Below, in pieces: positions 1 through 64,000 of a stretch of 64,000 nt of DNA. The notes beneath the pieces are model-generated. The model was not told the DNA's origin. It searched no databases and worked only from the letters and a program-made list of their open reading frames with translations. This DNA is from Taxawa tesnikishii (nom. ined.) (Eukaryota > Ascomycota > Dothideomycetes > Dothideales). The stretch spans positions 434,001-498,000 of the forward strand of contig JAPDRO010000013.1 of NCBI GenBank assembly GCA_030247885.1, read 5' to 3'. Position numbers and translations under genes: made by a program. The stretch's first letter is position 1. The number at the start of each line of letters is the position of its first letter.

Positions 1-28
1 TCTTACCGCTCTCGCTGACCTTGGTCAG

Positions 29-1288
29 ATTTTCTGTGAGGCCGACGGAGACGTTTGCCTATCTCGAAGACGTAAGTCTATCGCCAAATCCTCGTGATTT
101 GGTCGACCTGGCTGACATGACCGCAAGGAAGTCGTCCGAGATGTACGAGAGCGCGGTAGAGACATCGAAGGCTGCATCAAGCAGTGGTTCGCCTTCGTCA
201 AGCCCAACTTCCACAAATACGTAGAACCTCAACGCAATGTAGCAGGTTTGTTGTCCCGCTCCCTATCGCACCCACCGCACTTCCATGATGATCCAAATTC
301 AACGCATAGTTCAACCGAAATACATTGACGAAACACGATTACCATCTTTCAATCCTGTCTGATGAAGCTTTCAACTCCGCTACTTGCATGCTTCCACGTC
401 GAGTACCTCCCACGCTGACGCTGCGTCATAGATATTATCGTGCCACGCGGCATAGAGAATAAGGTGGCCATCAGTAGGTTCATCATCCCATCGAGCGCGC
501 TGTCAGGTTGCTTACTTTGTACAGGCATGGTCGCTGATCGCATTCACAAGACTCTCGATGCGAAATCGAAGATGCATCAGATCGAGCTGAAGCGTCTTGG
601 AAAAGTCGCAGAAGATCTGCCGCTGTCGAAGAACGTCATCGTCCTCCCGGAAAAGAACCAGGTCCGCGGTATCAACAATATCATGTTCGACCAGGAACTC
701 GACAGGGAGGAGTTTGTGTTCTTCTTTGACCGGCTCGCCACGATGCTTGTCGAGCGGTATGTTGCGGAGACGCTGTGTATGCGGTACTCGCTGACCTGCT
801 ACAGTGCCGCCGATGTCATCAGCTACAAGAGCACGACGGTCGAAACACCACAAAATGAAGAATACCACGGCCTCAAACCTTCCGGGGAGACAAGCGCAGT
901 GGTCATTCTCCGCGGCGGCAGCATTCTTGAGACCGGTCTCAAACGGGTCATACCAGACTGCAGAACCGGCCGCGTGCTGATACAGACCTCATGGCGTACG
1001 GGTGAACCGGAGCTGCACTACTACAAGTTGTCCGAGGATGTCTCGACTCACGAGCAGGTGTTGCTGCTCGATTCCCAGATGTCGAGTGGCGGTGCCGCGT
1101 TGATGGCGGTAAGGGTACTGCTCGATCATGGCGTACCTGAAGACCGTATCGTCTTCGTCACGTACATGGCTGGTAAGATAGGATTGAACCGGTTGATGAG
1201 CGTGTTCCCGGATATTAAGGTGGTTGTGTGTCGCATTGTTGATGATTTGGAGATTAGATGGGTGGAGAAGCGGTATCTTGGGTGTTGA
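29..1288 (+). CDS. URK1: Uridine kinase, C-terminal part (5' end lies outside the window)
   Basis: Uridine/cytidine kinase of the pyrimidine salvage pathway (uridine to UMP). Visible exons are 29-71, 132-245, 432-473 and 525-1288, stop TGA. The first two encode the end of the kinase domain (RDVRERGRDIEG, then IKQWF..VKPNFHKYVEPQ). The third and fourth encode the UPRTase-like domain usual in eukaryotic uridine kinases, starting at IIVPRGIENKVAI. The PRPP-loop-like segment is LLLDSQMSSGGAALMAV, and the gene ends at the family's usual point (RWVEKRYLGC). Splices were set by reading-frame continuity; each intron is GT...AG. The UPRTase-like half of such enzymes is often non-catalytic; whether it is here cannot be told. 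The 5' kinase half with its P-loop is not in view. Confidence 0.93.
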
Positions 1289-1614
1289 AGACATGCATGA
1301 TAGTGAGCGCTATCCTATTACCTTGTGTTTTAGGACACGGGTGTTTACATAAGTATTAAACTTTCATTTCAACCTTTACTGCCACAATTAGCGTTGCACA
1401 TCCTCGTTCCATGTACCGTCACTTGGAGCTCACTTTTGACGATCAAGTAACCGAAGACTAACTTCTGACTTCACTGACACTACCACGCATTGAATCAATT
1501 GAATTTACAACCCTGCCCTTCTTCCTCTTCTCTTCGTCTCTTGTATTGTTCAAGTCCACTACCTCATCAATCTCTCCTCACGCCATAGCTGGTTGCGACC
1601 CAACAACAGACAGG

Positions 1615-3363
1615 ATGATGTGGCCCTCCAAACGGGACCGCTCCAACAGCCCCGACGGTTATGTCAAGAAGAGGCGCATCGGCAGCCAAAATGAGGGCAA
1701 AGCCATGTCGAAGAAGACCTGCGCTAGCTGTGAAACGGAGTTAGCACTGAACCAGTTCCCCAAGCACCGGCGTCCCTCCGCCCATCAGCATGAGCGCAAC
1801 ACCTGTCGCAACTGCTTCCGCAACTGGGTCAACAGCCAGATTGAGAGCAAACCCTGGGATCAGATCGGCTGCCCTGAATGCTCTACTCTGCTGCAGTACG
1901 ACAAAATCAAGGCATTTGCCCAAGAGGCCACTTTCGACAAGTCGGTCATCACTCCTCTGGCCCACCAGGCGCATGACTAATGGGATCCATGTGTAGGTAC
2001 GACAAAGCTGCGTTGAAAGCAGCCATAGCCAACGACCCCGAATTCCGCTTCTGCCTCTCCACTGTCTGCAGCTCTGGTCAACTGCACGCCGCTGGTGCCG
2101 ATGAACCCATCTTCCGCTGCGAAGCTTGCGGCCACCGTCATTGCGTGGTCTGTGAGGTACCATGGCATGAAGGCGAGCTCTGTGTAAATATGCAAGCCAA
2201 GAAGCGTGATGAGGCGGAGTCGGCGAAGAAGGTAGCGGAGATATCGAAGCAGTGCCCGAACTGCAACATCAAGATCGAAAAGAATTATGGTTGCGACCAT
2301 ATGACTTGTAAGCCGCATTCGGACCGGGTTCGGTGTGGATTTGTGAGCTAAAGGAGATGTAGGCAAGATGTGCCGTCATGAGTTCTGCTGGATCTGCCTC
2401 GCGAGCTACGGACGCATCTTTACCCACGGCAATCATATGCACCACAGTGATTGCAAGCACTACCGACCTGTGCCGAGACAGAACCCAGGCGTGAACCTAG
2501 ATCCTCACGAGCGATTTGAGAGAGTGTTGCAACCGGGCCCCGCCCAACCGACTGCGCCACCTCGGGCCGAACCTGCACAGATCCCACAATCAAGGCAACA
2601 AGGCCTCGATGCAAAAGAAGTCAGGAGAACTCATGAGCCTGGAAGGGGATCATTCAGGACGGCTCTTGGACTTTTGAGTTCGTCCAACTATCCGGCAAAC
2701 CAATCAGTCGTGGCAGGTCGTCCCTTCTCCAACCCACTGCAAGCGTACACGCAACAACAGCGACAACGCGACCAGACTCCCATCACTCCAATGGACGCCA
2801 GTCACCAACAAGACCAACCACAAGCTCCTAGCTATCAAGCCGCCATGAGCGCCGCTGTGCGCACTCATCACGAGCAAGCCTCACGCAGCACACCCATTCC
2901 CAAGGTACTGAAAGCTATGACACCGATTTCCGAAACACTGAACATGCCAAGCTCGTCACCCGCCGTCTCTGCCCGATCCATTGTCCGCCAGGCGATCCAG
3001 CCAGATACGCGTCCATCTTCAGAAATGCGCCCGTCTTCAGAGATGCGTCCATCTTCAGGAACCAAATCCACCTCTTCAAGACCTACTGCAGACCAGGTAT
3101 CCTCAGGAGCCACAGTGTCAGTCTTTCTCGACAGGTCTCAGCTAATCGCGTTCGGTACTGTCTGGCAAGTCTTGACCAGGGGTGACCACCTACACGGGAT
3201 CAAGGTTCGGCTGCATGATGGTCGGATTGGCAGAGTCCACCACCGCTTCATGATTCAGATTGAAGAGCAGCTCATGTGGCATGCGTTGACAGTGCTCAGA
3301 TGCACTTACGATCTTTGTGCACTGCTTAGAGGGAAAGTACATACTTCATCAAACAAATTGTGA
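1615..3363 (+). CDS. RBR (RING-IBR-RING) E3 ubiquitin ligase with a YwbE-like C-terminal segment
   Basis: Predicted RBR ubiquitin ligase, which moves ubiquitin through a RING2 cysteine. Exons 1615-1940, 1997-2307 and 2363-3363 give 545 residues. The start is the first ATG in frame (MMWPSKRD); a long basic head follows. RING1-like cysteines start at CASCE (about residue 40) and end at CPEC. The IBR has FRCEACGHRHCVVC. RING2 has CPNCNIKI, then GCDHMTC, whose last Cys is the expected catalytic residue, then CRHEFCWIC and a His/Cys tail (HMHHSDC). About 200 residues of Pro/Ser/Gln-rich linker follow, with a triplicated RPSSEM-type motif. Near residues 460-505 comes VSVFLDRSQ...VLTRGD...HGIKVRLHDGRIGRV, which resembles the small YwbE/DUF2196 domain. 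RBR identity is firm; substrate unknown. Confidence 0.9.
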
Positions 3364-5738
3364 CGAGGATCCACTGTCTTCTTTGTCATCTAGCAGATGT
3401 TCACACGGTTAGCTGACATGAGTTCCCTCAGGATTCACGTGCCTTATCCCCAAGTCTGCTTACCGCCCCTCTGAGCGCGTTTACCCTGCTGTTCCTACTA
3501 GAGTCCGCTCCGCGTTTTCCTCCCCTCTCCTCGACCTAGTCGTGACCCACATATAGCGACTCCGGACTTCTTCGCACCCACAGTTTACAGTGTCCCCTCT
3601 GCGATTCAGTAAAGTACGTCTGCTTAATCCCTGTGGATACACTCGAGCCTCGTCCGCTCATGCACTGCCAGATCGCATAACTAGAAGCCTTTGACAATCC
3701 TCGAAGGAGACGGTTGGCTACGCTCGCCGTCACCCGGGATGCCAAGAGCACTCGTGACAACGATGGGGGCGACAATCAAGAAGACCAGAAGGGTCACCAC
3801 AACAACTGAGGCGTCGACCGCCACAACGGCAAGAACGAAGACGACGACACAGGGTGAGGAGACAATGAGCCCTGCTGGAAGCCATACGGGCAGCTCGGGA
3901 TGTGGCCGTGATGATGACCGCCCTTCGCGTGCCGGACGCCGTGCTCAGCGTGGTCATGGCGTTGGACGGGATGCTAATCGTGGCATCGCCGTTTCTGCCC
4001 CTTGTGGAGGTGGTTCCAGTTGTGGTCGTGGCGCTGCCGTTGGGGGTCAGGGAAATCGAGACTACACTGGTTAAGCCTGAGAGCATGCCCAAGGGTCCGA
4101 GAGAAATTCGATGCATCAAGATAGGGCAGCGTTCGGAGCAGTTCATAGAATCCGGGTACGGCTCTCACAGTGTCGTCGCGCAAACACATGCCGTTGTGAC
4201 GTTGAGATTTACTCTAAGTTAAGGTGTACGCCGTCACTACCGCACGTCGTCCCCAGACGCCAGAGTCCCACCGGCACGGTTTGACGGAATTCAAAGCCCG
4301 ACCCTTTGGAGTGGGACCGTGCGGCGCGAGCAGGCATGAACGGTGCACAGACATGGTACGAGCGAGAAAGAGGGACGGAGGCGCAAAGGCGGTCAAGTGC
4401 AAGCGGGGTTGGGGAGGACATGTGATATGGATGAAGAGGATGGACAGGAGCTGGGGGCTGCCGAGATCGAAAAGGGCGGAACTGTTGAATAGCGCGTTCT
4501 GAAGCGGAACGATGCGATGAATGACTGCAGTCGCGGGGCGTCCGAGTATCAGCAAAGACATGGGACGGAACAGACTTGTTCGACCGGGTACGAAAAAATT
4601 AAACCCCTGCTCGTCGGTAAGAAAACACCCCAGGTTTCAGCCTCCCTGCGAGAGGTCCGGTGTCTTGCAGCAAGACACGGGAGAGATCAGGGAGATACGG
4701 TAGGAGCGAGGATGCACCGATCCGCCGCAAGACAGCGCTGCAATGCCCAGGCCCTGATCTCTCGCCACGGCTTGATGCATTTGCCACTTTCAATCACGGC
4801 TTTCGTGCTTACACGAGATGGGATTACACGAGGCGCTTTGCCTGCAGACGGGGAAAGCCACAGCCGTGTTGTAGGATCACGAGCCAGGCCGGTGCTGGGC
4901 GCTAAACGTAGCGAGGCTGAGCCAGCGTGTGGAGTTGCACACACGGCGTCGAGAAAAGGGTCCGGTATGTGTGGGCAGTGACGCTACCATGTGACCTCCT
5001 TCCCAATGGAACGCAAACCGATTAAAGGAGTCCGGCAACAATCAAGCGAGAGTCCAAGCCCGTTATGGCTTGAGTCGTTGGCTTATTTCTCTTCTATCCC
5101 GTGCTTAGCCATCTTTATACACATTAGACCACCAATCACTGATCGGACCCATCACGTCTCGTATCCGTGTGCAACCATCAAACCCATCACCGTCTAGGCG
5201 GTCCACCAGTTCGGGGAACACAAGTACTCTGGTACCCTAGAATACTGACCGCTTACTCGTCGAAACCCAACTCTTACCCGCGCCCCTCAACGTCATTCGT
5301 CCGATTCGGGCGCGACGAAGACCATCAGGCACGCGAGATTGTGGATCTTCTGGAGCTCTATCTAGAAGCGCGGCCTTCAGTGACTATCCCGCCTAATGCA
5401 AGGCCACTCGAGAGCCATGGCGCAATGTGCCGCTTTCGTTCCTATCTTTGGCACCGGGGCCTCCTCCATTTCGCTTGATGTGCCTCGATCTTGACCGTGG
5501 CTAGCTTAAGCAACACGAGAACGACCTGCTTTGGGTCAATTGGGCATCGCCAAGCGAAAAAATCTCATAGTCATGCTGCACCCTGCAATGTGACTATGCC
5601 AACTATTGTTTCTAGTTCCCTGGACTGAGGCAGCACACCGTATCTCGAGCATGGGGACGCCGGCCGCCACTGTGGTGCAGAGGGTACATAGTTGCCCACT
5701 GTCCCACCATGCCAGAGACAGGTATCATTCGGGCTGAC
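3364..5738. other. Intergenic region, no convincing gene
   Basis: About 2.4 kb between the RBR ligase and the peroxidase-oxidase gene. Several overlapping open frames exist on both strands (for example 4214-4561 minus and 4517-4981 plus), but none has a recognisable domain or a consistent exon pattern. The one frame with protein-like character is listed separately (3681-3944, minus). The last few hundred bases should hold the promoter of the downstream secreted protein. Confidence 0.5.
3681..3944 (-). pseudogene. Possible membrane-protein fragment, two hydrophobic segments
   Basis: This 87-codon minus-strand frame has no ATG but reads like a protein: LPAGLIVSSPCVVVFVLAVV, then SVVVVTLLVFLIVAPIVVTS, then a hydrophilic tail ending RIVKGF and a stop. 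Another frame just upstream on the same strand (3950-4120) is Ser/Thr-rich (TTTTGTTSTRG). The two could be parts of one small Ser/Thr-rich membrane protein separated by an intron or a frame error. No family was recognised. The hydrophobic stretch could also be chance, since GTC/GTT repeats encode valine. Confidence 0.2.
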
Positions 5739-8700
5739 ATGATGGCTAGGTGGTTGTTGTTCCTTGCATTGACTGCGTCGATCCTGCGCTCCGCGGCGGG
5801 ACTGCCGACATGGCCGTCCTCCGTGGACGAGCTTGAAGATATCATGTTCCTCAACACTGGCTACCAAGCCCGAGCCTTTCCCGACACCATCACACCATGC
5901 AACTTCTCTCAGGAGGGGCCATCACGGATAGGCTCAGCAGAATGGTTGCGCACAGCATTCCACGATATGGCTACGGGAAATGTCTTGACTGGAATTGGAG
6001 GACTGGATGCTTCTTTGCAGTATGAATTGGGAGGTAACGGCGGCGAGAATATCGGATCTGCCTTCAACTCCACTCTGGCAACGTACGGCGAGTTCTTCTC
6101 ATCGCGCGCATCGATGGCTGATCTTATTGCCATGGGTGTTTACGCATCCGTCCGAGTGTGCGGCGGACCCATCATTCCCATCAGGACAGGCCGAATCGAC
6201 GCCACGGAAGCCGGTGCGGTCGGAGTACCTCAACCTCAGAATTCGCAATATACTTTCATCCAGCAATTCGCACGTATGGGCTTCAACACCTCTGAGATGA
6301 TCGCCCTTACCGCGTGCGGTCACACGATCGGAGGCGTGCACGCTGGCAATTTTCCGGAAGTAGTAAAGCCAGGGACCGTTGCCAACGACTACCAACACTT
6401 TGACTCGACAACATCCTTCGATGAGAAGATTGCTTCTTCTTACGCCAACGGAACCAGCACTGATCCGCTGGCAGGCACACTCGCCAGGCAAAATACATTC
6501 GATTCGGACAATGCTGTCTTCACCGCAGATAATAATGTCACCATCAAGAAGATGGCCAGCCCGTCATACTTCCAATCTCGCTGCCAGACCATGCTTCAGC
6601 GAATGATCGAGGTGGTCCCGTCAGGCGTGAGCTTAACGGACGCGATTACTCCTTACGAGGTCAAGCCAAGCAACCTGCAGCTGACCGTCCAACCCGGTGG
6701 TACTGAACTGCAGTTCACGGGCCGAATCCGTATACGTACAACCAACCTACCGGCTAACAGCATCTCGAACGTTCAGCTCGTGTATGTTGACCGTAACGGA
6801 GCATCCACTTGCGGCTCCTGCACTATCTCGACCCTGAAGGCTGGAACTGCAAACGGTTTCGATGACTCTTTCATTGTAAGTTCTCCACCATTATGAACAT
6901 GGCCATCACTAACTGCGTCGGTCAACAGTTCTATGAATTTAGCACTACACTGTCGGCTGCCAGCTCCATTTCGGCGTTCAAGGTGCAAGTGACTGCCAGT
7001 GGTGACACAGTCACCTATGACAACAATGGAAAGGGATTCCCAATCCAGGACAACGTCCTGTTCCAGAGCCCGCAAAGTTGCGTATCCACTAAATTCGACG
7101 CAAGCGGTAAGCAGACGATGACTGTCACTGCGGCGGTCCGTGGTTCGATTCCTGGCAATGTGACTCTTTCTGTCGAAGTCAAGACACCTCGATCCTGCTG
7201 CGTGGTTCCGGGCTTGTCTACAGCCAACGTGACAATGCAGAAGTCGGCGACTATCGGCTCATACATCCTGTATGCGGGCACTTATTCTCTTACATCCGAT
7301 CAGATCACATCATCGAAGTTCAGCATCTTCGCAAGCAACTACTCAGACAGCTTCAAGGACACTGCGCTCACGGGCGAGTGTGGCGCCTTGAACGGCTCAA
7401 CACCGGTCTCATCTAGCAGCAGCAGCAGCAGCAGCATTGCCTCGACTTCTTCGGCGATACTGTCTAGCTCCACTGTTGCTCCAATGAGCACAACCTCGAG
7501 CTCCAAGTCGACGACTGTCGCATCCTCCTCCTCGGTTTCTTCAAAGCCTTCAACATCGAGTACTGCTGCGGTCAGCTCGACTACCTCAATTACCATTGCT
7601 CCAGTCAGTTCGATTACCTCAAGTACTACAGCTCCAGTCAGTTCGACCGCTTCAAGCACTACTGTGCCTCCCGTCACTACTTCAAAGAGCACCGTAACCA
7701 GTGCCAGTGTCAGCACCAATGCTGCCCAAACCGGATGGATTTCCCTGGGATGCTACAATGATACTGTTGCAGCACGTGTACTTTCTCACAACGTCGCTGT
7801 CTTGGGAGGTCCGACAAATATGACCGTTGAGAACTGTGAGGCTGCTTGCAAAGCTGGCGGCTGGGCAATCGCCGGAGTAGAGTACAGTGGCGAATGTTAC
7901 TGTGACAGTCAGTTCAGAAACTATGGTACTACTGCCTCCGACGGAAACGCAGGGTGCACCATGACGTGCAACGGAGCCCCCAAGCAGAGCTGTGGAGGTC
8001 CCAACAGGCTCAACGTGTATTCGTTCGCGAGCACGACATCTTCAATTGCCTCTTCGACAATGTCTACTCCGACGACCCCAACAAGCACAACATCTTCAAT
8101 TGCCACTTTGACAACGTCTACTCAGAAACCGACGACCCCAACGAGCACGACCGTCTCTGCTCAATCCTCCAGCACTGCTCCGGCAGTCACTAGCGCGACC
8201 GTACTCAGTGGCTGGGTGAGCATGGGTTGCTACAACGACTCTGTCGCCAGCAGGGTGCTTTCGTACAATGCAAACGTTCAAGGTGGCCCCACCAACGTTT
8301 CTGTGGAGAGCTGCGAAGCTGCATGCTTCAAGGCAGGATACATCTACGCCGGAGTAGAGTATTCTGGAGAATGCAGATGCGACAGCACCATCCGCAACTA
8401 TGGAGCTACTGCCACAGCTGGATGCACGATGACCTGCAGCGGCAATCCGACCGAGATGTGCGGTGGCGCCAATCGCCAGAATATGTTCAGGTATTACTCG
8501 ACAGCTACCACCGTGGGCCAATCTCCGTCCACCTCGACTGTTGTCACGTCTGTATCCTTAACCATTGTTACGTCCACCTCCTCGACCGTCGTCCTGTCCA
8601 CTTCCTCAACTCTTGTTACATCCACCTCCTCGACTGGGGTCGCATCCAACCCCTCTACTGTGGTCCCTTCCGCTCCAACCGCTCCATCCGCCTCTGGAAG

Positions 8701-11054
8701 TGTCAAGGACGGCCCAACGATCACGAGTAGCCCGACAACATCTACTGCTTCGTCAATTATCAGCGTCACTAGCGTATCTCCGACCGCGTCTGGTCTGCCC
8801 GTCGGATGGTCTTACCAAGGCTGCTATGTGGATAACAACGCTTACGGCCGTATAATGATCAACCAACAGAACGATGACCATCAGCTGACCATCGAAACCT
8901 GCATCGCAGATTGTGCTGCCCTCAACTACACCGTGGCGGGCATGGAATATTCCTACCAGTGTTTCTGCGACAATTACCTTCGCAACAATGCTTCGCTCGC
9001 AAGCTCCAACTCCCAATGCGCAATGACCTGCGCTGGTAACACTAAAGAGGTCTGTGGTGGCCCCAACCTTTTGAGCATCTACTCCACTGGCAAAGTTCAA
9101 GTTCTGCCTGTCCCGACGCAGCAGACGAAGAACTTACCCGGAAACTGGGTGTACAAAGGATGTCTTCAGGACAACGTCAACGGCACGAGGACATTTCCAT
9201 ATCAACTCATCTACCAGACCAACAACTCCGCTACTACGTGTCTTTCACGCTGCCAGGCGTACGGATTCCCGGCCGGCGGTATGGAGTACGGTCAACAGTG
9301 CTTCTGCGGTGACCCTTCCGACATTGGCCCGGGTGTGCAATTCGTCCCCGACTCTAAGTGTAACATGCTTTGCACTGGCGAGAACTACTACTGCGGAGCC
9401 GGCAACTTGATCAGTTACTACGAGTGGGAGGGTACGCCTTTGTACAAATGGAACTATGCTTCCGGAAACGATGCTGGCCAGTACAAGTTCCTAATCGGAG
9501 GTGTCGTGGTGCCTCTGATGACGACTGTCAATATCAATGGCAAGGTGACATTCTTGGAGAAAGTCGGCACTGGACCGGCAAACACCACCGGCGCTTACGA
9601 GTTCGATCCGTACTACGAGAATGATTTCGACAAGGCATGGCGTCCGATGCACATCAAGACGGACATCTTCTGCTCGGCTGGTCTCGTCCTCCCAGATAAG
9701 GCAGGAAGACAACTCACTATTGGTGGATGGTCAGGTGTCTCGACGGAGGGTGTTCGTCTCTACTGGCCAGATGGCTCGCCAGGCAACGCAAGTGTCAACG
9801 ACTGGCAGGAGAATGCAAACGAACTCTCTCTGCAGAACGGCCGGTGGTACCCCTCCAGCATGATCATGGCGAACGGATCAATCCTTGTGGTCGGTGGCGA
9901 GACGGGCTCCAATGGTCCACCTGTCCCGACCATTGAGATCTTGCCTCAAGTCGGTCCTACGCTCTACATGGACTGGCTGAAGCGGACTGATCCCAATAAC
10001 CTGTATCCCTTCATTGCAGTTTTGCCTAGCAAGACGGTCCTGGCTGCTTACTACAACGAGGCTCGCTTGCTGGATGAGGTCACCTTCGAAACGGTTCGGA
10101 CGCTGCCAAATATGCCCGGCGCCGTTAACAACGATGCGGGTGGGCGTACTTACCCGCTCGAAGGTACCATGATGTTCTTCCCTCAGTACGCTCCGTACAC
10201 AGATCCCGTCCGTGTCCTCGTTTGCGGTGGTTCGACCCCTTACGCTGGCGATGCGCTTGACAGCTGTCTGTCTATCCAACCTGACGTGCCAGGGCAGAAC
10301 TGGACCTTGGAACGCATGGTGAGTCATATCCCCATCAGCTTACAGTTTTCAGATGCTGACAAACACTCTCTAGCCTTCGAAACGTGTCATGTCTTGCATG
10401 ACTCCTCTCCCGGACGGCACCTTCCTGATCTTAAACGGCGCCGTCCAGGGCGTTGCCGGCTTCGGTCTCGCCACCCAGCCCAACTTCAATGCCATCCTCT
10501 ACGACCCTTCCAAGCCAGTCAACCAGCGCATGACAGTCATGGCCAACACCACCATCGCCCGTCTCTACCACTCCGAAGCAGTCCTTATGCCCGACGGCCG
10601 CGTGCTCGTGTCCGGCTCCGACCCCGAAGAACCCAGCAACCCGCAAGAGTACCGCGTCGAGGTCTTCCTGCCGCCATACATCCTCTCCGGCGCCCCTCGC
10701 CCGGCCTACACCATCGCCGACAACCAGAAGGACTGGTCGTACGGCTCAAGCCACACCATCACCGTCACCGCCGGCAACGTCGCAAACCTCAAGGTCTCCT
10801 TGATCGGCGTCATCTCCACCACCCATGGCAACAGCTTCGGCCACCGCACTTTCTTCCCCGCTTTCAGCTGCTCGGGCAACCAATGCACCATCACTGCTCC
10901 TCCTGACCAGTGGACGTGTCCGCCTGGTTGGTTCCATCTTTTCATTCTTGATGGGTCTACCCCTTCCGTCAGTACCTTCGTCCGCATTGGGGGCGATCCT
11001 GGAAAGTTGGGCAACTGGCCCAATCTGCCGGACTTTAAAGTTCCGGGTATTTAA
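5739..11054 (+). CDS. Secreted fusion: heme peroxidase + 4 WSC domains + glyoxal oxidase-like copper-radical oxidase
   Basis: Exons 5739-6875, 6929-10318 and 10374-11054 give 1,735 residues (1,745 from the upstream ATG at 5709; 5739 puts a signal peptide, MMARWLLFLALTASI, at the very N-terminus). Residue numbers count from 5709. Residues 40-300 are a class II-like peroxidase: distal R81 and H85 in WLRTAFHD, proximal H205 in ACGHTIGG. Ser/Thr-rich linkers follow, with four WSC domains near 658-756, 817-913, 1013-1110 and 1126-1222, each with GC(Y/L), EYS(G/Y)-like and CGG/CGA cysteine motifs. From 1225 on it is a glyoxal oxidase plus DUF1929: C1304 and Y1464 fit the Cys-Tyr cofactor, and Y1584, H1585 and H1670 the copper ligands. 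Inference: the oxidase makes H2O2 for the peroxidase while WSC domains bind glycan. No frame breaks; an AGC repeat lies at 7414-7436. Confidence 0.93.
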
Positions 11055-12047
11055 TAGACATTTCTCAATGATACTGCATTTGGTGATATTGCATCGCGGG
11101 CGTTTGAATGGGTGATGATGGGTTTTTGGATATATAAGCGTAGATACCATACACAACGATTTAATGGCTTGTTTGAGATCGGCCCAAGGGTGTTATTGAT
11201 GCACCATACGGCAGCTTTACGTTCAACAACTGAAGGAGGAGGACGACGACGTGATGTTGGTCTCCAATAAAAGCAGATGGCCAGAGTTTGCAAACCTGCG
11301 TTCATCCATTGCTGAGTTGCTAACAAACATTCAGTCCGTCGATATACCAACGAAGCCCGACATGAGCAGAGGATTGCGAGGGTGAATGAGGCAACTGGCG
11401 ATCGGCAGCGGCAAAACGAATTATCGCTGGCAGCCGGCTCGAGGGAGACAGGTTGATAGAAGCTACACTAGTTCTGTGATGGAGTTTTGTAATTGAGCCC
11501 GTTCCATCCAAGTTGTTGCTTATCGTTATATCTGGATTGATTTCGAATGTACGAAGCGCCGGGAACATCCAGTTTGCGGGAAGGCAACCAAAAGGATCAT
11601 CTTTCGCATTGCTTGGGCAAGTTAACTCCATGTTTTAGGAGGATTGCGTGCGTGTTGGCAGAAAGGTTGTGTCTTTATACTGGCCAGGAGGGTGATAGAA
11701 GTGTAGCTCGATCACCTCAGCAACAAGCGCGTCCCGTCTCCTGCGGGGTTTGTCAGAGCTTGGCAATCAATCCATCATGCACACCATGCACAGCCGCCTC
11801 AGGCAGAAGTGGCTTAGCCTTTCGCTAGCTGCCTGCAATAGCTACCAGCATGTAGCGAAGGTGGTGGGGGCCAGAAGATGCCGTGATAAGCTGGCCCTAC
11901 ATAAACTCGGTGCAGCCGGAGCTCGTACATCAGGATGCACACCGTACGAGGCTGACTGCAACGAACCGTCGTCTTCATCTTCGCCCGAAGGAGCCTTTTC
12001 CGCTTGCGATCCGTCCCGTAACCCTACGTACGCTCGAAGCAGCAGCC
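11055..12047. other. Intergenic region
   Basis: About 1 kb after the peroxidase-oxidase stop codon. It should contain that gene's 3' UTR and polyadenylation site. Open frames on both strands (such as 11320-11631, minus) show no recognisable domain. I see no repeats or RNA gene. Confidence 0.5.
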
Positions 12048-12430
12048 ATGGATGCACAGGTAAGCTGGCTGGTCAGGCCGGGGAACGCGAAGTCGCTGAC
12101 AATAAGCACAGAAGACGAGCGAACAACGGCCGCGGCATGATTCAGCCGCCAGCAGCAGCAAGCCAGAAGATGGAATGGGCTCGGGTGTTGGTAGAGGCAA
12201 ATACAGGATGGTGAGTTGTGGCCTTGCTTTGACCGCAAAGTTTACGTTTGGCTGACAGCCTTTAGCCGGAAGCCAGCTACGTTCGAGGCGAAACGGTCAC
12301 GGTGAGGATTCGCGGTCGGAATATGGGATCGTGGACGGTGTCGAGAGTAAACTCGGATGGGACGTACGACCTGACGAACAGCCGTACCGGCGAGTCGATG
12401 AGAAGGATTGACGAGGGTTCTTTGCATTGA
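12048..12430 (+). CDS. Small hypothetical protein, 58 residues, two exons
   Basis: Exon 12048-12059 encodes only MDAQ. A 206-bp GT...AG intron (12060-12265) follows, then exon 12266-12430 with YVRGETVTVRIRGRNMGSW and VSRVNSDGTYDL, ending GSLH and TGA. The spacing G-E-x-V...W-x-V...V-N-x-D-G-T-Y-x-L is typical of small beta-barrel, SH3/Tudor-like folds, and tiny fungal proteins of this kind are common. The join is in phase 0. The first exon is short and the intron long for this window, so a different 5' exon is possible. No function assigned. Confidence 0.5.
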
Positions 12431-12900
12431 TTGATTCGTCGAGCTTTGATGGGCGCTCGTGCTCGCTGGTTTGGGATTGATTGTTTGGCAAGGTGTTTTG
12501 GCGCGCGATCTGTGCTTTTCCTTCGGAACAACCCTTGGCTCCATACGACACAACATATCCAATCCATTGAATCGCAACTCGAACGGTATCAGTCAAGTAT
12601 TACATGTGTTACTGCCTGAACGTTGGTTGATGCCACGGCCGTCTCCAGCTGTACGTCGAGCTCCTGGTCGGCGTTGCTTCTGGAGCGATCCCGCCAGCGC
12701 AATGATCAGCCTCGCATTTACACAGCCACCGCTGTGTTCACCATGCATGCAGCGCATGCCTGCAGCAACGCCCGGCTCTCAGCGCGGGGTGAGCGGTAAG
12801 ACGAGGCTGAGCAAAGATATGGACCTGTTCATATCCTCTTCTCCTACAAACACCGTGAGGCAGCAATTCCCTTTCTGTTTGTTTTCATCGATAAGCCACC
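12431..12900. other. Intergenic region, upstream of the DUF6594 gene
   Basis: About 470 bp holding the 3' end of the small gene and the likely promoter of the next. A T-rich tract precedes the ATG at 12901. Nothing else is recognised. Confidence 0.45.
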
Positions 12901-14192
12901 ATGCCGTCAATGCCCCCACCACCATCGCCACCGGGCTCACCCTCTTCTCCGACCTCACCGGCTTGCTTCCTCTCACGTGGCAGCACTTTTGTTGAGGAGC
13001 CGCAGGAAATCGAGAAAGTCGTCGAGAATGGTGTAGAAACGCGTAGCAGCGGCCGTGAGGTCGATCCGGAGAGTACGTGCAATTGCCACGTGAAAGCAGC
13101 GTGGGCCGGACTCATTGTGACTAGGCCTCGAGGAGACGCCCACACGGTCTTTCCGCACTTTGATGCGACGATTCTCTAGCGGTCTCTCGGAGAAACTGCC
13201 CGAGATTCCGGTGCATTGGCGGCATGGTCTTATGAATGAGGACAGAGCACCGCAGCGCATCGACGACCACCCTATGGGCTATCCTCGCCTGGCTGCATTC
13301 GTCAACAGTGATGAGAACTTCCTGCTGTGCAGGCGTTACGGTTTGCTGCATGCACGTGTCATGCTCTACCGGCAAGACGAGCTCCGTTATCTCGAGAAAG
13401 AATTGCTGGAGCTAGACCAAGAGGATGCGGAGGTTGACCCTCGTTCGTTGAAAAACAGGCAACGTGACGATGCCAGGGATGGACAGCGGCGAAGGAACCT
13501 TATACAAAGGATCGATGACAAGCTCAAGGAGTATGGTAAGCACAAGCATACTTTCTATCAATCTCAGCCGGGATGCTGACCCCTTCCAGATGACTGCGTC
13601 CTCCGTGCCAAAGAGATGGCATCTTTGGACAAGGCACCGCGGCGCAATTACAACTCGGTGTATAACTGGATGTACCACAATGCGCCCCTCGCCAAGGCGG
13701 AAGCCGAGTTCATCAAGCAGGACGAAGATTTCGTTGCTCTTGTCAAGACGAAGGAAATGGGATGGTTTGATGGCTTCGTCGAAGACTGCCTGAGCATGTT
13801 TCCGACCAAACCCACACGAGTAAGGTTTCTGATGCTGCCTCTGACTACGGACACACTGACACCCGTTACAGTTTCTCTTCTCTACTCCGGAGCAGCGCGC
13901 CAGTACCGACGACAAGCTGGTCTATCTCTACAGCAAGAGGCGTATCGACACGTTTGTCCGTCTCATCATCACCATTCTCGCCGTCGCTCTCCTCATGGTT
14001 CCTGTTGTCGTACTCTTCGGCTCTGAGGAATCGGGCACCATCAAGATCGTCGTCATCCTACTGTTCACTTTGTTCTTCAGCGCGGTACTCAGCATCTTCA
14101 CAAAAGCACAGAGACACGAGGTCTTCGCTGCCACAGCCGCATATTGCGCAGTTCTGGTGGTCTTTCTCAGCAACATCCTGCCCGGCACGTAG
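12901..14192 (+). CDS. DUF6594 domain membrane protein, 377 residues
   Basis: Four exons: 12901-13072, 13125-13535, 13590-13819, 13872-14192. All four join in frame. The N-terminus is Pro/Ser-rich (MPSMPPPPSPPGSPSSP). The DUF6594 core begins at YPRLAAFVNSDENF, then LLHARVMLYRQDELRYLEKEL, a charged coiled-coil-like stretch, and YNSVYNWMYHNAPLAKAE. The C-terminus has three membrane spans: FVRLIITILAVALLMVPVVV, IKIVVILLFTLFFSAVLSIF and a third ending LVVFLSNI. This order is the family's usual one; its function is not established. The start at 12901 was chosen because it splices in phase (a|gc) across a GTACGT...CTAG intron; an internal ATG at 13163 is the alternative. Confidence 0.85.
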
Positions 14193-14961
14193 ATTCTTCT
14201 GCCTGACGCGTCTCTCCGCTCCACGACATCATGTAAGCCCCTAGAGGCGAGCTGCTTGTAGATCGTCAGAAGCACAGAATGGCCGTCGGAGTGCTCGAAA
14301 CCTGGACTACTGAGGCTCCTCATGATTTGACGAAACGTTTCTCGATCAAAATACGCCTATCGTGCCAGTTCTCGTCACTCCGACGGAAACTGTATTGAAG
14401 TGGAAGTAGCTGGACGGCTCTCTAAACACACTGGGCTAAGATGCATGGAGGATGCAAGGATACGAAAGAAGGCAAACGACGAACGTGGGACAAGAAGATA
14501 GAGGAAATTATCTGCAAGGTAACCTCCAATTGCACAACATAGCTGTTATGCTCCCAAGATCGAAGAGCCAGGCCACAACAAAGCCTGGGGTGCAATGCTA
14601 TGATGCCTGGCGTGCCGAAAAAGAGAACGAGTACAGAAACAAACCCCGTGAACCAATCTCCGAGATTCCCAACCATTGCCAACCCGTGCAAGATGACGAT
14701 GTGTCTATACCGCTTTCAGATCTGCTCGAACGGAATCGGATGGCTCTGCTACAGGTCGATCGGTTCCCCGTGGGCTGGGTGGGATGGAACATGCAAGGAC
14801 CCGTACGCGAACGGGCTGATCTGCGGGGTAAATGCATGTTTCGGGCCTTCTCTGAACTGGGACGGAACAGAAAATGGAGCAGTACGTGCACATATAAACC
14901 TGGAGATGAGTACTCCAGAAGTTTCCAGTGCCTGAACGTTACATTGTGAAGCTCAAACACG
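14193..14961. other. Intergenic region, upstream of the glucoamylase gene
   Basis: About 770 bp with no recognisable coding sequence; open frames here are short and unlike any family I know. It should contain the glucoamylase promoter. Confidence 0.45.
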
Positions 14962-17174
14962 ATGACAACCAAAGCCGCGGCCTTTGCGCTGTTCTCCGCA
15001 CTGACGGTCTCCGCCAGCCCGACCATTCACGCAAGACAAGATGCGAGCTTGAACGCATTCGTTGCAGCGGAAAGAATCAAGGCCGTTCAGGGCGTTCTTG
15101 CCAACATCGGTCCTGATGGAGTGCTTGCGACCAATGCTTCGAGGGGTGTGGTAATTGCTGCACCCGGCGTTGTTAACCCAGATTACAGATACACATGGAC
15201 TCGAGACTCTGCTTTGACTATCCACTGCATCGATGAGGAGTTCTTTGTCGGCAACGCTTCTTTGCAAAGCACTATTGAGGACTACATCTACGCAGAAGCC
15301 CATCGCCAAGTCATCTACGATCCAATGGGTCCTCTGTATCCATGGGGAACCGGCTTGGGCGAACCCAAGTACCAGATCAACCTCACCCGCTTCAACGGTG
15401 TCTGGGGACGTCCCCAGAGGGACGGCCCTGCTCTTCGCGCCATTACGCTAATGGACTACATCGATTACCTCCTGGGGCACGGAAATGCAGCCGAGGCTAA
15501 GGCAGTCTGGGAGATCGTTGCCAACGACCTCGCATACACCGCGCAATACTGGAACGAAACCGGATATGACCTCTGGGAGGAGGTTGCTGGCTCTTCATTC
15601 TTTACCACCCTATCGCAGCACCGTGCCCTCGTTCAAGGCCCGCAGGTCGCAGCACGTCTTGGTCTGTCGTGCCCGAACTGTGAGAGCCAGGCTCCGGAGA
15701 TTGCATGCTTCCTCGCGAACAGCTTCTGGAATGCGACCGGGAATCATGTCATCTCCAACATCAACACCGGTGCCGGATTTGGCCGTTCTGGTATCGATGC
15801 CAACTACCTCTTGGGAGTATGTTCCAGCTTAGGCTTGCAGCAAACTCGAGCGGTTTACTGACCACCAAACAGTCAATCGAGTCATTCGACATCGATGGAT
15901 CCTGTGACAATGCAGGCTACCAGCCTTGCAGTAGCCGCATGCTTGCAAGCCACAAAGTCTACGTTGACTCGTTCCGTAGCATTTACCCCATCAATACCGG
16001 CATCAGCAACAGCTCTGCGGTAGCCACAGGCCGGTATCCTGAAGACACATACTACGGAGGCAACCCATGGTATCTCTGCACTTTGGCGGCGGCAGAGCTC
16101 CTCTACGATGCCGCGGCGCAGTTTCGAAGGCAGGGGCAACTGACTGTCGATGCGACCTCCTTAGCCTTCTTCCAGCAGATCTATCCTGCGGCAAAGGTAA
16201 GCGTTTCTGAAACACCAGCTGGATTTCAGTCTGACAGTGAGACAGGTTGGCACATACAAAGCACCCAATGGCTATGGACCGGGTGGGCGTTGGGGTATGT
16301 CACCCTTCGGCGGACGCAGCTGGGGCAGTCCCTCCTGGTTCTCCGGCCTCGCCAACGGCGGACGGCGCGCCTCGACCTTCAACGACATCCTCGCAGCCAT
16401 GACCACCTATGCCGATGGTAAACAAGCCTGCGCTCTTGACCTCAATCCTTGCTCTAAGCCCATACTGACATTCGGCTAGGTTTCGTCTCGGTCGTTCAGC
16501 AGTACACACCCGGCAACGGCTCCCTCTCCGAGCAGTTCAACCGCACGTCTGGCGCCCAGCTCTCCGCCTACGACCTCACCTGGTCCTTCGCCTCCTTCGT
16601 GACTGCCGCTCAACGCCGCTCCGGCCAATACCCGCCATCCTGGGGCTCGCGCAACGCCCCCGCAACGCCTTCATCCTGCGTCCCTTCTTCCGCAGGCACC
16701 TACGCCGCCGCCACGGACGCCGGCGCACCTCCCATCAGCACCGCATGCACGGTGCAGGTCACTTTCTACGTCAACGCGAGCACGACGTTCGGACAAAACG
16801 TGTACGTCACGGGCAACGATTCCGCGCTCGGGAACTGGGAGCCGGGGTACGAGCCTATGGCGGCAGTCGACTATCCAATCTGGAACGCGATCGTGGATCT
16901 GGCGCCGGAGACGACGTTTGGATACAAATACGTCCACGTAAGTAGTGTGGTGATCTGAGATCGCGAAGAGGGGAGAGGAATGGATGAGAAGCTGACAGGG
17001 AAATTCGCGTAGCAAAATTCGGACAATTACAGCCTGGAGGCGCAGAACCGGACGTTCACGACGCCTGCGTGCGGGGATGGATACGTGCAGGTCGAGTTGC
17101 ACGATGTTTATGGCGCGGACGGACCTGTGATTACCGAGAACTTCTGCAATCCGGATGTTGTACACTGCTGGTGA
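14962..17174 (+). CDS. Secreted glucoamylase, GH15 with CBM20 starch-binding domain
   Basis: Glucan 1,4-alpha-glucosidase, releasing glucose from the non-reducing ends of starch. Five exons: 14962-15816, 15873-16196, 16246-16417, 16480-16937, 17013-17174; 656 residues. Signal peptide MTTKAAAFALFSALTVSA, then a short propeptide. GH15 motifs include YTWTRDSALT and, in GYDLWEEV, the likely general acid E206; the likely base is E468 in SLSEQFNRTSG. The catalytic domain ends near SWGSRN, followed by a short linker rather than the long Ser/Thr belt of Aspergillus niger GlaA. A CBM20 follows: VTFYVNASTTFGQNVYVTG, ALGNWEPG, then YKYVHQNSD. The tail after CBM20 (ACGDGYVQVELHDVYG) is longer than usual. 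All splices keep frame. Confidence 0.95.
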
Positions 17175-17867
17175 GGAGAACGGTCAAAGTTCTTGACACG
17201 GCAGGTGCGTGCGCAGATGCTCTGTCATGTACTACGAACGGAGGATCTCATTACACCGAGTTTGTCACATCATCGCATGTGTCTACCTTCCGAACTCCGT
17301 GCGAACACCCTCAATTTCCTATTTCTGTGATCTGTGCGGTTGGATCGGCTCGCGTGGAAAGCACGTATGTAGGGCGTCTGATGCTGAAACACTCTGGTAA
17401 ATCCTGCAGGCCCGGATGACGCCATGTTCGGTATTTCCGAGTAACTGTACGGTGTCGCATGCTGTACCGTGGTGGTATTCCAATATTGGTGGAGTGATGA
17501 TAGGTTTTTGAGCGACGTATCTGCCGGATGGGATGAGCGAGCCAGGGTCGAAGATCCGTGAAGCTGTAAGGTGTGTATGCTGTCGAATATGTTCGCTGTG
17601 GGAGCGTACAGGAGCGTGGCCTCCATCCACGACCAGGGGTATTTCGAAACGCCTTTCAACGCCGATCCTTTTTTTTTTAATTTCATACAGGCTCCGAAAA
17701 CCCACCAGGCGAAGGCAATATATTATCTTGAGACGCCAGACCTGGGCCATGCGGAACAGTGACACCTCAATGCGTGTGACACCTAAAAGGTTTCTGGCCG
17801 TACACGCAATGACTGCACCTATCGTTAGCAAAATCCCACTGCAACACAAACAAAAGCTAGGATCCAC
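17175..17867. other. Convergent intergenic region
   Basis: The glucoamylase and methyltransferase genes converge on this roughly 690-bp stretch, so it should carry both terminators. A run of nine T lies near 17670. No coding sequence recognised. Confidence 0.5.
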
Positions 17868-19119
17868 TTACACCACGGTATAAATATGGTAATCCATGTT
17901 CCTCAAATCCTGCCGGACACCCGCCAGCAGAGCCTGAATCCTTGCATTATCCCATCTCAGTACCCTCGTAAAGAGAGCCATGGAATACGGCTCAATGGAC
18001 TCCATCATCTGGATATTCATCAGCCGGCCCAGCTTCCTTGACTTGGGGTCCTGCGGCCACGGGGAAAGGGGAACCTTGATGCTCTCGTGGACGACGCCCT
18101 CGAAGCCCGCATCGACGACGAAGTCCTTGTACTTGGGCGCCGTGTTCATGACCTTGCCGAACGCCTGCGCGGCGTCGGACAGCCTGGTCTGGAACTCGTG
18201 GTAGGCGCTGGACTCGGGCAGACTGCCGTCGTCAGTGGTCGCCCAGGCCTCGAAATCCATGAGCTCGACCCAGCCGCCGGGGGCCAGGTTGTCGTACGCT
18301 TGACGCAGCAGGCGCGGCCAGTCCTGGATGCTGCCGCCCATGCTGCGCACGTGGATGTAGTCGAACTTGGATCTGTACTGCCATTGTGCTTCTGCGTCGT
18401 CGATCTCGAACTGCAGGTTCGGCGGCACCCACTGGGGTTGGATTACTGAGAGGTCGGTGGCGACGACGCTGGCTTCGGCGTGCATGTCCGCGAAGTCGAT
18501 GGCCCAGATGCCGGTCCCACATCCGATGTCCAGCACGCGGTAGACGTGCTGGGGGAGCGGTGCACGGTAGAGCTCGCCGCCGAAGAGGAGGAGGTAGATG
18601 TGGTGTTGCATGTCCTGTTGGAGGGGGTTTATTGGTCTTTCGATACCTGTGATGGGTAGGGTATTGGCTTACCATGCGATCCTGTTCGCGTTCGTCGTTG
18701 GGCATGGGATAGGCGCCGGCGCGGTAGGCATGATATCGTCGTCCGTTCTCGTATTGGTAGTTGAATATTTCCTCGGCCACGGTCATGGTGCTGCTCTGGC
18801 CGTCGTCGCCGAGGGCGGAGTCGGCGTCGAAGTCATCGTATCCCGCATCGACGTCACCCGCATCCTCGCCGGTTGTCCCGGCGGCGGCGGCGACCAAAGG
18901 CTGGGCACGGGAGCTGTCGTGAGATGCCCGCCGCTGGACGACGCCCTTGAGTATACTCGGACCGTCTGCACGATCGACTTCTTCATTCCCAGACCGGCCC
19001 GCCGCGGCATGCGGTCGGTGTCGGCCAGGATCAGATCCGGGGTCTGCAGCCACGCCACGTGGGCCGACGCCCAATGCAGCAGCACGGTCTGTCGTGTTAC
19101 TGTGACTACTGCATGTCAT
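17868..19119 (-). CDS. LaeA-like class I SAM-dependent methyltransferase
   Basis: Two exons, 19119-18673 and 18614-17868 (intron 18615-18672), 395 residues. The N-terminal third is low-complexity and acidic, then YENGRRYHAYRAGAYPMPND and EREQDRM lead to the Rossmann methyltransferase domain. SAM motif I is VLDIGCGTGIWAIDFA; VVATDLS and NLQFEIDDAE follow. FDYIHVRSMGGSI and the region ending WVELMDFEAW are typical of the group that includes LaeA. LaeA itself is a global regulator of secondary metabolism, but genomes carry many paralogs; most act on small molecules or unknown targets. This one is divergently paired with a cytochrome P450. The start ATG is followed by MTCSSHSN; the N-terminus is variable in the family. 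Confidence 0.88.
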
Positions 19120-19441
19120 GGTGGAAAGACACGTACAAACAGACAACTTGGCTGTCCGTCTCGTGGGAACGTGTGGTACGGTACGTGTTCGGAACGTCTC
19201 CACCGGCGTGCAGATAAGCGTCCGGGCGGTTCGTTCCGCGCGCACGATTCATGGTTCGCGTGCGCATGCGGGAAAAAGGGACGCCTTGGCACGGCCTGCC
19301 TGGGCAAGCCGGTTTGAGGGTTGCTGTGCGTTGAAGCGAAGCGATCAAGGCACTACTATCATACATATGCTGCGCCCTATGCTCCTCTTCTGATTGCCAA
19401 TCCGACTCCGAACTTCTCTCCGTTCCTTCGCTTGCGCCATC
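19120..19441. promoter_or_regulatory. Shared divergent promoter region of the methyltransferase and P450 genes
   Basis: The two start codons face away from each other across about 320 bp. Such a layout allows joint regulation. No specific operator was identified. Confidence 0.45.
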
Positions 19442-21181
19442 ATGGCCGAGAGTTCGAGCTTTCCCTATTCGCGCTGGCAGTGGTCGCCTTCGCTGGCTAC
19501 ATCCTATGTCTGTCCATATACCGACTCTTCCTGAGCCCCATCGCCGGCGTGCCCGGTCCCAGGATCGCGGCTCTGACAGCGTGGTACGAGTTCTGGTGGG
19601 ACTGTCCGAAACAGGGGCACTTCATGTTCAAGATCCGAGAGATGCACGACAGATATGGTGAATTCCAAACTCAGTTCCCACGCTGCACCGCCAAGCGTTG
19701 CTGACCAACGTCGTTTCATCCGCGGTAGGACCTGTTGTGCGCATAAACCCGTGGGAAGTTCACATCGATGATCCGCTCTACTTCGACACGCTCTACTCCA
19801 ACAACAGACTCGACAAGGACGCCTGGTACTACCGCGCCTTCGGCTCCAATGGCGCCGCCGTGGGAACAGCGTCGGCGGACCTGCACCGTGCTCGTCGCGG
19901 AGCCATGGCGAAGTTCTTCTCCGCCGCCAACGTCGCCAAGTTGGAACCCAAAGTGCTTGCGCGCGTGCAAAAGCTGTGCGACCGCATCGAGGAGCACCGT
20001 AAGGAGGGGAAGGTCATCGACATCTCCAACGCGTACCGCTGTTTGGCCACCGATGTCATCTCCGATTATGCGGCGCCGCACACGCGCGACTTCCTCGGCA
20101 CGCCGGATTTCTCAGCCTCGTTCAACAGGGTGTTGAGGGACTTTTCCGAACTGATGCTCTGGCATCGCCATTTTCCGATCGTCTTTCCGGTCATGACTTC
20201 CATCCCGCGTTCTGTGATCGCCAAGATGGATCCGACAGGAGCGAACGTTGCTGTCATTGACAACCAAGCTGTGAGTTTTGCGCGCATCTCCCTTTGACCT
20301 CTTCTCTATTCCGATGTCCTCCTGGGTGCAGAAGCCCCGGACTGCGTGTTCTGGAGATCAGCACTGAATACGCCTCGACCGAACCCGCTAACCCTCCCGT
20401 AGGATCTTCTCCGACAAGCTCAAACAGTCGTCGACAACAAAGGCGTCCCACAAGAGAAATCCTCACCCACCGTACTCGACAGCATCTACAACTCGCCCCT
20501 CCTTTCTCCCCGGACAAAACCGTCACCCGCATTCTCGACGAAGCGCAAGCAATCCTGGGCGCCGGGACGGAAACGACCGGCAACACGCTCTCCGTCTTCA
20601 CCTACCACGTCCTGTCCAACCCCTCCATCCTCTCCAAACTAAAATCCGAACTCTCCACCGCCGCCGGCGGCGGCAACGCGCCCTCGCTCCTGGATTCCCG
20701 CACCTTGGAGCAGCTACCGTACCTAGGCGCCTGCATCAAGGAAGCCCTGCGCATCGGCACCGGCGTCTCGGGCCGGTTACCGCGCCTCAATCCCTCCGCT
20801 GCCATGTCCTACACCACTCCCGAGGGGCAAACCTACGTCTTCCCACCCGGCACCGTGGTCTCCATGTCGGCGCGGGACCTGCACTTCAACGCCGGCATCT
20901 TCACCAATCCGACCGCATTCGCGCCCGGGCGCTGGCTCGAGAGCAGCGCGGAGCGGCTGGCGCGGATGAACAAAGCGTACGTGCCGTTCGGGCGGGGCGC
21001 GAGGGCGTGTGTAGGGCTCGAGCTGGCAAAGGAGGAACTGTTGCTCACGACGGGGAACCTGTTCCGGAGATTTGACCTGGAGTTGTGGGAGACGACCGAG
21101 TGGGATGTCAGTGTGCAGCATGATTATTTTGCGCCGTTTGGGCCGAAGGAGAGTAAGGGTGTGAGAGTGCTGGCGAAGTAG
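19442..21181 (+). CDS. Cytochrome P450, trichodiene-oxygenase-like, with two homopolymer frame breaks
   Basis: Membrane-anchored heme monooxygenase. Exons 19442-19657, 19729-20270 and 20403-21181. Key motifs: an N-terminal hydrophobic anchor, then YRLFLSPIAGVPGPRIAAL, WYEFWWDC, GPVVRINPWEVHI, the I-helix AGTETTGNTL, ExxR in KEALRIG, and the heme loop FGRGARACVGLELA. As given, the frame is lost twice: at CCC (19463-19465), just after an ATG encoding MAESSSF, and at CCCC (20508-20511), between LDSIYNSPLLS and DKTVTRILDEAQ. One more C at each site gives 512 residues, a normal P450 length. I favour sequencing error, but true pseudogenisation is possible. Substrate unknown; pairing with the methyltransferase suggests a small-molecule pathway. 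Confidence 0.85.
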
Positions 21182-22094
21182 AAGGGGAGGGGTAATTGTA
21201 TATGAAACCGGACGAGGGTTGGATTCACGAATCAAGTCTGGGCGATGAAACCCTGATCATCGATAGAGGAAGCTGTCACCTGCATGCCTACTGCGACTTG
21301 AGAATCGGAAGACTACCTTCCCCTCATTAGAGGTGCCTACGTGCTGCCCTAATCGAGCTACGGCCCCGTTGTCGTGAGAATCCTGTTCCCGCCCGCTTGT
21401 TTAACATAGAGGCAATTCCCACTCGCGAACCCGATGTAGATCAGCAACATGAGTGACTGCGGTGTCCTCATCGCCGCAAAAGATTTCCTCGTCAACACCA
21501 CGCTCACGGCTTATACTAGCGTAGATTCTGTAAGCAGAATCAGCGCGTCCGCTGTCCAGAAACTTCTTCTTCTTCTTCTTCTTCTTCTTTGCTCAAACCA
21601 ATGAGAGGCTCCTCGAGTTTCAGTCACGTGACGCAGAAGCTAGGGGTTTGAAACGGCTTCAGCAGCTTGGTTGTTTCCACACTCGAGTAGGGTTCTGCAA
21701 GCTGAAGCGGGTAGACTTCCGCCAGCAAAGCAGCTGTCCGTATCACTTGTGGGAATAGAGTCCATCTGATGCTCCGCCATGTAGTGATGCTGTTCGTCGC
21801 CGATACTTGCAATGCAGTGATGAGAGCTTGGCGCACAAAGAGGCTGCTGTTCCTCGTGTCGTGGGATATAGCTCCTTCCACGCGATTTGTTCTCCTTTCG
21901 CGGGTTCGTGACCGGGCATCCAGGAGCGACTCGGCGGAGCTTGTCCCTCTGTCCCGTCTGTGGAAGCTCCTTCTCCGGCGGTCGTGGTCCGTGTAGCATA
22001 GGCCGTCATTGACGACCGCCACTATCCCCATGCGGCTGTTCACCGCCTATCGCGCCCATTGCCGTCGTCATGTCGTTCGTTCCATCCCATCCTT
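21182..22094. other. Intergenic region with a CTT microsatellite
   Basis: About 910 bp between the converging P450 and POP5 genes. A (CTT)n tract of about nine copies lies near 21561-21589. Open frames here are not recognised. Confidence 0.5.
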
Positions 22095-22721
22095 TCAACC
22101 CTCATCATCTTCATCCTCATTGTCATCATCCACAATCCCCTTCGCACCACCCCGTCCAGCACTCTCCTGCCTCAACAGCCCCTCCAACACCGTCCCCCTA
22201 CCCGCTCCCTGCGCCTTCAAAATGCCCACCTTGGCCCTCCGAATCGCCTCCTCTTCACTCTTCCTTATCGTTCCCGACACCCTCACGACCTGGATCACGC
22301 ATTCCCGATTCACCGGATGCGGGAGCCGGCCCAGGTACGTCAACGCAGCCCATACCAATCTATAATGCGCTCTCGAAACCCTGACGATAGCCGTGCTGGT
22401 CGCTGGAGAGAGGTATTTTACTGTTCTCGCGCACGTCAGCCGGAAACGATCCACAATATATATATATATTGTTTTTGAAAGGTAAGGGAAACCCGTACTT
22501 TGTAAACTCCCAGCGACCATGCCGGCGCCATAGTCGCCGAAGAGATCGCTCACGCCGTCCTTGATCGCGCCCGCCAGCTTGCCGGCCGTGAGCGCGTCCG
22601 AGGTGGGCGCGTGGAACTGCACGACGGCTGGCACGTCGTCCTTTGCTCTGATGCCGGATTTGTCTGCTTCGCCAGGGTATAGGATGTTGATGAGGAGGTA
22701 GCGGTGTTTTAGCCTGACCAT
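22095..22721 (-). CDS. POP5: RNase P / RNase MRP protein subunit Pop5
   Basis: Shared subunit of RNase P (tRNA 5' maturation) and RNase MRP (rRNA processing). Exons 22721-22499 and 22420-22095; 182 residues. It starts MVRLKHRYLLINILYPGEAD, as the family does, and after the intron continues KYLSPATSTAIVRVSRAHYR, LVWAALTYLGRLP, VIQVVRVSGTIRKSEEEAI. The C-terminus is acidic (DDDNEDEDDEG). The 78-bp intron carries an (AT)n run of about 14 bp and splices caa a|ta, giving SLQIKYL. The TSDALTAGKLAGAIKDGVSD part is the variable insert before the GDYGAGMVAGSL motif. Confidence 0.94.
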   Translation of the reverse strand: MVRLKHRYLLINILYPGEADKSGIRAKDDVPAVVQFHAPTSDALTAGKLAGAIKDGVSDLFGDYGAGMVAGSLQSTGFPYLSKTIYIYIVDRFRLTCARTVKYLSPATSTAIVRVSRAHYRLVWAALTYLGRLPHPVNRECVIQVVRVSGTIRKSEEEAIRRAKVGILKAQGAGRGTVLEGLLRQESAGRGGAKGIVDDDNEDEDDEG

Positions 22722-23412
22722 GATCGGCAGTATGTGGCTGTTGTCGCAACGAAGGACGGGGAGGGTGTGCAAGGGTGTGGTGTTGGACAGGGTAAAGCCG
22801 GGGAGATTTGGCACGGGGCGGGGGATGGGGCGGAGACTCGTGCCAAGCCTTCCTTCCTTCCTCCGCTTAATAGCAAATCACCGGACAATGAACGAACGGG
22901 ATGATCGCTATGGGGTTACAAGCGGCTTGGGGACAAGTGATCTGCGACAGCTGTATCTCCTTGTCCATTGACCACGGGATACCAAGACATCTGCCCGCGT
23001 TTCCCCTCAGAAGATGTCACAGAAAACTTCTTCATGACCGTCAAAAGGGAGTGAAAAAGGTAAAACGACCATGTCCATTTGTTGATCAAGCGCAGTCTTC
23101 AAACGCTTTCAAGTCGTCGTCAATATTTTGTGTTTCCCGCCCCAATCCCGAAATGCATGTACAGTTGTCTTGAACGTCGTCAGAGAGCAATCAAGAACCC
23201 CGTTTCACGCCGCAGAACTCCAACACAAAAGACCTGCCGCCACCACACCCGCGTTATCTATAACATCGCGCAACGACCTTGTGCCATGGACACCGCAAGG
23301 CGATGATCGCCCGCGTAGTTCGCCGACGAGGCAGAATCTATCTGGCTCGGTGGGCGTCGGACTCGCACGCGCACGCCCCGTCCATACCGTTGCCGCAAAC
23401 ACAAAGCCGGTA
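22722..23412. other. Intergenic region
   Basis: About 690 bp holding the promoter of POP5 and the 3' flank of the kinase gene. Open frames here overlap the kinase in other frames or are unrecognised. Confidence 0.5.
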
Positions 23413-25618
<2,206 letters not shown>

Positions 25619-25851
25619 CGACGTAGGTTGTTGTTGCCGCTCCAATGAAGGGGAGGTTTAGGGATACTGATACTGTACGTGAACTGGGTTTGCGGAGAAG
25701 TGCAGGACTCAGGACTCAGGGCTCAGGGCCAGAACAGCTCAGGTGCTGGGTGAGAGCGTAGCGTGGCGCGGCTATGGGTACCTAGCGTGGGCATTACTGC
25801 GCCATGGCTGTCTTCCGCGGAGGATTGTCAAGGCAGTGTGTACGGATGATG

Positions 25852-25898
25852 GTGCAAAGCAGCGCAAAGCAGTGCAAAGCAGTGCAAAGCAGTGCAAT
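25852..25898. repeat. 10-bp tandem repeat, about 4.5 copies
   Basis: Unit GTGCAAAGCA, nearly perfect with one C/T difference in an early copy. Lies upstream of the NRC-2 gene. Confidence 0.85.
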
Positions 25899-26590
25899 GG
25901 TGGCAGTGACGGCAGCAGGTTCGTGTATCAACTAGGGAACGTCACATTCGTGGAATGTCGGACGAGGTTTGTAATCCAGCGAGCCGACAGAGTGGGGATT
26001 GATTCGCAAAGCAAGGCCGTGCGCTGCAATAGTCGCAATAGTAGCTGCCAAAGCAACAAGTTAGTTTTACCGGGTGGCGGAACTCATGAGGCCTTGCATT
26101 AAACACCGTCTGTATCCTTATCAACCCAGACACCTCCCGGGTTTCGCTTTTCCCAACCTTCCCAAGCGACCAAAAAGTAAAGACAAAGACAGGGTGGCCA
26201 TTATCAGGAGTTGCGGGAATGCTTACCCCACCGCTACCAAGCAAACGCCTTGTCCGAACGGGCCTGTGGAGGTGGATACAGTCGCCAAGCACTTTCGTAG
26301 TAGGTAGCACACATAGAACTGCAGGAGCACTAGCCAGATGCGAGGAGCCTTTGGGACAATGGAGGGCCTACAAAACGTGCGTATCCCGCCGCGCCGCTCT
26401 CGTCACACTCCTACAGGCACGAATCTGCGCGACATGAGCGATGGAAAGACTGCCTGCCGGATTGATTTCCCGCTCACGTCCGAGATGATAGCATGCAAAT
26501 TCAAAGATACTTTTATTTCATAAAATGAAACACCTGCTATCTGAAGCGAGTATCGGATCAGTCCACTGATCTGATTTACTATCAAACCCC

Positions 26591-26679
26591 GGTTATGTGG
26601 TGTAGGGGTAGCATGTATCGTTGTGGTCATCAGACTAGCAACTTCCGATCCGACCCTGGTTCGATTCCAGGCATAGCCA
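26591..26679 (+). tRNA. tRNA-His (GTG) with an 18-nt intron
   Basis: The acceptor stem pairs GGTTATG with CATAGCC (one G-U), followed by discriminator A. The D-arm is GTG...CAT with AGGGGTA in the loop. The anticodon stem ATCG/CGAT flanks the loop TTGTGG, giving anticodon GTG (26623-26625). An intron, 26627-26644, sits after position 37, the usual place in eukaryotic nuclear tRNAs. The T-arm CCTGG-TTCGATT-CCAGG is perfect and holds the B box GGTTCGATTCC. Cytosolic tRNA-His needs an added G-1, not encoded in the gene. The 27-43 pair looks mismatched (T-C). A covariance search would settle intron borders. Confidence 0.85.
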
Positions 26680-27413
26680 TATGAAGCTTCCTTTTGATGT
26701 TTTGCGGGATTCTGTCGTCCTGAAGACACAGTTTTGGCTAGTGCATTATTCTGCAAAACTCGACCAGGATAGGAAGAATCTCACTATTGTTAGTTGCGGC
26801 AGGAACTTGCAATCATGTTGTGGAGTCTCACCACCATCACTAGTTTAGCTGGAGAGGAGTATACATCTACCACTCCATTGGCATCGGCTTGCGCTTCGGT
26901 CAAGACACTGAACAAGGGAAGCACGCGCTGGATTCTCATCTACTTCACAAGAATCACGGTGGAACGGCCAGCGAACGCCCATCAATTGTACCAGTGACAT
27001 GCGTTGGTCCCAAGGGAGAGAGAAGTCATGAAGAGGTCGTGCACTGTCCTTCTTGCCCTTCTGTGCCGCGACCGTGTATGCTATCTCTGAACCTGTGATG
27101 AGCATGTCAACCGCCCGTCGCTTTGGCGTATACTAGATCATTGTTGAAGTCTTTATCACGCTCCCATTCACTGGCCATGGGGATCATACATGCGACCTCT
27201 CTTCTTTCCTCCCTTCTCTTTTGCCAGTGTCATCGCGGTGATCGCTGCCCGCAGCACACACCAATCACCCCATCTTCAATGGTCCATCGGGTGTATCGGC
27301 CATGACACGCCGGTCTTCTGAGGGTGCAACTGTACTCTGCCGCTCCCCATAAATCTTCTCGCCTGCAATTTTGACCCGGGTATCTACTTTCCCTCAGAGT
27401 ACACCAAACCTCA

Positions 27414-28481
27414 TCATGACTTGATTATGGGTTTGAGTATGATATTGTCAATTAACCGCACCGGCACCTCCCCACCACCAAGCCCACACTCCTCGCCCTC
27501 CTGCGGCGCCTCAAGCGGGAACATCTTGATCGCACCGCTCAGAATGGCGCCTTTGGTCTCGTCCACCTCTTGGACTTCCTCCAGCGTTTCCGGGTCCGCG
27601 AGGGAAATATAGTCGACCTCGAACCTCGCCCTCATCTCGCGCGGCAAATCGTCCTGCTCCATCATCTTGTGCATGACCACGTCGTTGGCGGGCCATAGGA
27701 TATCATTCCTCATCCTCAACCCCTTTTCCCATTGCTCCTCGGCTGCCATCAGCGCTTGGCTCAATACCACGCCCACTTTCCTCCTGCGTGCGCCCAGGTA
27801 TACGTTCCTGCTACTCATCGCCAGGCCATCCTCCTCGCGTTTTGTGGCCCCAATCACCACCTGGGTGTCGATGTGGAAGTCCTTGACCATTCGCTTGATC
27901 ACGACCGTCTGCTGTACGTCCTTCTGCCCAAAGTAGACGCGCTCCGGTTTCACGATGTTGAACAACTTCATACAGACGGTCGCGACGCCGCGGAAGAACA
28001 CGGGTCGCGAAGCACCCTCCAGCAAACTTCCAAGCGGAGTGATGATGACAAAACTCCCCTGCCCCGGAATGTCAGAGCTCGGCGGGAGTGTCGGATACAT
28101 GACTTTGGTCGGGGGCGCGAAGACGGCACTCAGCCGTCCCTTTCCCTTGGCGGCCAGCTCCTCGTCTAGGGTTTGTAGGAGCTTCATGTCCGACTCCCAC
28201 GTCTTGGGGTAGCTGTCTAAGTCCTCGTTGACGCCGAACTGTGTCGGGTTTACGTAGATGCTGACGAAGACGTCTGTGTTTTCCGCTGCTGCTTGGCGCA
28301 CGAGTGACAGGTGGCCGTCGTGCAAAGCGCCCATGGTCGGAACGAGGCCGACGGTGCGCTGGGAGAGGAGGAGCTCATGCCGGTAAGTGCGGAGGGAGGG
28401 GACGTCGCGGAAGACGTGGGTGAGGTTTGCGCGGGTGGTGCTAAAGTGTCTACGTTGCTGCAGGCCTGGTATTGTTAGCAT
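27414..28481 (-). CDS. PAN6: Pantothenate synthetase (pantoate-beta-alanine ligase)
   Basis: Joins pantoate and beta-alanine using ATP, the last step of vitamin B5 synthesis. Single exon, 355 residues, starting MLTIPGLQQRRHFSTTRA, an Arg/Ser-rich start that may target mitochondria. The nucleotide-binding motif PTMGALHDGH lies at residues 48-57. YVNPTQFG, FFRGVATVC, YFGQKDVQQ and MSSRNVYL are the family signatures for substrate and ATP binding. The C-terminus is longer than bacterial PanC by about 40 residues (EGEECGLGGGEVPVRL), which is common in fungi. It is divergent from DBP7. Confidence 0.96.
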   Translation of the reverse strand: MLTIPGLQQRRHFSTTRANLTHVFRDVPSLRTYRHELLLSQRTVGLVPTMGALHDGHLSLVRQAAAENTDVFVSIYVNPTQFGVNEDLDSYPKTWESDMKLLQTLDEELAAKGKGRLSAVFAPPTKVMYPTLPPSSDIPGQGSFVIITPLGSLLEGASRPVFFRGVATVCMKLFNIVKPERVYFGQKDVQQTVVIKRMVKDFHIDTQVVIGATKREEDGLAMSSRNVYLGARRRKVGVVLSQALMAAEEQWEKGLRMRNDILWPANDVVMHKMMEQDDLPREMRARFEVDYISLADPETLEEVQEVDETKGAILSGAIKMFPLEAPQEGEECGLGGGEVPVRLIDNIILKPIIKS

Positions 28482-28900
28482 TGGTGTGTGGGAGTGGTGC
28501 GTTCATCGCGCGCATGTACTTCTCAGAAGCTTGCTAGCCATGCTCGGAGCTCTGGTCAACGTGACTGTGCTGCGGCTGAACGTGCAAGGCCGCCGGCTCT
28601 GTTGTATATGGCGACCTGACTGTACTTCATTGTACCATGGTGAGCTGTGGGCCCAGTAGAGAGAAGATTGGAACGGAGTGAAATACCTCTAAGCGTGGAG
28701 TTGACTTGGTAGTGAAGTTGGTACGACATGTACCCGTAGCAGAACAAAATGTACGCCCTTACCCCGCAATCTACAACGATCTCCAACTTTTCGGTGGAGA
28801 TCGCCAAAGCCTTAAACAATTTCTATTAGAGAAAACTCCGACGTTTCCATCTCCGTATATATATACACCTTCCGCAGGGCGAACAGGGGCAAGAGTAGGA
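28482..28900. promoter_or_regulatory. Shared divergent promoter region of PAN6 and DBP7
   Basis: 419 bp between the two start codons; should contain both promoters. No specific motif assigned. Confidence 0.5.
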
Positions 28901-31312
28901 ATGGCGGATGACGGCCTTTGTTGAATTTCGCTGTCAACGACCAGCCCTGGCAGGCAAAGACCCAGTTCAAGGGTGGCCGCTGGAAGGATCGCTTGACTGC
29001 AAAGAAGGCGGCGGCGTACAAGCAGAACAAAGCGACAGGAACAGGACCACGATCCAAGCCGGCACAGAATGGCCGCACAATTCCAGACTACAGCGCGGAT
29101 GGTGGTAGGGAAGAATTTGTTCCTCCTCCACCGGCAAAGCGACAGCGCGTGGCAGGCGATTACCAGCCAGCGAGGCCTGACCACGACCGAACAAGGACGA
29201 CCGGAGAGCGGAAGGAGCGAGGAAAAGCGCAGCCAAAGGAGTTCATATCGTCACTGTTCACATACAACCCTACATCCACTACTGCAAAGCCAGAGCCTGA
29301 AGCAGAAGAGGCGGATGAGACACCTGTGCAGCCTTCGAATGCGCCTCTGGACCCGGAGCTAGAGAACTTCACGGCGCTGGGACTGTCCACGAACTTGGCA
29401 CAGCACTTGAGGAATAAGATGCAGATCAAAGCGCCTACGGCGATCCAACAGAAAGCGGTGGCGCAGCTAGTGAAGGACGACTCCGATGCGTTTATTCAGG
29501 CACAGACTGGTTCTGGAAAGACTTTGGCTTACCTTTTGCCAATCGTACAGCGACTGATCAACATGTCCGAGAGCATGCGCAAAGGAGTCATGAACGGAGA
29601 TGCGGGCGGGTTGAGTAGAGACTCGGGTCTGTTCGCCGTTGTACTGGCCCCCACCCGTGAACTCAGCAAGCAGATTTCAACCGTATTGGAGTCGTTGTTG
29701 GGATGTGCGCACTGGATCGTGGCAGGCACGGTTGTTGGTGGAGAGAAAAAAGTCGGAAAAGGCGAGGTTGCGCAAGGGATTGAACATACTGGTCGCCACG
29801 CCTGGTCGTCTTGCAGATCACTTGAACAATACGGAGTCGCTGGATGTCAGTAACGTGCGCTGGCTGGTGCTGGACGAAGGCGATCGTCTGATGGAGCTTG
29901 GATTCGAACAGGACATCCAGAAGATCGTTTCCGTGTTAAACCTACGTATGCGGGCGCAAAAGGGTGGCGTACCAGGCTTGCCGGTAAAGAGGACGACGGT
30001 GCTTTGTTCTGCGACCATGAAAATGGACGTACAAAGGCTAGGGAGATCAGTTTGAAAGACGCCGTGCCGATAGCTGCGGAAGGAAAATCGGATATGGACA
30101 GCGAAGGTCAGGATGGAGCCGGAACAGCGTTCTCTGCTCCTGCCCAGCTGAAGCAGTCGTATGCTGTCGTGCCGGCCAAGCAGCGATTGGTAACGCTACT
30201 GGCCATTCTCAGGCGCGCTTTCGCACGGAAAGGCTCCGTCATGAAAACCATCGTCTTCATGTCCTGCGCAGACTCCGTCGACTTCCACTTCGAGGCGCTA
30301 ACACGGAAGGAGGACGGACAAGACGAAGCGCAGACGTCTGATAAGGAGGCCATGAACAAAGAAAAGGCGGACTCTCCACAACCCAGAAAGCCCAGCCCCA
30401 AAACTGCGAAGAAAGAGCCGGGCAAAATTTCCCAAGGCACCACCATCTCCGAAACTCACACCTCCGCCTCCGCTCCTTCCATCTCAGGCCTGTCCAACCC
30501 CGTCACCGTCTTCCGTCTCCACGGCTCCCTGCCCCAGGCCATCCGTACCTCAACCCTCAAAGCCTTCACCAACACCCACGACCCGGCGGTCCTGGTCTGC
30601 ACCGACGTTGCATCTCGCGGTCTCGATCTCCCCAACGTTGACTTTGTCATCGAGTACGACCCACCCTTCTCAAAAGAAGACCACTTGCACCGCATCGGGC
30701 GCACAGCACGCGCCGGACGCGACGGCCGTGCTCTAATATTCCTCCAGCCCGGATGCGAGGAAGGCTACGTCAGCATCCTGAAAGAAGGACGCCAGGACAA
30801 CGGGCGCGGACTCACCCGGCACGACGCCCAAGAGCTGCTCAAGCGCGGGTTCGCCGCGACTTCGGGCGTTGCGGGCGACAAAGACTGGGATACCCGCGCC
30901 ACGGACTTCCAGCTCGACATCGAGCGCTGGGCGCTCGCGGACCCGAAACACCTCGAGCAAGCGCGCCGCGCCTTCCAGAGCCACGTCCGCGCTTACGCGA
31001 CCCATGTGGCGGCCGAGAGGGGCTACTTCGATATCAAGCAATTGCATCTGGGACATCTGGCCAAGGCGTTTGCGCTCAGAGACCGCCCGGGGAGTATCAA
31101 CGTGCCAGGGCTCAGGCCGGGGGCGGCGCAGACGAAGGACAAGAGGGGAGGGCGGGTTCGAGTGCGGGGGCTGGGGGAAGAGAGGCAAGGAAGGCGGAAA
31201 GGGTGCGGACGATGAGGGTGCGGTGCGGGATACGGATGCGCAGGAGGCGGCGAGGAAGATGAGGGCGAAGATGAAGGCAATGGGCGGAGCGTCCGAATTC
31301 AATCTGGGTTGA
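28901..31312 (+). CDS. DBP7: ATP-dependent RNA helicase Dbp7 (DEAD-box), with several homopolymer frame breaks
   Basis: Nucleolar helicase for 60S ribosome assembly. No introns seen. Motifs in order: Q motif (KAPTAIQQ), [72 protein letters not shown] and [13 protein letters not shown]. The end [17 protein letters not shown] is family-like. The frame shifts just after the start (MADDGL, TTT at 28917-28919), in AAAAAA at 29746-29751 (one base too many or two too few, between GGEKK and [11 protein letters not shown]), in GGG at 30041-30043, and probably twice in G-rich sequence near 31150-31210. Allowing one, two, one, one and one missing bases gives 805 residues. An essential-gene family with this many breaks is best explained by base-calling errors. 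Of interest, all sites are homopolymers. Confidence 0.92.
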
Positions 31313-31716
31313 TCCGACAGAGCGAGCGTTGGTGCCTGGCTATCTTCGGTGGAAGCCTGTTCTATAGCTGAAGACTGAATGTCAGTATGTTATCGAGAGC
31401 TTTCTCCTTCAGAGATCAGCTTGTAGCCGATGCAGGTGATGAGGCAGTTGTACGCCGGACGTTCGACACTGTCATGTTGCCATTGCAGCCCCGTGCCGTG
31501 ATGTTACTCAGTGTGTTTCGAGAGTTTGATGACAGGAGATGGCAGGCAGCGGACATCTACACACGTACTCCCGGGAATCACACTGAGACAAGCGGCGAGC
31601 AGTAGTGTCACACTCTATCTTCACCTTATCCCCGCCGAGAAACCAGCTAGCGTGCTTGGAGCTGCATGGGCTCCGAGACAGGAAGAGAAGCGGTCAAGCA
31701 GTTCTGTTTCTTCAAT
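31313..31716. other. Convergent intergenic region
   Basis: 404 bp between the converging DBP7 and ASA1 stop codons, presumably holding both terminators. Nothing else is seen. Confidence 0.5.
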
Positions 31717-33449
31717 TCAGTAAACATCCCACAGTGACACTTTCCCATCCTTCGATCCCGCCGCCAGCCAATGCGTACTCCGTGCCCTCTCTTCCCTTCT
31801 CATAGCCACCCGATCCGTAGTAGCCCTTCTGACCAAGCCACCCCCACCAGCATCCTGACTCTTCGCCACCAACGCACCAGCCGCATTCCCGCCATGCTCA
31901 TCACTCGCGACCGTCACATCGCCCTCCCCGTCCGCCTCGCTCATCCCGGCCGCAGCGCCGGCGCCGCGCACATCCGCAAGCGCAAGTGCATAACACCCCT
32001 CCTTATGCCACTTCAGCACCGCCAGTTCCCGCATCGATCTCGTGCTGTAGACGCGTATACGTCCGTCCCAGCCCGCGGTCGCGAAGATCAGTGAGTCGGA
32101 GCGCACAGTGAGGGATTGCTGGCCGGCGTGTTTCGTTGTTACTGTTTTTGCTTCGGCAGAGGCGGAGGTGGGATGCGAGATTGGCGGGAGGGGATGCCGA
32201 GCGATGACCGAGTCGGCGCCGGAAGTGAAGTAGACGCCGTGCGAGGGCGCCGGACAGAGGGAGAGGATGGGCTGGGTGTGGGATTTCTGCATGTAGATGT
32301 TCTGCCATGTGGATGAAGAGGGGAGTTGTCGGAAGATGGAGGTGTAGCCGCTTTCGTAGCCGGCAAGGAGGTGGAGAGCGCCTGCGTGGTAAACGAGACG
32401 TAGTGCCATGAGCATTCCTGGGTCTTGTCAGTTGGCCTAGTGGTGTGTCCAGATAAGGAAGGTATACGGACCACACTTCACACCCGTAGGCGCATCAATG
32501 TTCGCTACGCGTTCCTCTTCAGGAAGAGACCAAATGTGTATCTGACCTTCGTCAAATCCCGGCACCGCGACCAAGATCCCTTTGTCCTGCTCGGTCTTCT
32601 CTCCATTCCCGTTCCCGTTGCCATCCAGCAGCTCGTTGCCAGGCGTAGTGGAGACAGATTTCTGAGCTCCGACCGGGGGCTCTGTTCTTGTTTCCGCATT
32701 CACACTACCTTCTTCTTGCCCAGCGAAAAGTGCAGCGAGTCCACCTGCCTTGTTTCCCTGACACAGGGTAGTCTTCTCCATGACCTCTGCGGCAGCCCCG
32801 TTCTTTTCGCCCTTGCCTCCCACAGCAGGGTGTTTGTGGGTGGCAGCTTGACGGATATCCTTAGACATCGTAAAACCGCAGAAGTTCAGCGCGTTCACAG
32901 TCACGGAATGCAGCAGCCATGGCTGTTTCCTGGGCGTTTCTGCGTCCTCGAGCGGGAGCTCTGTGGAGAAGTCTTTTTCGTCGCTTGGCCTTAGCTGCCA
33001 GACGTGCAGTTTGTTGTCTCTGCCGTGCCTTTGGTGCGGGTTAGCGTATATCCTCAAGTAGACGTGGCGCCCCCGAACTCGTTGTCTACCCTATGCCTTC
33101 CGGAATGCCAAGCTCGAGGGTAAGTATCATGTTTCTTCCTGAAGGCTTTTCCGTCTTTGTGTCCATCGACAGCTTAAACAGATACATAATAAGAAAAGCA
33201 TTGAACTTACGTGATGATTCTTTCATCTTCCCAATCCGCCACCTTCAGAATGCCTCCATCATGCGGCTTCCACACCACTTTCGACCTTTTCGCTGAAACA
33301 TCCCATAGTACAACCCAACCGTCCGCGTCCCCGGTCAAGAGTCGTGAGTTCTGCCGTAGGAAATGCACGCTGTGGATTTGCGCGTTGTGACCACGGAGGA
33401 CGTAGGTTGGTTGCAAAGGTGGGTTAGATGATGGTTGTACGGTCTGCAT
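31717..33449 (-). CDS. ASA1: ASTRA-associated protein 1 (WD40 repeat)
   Basis: WD40 protein of the ASTRA complex (with Tra1, Tel2-Tti1-Tti2, Rvb1/2), which helps PIKK kinases mature. Exons 33449-33211, 33028-32484 and 32417-31717; 494 residues. Repeats show as YVLRGHNAQIHSVHF/GWVVLWDV, HGRDNKLHVWQLRP, VPGFDEGQIHIWSLP, YESGYTSIF, FATAGWDGRIRVYSTRSM, and the end HWLAAGSKDGKVSLWDVY, the family's usual C-terminus. An Asn/Gly/Glu-rich insert lies between repeats two and three. The first intron is 182 bp, long for this window; all joins are in phase (ac|g at the first, g|ga at the second, giving TGMLMALRL). Confidence 0.92.
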
Positions 33450-34584
33450 AACTTATGTGGTTTTGGATCGTAGTTTTCGGGGGCGTTCCTTTGTGTTTCG
33501 ACAAGGCTCGGGGGTGAGTTTGGTTCAGAACTAGAGCCCTCGTTTCGCGACGACAAGATGCGAATAGAAGCATCAATTTTTAGGTCTTCTCTTTTATGTT
33601 GCGGAAGCGTTGATTAGGCAATATCAGTCCATGAAGTTGGGCCCCTCTAAAATCCGGTTCTCTGTGTTGGGGGTAGTGCATTAAAGGATTGTGCAGTGGA
33701 AGGCAAGGTGGAATACATCTCGAAGAAAGACGGAAGATTACACAGTAATGTTAATTGTATGTGTATAGTAGCCGTCTACGAAACTGGCATACTGCTTGGG
33801 ATTTTGTTAGATACAACAGACATGTAGCGCTATTCAGATGAAGTCTTTGATCACTCAATCATGTTTGCAGGTGCTACTGTACCGGGGTTTCCTCGGCTCA
33901 AGGATTGCTTGGAGGTCTGACGATTATTTGGTACTGGTCGATTGAGTTCTCTAACCAAATCCATCAACGATGGCAATAGAAGCTACAGCCTCGAGAAGTT
34001 TGTGTGGACTTTGCTTGAGATGATCGCATTGAAGAACCATCTACAGGGCAATCAATCACTTCCTTCCTTATAGCGTTTGGTAGACGCTCGCTACCTTGCG
34101 GGTTAATGACCCGATGATACACACCTTCTGATACATGGCAATACACTATCAATAAGGACCAGCAACGCGCCCGGAGTTCATCAATCTACACAGAATTTCC
34201 GCATAGGAATAGGCATATCATGGAATTTGCTAGCTTCACCACCTACGTTAACACGGCGTCGCTGGATGCATATACCTTATCCCTAACTCGTTGTTGGCAA
34301 GCAGGCAAAAACAACAAGGCCATGTTGGGAGCGTTTGGAAGCGGGTGCTCTTCAAGGACCGCTTTCTTCCGGACTGTCTGCAGAGTTTGACGGAAACCAG
34401 CCGTCCCATCGATCGCTATCAGTTCAACACTGATCATCGAAGGGGTTTCGTCATGGACAGCTTCCTGATCGTTGGCAAAGCGCTTTGCATGTAGAGCAGC
34501 AAGCATTGAGACTGACCGGCCTCATATTTCATACCGGCGCAGTGAGCATTTCTTCGAAGACCGTACAGCAACCGCCATCCGCAC
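33450..34584. other. Intergenic region
   Basis: About 1.1 kb of fairly AT-rich sequence upstream of ASA1 and downstream of MLH1. Short open frames have no recognisable content; no repeat or RNA gene seen. Confidence 0.5.
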
Positions 34585-36870
34585 TCAACACCGCTCGAAC
34601 ACACGATACAGGCCCTTCAAGTCCGCAACCTCGACCACACCTTTGAGCAAGCCCCTGGTAGCCACTAACCTCGCCCTGAACGCCGGAAATAGCGTAACCT
34701 CGATCGCCCTTTTCAGCTGCCTGCGGCGATCGGCCACTTGCTGATTCTCTTCCTCGCCGATGACTGCCGCTGGTGGCGAAGGAAGAGATTCCGGGACGTA
34801 GAAGCTAGCAAGTTCGCGCAGAAAACTCTGGAAACAGCCCTTCTCATCCCCCCAATCCACATGAGGTCCCAGTCGAAGCAGAAAATTCGGTAGCTTGGCC
34901 AGACTTGGTTGGTACCCTTTCATCAGCAATGGAATGCTCAACAGGTCTCCATCTTCTGAGATCTCAAGCGCAAAATACTCCGCAAGCATGTCCCGACGGC
35001 TGATGAGTTGCTCATAGACCATCTGAACAACTTTGTCCCAGTCCAGGTCCGCGGCATCATCTGTCATCTCGCGTTCATGGGTGGCGGCGATTTGAAGAAG
35101 CGCTTTCAGGCTCAGTGATGGATCGAACCGGATGGCACCGAAGTTTCCAAAATCTGTCAGCCCGAGTTGGTAAAAGTACTCGCTGGAGACCATGCCGTAG
35201 TCCACAAGGAAAAGCTTGACGCCGCCCTGGATCGCGGCGATGCGGCGGCGCTCGTCGACGACACCGACAAAGGTGTGGTTGGCGAAGGCATTGGTGAGCT
35301 CTTGATGGATGTCATCGCGCACTTCTGCTCGCAGTTCTCTTACTGTAGTCAGCTTGCAGATGGTGGGCTCTTTTTCCGAGTACTCGTACTCCATCTCTTC
35401 TGCGGGTTGATCTTCTGCCGATTTGGTGGCGAAAGAGGATCTTTGACCCGGAGGAAGCATGGAGGTGATCTTTCGCACCCTCGAGTCCACTCTCACCAGG
35501 TTATTCTCATACGTTCGTGGAGTCGCGGGCTTCTGAGCTGGTGTCCTACGCGAGCTCGACATCTCACTCTGGCCACCGGCGGTGCTCGGGACGGTTCCAT
35601 TTTCGGCAGTGTCGCTTCCAGCCACAGCCGGTCTTTTGGAACTGAGCAGACTCTGGGTCATGAATGTTCGGCTAGTGTCAACCTTGCCCAGCCGTGTCCG
35701 GATTTCGTCGCAAATAACCTCAATGATCTCCTCCTCGTTGAGGAAGTTGACCTCCCTTTTCGTTGGGTGAACATTCACGTCGACTCTTGCTGGATCGATC
35801 TCCAAGCTGAGGTAGACGAAAGGATGGCCTCCCTTAGGCAGAAAGGGCGAGTATGTATGCTCTACCGCCTTCTTGATTGCCGAAGATTCGACCGAACGAT
35901 GATTAATGAACAGCAGAAGCGTTGCTTTTTGGAGTTGTAGTTGGCGCTGCTCACGTATCCTATAGACTTGAAGCCCCATTGGTCGTTCGCTGCATCAAAC
36001 GGAAGCAGGTCATTGGCAACCGCGCTGTTGTGAACAAGACGAATACGGTCTATGGGGCCCGCGTTGCTCGGGACCGCAAGACCTGAGCCGGATTCGCCCT
36101 GCTTCTTGCACGAGAAGGCCACTCCGTTGCAATGGATTGCGTATCGGCCGACAAGATCAAGGATCTTCGCATATTCTTCGCTTGCCGACCGAAACGCTCG
36201 CCTCCTGGTGGGGACATTGTAGAAGAGATCCTCAACCTGCCTCACAATCAGCAACACTTCGACCATGCTGGTCAGTGCAACGGCATACCGTGATCTGCGT
36301 GCCCTGCCGGCCAGCACATGGCTTGGGATCTGCAGTTTGGCCTGGTTTTGCAGGCGTAAGCTTGCCACCGGCGTAGTGTGCTTTCCAGGCGCAGCTCGAT
36401 TCTTTCGTCTTCGTAGTAACTGTAAGATGAGCAATATGGCTAATACTGGCCAGAGCCTCTCCTCGGAAACCGTACGTTCCGATCGATGTCAGGTCTTCGA
36501 ACGCCTTGAGCTTCGACGTAGTGAAGCGCTCGCAGAGGATTGGCAAGTCATCTTTCTGCGCCCAGTCAGTCTGAATCAAGTGAAACACGAACACGAAGCG
36601 TGCGCGAGCTTACATTGATGCCGTGTCCGTTGTCTGTAATCTGCAGAAGCTTCAGCCCACCATCTTTGACAAGAATCTCCAGAGATGTTGATCCGGCATC
36701 GACTGCGTTCTCTATGAGTTCTTTCAGGGCATGCACAGGTGCAACAATGATTTCTCCGGCAGCAATCTTGTTGACTACATCTTGATGTAGGGCTCTGATA
36801 CGGCGAGGGGCTGAGACGCCTCTTGGGCTGTTCTCTTAGTTCCGCGCGGGCTGCTCTGGCTCTCGTCCAT
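34585..36870 (-). CDS. MLH1: DNA mismatch repair protein Mlh1, with two homopolymer frame breaks
   Basis: MutL-alpha subunit of nuclear mismatch repair (GHKL ATPase). Exons 36870-36614, 36555-36289 and 36236-34585; 725 residues if frame is restored. Motifs: [67 protein letters not shown], then [20 protein letters not shown] and [12 protein letters not shown]. The C-terminal MLH1-specific tail ends YRVFERC, as usual. Frame is lost at G4 on the plus strand (36807-36810; one C missing before [10 protein letters not shown]) and at T5 (35926-35930; one A missing between NYNSKK and [10 protein letters not shown]). Both look like base-calling errors. If real, they would suggest a mutator strain; that is the less likely reading. 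Confidence 0.95.
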
Positions 36871-39401
36871 CAACACTCAATTTCCTGTGTAGCAGCGACT
36901 GGGCTGGACTGCAGTGTGCTTGAGCTGTGATCGCAAGGTGGCAATATCAAGTTGTTCGTGTGGGTAGACGCGACCGGAACGCGACGCGCTACGTCACTTC
37001 ACATGACCCGGTAGCCTGCATCCTTTGGGACTTGCCTGCTCTTCTCCGATGGCAGCCATCCGGATAATCCTCTTCTCTACTTGTTACACTAGCGCAAATA
37101 GGCGCTTCTTTTGCTGAAGACCCGGACAACAGCGACATCCATGAGACGATGAAGATGTTTCTTGTTTGTCCTAGCTCTGGGCACGTTCCGAGCCAGCATT
37201 CACTGGGAAGACTGTAGAACAACTACACGTAGTATATACATGTATATAGGCTCAAAATGATCGCACCAACCGTGCCAATCATTACCATGTTGATCTGTTT
37301 ACTGTACAAATATCCGAGGCTTACGATAGCGGCAAAATTTCGATCATGAGTTACTTTTGGATTTGCCGTGTAATGCTCTTACTGTTCGAAACACCGTTCG
37401 CAATGTCTTCTTCAGCCCGCAAAAAACCGTTCAAAACTGGCCCAGATGTGAGAAGCGGGGTGGGGATGTGGACGTTGCAGCATCCCTGACGCACGTGCAA
37501 ACCTCGCCCATGTCAGTTCACGAAAAGCAATGCGGCGGAGATCGACTACGCCGCCCAAATCGGTGCCAAGCAGGGCATGTCAGGTGGACATCAACTGCAA
37601 ACATAGCCATGAGTCCAGAGTGGATGCGTGCAGAGCAGCATGAGCTATCGAAGCGGGCGGGGCTCCGAGCCATGGAGGAGGAGGAGAACAGGTCTCTTCC
37701 GGCAATGAAGCTGATACTTGGCGGCACATCATCGGTATGGATTGCCTGTTCCCGTCACGTCGGCGCCATAAAGCTCGGACGTCAACTGATGGCTTCAGTG
37801 CAAGGCGTCAAGCATAGCCATGTAGGCAGTCGAAACGAGTCGCGAGCCCTGAACAAAAAGGTACGTGCAGTGCATGCAATGGAGCGTGGCTGCAGTCAGC
37901 ATGGCTGTCCCAGTCTCCACAGGAGTGGGTCCTTATGTGGAAGGCATTCGGAATCCATCTCCGTAAATCCTCCGGCAGAGCTTGATAAGAGAGTACAAGC
38001 ATGGAAGACGCCAAGTGCATGTTGTTTACCTATGAGGCCGTCGAAACGAGCTTCGATGGACAAGTGTAAGGCCGCATGGGAGTTTCGGATATCCATGGGG
38101 ATCCATCTTACTCATGCTACAAACGCGTATCCTTCCAGACGACCGGCGAATTGGCGTGTAGGAGCCAGACAGATGGACTCGTAACGTCGCTTTGGGGTCT
38201 AAAACCCAATCCAGCAGATGCAACAATACATGGATATGCGAGCCAATCGAATGGGTGAAGCACGTGTCTGATCAACACAGCCATTCTCATAGAGGTTGCG
38301 CAACATGTGGGACGTGTCAACTACTGAGAAGCTGGAGAGGCTGGAGAGGCTGCATGTTGTGAGCATGCACTTAAGTCAGTTAGATGCTCAGATACTGCAA
38401 GGCGAGGCCTGTGGGCGCGGAGCACCGGTCCCCGACGTGAAACTCGTCAAACTGCAACCGTGCAACAACTTTTAGTCACACCGCCCAATGTAGAGTTCCA
38501 TCTAGACAGTTATCAAGGGTAGAGCAAATGTCAAAGCGTAGAAGGCTTTATTTTGCTACTTGAGCGTACGGTATGAGTCTCTTGCTCTCTTCGAGCTCGA
38601 ACGATCTGCCGGCGTCAGTTCCGCAGATGCCAAGACGGCTCTGCAGAGTCTGAGCTCCCTTACCCTACGCGTCATACTTGCATCTTAATTCCCGCAGCAG
38701 TCTTGCTGGCATGCTCCATCACGCTAAAGACACATGTGCTGCTATAACTACTGCTGTAACTACTGCTGTAACTACTGCTGTAACTACTCAAAGTATACAC
38801 GGCTTGTTGTGGATGCTGTTCTTCGTAACATGCGGCTCGATTGCTGTGCTAAATGCAGACACAGCAACTCGGAGATGTCTCCTTTCAATCGTAGATCGAC
38901 ACCACCGATCCAAACCCGAATGCTGAGAAGGCAGGAGACTGCAATAGTGCGATCGTGGATCGGGTTAAGCGGTTAGCTTAACGGTTGTGTCAGCGGCTAC
39001 GCGCTCTTTCGTCGTGTGCTTGCCTTTTCCCCTTCGTGGTTGATTGGCGCCATTCGGCGAATGATTACGGGCGACTAGCGGATGCTACTCCGATCTCCCA
39101 GTCTTAGTCTGAGCCGCTGCAGCCAAAGCCCCCGGACAGGAGCAAGCACTAAAAGAAAAGACTTCGGACCTCAAACTCCGCCTACGCGGCTGCGACACTG
39201 CTCTTAAGCGTCACTGTTGGAAAGCGGGCAACATTCTTAAGTCCCCTCGCTTTCCCTCTCGCCTCCGGCTCATCACTGCCCTACTGCCCCTGCGCGCTTG
39301 TGTGTGAGGAAAGGGTATCGTTCAGTGCTTCGACACCCTGGAAGGCTTCACCATATAAACACACAACAGCGCTCGCGTGAGAAAACACGAACGCAAATCC
39401 C
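36871..39401. other. Long intergenic region
   Basis: About 2.5 kb between MLH1 and the Zn2Cys6 gene, which lie head to head. A long open frame (37357-38184, plus) begins without ATG and has no recognisable domain or family-like composition; I left it out. The only clear structure is the 12-bp tandem repeat at 38737-38788. Confidence 0.5.
38737..38788. repeat. 12-bp tandem repeat, about four copies
   Basis: Unit CTGCTGTAACTA, nearly perfect; the first copy reads CTGCTATAACTA. It lies about 600 bp upstream of the Zn2Cys6 gene. Confidence 0.85.
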
Positions 39402-40467
39402 ATGTCTTACTCCTCGGCTTCGTCGGCAATGGGCAGCCAGAAGCGATATTCCCCGGACTCCGACGACTCTCCGCCAGAAGCCGAGAGTAAGAGAGCGAAA
39501 CGCAGTCAGGTCACTGTTGCGTGCGATGAGTGCAGAAGACGCAAATCAAAAGTAGGTTGTTTTCCACGTCAGCTTTGGCTGTGCTGTCGAAGCACAATTG
39601 CATCACAAGACGAGTATATCTAAAGGCTACTGCCTTGGAACACCTTGAGCGAGTCACTGACGTTGCCTTGCTGAACAGTGCGATGGTACACGCCCTACCT
39701 GCCACTCATGCGCAAACCGAGGGCGTCCCTGCGTCTACGAAACAAACCCGGATCTCACCAGGATGGGCGCGCTCAAGCAGCAACTCCAGACTCTCACCCA
39801 GGAAAACCGTGAGCTACAGGATATCTTTGAATTCCTGCGAAGTCGGCCCATGGGCGAGGTGCAGGTGCTTGTGAGTTGCATACGATCTGGAGCTACGAAG
39901 ACCAACATCTTGGAACGTCTTCCACCAAATGTGAGGACTGCCGTCTCCCAGGAAGGCGACTTCACGAGAAGACGAGATAGTGTCTCTTCTTCTAAAGGAA
40001 CGTCGTCATCTGGAACCGCTGATGGTATCATGTCCCGGGCCTCGTCTTCCGAAAGCGTTCCTCAACATACGGCGGCTACCTTGCTCAACATGGCGAACCA
40101 GAGCCATCAACCCCACTCTCAACCCAGCAACCCAGTGCAAATCGGACGCGCGAACGTATGGACATTTACAACATGCTATCAGCCCCGGATCAGCCTGTCG
40201 ATCACCCCCGCGGCGGTTCTCGAGTGTACGGATGGCGCGAGAGCGGTCCGTCTTGAGAGAACCGAACAAATCCCCATGTTTGTGACTATGACTATGACTA
40301 TAAATAAATGTACGACCATGCGCATTTATTGCGCCTGGAGGATTATGGTAAGTAGTTGCTCGCCGTGTCAAATGTCGGAGTACAGACACTCACCAAGGCG
40401 CTTGCAGAGATTCTATGTTCCTCATTATCCGACCGGGATATCGATATGCTGTCTGATGGAGGCATGA
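39402..40467 (+). CDS. Zn2Cys6 transcription factor; C-terminal part unresolved
   Basis: Exon 39402-39551, a 127-bp intron (39552-39678), then 39679 on. The join gives the zinc cluster CDECRRRKSKCDGTRPTCHS followed by CANRGRPC, six cysteines with normal spacing, then a coiled-coil dimerisation stretch (LKQQLQTLTQENRELQDIFE). Ser-rich sequence follows to about 40140. The open frame runs to 40467, but beyond 40150 its content stops looking like protein. Another frame (RERMDIYNMLSAPDQPVDHP, from about 40148) looks better, with later stops, and a frame ending LQTRDL at 40571 may be a third piece after an intron at about 40348. So the gene may be truncated, decayed, or carry homopolymer errors like its neighbours. 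A typical fungal TF domain is not visible. Confidence 0.75.
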
Positions 40468-40730
40468 TTTCGACTACGATGAAGACCGATTTGCTTTATG
40501 ACAAGCAAGCATCCCTAGGAGGCCTCCGTTGTGTTGGAGGTATTCTGGGGTTGCAGACGAGAGACCTGTAGCTGTGATGACGAGCGGCTGATTGTTGTAA
40601 CTAAGGTAGATGACGGGGTCAGATGTTTGGAGTTGTGGTGTTGTAAAGGTGGAATGTGCATGATATCCGCATATGGCGTTCGATGCTTAGAGCTGCATCC
40701 CGGTTGATATGGCTTGACGGCGTTGGTAGT

Positions 40731-41447
40731 TTATTCTCTGATCGTAACAGTGATTGTGGGGCTCAGATGACCATCGTCCGGAATCTCAATTCTCTGAAGA
40801 ACTTCCTTCGTCTTTGTCCACGGTGTCTTGAAGCGCTCGGAGTTGATTTTGCACATCCAAAGCTGCGTAATCTTCTCGTCGTGCCGCTCGTTCCAGTCAG
40901 CCACCTGTTTCACCAAGTCTCTCATGGCGGTGTTAGTGTTCTGCAGGATGATGGCGGGAGAGTCTGAATTGCGGCCAAAGTTGCGGCTGGTGAAGAGGCA
41001 ACCGACGAAGTGTTTGCGACCGTTCTCTGTCGTATCTAGGGGAGAAACAAGTTGCGCAGTGCCGGGTAGACTCTTCTGACCAGTTTTGACGCAGTAGGAA
41101 TTGTGAATTCTGTAGGCATTCGGATAGAGCTTTGCAAAGGCTGCAGCGATTCCTGCGCCCCAGTGACCTTTACAATTACAGGCGTGGATCAAAACTGTAT
41201 TATCGGGAGCGGAAAACAGGTCGCCGATTACTTCTTGAAGACACAAAAGCCGCTGTTCTGGCTTCGCGTCTGACATTGCTGGTGGACTGATATGCCCAGT
41301 TGTCGAGGATGTGATGGTGTTGTTAGCTTTGCCGTTGTTGTCCAAGGTGGTTTTCTGCTGTCGCTTGCTTGACTGAAAGTGTTCGCCAGCCCTCACATCC
41401 GCTGACTTGCGCTTCAGCATCTTCTCGATACTTAACTGTTGGCTCAT
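40731..41447 (-). CDS. POA1: ADP-ribose 1''-phosphate phosphatase (macrodomain protein)
   Basis: Removes phosphate from ADP-ribose 1''-phosphate, a tRNA-splicing by-product. Single exon, 238 residues. A lysine/serine-rich head of about 60 residues leads to the macrodomain: VIGDLFSAPDNTVLIHACNC, then KGHWGAGIAAAFAKLYPNAY, YCVKTGQKSLPGTAQLVSP, and FVGCLFTSRNFGRNSDSP. The N-C-K-G-x-W-G-x-G-I-A-x-x-F stretch is the ADP-ribose-binding signature of the POA1 branch. It is divergent from RIP1, with 225 bp between start codons. Confidence 0.9.
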   Translation of the reverse strand: MSQQLSIEKMLKRKSADVRAGEHFQSSKRQQKTTLDNNGKANNTITSSTTGHISPPAMSDAKPEQRLLCLQEVIGDLFSAPDNTVLIHACNCKGHWGAGIAAAFAKLYPNAYRIHNSYCVKTGQKSLPGTAQLVSPLDTTENGRKHFVGCLFTSRNFGRNSDSPAIILQNTNTAMRDLVKQVADWNERHDEKITQLWMCKINSERFKTPWTKTKEVLQRIEIPDDGHLSPTITVTIRE

Positions 41448-41672
41448 GGTTCCGTTTGCGGCGTCGGACTCGTAATGAGCATTCGCAGTGTTGTATTAGT
41501 TTGTATGATTAAGGTCAAGCCAATTAGATCCGAGCTGTTTGTTGGTCAATGCCAAGAAGAAACTTTCTTACTAAGCGAATCCAGTTGCCCTCCTGCAAGA
41601 TTCATTGTATCAACGACATACTGTAGCTACAGCCCTTCGCCATCGTCGTCTACCCCTTCCACCTCGCCCATA
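41448..41672. promoter_or_regulatory. Shared divergent promoter region of POA1 and RIP1
   Basis: 225 bp between start codons. Must supply both promoters and 5' UTRs; no motif assigned. Confidence 0.5.
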
Positions 41673-42532
41673 ATGTCTCTCCTCTCTACCTCGGCCGCGT
41701 CCATCGTCCGGCAGGGCGCTCGCCAGCCATTGCCTCTTCTGCGCTCCTCCACCACCGCCATTCAGAAGCGCAACAGGGCCGATGCGGCGACACAAGCAAC
41801 CACAGCCGCAAAGTACACCAGCCCATTCCGCGGCACCAGCGACCACAAGGACACGACCGTGATCCCAAGCTTCAAGAAGTACAGGAACAGCGGTGGCGAG
41901 ACGCAGAACAAGGTCTTCCAGTACTTCATGGTCGGGACCTTCGGTGCTGTTTCTGCGCTCGGTGCAAAGGCTACTGTCCAGGGTACGCCCATATACAAGA
42001 TACCACGATTGCTGCTTCAGAACGTAGCTGATATACATGGCTAGACTTCCTGGTCAACATGTCCGCATCCGCCGATGTCTTGGCCCAGGCTAAGGTTGAG
42101 ATTGACCTCGCCTCTATCCCAGAGGGCAAGAACGTCATCATCAAGTGGAGAGGAAAGCCAGTCTTTATCCGACACCGTACCGCAGATGAGATCCAGGAGG
42201 CCGAGGACACCAAGTGGGAGTCCCTTCGGGATCCCCAGCCAGACTCTGACCGTGTCAAGAAGCCTGAGTGGCTTATCATGCTGGGTAAGGCGACATGATT
42301 CGGACATTCGGAGCCGTACAATGGTCAGTTGCTGATTTTTGGGCTTATAGGTGTCTGCACACACTTGGGTTGTGTGCCGATTGGCGAGGCTGGCGACTTC
42401 GGCGGCTGGTTCTGCCCCTGCCACGGTTCCCACTATGATATCTCCGGACGCATCAGGAAAGGACCTGCACCCCTGAACCTGGAGGTTCCACAATATGAGT
42501 TCCCTACCGAGGAGTCTCTTGTCATTGGTTAA
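41673..42532 (+). CDS. RIP1: Rieske iron-sulfur protein of mitochondrial complex III
   Basis: The 2Fe-2S subunit of the cytochrome bc1 complex, oxidising ubiquinol. Exons 41673-41982, 42045-42284 and 42351-42532; 243 residues. A mitochondrial presequence ([20 protein letters not shown]) is followed by [17 protein letters not shown] and a membrane span near [20 protein letters not shown]. After the hinge ([20 protein letters not shown]), the cluster ligands lie in CTHLGC (186-191) and CPCHGSHYD (205-213), with the disulfide Cys in both. It ends [14 protein letters not shown], slightly extended. All joins are in phase. Confidence 0.97.
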
Positions 42533-44048
42533 AGAGCGTGCTACAGAAGACTTGGGGAACGGAAAAGATACTTGGCCAATATGACGCAAAACATTCTAGG
42601 CGTTGCGCTGACCGGGCGGAGGAGGAGCTGGATGTGTTGCTCCTGTGTACAGTTACTGCTGCCGTATCCATTTAGCATGATGTACAAAACCATCCTAATT
42701 GCGGCTGGCCTAAGAGTTTCGTTTGTAACGCAGGGATTAAACGCAAGAGGATCCGCTTCTCATACAGGTGACAGATGTTGTCCGCTCTCCTACTTGAGCT
42801 GACCAGCACTTCAATCCACCCGACTTTCGGTAACACGTACGGCGCGTTGTATAACAGCAAGACCAACACTTTACCCACCAACCAAACCGGGCATTGCATT
42901 TTCGACCAACCCGTATCATCTGTCACAGTACCATCTCAGGTTGCCTACCGAAAAGGCAACACTGACTGCATCATCCTCCGGCCGTTCACGGCCCAATGGT
43001 TCACAGGGATGAAAGCCTCAACCAGATGGCTGTCATGACGTTGGTGCCCAAGACGATGTATATGCGGACTATTGCCTCACAACAATAGTCAGATACCGTG
43101 CTCCTTCCGCAAGCCATGTTCAGCTCCTCAAGTCGCAACGGTTACAAAACAAGACAAAAGAAGCTTCGGGACCATCCCTCCGAGCTACGGTACTAGAGCA
43201 TGCGATGACTAGCCAAAACGTGCTCACGTCATTGCCGCAACAAAGTGGCAATGATATGAGCAAGCTCCGAAACGATTGATCGAACCTCCGCCCTGTCACT
43301 TTCAAGATGAGAACCACTGGACCGCTTCAGGTTATTATCGTGACTACACACTTGTCGGGCTGATGTACTTTGTTGCGGACTGCGTGCATCTAGGAATGCA
43401 ATTGCGCATGTTATGCCTCACTCTACAGGGCCGGCTGGCTGTTTTGATATCACGCATCAACTCATCCCTGTTCCGATGACGCTTCACTCGTTTGACAGAG
43501 GCCTTACTTGGTTTAGTAAGTTTACTGTTCGCCGGACCTCGGAACACCGCGCGCATTGCTAACTCCCCACTACCGCTCTGGGTGCAGTGCTTTGCGGTAT
43601 CCTGTGATCGCTCTCGGAAGCGGACAGAACCCTTCGTCTTCGAGTTCCACGATTGTCCTTGCAGTCTGAAAATCTGCTTTGAACCATCTCTTGCAAGCCT
43701 CTCAACCACTCAATGGGGCCGTACTTTCATGGTAAAAATCTTGTAAGCTGTTGTGTGCGGGCCAACATAAGCCGGGAAAGAGATGTAGTGTTCGACCACT
43801 GTCAATTCCATGTCCTTCTTCTTTATTGTTGCTTTCCTCACACGCCATCTTTCTCGCCTCCTGGCCATTTAGTTGGAGAAACAGTAGACTGAGTACGAAC
43901 ATTCGCCCAGAAGGGTTGCGGCTGGCTCTCTGAATGGTCTTTTGAAGCAGACTGCTCGTCTTTGACGGTGTGGGTTCTATATGAACAAGCGCAGACTAAC
44001 GATGTCTATTGCGGACGCTCAACGCAAAGGCACTTCTCGAACGCGCCA
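42533..44048. other. Intergenic region
   Basis: About 1.5 kb between the converging RIP1 and nitroreductase genes. Open frames here are short and not recognised. No repeat or RNA gene seen. Confidence 0.5.
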
Positions 44049-44766
44049 TCAAGCCCCAAACACCTTAACTCTGCTCTCCAAATCCGCAAACGTCTTCTCC
44101 ACGCCGCCCCTTGGCGGGCCATCCGGAGTGCCAAAGACCAACTGCGCCTTACAAACCCAACCCAACGGCAGTCCGAATTCCTGGATCCAGTGCTCCTGCA
44201 TGCCCGCCGGCGTGGTCTGGTAGTGCTGCAGGTTGCAACCGAGACCTTCGGAACAGAGAGCAGTCCAGGCGACGAATTGGTTCATGCCTTGAGAGTGGTC
44301 GCTCCATTCGGGGAAGGTCTTGACCAGATTTTGCAGGCGGGGAGGCAGACTGAGAGACGCGTTGGGGTCTTCGAAGAAGAGAACCTGGGATGGGGGATTA
44401 GGTTGTGTCGAGAGGATGCAATAACGGAGTGAGTGTGGGAGGGAAGAGGAACTGGAGGCAGGAGGGATGACTTACAGTGCCATAAGATGCTCTGTATGCT
44501 TTGAGGTTTGGCTCGAGGAATTGGAAGATTTCAGGTGGCGTGGCTTTCTTGTTTTGGTCGTAGGTCATGCCCCAGAGCTTGTCGTGCTCGCCGTGCAATA
44601 GGATAACAGCACGGCTAGATTGCACGTGGAAAGGGCTGGGGGCATGCTTGATCGCATGTTGGATGATCTCGACGATCCGTGAGTCCGGGATTGGAGATTC
44701 TTTCTTCAAGGTCACGGTTGAGCGGCGAGTGGCTGTTGCTTCGAGGAAGTTGTGCTTGGAGGCCAT
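44049..44766 (-). CDS. Nitroreductase family protein, Frm2/Hbn1 type
   Basis: FMN-dependent reductase fold. Exons 44766-44476 and 44384-44049; 208 residues. Motifs of the fungal Frm2/Hbn1 branch: TRRSTVTLKKESPIPDSRI, IIQHAIKHAPSPFHVQSSRA, VVL-type strand, WGMTYDQ, YGTVLFFEDP across the splice, HSQGMNQFVAWTALCSEGLG and NLQHYQ. Yeast relatives affect lipid signalling and oxidative stress; the physiological substrate is unknown. The intron is 91 bp; it splices in phase 0. Confidence 0.9.
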
Positions 44767-46184
44767 TGTGTGGGACCGGCGGCTGTGTGAATTTTGGGGA
44801 GAGATGGTTGGGGTCGGGATCGTGTTTCAAGTATCTGCAAGTGTTGTGAATGCAGGAGCTGCTTGAACGAAGAACGGAATGAGAGACAGGAAAGCCATGT
44901 TACATAAACACCTGTCCACAGAGTATCACAACTCATCGGCGAGTCGGTATAGCGGCGCAAGTGAGCTGCGACGGCACAAGGAAGCCAACATCGGAGGATC
45001 TGCACGCCGGCCAACCCGCTGGGGCTTCACCTGGAACTTAGTTTCCGAGCACGACTGCCTTGCTACGACTATTCCGTGCACTGTGCAGGCTGATATAGAG
45101 CACTGTCCAACGGGAGAATTTGGCGCCGATGGCGATGCTGGCAACCAACATGTTGTTGTACATAGGTCAAGCTTCTTCCCAGAAAGGTGGAAGCCAATGC
45201 GAGCTTTGCCCGTCTCCACGAATGCCTAAACATAGGATCGAGCCAAGCAAACCAAGCTGTTTGTCGATGGAGGGCCTTGTGCACCGTGTGTTTTCCGATG
45301 CTGCCCCTGTAGATGAGTGTTTGGTGCGTGATAAACAGCCAGACAAATAAGAGCTAACCGAAAGCAGGCTGACGAGCTCGAAGCATCCTTGCCTTGCTTA
45401 CCAAGGGATCAATTTGCGGGCGTCTATCACATCGCCTTGGTGCTCAGTATGTCACGAGAGTGTGTACATATGCTAGTGTGGAAGAAAAGGTTTAGCTAAC
45501 ATTTTGTTCATACGTGATACAAGGCTTGGTTGACTGAACAGTAGCGATAGTCATGGCAGGACAGCTCCGATCACGCTAGCCCTCACCGCCCACAGTAGTG
45601 TGACTCTGTAAGAGACGTGTAGAGCCCTTCCATCCTGCCTCGTGTCCTCCATGGCGCACAGAACGTTCCACCGGAGCTTGTGACTGCGAGCTCCGCCGCC
45701 GCCGTAAGCTTTCGCCCGCCCACGTGGCGGCTCCGTTGACTGCTACCGGCTGACAAGCTGGCGTTCACAGGCGGTTCAGTTCGTTAATGTGTAGCAGCGG
45801 TCACTGGCAAAAGGCGCCGTGGCCATGCGTGTCGCTCGTAGACCTTTATTGCCCGAGTGGAAAGGCCGTGCGAAAGGTTGGCGTCTAGCGCGATGCCGCA
45901 TGAAGTAGATGGCCGCCCTTCCGTGGCAGCTCCTCCGGAGTGAGCGGGGTGATGATGATGGTGATGATGATGATGATGATGATGAGAGGAAGTTATTTGG
46001 ATGGAGTATCCAATTGAGAGGTTGGCATCATCTGGTATCCCGTGATAGAGCGCGCACGTTCGCAATGCAGCCCGCATGCGAGGTTTCGCCACAAACGAAT
46101 TGCTCGCTTCTCGCGTAGTTTGGGGAAAGATTGGATGCATCTCTCCAGTTCATCTACCTTTCCGAATCACGTGCAGACTGACGA
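44767..46184. other. Intergenic region with a GAT/ATC microsatellite
   Basis: About 1.4 kb. A minus-strand open frame (45784-46140) contains a run of His codons, but only because it reads through the (GAT)n tract, so I do not call it. No other gene is visible. Confidence 0.5.
45950..45985. repeat. (GAT)n microsatellite
   Basis: About 11 GAT units with one GGT interruption. Confidence 0.9.
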
Positions 46185-46628
46185 CTACAACTTCGTTGCT
46201 GGCCCGGTCAGCACCTTCCTGTGATCGAGGACGTATCCTGCAGCCGCTGGATTCAAAGCTTCTACGGATCCAAATGGCAATGGAAATGGGGGTTTGCGCA
46301 AGTTCCCCGTGAAGAATACTGGGTGCATTAGAGCTGCGTTGTACGTAGGTCCAGTTGACTGGGCAGCAGCGGCCCTTACAGAGGCTGATGCCTGATTTGG
46401 TGCCATGTAGGGAGGCATGGCTTCGATCTGGTTCTGAGGCCTCTCCGTGCTGTTCTGGGGCGGTTGAACGTTCGCCTCGGCGTGGCGCTGCAAGCTCCTG
46501 GTTTGCTGATATGAAGGGTGTTGCGGCTGCTGGGGTGGCGGATGCTACAGGGAATCAACTACGGTAATTAACCTGCGCGCCACATAAGGACACACCTTTG
46601 GTCTCGAGGATTGCAAGGCCGGAAACAT
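46185..46628 (-). CDS. Small Pro/Gln-rich hypothetical protein, 130 residues
   Basis: Exons 46628-46596 (MFPALQSSRPK) and 46544-46185, joined in phase 0 across a 51-bp GTGTGT...TGTAG intron. The second exon begins HPPPQQPQHPSYQQTRSLQR and continues with Asn/Gln/Pro-rich sequence, then MPPYMAPNQASASVRAAAAQ, TYNAALMHPVFFTGNLRKPP and an end VLTGPATKL. The tail FPLPFGSVEALNPAAAGYVL looks structured. The first exon is only 11 codons and was found by splice logic. No family recognised; no signal peptide or membrane span. It is divergent from the ABC gene, 207 bp away. Confidence 0.65.
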
Positions 46629-46835
46629 GATACTAAGGCTTTTTGCTTGTGAAGGCGGAGAAAGAGGTGGCAGATGGCGTTTGTGTATGGTGTGGTGTAT
46701 ACCTGGCTGGGGAGGAGAGGAGAGGAGAGGAGTCGGACATGTTCGCAAAATGCGGGGATGTCACTGTCACTGTCACACCTCGGTTGTCTTTCATCCGCCC
46801 GAGTCACTTCCACATGCTTGCACAGTCACACGAGC

Positions 46836-48899
46836 ATGAGAAGACTGCCATCGAGCCGTCTGCAGCAGCAGCGGCAGCGGCAGCGCAGGCTCTTCAGCTG
46901 TAGCCCGTCAGGCCGCGCCCCTTCGCCGCCCATCGTAAACATAGACAATGCCACATTCTATCGCGACTATCCCTCGTCATCTACCGCCCAAAGCCAAACT
47001 TCGTCTTCCACCAACCCTCCAATCTTCCCCGGTCTCTCGTTCTCCCTCCCTGCTCGTGGCGACGAGCACTGGTCTATCTTCAGCCCCTCCTCTCTTGCAA
47101 GAACAACCTTTCTCCAAGTTCTGAACGGTCAATACGTCAGCATACCGCCCACCGCACGCTCATATCCCTACCTATCGTCAACCGAGATCCAAGACGACCG
47201 TCTACGCAGCCCTCAGAACGCCGTCAAGTACGTTGGTTTCGATGCAGAAAGAGGTGGACTCGGCGGCACTAGCCTCAAGGGCGCATATCTGAGCGCACGG
47301 TACGAGAGCAGGAAGGAAGAGACAGACTTTTCGCTGCTGGACTATTTGACAGGTCACACGGAGCTGAATGCGTTGGAGAGGAGTAAGGACGATGTGGACG
47401 AGGCGTTGCTGGAGCGCGTCATAGTGGATCTGAAGCTCGGTCAATTGCTCGATATGCCTGTAGGGAACCTCAGCAATGGCCAGACGAGGAGAGCCAGAAT
47501 AGCCAAGACCTTGATGAGCAGGCCGGAGTTGCTGCTCCTAGACGGACCGTTCATGGGTCTTGATCCGCCGACGGTCAACATGTTATCTTCTGTCCTGCAA
47601 GCGCTGGCTGAAAAGAGTGCGCCGCGAATGGTACTCTCCCTGCGCCCGGAAGACCACATCCCAGACTGGATCAGCCACATGGTGTTCATCGACGAGAAAC
47701 TCAGGATTCTCACTCAGGGCACTAAGGAAAGCGTCCTCAACGCCCTCATGCGGAAAAGCAGCACGAGCGTGCAACTCCGTGACAACACGAACAAGCTACG
47801 GCGTCACGCCACCACGGAAACACCAGGAGCGCCGGCCAAGGAGCAGGAGAACATCGCACAAGACTCCGAAGCGCCCGTTCAGCTCAGCCGCGACGGCTTC
47901 CCGAAGCAGGGGCCACCTGCCCAGCCAGGCGAAACCGTGGTCGACATGCGCGGCGTGCGCGTCTCCTATGGCTCGAAAACCGTGCTTGGCGACTGGACGC
48001 AGTCCTCATCGCACTCGCCTGGTCTCTTCTGGAGCGTTCACCGCGGGCAACGGTGGGGCGTTTTCGGTCCCAATGGGTCTGGAAAGACCACTCTGCTCTC
48101 CCTCATCACGTCCGACCACCCACAGACGTATTCGCTCCCCATCAAACTGTTCGGAAAATCCCGGTTGCCGGCACCCGGCGAGGTGGGCATCAGCTTATTC
48201 GAACTGCAGAAGCGGATTGGGCATTCAAGTCCTGAAGTGCACACGTACTTTCCTAAAAACCTGAGTCTAAGACGCGCGTTGCAGTCCGCGTGGGCGGATG
48301 CGCCGCTCAGTCGCCCTACGCTGGACGAAAAGGCGAAGAGGAGGATCGAGGGTTGTCTGAGGTGGTTCGCGGCTGAGCTGCATCCGAAAAGTCAATCGCT
48401 ACTCGATGAAATCGAATCTGAGCTGCAGTCTGACAACGGGCGAAGGCAACAGAGTCTGGAACAGGTGCGTATTGCTGTTACCGAGGGTGAAGGGCTGGAA
48501 TGGGCGGACACGACGACCTTCCGCGACCTGAGTTTCTCCAATCAGAGACTTCTGCTATTCCTCAGAGCGATCGTCGCGGGACAGGAGCTCGTGATCCTGG
48601 ATGAGGCATTTAGTGGTATCGACGAAGTCGTTCGCGACAAATGCTTGCTTTTCCTCTCGCATGGGGAGCGGTTCCGTTTGACTACCGACAGGGAAACCGG
48701 TAACAAGACACTGGAACCCAGCATCGTGGAATCTGCGAACGCGGTCACGATGACGGGCTTGAGTGATGAGCAGGCCTTGCTCGTCATCAGTCACTCGAGG
48801 GAAGATGTGCCCGGGTGTATCAGGGAGTGGATTTGTTTGCCTGAGCCTGGTGAGGGCAGGGCTGCCAGATGGGGAAGGTTGGAGGGGCGCTGGAGTTGA
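46836..48899 (+). CDS. Twin-domain ABC ATPase, ModF/PhrA-like, probably mitochondrial
   Basis: 687 residues, single exon. The Arg/Gln-rich start (MRRLPSSRLQQQRQRQRRLF) suggests a mitochondrial presequence; the in-frame ATG at 46674 lies in the promoter. There is no membrane domain. Domain 1 has a degraded Walker A (FSPSSLARTTFLQ), a good signature (LSNGQ at 212-216) and a Walker B without Glu (LLLLDGPFMGLD). Domain 2 has a good Walker A (GPNGSGKTT, K417), a degraded signature (LSFSNQ) and Walker B with catalytic E590 (LVILDEAF). So only one of the two composite ATP sites, domain 2 Walker motifs with domain 1 signature, looks competent. Function unknown; bacterial ModF is related to molybdate uptake operons. 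Confidence 0.87.
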   Translation: MRRLPSSRLQQQRQRQRRLFSCSPSGRAPSPPIVNIDNATFYRDYPSSSTAQSQTSSSTNPPIFPGLSFSLPARGDEHWSIFSPSSLARTTFLQVLNGQYVSIPPTARSYPYLSSTEIQDDRLRSPQNAVKYVGFDAERGGLGGTSLKGAYLSARYESRKEETDFSLLDYLTGHTELNALERSKDDVDEALLERVIVDLKLGQLLDMPVGNLSNGQTRRARIAKTLMSRPELLLLDGPFMGLDPPTVNMLSSVLQALAEKSAPRMVLSLRPEDHIPDWISHMVFIDEKLRILTQGTKESVLNALMRKSSTSVQLRDNTNKLRRHATTETPGAPAKEQENIAQDSEAPVQLSRDGFPKQGPPAQPGETVVDMRGVRVSYGSKTVLGDWTQSSSHSPGLFWSVHRGQRWGVFGPNGSGKTTLLSLITSDHPQTYSLPIKLFGKSRLPAPGEVGISLFELQKRIGHSSPEVHTYFPKNLSLRRALQSAWADAPLSRPTLDEKAKRRIEGCLRWFAAELHPKSQSLLDEIESELQSDNGRRQQSLEQVRIAVTEGEGLEWADTTTFRDLSFSNQRLLLFLRAIVAGQELVILDEAFSGIDEVVRDKCLLFLSHGERFRLTTDRETGNKTLEPSIVESANAVTMTGLSDEQALLVISHSREDVPGCIREWICLPEPGEGRAARWGRLEGRWS

Positions 48900-49302
48900 A
48901 TCCACAGGGGTGGAAGGAGATTTGGGGGATGTAGATGCGGGTGAGTGGTGGTGGAGTGATGGGCAGTTTAGGCGAGGATAGATCGGATCTGGTCACATAA
49001 AGGATAAAGGATGTGAGGCTGTTGTACATTATACGGAAAGCGTGGAGATGAAACGACACGGGATTTTCTGGGACATGTCGATATCCATGAGCCCCTTAAA
49101 GGACCAGCGGCGAACTGATATTGTCGGCATTCGCACGGGCAGACGGTCATGATAGTTGTTTCCAAGACGTCCGTTGGGGTAACCGTGTTCACATATCACG
49201 GTGCATTGAAGGTGGCTTGGTTGAGGTTGGAACATGATGTCTAGTGTGGTTATACGGCGGACAATCATGTGAACAGCCACGTGACGCACAGATTTAATCT
49301 AT
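48900..49302. other. Convergent intergenic region
   Basis: 403 bp between the converging ABC and FAT1 stop codons. Presumed terminators; nothing else recognised. Confidence 0.5.
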
Positions 49303-51514
49303 CTACAGCCTGGCCTTGCCAGCAACCAAGGCATTCCAGTCTGCCTGACTGAACGGGACATATGTCTCACCATTGGGCGGCAACCAGTAGACGACGTCAT
49401 CCTTTCCAGCAGTTCCGTTTGCAATCTTCTCCAGATTCACGCCCTCATTCCTCAGCATGACCTTGTTCTGCTTGTTGTTGTGCATTGTAGGTGCGATATC
49501 TTTCACGAAACGCAGGAAGATGGGAATTGCATATCTGGGCAGCGTCTTCCGCGAATGCGCGAGTAATCCCTTGAAGTCAAAGGCTTGTCGCTTCTCCGGC
49601 GAGACGAAGATGGCGGCGCATCCGGCACGGCCGTCGTGTGCTGTAGACATTGCTCTTCAGCTTTCTTGTTCACCCGGATTTTTGTCACTCATCACTCACC
49701 GGGTAGCTCGACGCCGTAGACGTTTGCCTCTTCGACATCTGGGTACCGGCCAAGACACTCTGCGACCTCAGCCGTGCTAACATTCTCGGACTTCCACCTG
49801 AACGTGTCGCCAAGCCTGTCCATGAAGAACCATCGTCCGTCCGGCGTCCGTTTCAGCGCGTCCCCGGACCGATAGTACAAATCGCCTTGCTTGAAGACAT
49901 TGCGGACGAACTTCTTGCTCGTCGCTTCGGGCGCGTTCCAGTAGCCTGCGAAGACGGCCTCGTTGGGGACGGCGACGATCATCTCACCCCCTCTTCATAC
50001 GGCACACGTTTGGCGAACCCGGTTTTCGGGTCGCGCCAAATGTCGCCCGTGTCGTGATCGATTTGCACGGGAACGTATACGTTACGCATCATGTATCGTA
50101 ATATGCCGCCATGATGTCCGACAGCGCAGGCCAGGTAATCGTTGCGGGAGATGTTGAGCAACGCGAACACGCCTTCCGTGCTGTTGAAAAACTCGCCGAC
50201 AGTTTCTACACCAAAGCGCTCCCTGAATCGCTTCCACACATCTGGCCGCAGACCGTTTCCGAACATGACACGTACCTTGTGGTCCTTGTCGCGCGGGGAC
50301 GGTGGAGCTGCGAGCAGGTATCGAGCCGTCTCGCCTACGTATACGAAAGCCGTCGCCTGAGAGTCTCGAATGTCATCCCAGAAGCGCGTGGTCGAGAATT
50401 TTCGGCCGATGCAAAGGGTCAGCCCTCCGAGCATGCAGGAGACAGAGACTGTGCAACCGGTCCCGTGGTAGAGCGGCATACAGTCGTACCAACGGTCCCC
50501 GTTCGGGCCTCGACGTAGTCCTAGGCTGTTGAGTCGAAGGTCTCGGAGTGGCCACGATCTTTCGACGTTGAACGGACATGCCTTAGGAAAGCCTGTTGTG
50601 CCACTGATCGCGAGCAAAAGCAGCCAGTTAGTGCGGCTCCAATAGCAAACCTCGCTCGAGCTGTTTGGCAGAGACAAACCTTGTGTACCTGGGGAAAGTA
50701 AGCCATACGAGCTCATGATGGAAGACTCAATCTCTCTACTCACAACAAGCACATTGGAAAGTCTCCCGTGACGCCTTCTCTGTACTTCCTCCCCGGTCTC
50801 TTCGGGTCCAGATTGCTGATATGGTCCTTCATCGCCTCGTCCAAAATCACGATCTGCATGCCAAGTTCACCTTCAATCCTTGCTCTGGCCTCCTCGATCC
50901 TGGCCGTGCAATCGGGGTCCTCATCCACAAGGACGATCTTGCTACCGCTGGTCTTTAAGCAATGCAACAAGGCATCTCCTGCGAGATTGTAGTTGATGTT
51001 GGCCGGCGCCGAGCCAATCGCCCAAGATCCAAGCATGGAAAACATGAACTCGGGCGAGTTTTGCAGGTAGAAATTGACTAGTTGACCCGGCTGTACGCCC
51101 CGTGAAAGGAAGAACTGCGCATAGCGACAGGACTGGGCGTACGTTTCCGCCCAGGTGTAGCAACCGGTGCGCGACCAGATGCACTGCTCGGAAGCCGGCA
51201 TATGTTGAGCTTGTTCCTCGAACATGTACCACAGAGACTTGCGGTTCGCTTTCACTAATGGGCCTTGAGCGTGATGTCGCGAACGGGTAGCGGTCACGAT
51301 GGGCGGGGGTTACCTGCTTTGGCCCAGGCGCGCTCGCCCTTCTTCGTTGCCCAGAGACCTTGGAGGTCTTTCCCGATGTGGAACTTGCCGTCCAGATAGG
51401 CTGCCGCAGCACCTGCACCCGCTATGGCTGCTCCAGTTGCTGTGCAGATTCAGTGTTCGTTGCTCCACAGTATTGGGAGTTGGAGACGGTTGAAGTAAGC
51501 GAACCTAATGCCAT
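49303..51514 (-). CDS. FAT1: Fat1-type fatty acid transporter / very-long-chain acyl-CoA synthetase
   Basis: Activates and imports very-long-chain fatty acids. Six exons: 51514-51505, 51439-51314, 51263-50744, 50698-50690, 50603-49700 and 49640-49303; 635 residues. The N-terminus has a hydrophobic anchor after MALA (ATGAAIAGAGAAAA). Motifs: YTSGTTGFPKA (AMP binding), MPLYHGTGCTVSVSCMLGG, EFFNSTEG, YYRSGDALKR and FRWKSENVSTAEVAE. The YTS part comes from a 9-nt exon. The frame is lost at C5 on the plus strand (49987-49991), between VPYEEG and EMIVAVPNE; one more base fits the family and the total length (1,908 nt). Introns are 45-86 bp. This could also be a paralog of Fat1; the N-terminus is typical for fungi. 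Confidence 0.94.
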
Positions 51515-51909
51515 TGTATTATTTGGGTTGGTCGGGCCACTGCGAGTGTCTTGCCGTGATGGATGGGTGATTGTCACAGCAATAAGATTCCATACGCCCT
51601 CGTACAGGACATACGGAACTGAGAAGTACCGAGTATGTATAGAGTATAGAGGGCGACAGCGATGAGTGGTAAAGATAGTTGGTTCCGAGGCGGTAGTCGG
51701 CTATAACCAAAACCCCACCCTTCTCGTCACACCCACACACACCACACAGACACACCACACAGACACAGTGTGCGGAGACCCCACGGGCGGCGGTCTGGCT
51801 TGGCATTGGTAGGAGCGCAGTGCGAGGAAGATGACCAAACAAAACCGTCGTCGTCGGGTCGACTGAACTGAACGGACTTTATTCGGTGCAACGGATGAGG
51901 ATGCGATGT

Positions 51910-51945
51910 CTCTTCCTCTTCCTCTTCCTCTTCCTCTTCCTCTTG
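51910..51945. repeat. (CTTCCT)n microsatellite
   Basis: Six-base unit repeated about six times, perfect. Confidence 0.9.
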
Positions 51946-52042
51946 GTCGCAGGTTGTGTGGAGGGGTGTCTGTCTTGTGATGACTGACCCCCAAGAAGAT
52001 GCCTTTTTGACAGCCCTCAAGAAGACCGCGCCACACGTACAC

Positions 52043-52090
52043 AGCCACCTGCCACCTGCCACCTGCCACCTGCCACCCGCCACCCGCCAC
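52043..52090. repeat. 7-bp tandem repeat GCCACCT/GCCACCC
   Basis: About seven copies; the later ones carry C instead of T at the last base. Confidence 0.9.
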
Positions 52091-52913
52091 TTACTACCTT
52101 AGCTGGAAGACTGCGCCACACGCACACGATCACCTGTGGCGCAGTATCCCAGCTAATGCAGTGGACGTGGGACGTGGACCTCGACCTCGACCTCGACCCG
52201 GACCCGCAGCCCTATCTGTTAGCCGTGCGCAGGGATGCATGGACGCAGGGAGGCAGGGAGGCAGGGATGCTGGGATGCTATGAGCGTCTCACTTCAGCGT
52301 CGCGTCTCACCTGCTCAGCCAGTCGCTCTCATCAGACGACCAAGTGGGTCGACACAGCAGGGAACATAGCAGGGAACGCAGCAGCGAAACATAGCAGAGC
52401 AGGGAACACATTGCTGACCGTGTTTCGCAATCGCGCGTACTCGTTCTTGGAAGAGCACCGCGCAGCGCGCCCACCTTATCTATCTATCTACACGTTCGCT
52501 ATTCCATTTACCTCTACCGTGCTTGTGCTTGCACTGGCGCTTGCACTTGTACTTGCACAACCAAACTCCCTTCTCCGAACGATGCAACCCAACGCATTGC
52601 TGTAATGCCCACGCCCCATCCCAGCCGCGCTCTAGCATGTGACGGTCTATTACAACAGCGCCAACACCAACGTCTACCCGTTAACGCTGACCTTCAGACA
52701 CACATGGCATTCGATTGACGTGTGCGCCGTCGTCCCTGGCACCGCCTGCTGCCTCTCGCGCTGACCCAGAAATCCTGAAGCACCACTTTACGACATCATG
52801 GCTTGAGAGTACCAGCATTCCCCGATCCCACTTTACTGCTATACTGTTCCCACCACCCGGTATTGGCGCATCTAACGCCGTGGTATACATCAGTTCCCCA
52901 CCAAACCCGCATC

Positions 52914-55900
52914 ATGGCCTACGACCAGCACTCGGTCTACCAGCCTCCCCACCGACCATACTATTCGCAGGATCCAGCACCACCCAAACCCTCCTACAAC
53001 CGAGACTTCCACCAAGCCTACCAACCCAACGCCTACACCCAAGACGTGCAAGGACACCCAAACGAACAGCAATTCCATCAGTATTATGACGGATATGGCA
53101 ACACGAACATTGATGGACACGGTAACAATGACTACAACAGTAGATCGTATGCGCAACAAGACGTTGGATATGACCCACGACATCAAACACGGCCAGATGT
53201 GGGGAGACACAATGGCTATGCTCATGGTACTGCGGTTCCCCAAGACCAGTATGCACAACGCGCACGGGAGTACGGACGGGAGACGCGCCCAAACCAAGAC
53301 CGGATGCCCAACGGACACCACAACGACCAGCCGCAGCAGCAAATGCAGCAATACGCGAGCAGAGCGCCCAACCAGCGCGCGCAGTCGCAGTCACGACAAC
53401 CCGGTCCGCAAGCTCCATATCAGGATACTCAGCTCAACGCATCCGTTCAAAGTCTACCCTCTGTAGCTTCGGCACCGGTGCAGAGCCGGGGACGTGCTCC
53501 ACCCGCAGCGAGAGATGCGCAGCCCAATGGTCAGCCAGCGCAGTCGGGAGGAAGAAACCAGTCGAGGGCGCGTGGGCAATCACAGCCCGGTAAGTCGAAG
53601 ATGTACCCGCTAACATGGGGTCTCCCGCGACTCGCACTCATATAAGACCACTATGAACATCCAAGCAATGAGGGCCGGAGAAATGCTGGCCTTGGATACC
53701 CTGCACTTCGCAGTAACACAGGCTGTGCTCTTGTTACCGCTTGCTGGCACGTTCATCTGGCCAGGAGATGTAGAGAGTATCATTTGGGCGAATGCTGGTC
53801 ATGAAATCTTCTTGCCGCGACTGTCCGATTCAAACCATGCGTTGTGACTGACTCTGAGTTGCAGCAAAACGCAGGCCTCTCATCGAACCGCCTTCACCAA
53901 AACTGATAGCCCAGGACAACGCCTTTCCGGTCTTCCCTACCAAGAAGAACAAAGCTCGCTCGAGGGCCAACTCGCAGGCAAGGGAAGGCGGAGAGGCGAA
54001 AGCGATCGAGAAAGGCTCTCGCTCAAGCGGGGAGGGGACTAGACCATCAACCGCAACCGATAACAGAACCGGAGGACGGACAGAATCGCCGCCCGGTAGC
54101 GTTCAGAGAAGCATTTCAAGACCTCCGCCCGTGAGAGAAGTTCCGAGTGGCGCAGCTGCGGCCGTGGGAGTCGACTCCTATAGACCATGCGATGAGATGA
54201 GGCGGCCTGGTGGCCACGAACAACCGCCGCGCACCCAACCTGCTCCGATTCAAGTGCCACGTCAGCAATACGGCGGTGTGCCTATGTCACCGACAAGGCA
54301 GAACGGGTACCACCAACAGGAATATGTCTATGAGGCACAGGCAGTACCAGATCGGCAAACGAATCACGGCCGCCCTGGTGCACCACAAGTCCCAAACCCT
54401 TCAGTGACTGGTTACGAACATGATTATGGTCACAGCTCAAGAAACAACGTACCGGGACCGGCAGCTCCAACAGGCCATTACCCGCCACCAAGGCCGCAAG
54501 GTCGGGGGCCTCCTCCTGCTGGAAGAGGAAGGCCACAGGTGCCGCCCATAGCCACTGGACAACCTGGTCCTTTGCGCGGTGAGCCAGACCCCATGAGTCC
54601 TTCACGATCGCCAATGCGGCCTCCAACAACCTCCACCAACAGGTCATCGCCCCATCAATTGAGATCCGGTCTTCATAATCCCCAACCGGGTTCCTCAGCC
54701 TACTCTGATCGTAGTCAGCCCAGCAAGCCATGGACCGCAACTCCAGGAGGGCATAATAGTATAGCAGATGTCTTCGATGACTACTATGGTTATGACGTAA
54801 CCGACCAACCTCAATACATGGACAGAGATGCTCAGATCGAAGCTGAAATGCCTGATTTCGACAACATTCCGGACTCTGAAACTGCCCACAAAAGATCGAT
54901 GACGATCGATCAACACTTAGCCAGTCCTGCGCGACCTGAGCCGCCGCCGCCGCTTCCAGCAATGCCAAACTATCAAGATCAGAATCCTATGCCTCAGGCT
55001 TCCTACCCCAACAAGCGCTTTTACCAACAAGAACCGCATGCGGCATCTCAGCCGGAATTCGGTGGGTCAAAGCGCGGGTCAGGTGGTAATCAAGGCGGTA
55101 TAACAGATGGGTTTGTATTTGGTGTACCGGGCGAAACCGCACAGCATGCACCAGTGGACCATTATCCCGGCCCCCAACAGCAACAGGGTTTGCCGTACAG
55201 ACAAGGTCCGCCCCTCAAGGTCTGCCCCTCATTCAGCACGGAGTGATGGTCGTTTTCCGGCCAATGCACCACAAGACCCTCCACCAGGACCTTATTCACA
55301 GCGGCCCATGCATCCAGGCCAACATCCTCCTCAGCACGGACAACCTGGGCAGTACCGGCCTCAGCACCTACCTCAAAACGGTCAGCAATTCCACAAACCA
55401 GCTCCGTACACTCAAGGGCCCGGTGCAAACCGTCCGTCCACCGCACCGCAGCAGCCAGGCTTCAATCGTGACCCTGCTGGACAGCCTCAGTGCTCGAATC
55501 AAGGGTCCGGCTACAGAGGCCCCGGTGCGCCTTTGCTCCGTACAGGTTCGGAGCAGCCATACCGCGGCCCAGCAATGGGCGCGCCGCTGACGCAGCAACG
55601 GTCAGCGCCGCAAGTACAGGGGCAATCACGTAGCGCCAGCAATCCCGATGCCTTGCCGCAGCATCCCACACCCGTGCGAGCTGGCTTGATGGAACAGTCC
55701 ACCGCACCCGCGGCAAAACCGCCGCCAGTACGTCAATACAACACCCCACCATCCACTGCGCCGAGCGTCTCATCACACCAGTCTCGTGGGTCCATCGACG
55801 CCCGACGGGAGTCACAGTCCCTCCCGGTCACGCACACCGAACTGGATCAACTGCGTGCAAAGGTGAACTCTAACCCCAACGACTACAAGAGCGGCCTTCT

Positions 55901-57093
55901 TCTAGCTAAGAAGCTCGTCGAGGCGGCGTCCGTGCTGGCCGGTCAAGACGGACGAGGCGATCCCAAAGCGACGGCGAAATCGAGAGAGAACTACATCTTC
56001 GACGCGCACAAACGTATCAAAAAGCTCGTCCACGCCGGTTATCCGGATGCCATGTTCTACCTCGCCGACTGTTACGGCCAAGGCTCTCTCGGGCTTGCGG
56101 TCGACACCAAAGAAGCGTTCCAACTCTACCAAGCAGCCGCCAAAGCGGGCCATGCAGCGAGCGCCTACCGCACTGCCGTGTGCTGCGAGATGGGTCCCGA
56201 AGAAGGCGGAGGCACAAGACGGGATCTGCAGAAGGCGGTACAGTGGTATAGGCGTGCAGCGCAGCTGCAGGATGTCGCTGCCATGTACAAGTTGGGAATG
56301 ATTCTGCTCAAAGGGCTTCTGGGTGCGCAGAAGAACGCTCCAGAAGCGCTGACGTGGTTGAAACGGGCGGCCGAGCGTGCAGACTTCGACAACCCGCATG
56401 CGTTGCACGAGCTCGGCTTACTCTACGAGCCTGGCGGAGAGGCGCGGAAGGATCCGAGCGTTAGGGACAAGGTCATACCGGACGAGAAATATGCGCGAGA
56501 ACTCTTCGACAAGGCGGCGGGGCTGGGGTATAAATTCAGTCAGTTCAGATTGGGTCAGGCGTATGAGTACGGGAACCTCGGATGCCCGATCGATGCGAGG
56601 AACTCGATTGCGTGGTACTGCAAGGCGGCGGCGCAGGGGGAGCATGGGGCAGAGTTGGCGTTGAGCGGGTGGTGAGTCGAAAAATCCGCTATCCGAGCCT
56701 GCCGTACGCGAAGGGAGCGCTGTAAACTAACCTTGCATGCGATCCAGGTACCTCACGGGCGCCGAAGGCATCCTCCAGCCCAGCGACACGGAAGCTTACC
56801 TCTGGGCCCGCAAAGCCGCCACCTCGTCCACCAGCTCGAATCCCAATCCGAAGGCCATGTTCGCAATGGGCTACTATACCGAGACGGGAATAGGGTGTCC
56901 CGCGTCTCTTGAGGAAGCAAAGAAATGGTACGGACGCGCGGCGGCGTACAGATTCCCAAAGGCCGTAGAACGGCTGGAGGAGATGAAACGCGGAGGTGGA
57001 AACAGGGGTGAAGGGAAACGAGCGGGAAAGGAGAAGGTTAGGGAAGGCAGGTTGGCGAAAAGGGGGAGCAGGGATGATTGTGTTATCATGTAA
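52914..57093 (+). CDS. SKT5: Chitin synthase activator Skt5/Chs4 (Sel1 repeats, CAAX tail)
   Basis: Activates and anchors chitin synthase III at septa and bud necks. Exons 52914-53589, 53865-56671 and 56748-57093; about 1,275 residues. The first 800 are disordered and Pro/Gln-rich. Sel1-like repeats start near AHKRIKKLVHAGYPDAMFYL, then GLAVDTKEAFQLYQAAAKAG, LQDVAAMYKLGMILLKG, LGYKFSQFRLGQAYEYG, and across the last intron WYLTGAEGILQPSDTEAYLW and KAMFAMGYYTETGIGC. It ends CVIM, a farnesylation CAAX box as in yeast Chs4. Frame is lost at C4 (55211-55214) between YRQGPP and SRSAPHSARSDG (two bases too few or one too many). The first intron is 275 bp. Homology is firm; the disordered part is variable. 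Confidence 0.93.
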
Positions 57094-57483
57094 GGAATGG
57101 ATCTGGCGGGGTAGGGACACGAACACAGGACGAAGAACATGAGATCAAGGAACGGCCGGCGAGCCTGTCAGGAACAATGAGCTCTGCAGTGACGGCAACG
57201 CGAAAGAAAAGGAACACGACTGCCGATATCGAGTCTCCAGGCAACGTTGTCTTCTTTTGGGACGACACAGTATCAACCCTCAACGAGTTCGCTCGGGGAT
57301 CGCAGCACGCTACATACAGGCTACAACAATTGAATTCGCGAAACACCGTTTTCGACCAGAGATTAGATACGCTAACCCACCTTGCCGGGCCGGTTTTTGT
57401 TACACCCTGCTGTATCGTTCGGTGTTACAGTAAGAGGAGAGTTGGAGAAAGTCGACAAAGGAAACGGAAAGGAAAAGGAGCCC
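57094..57483. other. Convergent intergenic region
   Basis: 390 bp between the converging SKT5 and PCT1 stop codons. Presumed terminators. Confidence 0.5.
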
Positions 57484-59025
57484 TCATCTCCTCGCATCCA
57501 TCTCAAACTGCGCATCCAACTCGTCCTGTTCGCTCTTTTCGGACCTCCCGCGTGGTAATTCAGGTGTCTTGGAGCCACCTTCTGCCGGACTGTCGTCCTC
57601 GCTGCCCGGAGAGGGTGCTCGGCTGAGGACGTTGCGGCGATTACGTTGCATCTGCGCATCGGATCAGCCAACTCGATTCGTTTTCCGACGACCGTGTCTG
57701 CCTCCTGGACGGCTAGGTACTCACCCAGCTCTTAACACCGCCGATCAATCCCATAGCATAGCCAGCCGCAAAATCGTTGTTCCGGCCCTGCGCTCCCGCC
57801 ACTTCTCTCAAAGGCGTCGAGTTACCCGGCACCTCGAGGCTCGCTCCTCTGGCCGTCTCCTCCACACTCCTCCTGCCTCTGCGCAGGCTCGGCGCGGGAG
57901 AGTTCTGCCTGCTAGGCTGCCAGAACTGTCTGAGTTCGCGGCCGAGCTCTTGGCCGGTGGTGGACCAGTTGTTGCGGATGGCGTCTCGCAGTTCGGCGAC
58001 GTGGCGCTTCATGTCGAGCTCGTTCTTCTTCAACCAGCTGATGTTGAGTTCTTGGCGCGAGGAGCCGCGTTTGAGTTGCCGCGCGATGTAGGATTCGTAG
58101 TCGCGGACGATTCTAAGGAGTATCCGTGGTCAAATTTGGTTCTCGTCGCCGCGTGGATATGGTCGACCAAGGATGGAAAAACACAGGGTGTCGGTGTTGG
58201 GGAAGGCTTGGGCAGATGGAGTGCACTTACTTTGTAATGATGCCAGTGGTGGAAACACCCTCCGTCCTCTGCGTGACGAGGAACATGCCCTTCTCCTTCA
58301 TTGGCTTGTAGATATCATCGCCCTCGTCTGCGCCGTAGGGAAGGTCGTCGTGCGCGACATAGTCAATCTTGTGCTTCTCCAAGAAATCCACCGTGACAAT
58401 CCACGGGCAGTCCTCGACGACCTCGTCAACCCATTTGCAGTGACGGACGCTCTCTGCGCGCTCTTTGGCGCTGAGAACTGTCAGACCTTTGCGTCTGTGC
58501 GTTTCTTCGTCTCCCGTTACGCCGACGATCAGATACGTGTCTGGGAAGGCTGTCTTGGCTTGTTGGAGCACGCGCATGTGTCTGTCAAACGTCAGCATCC
58601 TGTATCTCCCTCGCCCTCCGTCAGAGCTCTTCGCTCGGGTGAGCTCATACCCCAAGTGAAACAGATCAAAGACTCCGTCCGCGTAAACCCTCACGGGCCT
58701 TCCCCGGGCGGCGGGTTCGTGTGGTAACCAACCGGATCCACCAAGCCAGCCTTTGGCGGGTCCTCCATTCTCATCTTGCCGGCCTCGCCGTTTGCGCCGC
58801 TTCCGAAACCGTCCTCGGTATCTGGCCTCCTGCCATTCTGCTGCTCCGCCTTGGCCGACCGCGTGCGCTTGGAAGGCGGATCTGTGGAGGCAGATTTCTC
58901 CTTTTGGAGAGGACGTCCTCGAGGATGGGGTCTGCGGTGTCTTCGCCAGAGGCATCGCGGGAGGAAGGCTGGACGACGGCTGTGTCGTGGGTGAGGGTAG
59001 ACGCTCGCTTGCGTTTGGGAGGCAT
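57484..59025 (-). CDS. PCT1: Choline-phosphate cytidylyltransferase
   Basis: Makes CDP-choline from CTP and phosphocholine, the rate-setting Kennedy pathway step. Exons 59025-58651, 58581-58231, 58112-57725 and 57651-57484; 427 residues. The basic head ([10 protein letters not shown]) may be a nuclear signal. Catalytic motifs: [18 protein letters not shown] (HxGH, across an intron), [35 protein letters not shown] and [20 protein letters not shown] (RTEGISTS type). An amphipathic lipid-binding region ([19 protein letters not shown]) and a Ser/Pro tail follow. The frame is lost at T4 (58901-58904; one A missing on the coding strand after DVLSK) and at CCCCGGG (58702-58708; one base missing before [10 protein letters not shown]). 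Both look like base-calling errors, as in nearby genes. Confidence 0.94.
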
Positions 59026-59307
59026 TGTGATAAGGCTGCGCTTGTCTGGTTCCGGTTTGCGAGTGGTGATTTATGAGAGGCGGAGAGATTGGCGTGATAT
59101 TGTAGGAGTTGAGATACTAGGGTGTCGTGTTGGGCATGGGGGAACTTGGTCTAGGAAGTGGCAGAAGTCGGTGGTTCGACAGAGCAATCGACTTGGCGCC
59201 TTGTGTCAATGGAGCATATCTCCCTCCAATGGTACATACAGTGTTGGAGGGGTTTGTTCGGCAAGTAGCTACGATGCAATGTGTGATGACAGAAGAAAAG
59301 AGGACAG

Positions 59308-59372
59308 GGTGAGGGTGAGGGTGAGGGTGAGGGTGAGTGTGCGGGTGCGGGTGCGGATGCGGGTGCGGGCTG
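59308..59372. repeat. GGGTGA / GGGTGC minisatellite
   Basis: About ten 6-bp units in the 5' flank of PCT1, first GGGTGA and then GGGTGC. It continues after a gap into GTCGAG units (59388-59406). G-rich on the plus strand. Confidence 0.88.
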
Positions 59373-59539
59373 ACTTCCAGACGCGAAGTCGAGGTCGAGG
59401 TCGAGCTTCCCCATTATTCTCGCGTTCAAAAGGTCCGGGTCTCGAGCGGGAAAATCCGCTGTCCGCCCCGCCAAAAACGCGTTTTTAGCCCGGTTGATGC
59501 CTATTTTCATTGTTTTTCTAGATATAGTCAACGAATACT

Positions 59540-62500
59540 ACTATTATAGCTATTATACGTATCTAGAGTATTGTTTTACTATAAATTCTACTTCTTTTAA
59601 TACTCTAAAGGCTAGTAACTAGTTAAAAGATATCTTTATAAGTACTTAGGAAATTAATAACTTTACTAACTAAATACGTAAAGGTACTATCGATATAGAC
59701 TACTAAGCTACTACTTAATTATAAAAGGAGTCGTATATAGTTAAAACTAGTAAGGAAGATAAAGTAAAAGTTATAAAAGAAGTAAAAGTAATTATAAAAG
59801 AAATAAAAAGTAATAAAAAAGTAACTTTAAAAAGTATAAAAGGTAGTATTAAAGCTATTATATACTACTAGAGAGTTATTTTAGTTAATAAAAGAAGCGA
59901 AAAAGTAGTTTCCTTTAATAATAAAATAAAGGAGGATTTTAAAAGGATTATAAAGCGCTCTATATATATTAGTACTAGTAAGTACTTTATAAGGCTAACT
60001 AAAGAGGTACTACTTATACGCCCTTAGAAAATTTAACTAATTATAAGTAAGTCTTTAAAGAGTACTTAAAAGAATATAAAGGCTAGGAAGAAAGTTACTA
60101 GGACTTAGTTAATAAAAAACTAGTAGTAATAAACGCTTTAATTAATTAGAAAGTAGTTTATACTTAGTAACTTATTTAATAACTTATTTAATAAGTAGCT
60201 ACTTATAATACTTATATAGTTAACCTCGAAGAGATAGTTAAGTTAATAGTTTAGTTAAAAGTAGTTATTACTTATACTTTAATTATTAAATTAAACTACT
60301 TAGTAAAAGTAGCGTACTAGTTAAAAGAAAAAGGAAAAATTATAAAGGAAGAAAGAAAAGTTATAAAAGAAGAAAAATAAGTTACGTTAATTATTAACTA
60401 AAAAGAAGCCTTAAAAACTACGTTATAAAATATTATTTTTTAGATTTATAAATTCGTAAGTTAAAGTAATATAAGGTAAATTAAACTTTAACTTAGCCTT
60501 AGTAAAAAGTAGCTACTTCTCTCTATTACGCTTAACTATATATTTACTATAAGATTTATATTAAGTCTTTATATTCTAGGATATTTAGTAGGATATTTAG
60601 TAGGATATTTTATAGGATATTACGTAAGATATCTAGTAGGGTATCTAGTAAGATATCTAGTAGGACGTTTAGTAAAATATCTAGTAAAATATCCTATATT
60701 TATCTTAATTACTTACGGCGCTTTTATTATTATATATATCTTCCTTTATTTTTAGTACTTCTTTTCCTACTTACTATATTATAATATTTCGGCTCTTTTA
60801 ATTTCTTAAACTCTATTTTAAATATACTTAGCCTTTACGCCTTTATTTCCCTTTTCTTTTCTTTCTTATTACTTATATTACTACTATTTCCTTACTATAT
60901 AAACTTCTTATCCTTTTAATCTTTAACTTAGTTATAATATAAATTACCCTTTCTTCCTAATTCTTATTATAAATAAAGTTATACGTCGCTTAGTTAGTAA
61001 TATTATTAATATATATATTTTTATTAACTCGCTCGATATGCTTATTTACTAGTACTACGTAAATAGTATAGTAAACTTAAGTTAGAAAATATACTCTTTT
61101 TCCTTATAATATACTTTAACTTAAGTATATTATTAAAGGCTTAATTATAGTTATTTTATAATTGTTATTTACCTTATTATTTACCCTCTTTATTATATAG
61201 ATATTTACGTATATATTACTATAGTATAAAGTCTTACTATTTTCTATATTATTATTATTAATATAGACTTCCTCGTAGTCTTAACGCGTAGATTTAATAT
61301 CCTTTATAATAATAATTAGTCGGAGGTAAACTAAAAGGTATCCCTAAAACGTAAGTATAACTATATTATAGTCGTTTAATATTAAGTCTATATATTCTTA
61401 TATTTATACTTAATTATATTTAAGCTAGTTAAACTTTTACTAGTTATAAATATATTACGCGTAGTTTCGCTTTATTATATCCTCGTTACTAGCGTTATTA
61501 CTAGTTTCCTTTTAATATTTAATAAAGTAATAAAGTTAAATAAAATAGTTATTTACTTACGTATTATTAAGCTTTATTTTATTTAAGTTATTAGTTACTT
61601 CTTAAGACGCTAAGCTTATAGGCGCAATTATTATCTCTTTTAGTTTACTCTTACGTATAAAAATAGCTATTACTTAACAAAAATATTACCTCTCCTTAGT
61701 ACCTAGGTACTTTACTACTTTACTTACTAGTTACTATAAATACTTCTTAGCTCGATAATATAGTCTAGGAAGGCTAAATATAGCTATAATAGGCTAGGCC
61801 TTAAAAGGTAATATAAGCTCTTTTACTTACTTTCTAGTTTTTATTATAAACTTCTATTTATAACTATTAAGAAAGTCTTATAATACGAGTATATTTAGGC
61901 TATAATAATAATAGTTTATTAACTAATCTTCCTACTTATCTTTTTATTTATTTATCGAAAGTCTTCCTTTATATAAGTATAGTACTTATATTTAAGATAG
62001 TTTATATTCTAATTAGGCGCGTAGCTATATAAGCGAATTATTTAAACGTAGTACGTTAAAGTATATTACTTAAGGAAGTTAAAGTAGCGTTCGTCTTTTT
62101 TACTTTTAAGTTATAATATATTTAAAATACTTCCTTATATTAATTTATCTTATATAGTATAAGTTTAAAGTAATATAGCGTTTATTTATTATAACTATTA
62201 TATATTATAAGAGTAATAAAATCTACTATTACGCGTATAAAACGAATTACTTCTTTTACTTTTATAGTACTAATTTCCTTAAGTAATAATATAAATACTA
62301 ATATAATTTACTATAAGATACTTTTTTGCTTAGCGCTAGTCTATTAAGAAATAGCGAATAGCTTCTTAAAAATATAAAGCGTTAAAAAGGGTAAAATTAC
62401 TACGAATTACTTATTAATAATATTCTTAATAATAACTTTAGCTACTTTAAAATTAGTAGCCTTTTAGTACTTTTTTTACGTTTACCTTTTTATTACTTTA

Positions 62501-64000
62501 TATATTCGGGTACCCTTCTTATTCTTTATATACTTTAATATAAACGCTTAAGTTTAAGTAAGTACGTATATTATAACGCCCTTTAAAAGCTAATAAAGAA
62601 TATTAACTATAAGTAATTAGTAAATCTCTATACTTAGTATATTAAATATAAAGTAATTAATATTATATAGTCTCTTATTTAAGTCTAGTTCTAAGTCTAA
62701 GTCTTTTAATATACTATTAAACTCTTACTTATCTTTTCTTTTAGCGTCTAGTAATATATCCGAGGAGTTACTATAACTTATATAAATATAAATAGCTCGT
62801 CGCTAACGTTTAATATAATTCTAAGAATTTACTTTAGTTTACTAGGGTACTAAGAGTTTAAGATCTTCTTATAAATTAAAATAGATCTTATATATTATAT
62901 AGTATTAACTACTAAGTACGCTTATTAGCTTAACTTACTCCTTATAATTAGTTATAATTATAGTAATTATTAGGAAGTATTACCTTATTTAGTTATTAGT
63001 ATAAGAGATTTTAGTTCCTTTTTATTTATATATATTTACGACTAATTTAAAGACTTCTTTTAAATACTAATAAAATATCCTACTTCTTAAGTTTATATTA
63101 CTCTTATTAACTATTAGTAGTAACGTATTTTATTACTAAGTAGTTTACTATTACTAAGTAGTCTACCCTTACTAACATCGCAACTATTATAAACTATTAC
63201 CTCCGTACTATAATACTATATAAAAATATACTCTAGTTTATAGTACTATTTAGAAGTATCGCTATTATTTAGATCTACTATTTCTATAGTATAAGTACGC
63301 GTATTATAGTTAGTCTTACTATAATATTTATAGTACTTTTACGTATATACTTTCTTCGTAAGCTAGGTAGTACCCTCGTTACTACTATCGTCCTTATTAG
63401 CTATTAAATCTTATACGTTACTTACTATAAGATTCTCCTCTATTCGAATATACTTTCTTTTACGACTACGCTACTTTATTAACGCCTTAATCGACTTCTA
63501 AAGACTTATAATTTCCCTTATCTATAACTCTAATTTATAACTTATAATTACTATACCTTTAGTAAGCGAATTTATAGCTTATAAAAGAGGCGAAATAGGC
63601 GAATCTTTATATAGTTATATATGCTCGTAAACTAGCGTTATTTACGCCTTTATTTCCTTTAAATTAACTAGTATTTTAGACTCCTACAAAGTAACCTTTA
63701 ATAGTACGAGTATCGGCGTACGAAGTACTACGTTAAGCTTTAATAATACTCGCTCTAAGTTATAAGAAACTAAACTAGCGCCTCTAAAGCTTACCTAGAT
63801 ATTATCCTTTATAATTACCTTATTAAAAGCGATATAAAAGGCTAGTAGGAAGGCTTCTTTCTTAACTTACGTAGTAAAGTACTATAACTAGCTATTAATC
63901 TCCGCGTTATATACTCGCTTTAAGGAGGCAAAATAGCCTACGTTAAGCGACTATAATAAGTATAATAAGTATAAGGGTATATAAAGAATAATAATCTTTT
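59540..64000. repeat. AT-rich block saturated with RIP mutations; relic of repeated DNA
   Basis: From about 59,540 to the window end the sequence changes abruptly from about 50% G+C to very AT-rich. CpA and TpG are nearly absent: reading it through, I found about ten in total in 4.4 kb, whereas TpA is very frequent. CpG survives. This is the mark of repeat-induced point mutation (C to T, preferring CpA) acting on both strands. There is no open frame of useful length. The original element must have been repeated DNA, but its family can no longer be read here. It extends past the window. Confidence 0.9.
60575..60704. repeat. 12-13 bp tandem repeat within the AT-rich block
   Basis: About ten imperfect copies of AGGATATTTAGT, grading into variants such as AAGATATCTAGT. 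Unit differences are almost all C/T or G/A, as RIP would leave. Confidence 0.8.

Follow-up and report, generated by a model that had tools for sequence, protein, structure and literature searches.

The gene described here lies on the forward strand at positions 5739-11054 of the window, the 64,000-nucleotide stretch of a Taxawa tesnikishii contig (JAPDRO010000013.1) that was analysed, and its three exons encode a predicted protein of 1,735 aa. The coding exons (5739-6875, 6929-10318 and 10374-11051, with the stop codon ending at 11054) join without an internal stop, so that the continuous three-exon frame of about 1,735 residues reported in the first-pass annotation is borne out. Both splice points were spanned without an indel by the Talaromyces atroroseus protein P0001 in alignment. 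The onset of intron 1 was compared in seven of ten gene calls from relatives, the three without the search word GFDDSF being set aside, and all seven continue beyond GFDDSF as unrelated letters. A Pfam search returned a peroxidase, four WSC domains, Glyoxal_oxid_N and GO-like_E_set, each exceeding its cut-off. The features are listed in Table 1.

Table 1. Features of the gene encoding the predicted peroxidase-WSC-copper radical oxidase (CRO) chain, in window coordinates.
Feature	Residues	Position (strand)	Basis or remark
Signal-peptide-like segment	1-21	5739..5801 (+)	Top Met-plus-hydrophobic stretch, Kyte-Doolittle 2.58
Heme peroxidase domain	22-300	5802..6638 (+)	Distal R71, F74, H75, N104; proximal H195, D257
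Two beta domains, first part (exon 1)	301-379	6639..6875 (+)	Motif FTGRIRIRTT; beta strands in models
Intron 1		6876..6928 (+)	53 nt, GT..AG
Two beta domains, remainder (exon 2)	380-538	6929..7405 (+)	70% identity to P0001 over 301-538
Ser/Thr-rich linker L1	539-646	7406..7729 (+)	62% S+T; contains joint of peroxidase part and CRO part
WSC domain 1, CRO-type	647-744	7730..8023 (+)	8 Cys; WSC trees, Cys count
WSC domain 2, CRO-type, sister of WSC1	806-900	8207..8491 (+)	8 Cys; WSC trees, Cys count
WSC domain 3, CRO-type position -2	1004-1098	8801..9085 (+)	8 Cys; WSC trees, Cys count
WSC domain 4, CRO-type position -1	1117-1211	9140..9424 (+)	8 Cys; WSC trees, Cys count
AA5_1 CRO, exon 2 part	1225-1509	9464..10318 (+)	PF07250, 9N3U alignment
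C1294 codon	1294	9671-9673 (+)	CRO cofactor Cys
W1352-Y1353 codons	1352-1353	9845-9850 (+)	Trp and cofactor Tyr
Intron 2		10319..10373 (+)	55 nt, GT..AG
AA5_1 CRO, exon 3 part, with stop	1510-1735	10374..11054 (+)	PF09118, 9N3U alignment
Y1574 codon	1574	10566-10568 (+)	CRO copper site
H1575 codon	1575	10569-10571 (+)	CRO copper site
H1660 codon	1660	10824-10826 (+)	CRO copper site

An ATG at 5742 is an equally possible start, several relatives opening with MA.W, and an upstream ATG at 5709 fits the residue numbering of the first-pass annotation. The product looks secreted, judging from the hydrophobicity of its signal-like N-terminus. The next Met-plus-hydrophobic stretches, at M1357 (1.8) and M1286 (1.6), both lie inside the oxidase; a second gene start within the chain was ruled out, the sole strong signal-like segment being the N-terminal one. 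The joint between the two enzymes lies in exon 2 (3,390 nt). Its reading frame is free of stops, whereas the two alternative frames contain 28 and 32, and the joint is therefore not due to chance. As read from the sequence, the locus is a real gene fusion, with a peroxidase and an AA5_1 CRO in one chain.

The peroxidase domain scored 89 bits with PF00141 (cut-off 27), and R71, H75 and H195 are present in all 43 alignment rows, window included. The active-site residues predicted for the peroxidase are complete; the ligands had been correctly recognised in the first-pass annotation, though its numbers exceed by 10 those counted from 5739. Two beta domains follow, for which the literature notes a likeness to CBM21/CBM34, and the predicted model of the relative P0206 has two beta-rich stretches in the matching region. 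In a fold comparison the matches listed were to peroxidases, none of them to the two beta domains. According to the accessible part of PMC8945051, the motif S-F-X-G-X-I/V-R-V/I-R-T-T after the peroxidase domain occurs, among peroxidases, solely in hybrid B, which also carries a second motif, L/M/V-T-I/V-T/S-A-A-V-R-A-D-R-I. In the window protein QFTGRIRIRTT matches the first motif from F onward, with Q where S is expected, and MTVTAAVRGSIP agrees with the second at positions 1-8 and differs at the final four. The peroxidase was assigned to the hybrid-B type by its domain and beta-domain motif.

At the other end, the CRO gave 85.6 bits with PF07250 (cut-off 37.5, E 4e-24), 72 bits with PF09118 (cut-off 25, E 5.3e-20) and 705 bits across 621 residues against PDB 9N3U (FgrAldOx, AA5_1). 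In the latter alignment, C1294, W1352-Y1353, Y1574, H1575 and H1660 correspond to C450, W509-Y510, Y738, H739 and H826. The copper-site residues, together with W1313 of the exon 2 part, are conserved throughout the 121 aligned rows, of which the window protein is one. Against the Kelch-named chains 6ryv, 6ryw and 6ryx the score was about 35 bits. We take 6RYX, a copper oxidase of Colletotrichum graminicola, to belong to AA5_2. By these alignments the CRO is of the AA5_1 aldehyde/glyoxal-oxidase type, not AA5_2. Four of the five CRO residues proposed earlier stand, again with 10 subtracted (C1294, Y1574, H1575, H1660). The fifth, Y1464, is Y1454 of GRTYPLEG and was ruled out as the cofactor tyrosine, the 9N3U alignment giving Y1353 instead. 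Y1454 is also invariant (121/121 rows), and invariance alone therefore cannot pick the cofactor tyrosine; the Cys-Tyr spacing, 59 here and 59-60 in FgrAldOx (C450-Y510) and TrLOx (Cys252-Tyr311), supports Y1353.

The four WSC domains placed between the enzymes in the first-pass annotation were recovered by PF01822 (212.7 bits across the four stretches), and each has the eight conserved Cys that, with a length of about 90-100 residues, were taken to define the domain. WSC4 immediately precedes the CRO, likewise in 9N3U. For a relative, the portion of PMC8400822 available cites a report of glycan binding by WSC, and the window chain is probably bound to the cell wall or to glycan through these domains. 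Three Ser/Thr-rich linkers of 108, 61 and 103 residues are 52-62% Ser+Thr. Tight channelling of H2O2 between the ends is unlikely because 272 residues sit in these linkers, whose length and flexibility also count against direct channelling in the reading preferred below.

Protein searches scored about 8,000 candidates each, and the best 120 of 585 and the best 120 of 692 matches were used. Among the 321 fetched proteins, at least one other peroxidase-WSC-CRO chain was found, T. atroroseus UA08_07338 (P0001), an annotated gene model only, of 1,536 aa, with 80.6% and 82.8% identity to the window protein at the two catalytic ends. The supposed novelty of the full architecture thus holds for the literature searched, where none is described, but not for gene models. 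The best named matches among those listed were T. atroroseus, followed by several Onygenales for the peroxidase and by a Myotisia-led mix for the oxidase; taken alone, this pattern would hint at a Eurotiomycete without proving it. Relatives bearing just one of the two enzymes are common. A scan of viral and genome contig collections with 404 exon 2 residues, mostly oxidase, yielded no relatives.

Both fused chains have a peroxidase, four WSC domains and a CRO, and in both the joint falls in a Ser/Thr-rich linker. In trees of the WSC domains (94 columns only, with many open forks, and rows from 10+10 and 8+8 chosen proteins of the 321), all four window domains are CRO-type, whereas T. atroroseus has two peroxidase-type domains followed by two CRO-type. 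Support for grouping T. atroroseus WSC1 with the peroxidase WSCs is weak (SH-aLRT of 88 in the first tree, no small starred set in the second), and that for its WSC2 is better (98/80 and 98/89, both in the second). Orthology of the first WSC pairs lowered the log-likelihood by 77.8 in the AU test (p 1.1e-5, a somewhat flattering value as the clade was named after viewing a quick tree), and the idea that the four WSC domains of the two fusions are simple orthologues was rejected. An exclusive clade of the two fused peroxidases was borderline disfavoured (p 0.0498); six metagenome gene calls, known from exon 1 alone, share an 8-row peroxidase clade with them. The two chains, as judged from these trees, have different joints, which is new in this analysis. 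Since the WSC types at the joints differ, there would have been either two fusion events or a single one followed by reciprocal loss.

Animal dual oxidases (DUOX) also join an H2O2 producer and a peroxidase-like domain in one chain, but are membrane proteins with an NADPH oxidase and an unrelated peroxidase family. Hybrid B peroxidases with C-terminal WSC (PMC5571214, PMC4232752, PMC8945051) share the N-terminal peroxidase, FxGx[IV]R[VI]RTT and the C-terminal WSC with the window protein. The parts of those papers available describe no second catalytic domain, present here; the window WSCs are oxidase-type, with no peroxidase-type WSC left. WSC-AA5_1 oxidases (FgrAldOx 9N3U, TrLOx, MaGlox; PMC13094651, PMC8400822, PMC11315307) share the WSC adjoining the catalytic module, the copper-site residues, the consecutive Trp-Tyr and the third-sphere Trp, but their WSCs are N-terminal, whereas those in the window come after a complete peroxidase. 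The tandem Perox-AlcOx of Colletotrichum and Magnaporthe (PMC9770985) likewise comprises a secreted peroxidase and a CRO, and the peroxidase activates the oxidase. There, two head-to-head genes encode an AA5_2 alcohol oxidase and a class II peroxidase, versus one gene on one strand encoding AA5_1 and hybrid-B-type enzymes here; its authors found those class II peroxidases never combined with other CRO types, which weighs against the coupled reading preferred below. In Phanerochaete chrysosporium, as far as the accessible text of PMC10928124 and PMC13094651 goes, lignin peroxidase activates the AA5_1 glyoxal oxidase and uses its H2O2, but these are separate proteins of a white-rot basidiomycete, with another peroxidase family.

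We infer that the two halves are active and coupled. On balance, the protein seems likely to be a wall- or glycan-bound bifunctional enzyme whose CRO supplies H2O2 to the peroxidase, while the peroxidase helps to maintain the CRO in its radical form. It would thus be a covalent counterpart of the published pair of separate peroxidase and alcohol oxidase. The oxidase would convert small aldehydes (methylglyoxal/glyceraldehyde type) to acids, reducing O2 to H2O2, which the peroxidase would consume locally. One-electron chemistry of the peroxidase, direct or via a small mediator, would restore the active radical by re-oxidising the copper site, giving a self-feeding, self-reactivating chain at a surface held by the WSC domains. 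Peroxidases activate CROs as separate enzymes (PMC9770985, PMC10928124). The species that activated glyoxal oxidase was the peroxidase-made ABTS radical, not the peroxidase itself (PMC10928124), and a mediator may therefore be needed in the fused chain. Activation of the oxidase by the peroxidase was absent from the first-pass annotation. More tentatively, the protein could be a self-activating CRO with the hybrid-B-type peroxidase as built-in activator running on the chain's own H2O2, in a chain evolved twice at different joints.

The alternatives overlap in probability with one another and with this reading, and are not exclusive. The fusion may be real and yet uncoupled, supplying a shared promoter and wall anchor to enzymes with separate substrates. 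The linkers would permit independent action, and relatives with a single one of the enzymes are common; conservation of both ends in both fused chains and the published CRO-peroxidase coupling argue against this, and we consider it unlikely. Further points weigh against the preferred reading itself: the many relatives with separate enzymes indicate that fusion is not needed, one further model among the 321 fetched proteins has the fusion, and a reverse-genetic study of CROs and peroxidases/catalases in Verticillium dahliae found no direct role for them in disease (PMC13390370). It is rather doubtful that the peroxidase is a guard, clearing oxidase-made H2O2 to protect enzyme and wall and not for useful oxidation: the accessible parts of PMC7463560 and PMC8945051 tie hybrid B peroxidases to oxidative-stress protection and high H2O2 inactivates GLOX (PMC10928124), but the latter study concludes that this inactivation had marginal weight in its cascade, and a peroxidase acting as guard would also require an electron donor. 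Somewhat more doubtful is a precursor cleaved in its linkers after secretion into a peroxidase and a WSC-oxidase, with fusion merely setting a 1:1 ratio, as the length of the linkers and the position of both joints inside one might suggest. Ser/Thr-rich linkers are usually O-glycosylated and hence protected, which counts against cleavage. Finally, that two adjacent genes, or an assembly join, were taken for one is very improbable: fusions annotated in fungi may stem from merged genes (unrelated domains occur in P0002 and P0026) and third-position GC is uneven (0.46 to 0.82 per 100 codons across the gene), but its increase peaks in exon 3, away from the joint, a second species has a homologous fused model, and the artefact was rejected on the exon 2 stop counts and the single strong signal-like segment.

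The preferred reading of a coupled enzyme bears on how CROs are kept active, as the radical of these enzymes is lost and an activator is required. Continuous reactivation is a critical factor according to PMC10928124, which, in the part available, cites that lignin peroxidase can activate the white-rot glyoxal oxidase. The literature searched, part of it accessible only in excerpt, names no activating partner for ascomycete WSC-bearing AA5_1 oxidases and describes no built-in peroxidase activator of an AA5_1 enzyme; the natural one-to-one fusion names a candidate. A single construct allows feeding, activation and wall targeting to be tested, and the fused chain is a ready starting design for oxidase cascades that sustain themselves. 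Should DNA evidence confirm two fusions with different joints, the union of the two enzymes would seem useful, not accidental.

The fusion gene comprises three exons, and the one continuous frame of about 1,735 residues described in the first-pass annotation, with four WSC domains between the peroxidase and the oxidase, was borne out: the exons join in frame, exon 2 is free of stops, and Pfam recovers all four WSC domains. Exon 2 (1,130 codons) contains no stop in its own frame, versus 28 and 32 in the remaining two frames, and the joint between the peroxidase and oxidase parts lies within it. The single strong signal-like segment of the chain is N-terminal. UA08_07338 of Talaromyces atroroseus (P0001; 1,536 aa), a protein model carrying both enzymes, aligned across both splice points without an indel. 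Among ten gene calls of relatives, seven diverge directly after the word FDDSF, which fits an unspliced intron in the same position; the other three lack that word and were left unjudged. Third-position GC, calculated per 100 codons, ranged from 0.46 to 0.82, with its peak in exon 3 and away from the joint. Taken together, the open exon 2, the lone signal-like segment, the read-through at the splice points, the probable intron of the relatives, and the GC pattern argue that the fusion is real at the DNA level. Linkers 1-3 (108, 61, and 103 residues) consist of 52-62% Ser and Thr, and the later ones are short, without such richness.

Layout of the fusion gene and of the encoded chain
Feature	Position	Strand	Detail
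Fusion gene	5739-11054	+	exons 5739-6875, 6929-10318, 10374-11054; in-frame join to 1,735 residues
Peroxidase (Pfam)	aa 67-261		above cut-off
WSC (Pfam)			four domains, above cut-off
Glyoxal_oxid_N (Pfam)	aa 1281-1480		above cut-off
GO-like_E_set (Pfam)	aa 1618-1714		above cut-off
Signal-like segment	aa 1-21		bounds set in this analysis
Peroxidase domain	aa 22-300		bounds set in this analysis
Beta region	aa 301-538		bounds set in this analysis
WSC1-WSC4	aa 647-744, 806-900, 1004-1098, 1117-1211		eight cysteines apiece
Oxidase	from about aa 1225		bounds set in this analysis

The copper site was assigned by alignment to FgrAldOx (PDB 9N3U), for which PMC13094651 reports C450 cross-linked to Y510, the adjoining W509, and Y738, H739, and H826. 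C450, Y510, W509, Y738, H739, and H826 correspond to C1294, Y1353, W1352, Y1574, H1575, and H1660 of the window's chain, and third-sphere W469 corresponds to W1313. The residue numbers in the first-pass annotation were 10 too high given its stated start; four of its five copper-site residues stand, and the fifth, Y1454 (its Y1464), gives way to Y1353 as the cofactor tyrosine. The Cys-Tyr spacing of 59 is common to the window's oxidase and TrLOx (Cys252 and Tyr311; PMC8400822). The aligned residues, W1313 included, are kept in 121/121 oxidase rows, the window's row counted, as is Y1454. By sequence, both catalytic sites are complete.

Protein searches scored only about 8,000 candidates each. 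The peroxidase part matched 82 proteins of fusion-compatible length, with oxidase domains in P0001 only; among the best 120 of 585 matches to the oxidase part, peroxidase was likewise present in P0001 only; and the best 120 of 692 matches were listed for the peroxidase alone in shorter proteins. BLAST of 321 fetched proteins, including P0202 (a 100% match to the window's own exon 1), together with the window's chain detected peroxidase in 203, oxidase in 121, and both in two, the window's chain and P0001. Among the matches listed, P0001 is the only second peroxidase-WSC-oxidase chain; single-enzyme proteins with WSCs dominate, mainly from Ascomycota. P0055 (Pseudomassariella vexata) is named a copper radical oxidase at its source, yet its domains are peroxidase and WSC and nothing in it matched the oxidase; the name is probably a misnomer inherited via shared WSCs. 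P0092 (Clohesyomyces aquaticus, 1,476 aa), annotated as a WSC-copper radical oxidase, has an additional match to PF00722, which we take to be Glyco_hydro_16; it is possibly another fusion or a merged gene model.

The first-pass annotation had known of no enzyme with the full architecture; P0001 has it, and no description of a chain with both peroxidase and copper radical oxidase was found in the accessible portions of the open-licence literature. Those portions cover WSC-bearing hybrid B peroxidases, oxidases with WSC domains, and a peroxidase/oxidase pair encoded by separate genes (PMC5571214, PMC8945051, PMC4232752, PMC9770985, PMC13390370, PMC13094651, PMC3620520, PMC8400822, PMC11315307, PMC10928124). 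All components belong to known kinds; their combination, in which a peroxidase shares a chain with the oxidase that is probably both its H2O2 source and its client, seems not to have been described as far as these texts extend.

The two fusions differ at their joints. Both ends are conserved between the window and T. atroroseus (peroxidase 80.6%, beta region 70%, oxidase 83% identity), as are WSC3 (67%) and WSC4 (73%), versus 31% in the stretch of linker and WSC1-2. In WSC trees, with positions in WSC-oxidases numbered backwards from the catalytic module, WSC3 and WSC4 of both chains group with the last two WSCs of WSC-oxidases. The window's WSC1 and WSC2 group with the third and fourth WSCs of WSC-oxidases, and T. 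atroroseus WSC2 and, less surely, WSC1 group with WSCs of WSC-peroxidases. Pairwise scores, taken as means, point the same way: for T. atroroseus WSC1 and WSC2 they are 245 and 298 with the first/second peroxidase WSCs, and no oxidase position gives more than 191. For the window's WSC1 and WSC2 they reach 283 and 247 with oxidase positions and do not exceed 157 with the first/second peroxidase WSCs. Placing the first WSC pairs of both chains in one clade cost 77.8 log-likelihood units (p = 1.1e-5) and was rejected. The oxidase tree, with the window and 60 of 120 rows, pairs the two fusions as sisters (SH-aLRT 100). Two peroxidase trees, one with the window and 80 of 196 rows and one with 33 rows, place both in one well-supported clade of eight, the window outside the subset containing T. 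atroroseus. The six other members (P0203, P0204, P0205, P0207, P0210, and P0219) are metagenome gene calls with 77-82% identity to exon 1, and may be further fusions. Either the two lines descend from a single long chain and each has lost other WSCs, or two genes, perhaps neighbours beforehand, were joined twice. P0001 is known as a gene model alone, and merged models occur, such as P0002 and P0026 with unrelated domains.

The window's genome (29.4 Mb, 34 contigs) was searched exon by exon, so that family counts are lower bounds. The oxidase family occupies at least two places, the fusion gene and one on contig C12 (L015:736-2631, - strand; 33% identity to the window's oxidase) with no WSC match nearby. 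The latter has a Cys-rich N-terminal module where WSC domains would stand, which resembles a chitin-binding domain. The peroxidase family occupies at least six places, among which one other, at C4:277554, resembles the fusion's peroxidase (36.6%); the fusion gene alone has WSCs, with no WSC match within about 29 kb of the other peroxidase places. A 1,166-residue open frame on contig C31 (L017:1476-4976, + strand) carries four WSCs as two pairs flanking a very long Ser-rich stretch with further Cys-bearing segments, and no peroxidase or oxidase match there. In window 419-58234, 20 open frames were scanned (19 of 31 of at least 230 aa, and one shorter). Fourteen gave family matches, including uracil phosphoribosyltransferase, GH15, methyltransferase, cytochrome P450, pantoate ligase, helicase, Mlh1, ABC transporter, and AMP-binding, and six gave none; no second peroxidase or copper oxidase was present among the 20, and the neighbours of the fusion gene look ordinary. 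One open frame (2347-3360) contains a DUF2196 domain, its only Pfam match, and a Cys/His-rich stretch that we take to be a RING/RBR ubiquitin ligase end, an unusual pairing if real.

By its sequence, the window's oxidase is a member of the WSC-AA5_1 group. Members characterised so far favour small aldehydes, among them methylglyoxal and D-glyceraldehyde (PMC13094651), and produce H2O2. Related enzymes have roles in wall-linked growth and stress, with MaGlox deletion changing wall contents (PMC11315307), and binding to xylan and chitin/beta-1,3-glucan is on record for a WSC domain (cited in PMC8400822). In the likeliest reading, the fusion protein would be secreted and bind the wall, and H2O2 from its oxidase, if active, would be supplied locally to the peroxidase. 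Coupling in the other direction may also operate. The resting form of copper radical oxidases is inactive and non-radical; in Colletotrichum the partner peroxidase turns the oxidase into the radical form, as seen by EPR with substrate absent (PMC9770985), and glyoxal oxidase, once activated, decays with a half-life of 4 h (PMC10928124). Against this, Colletotrichum-type peroxidases are never found with other CRO types (PMC9770985), and the ABTS radical was the activating species for glyoxal oxidase (PMC10928124), so a mediator may be needed. If both couplings hold, the tethered peroxidase would serve H2O2 use and oxidase activation alike, in fixed stoichiometry.
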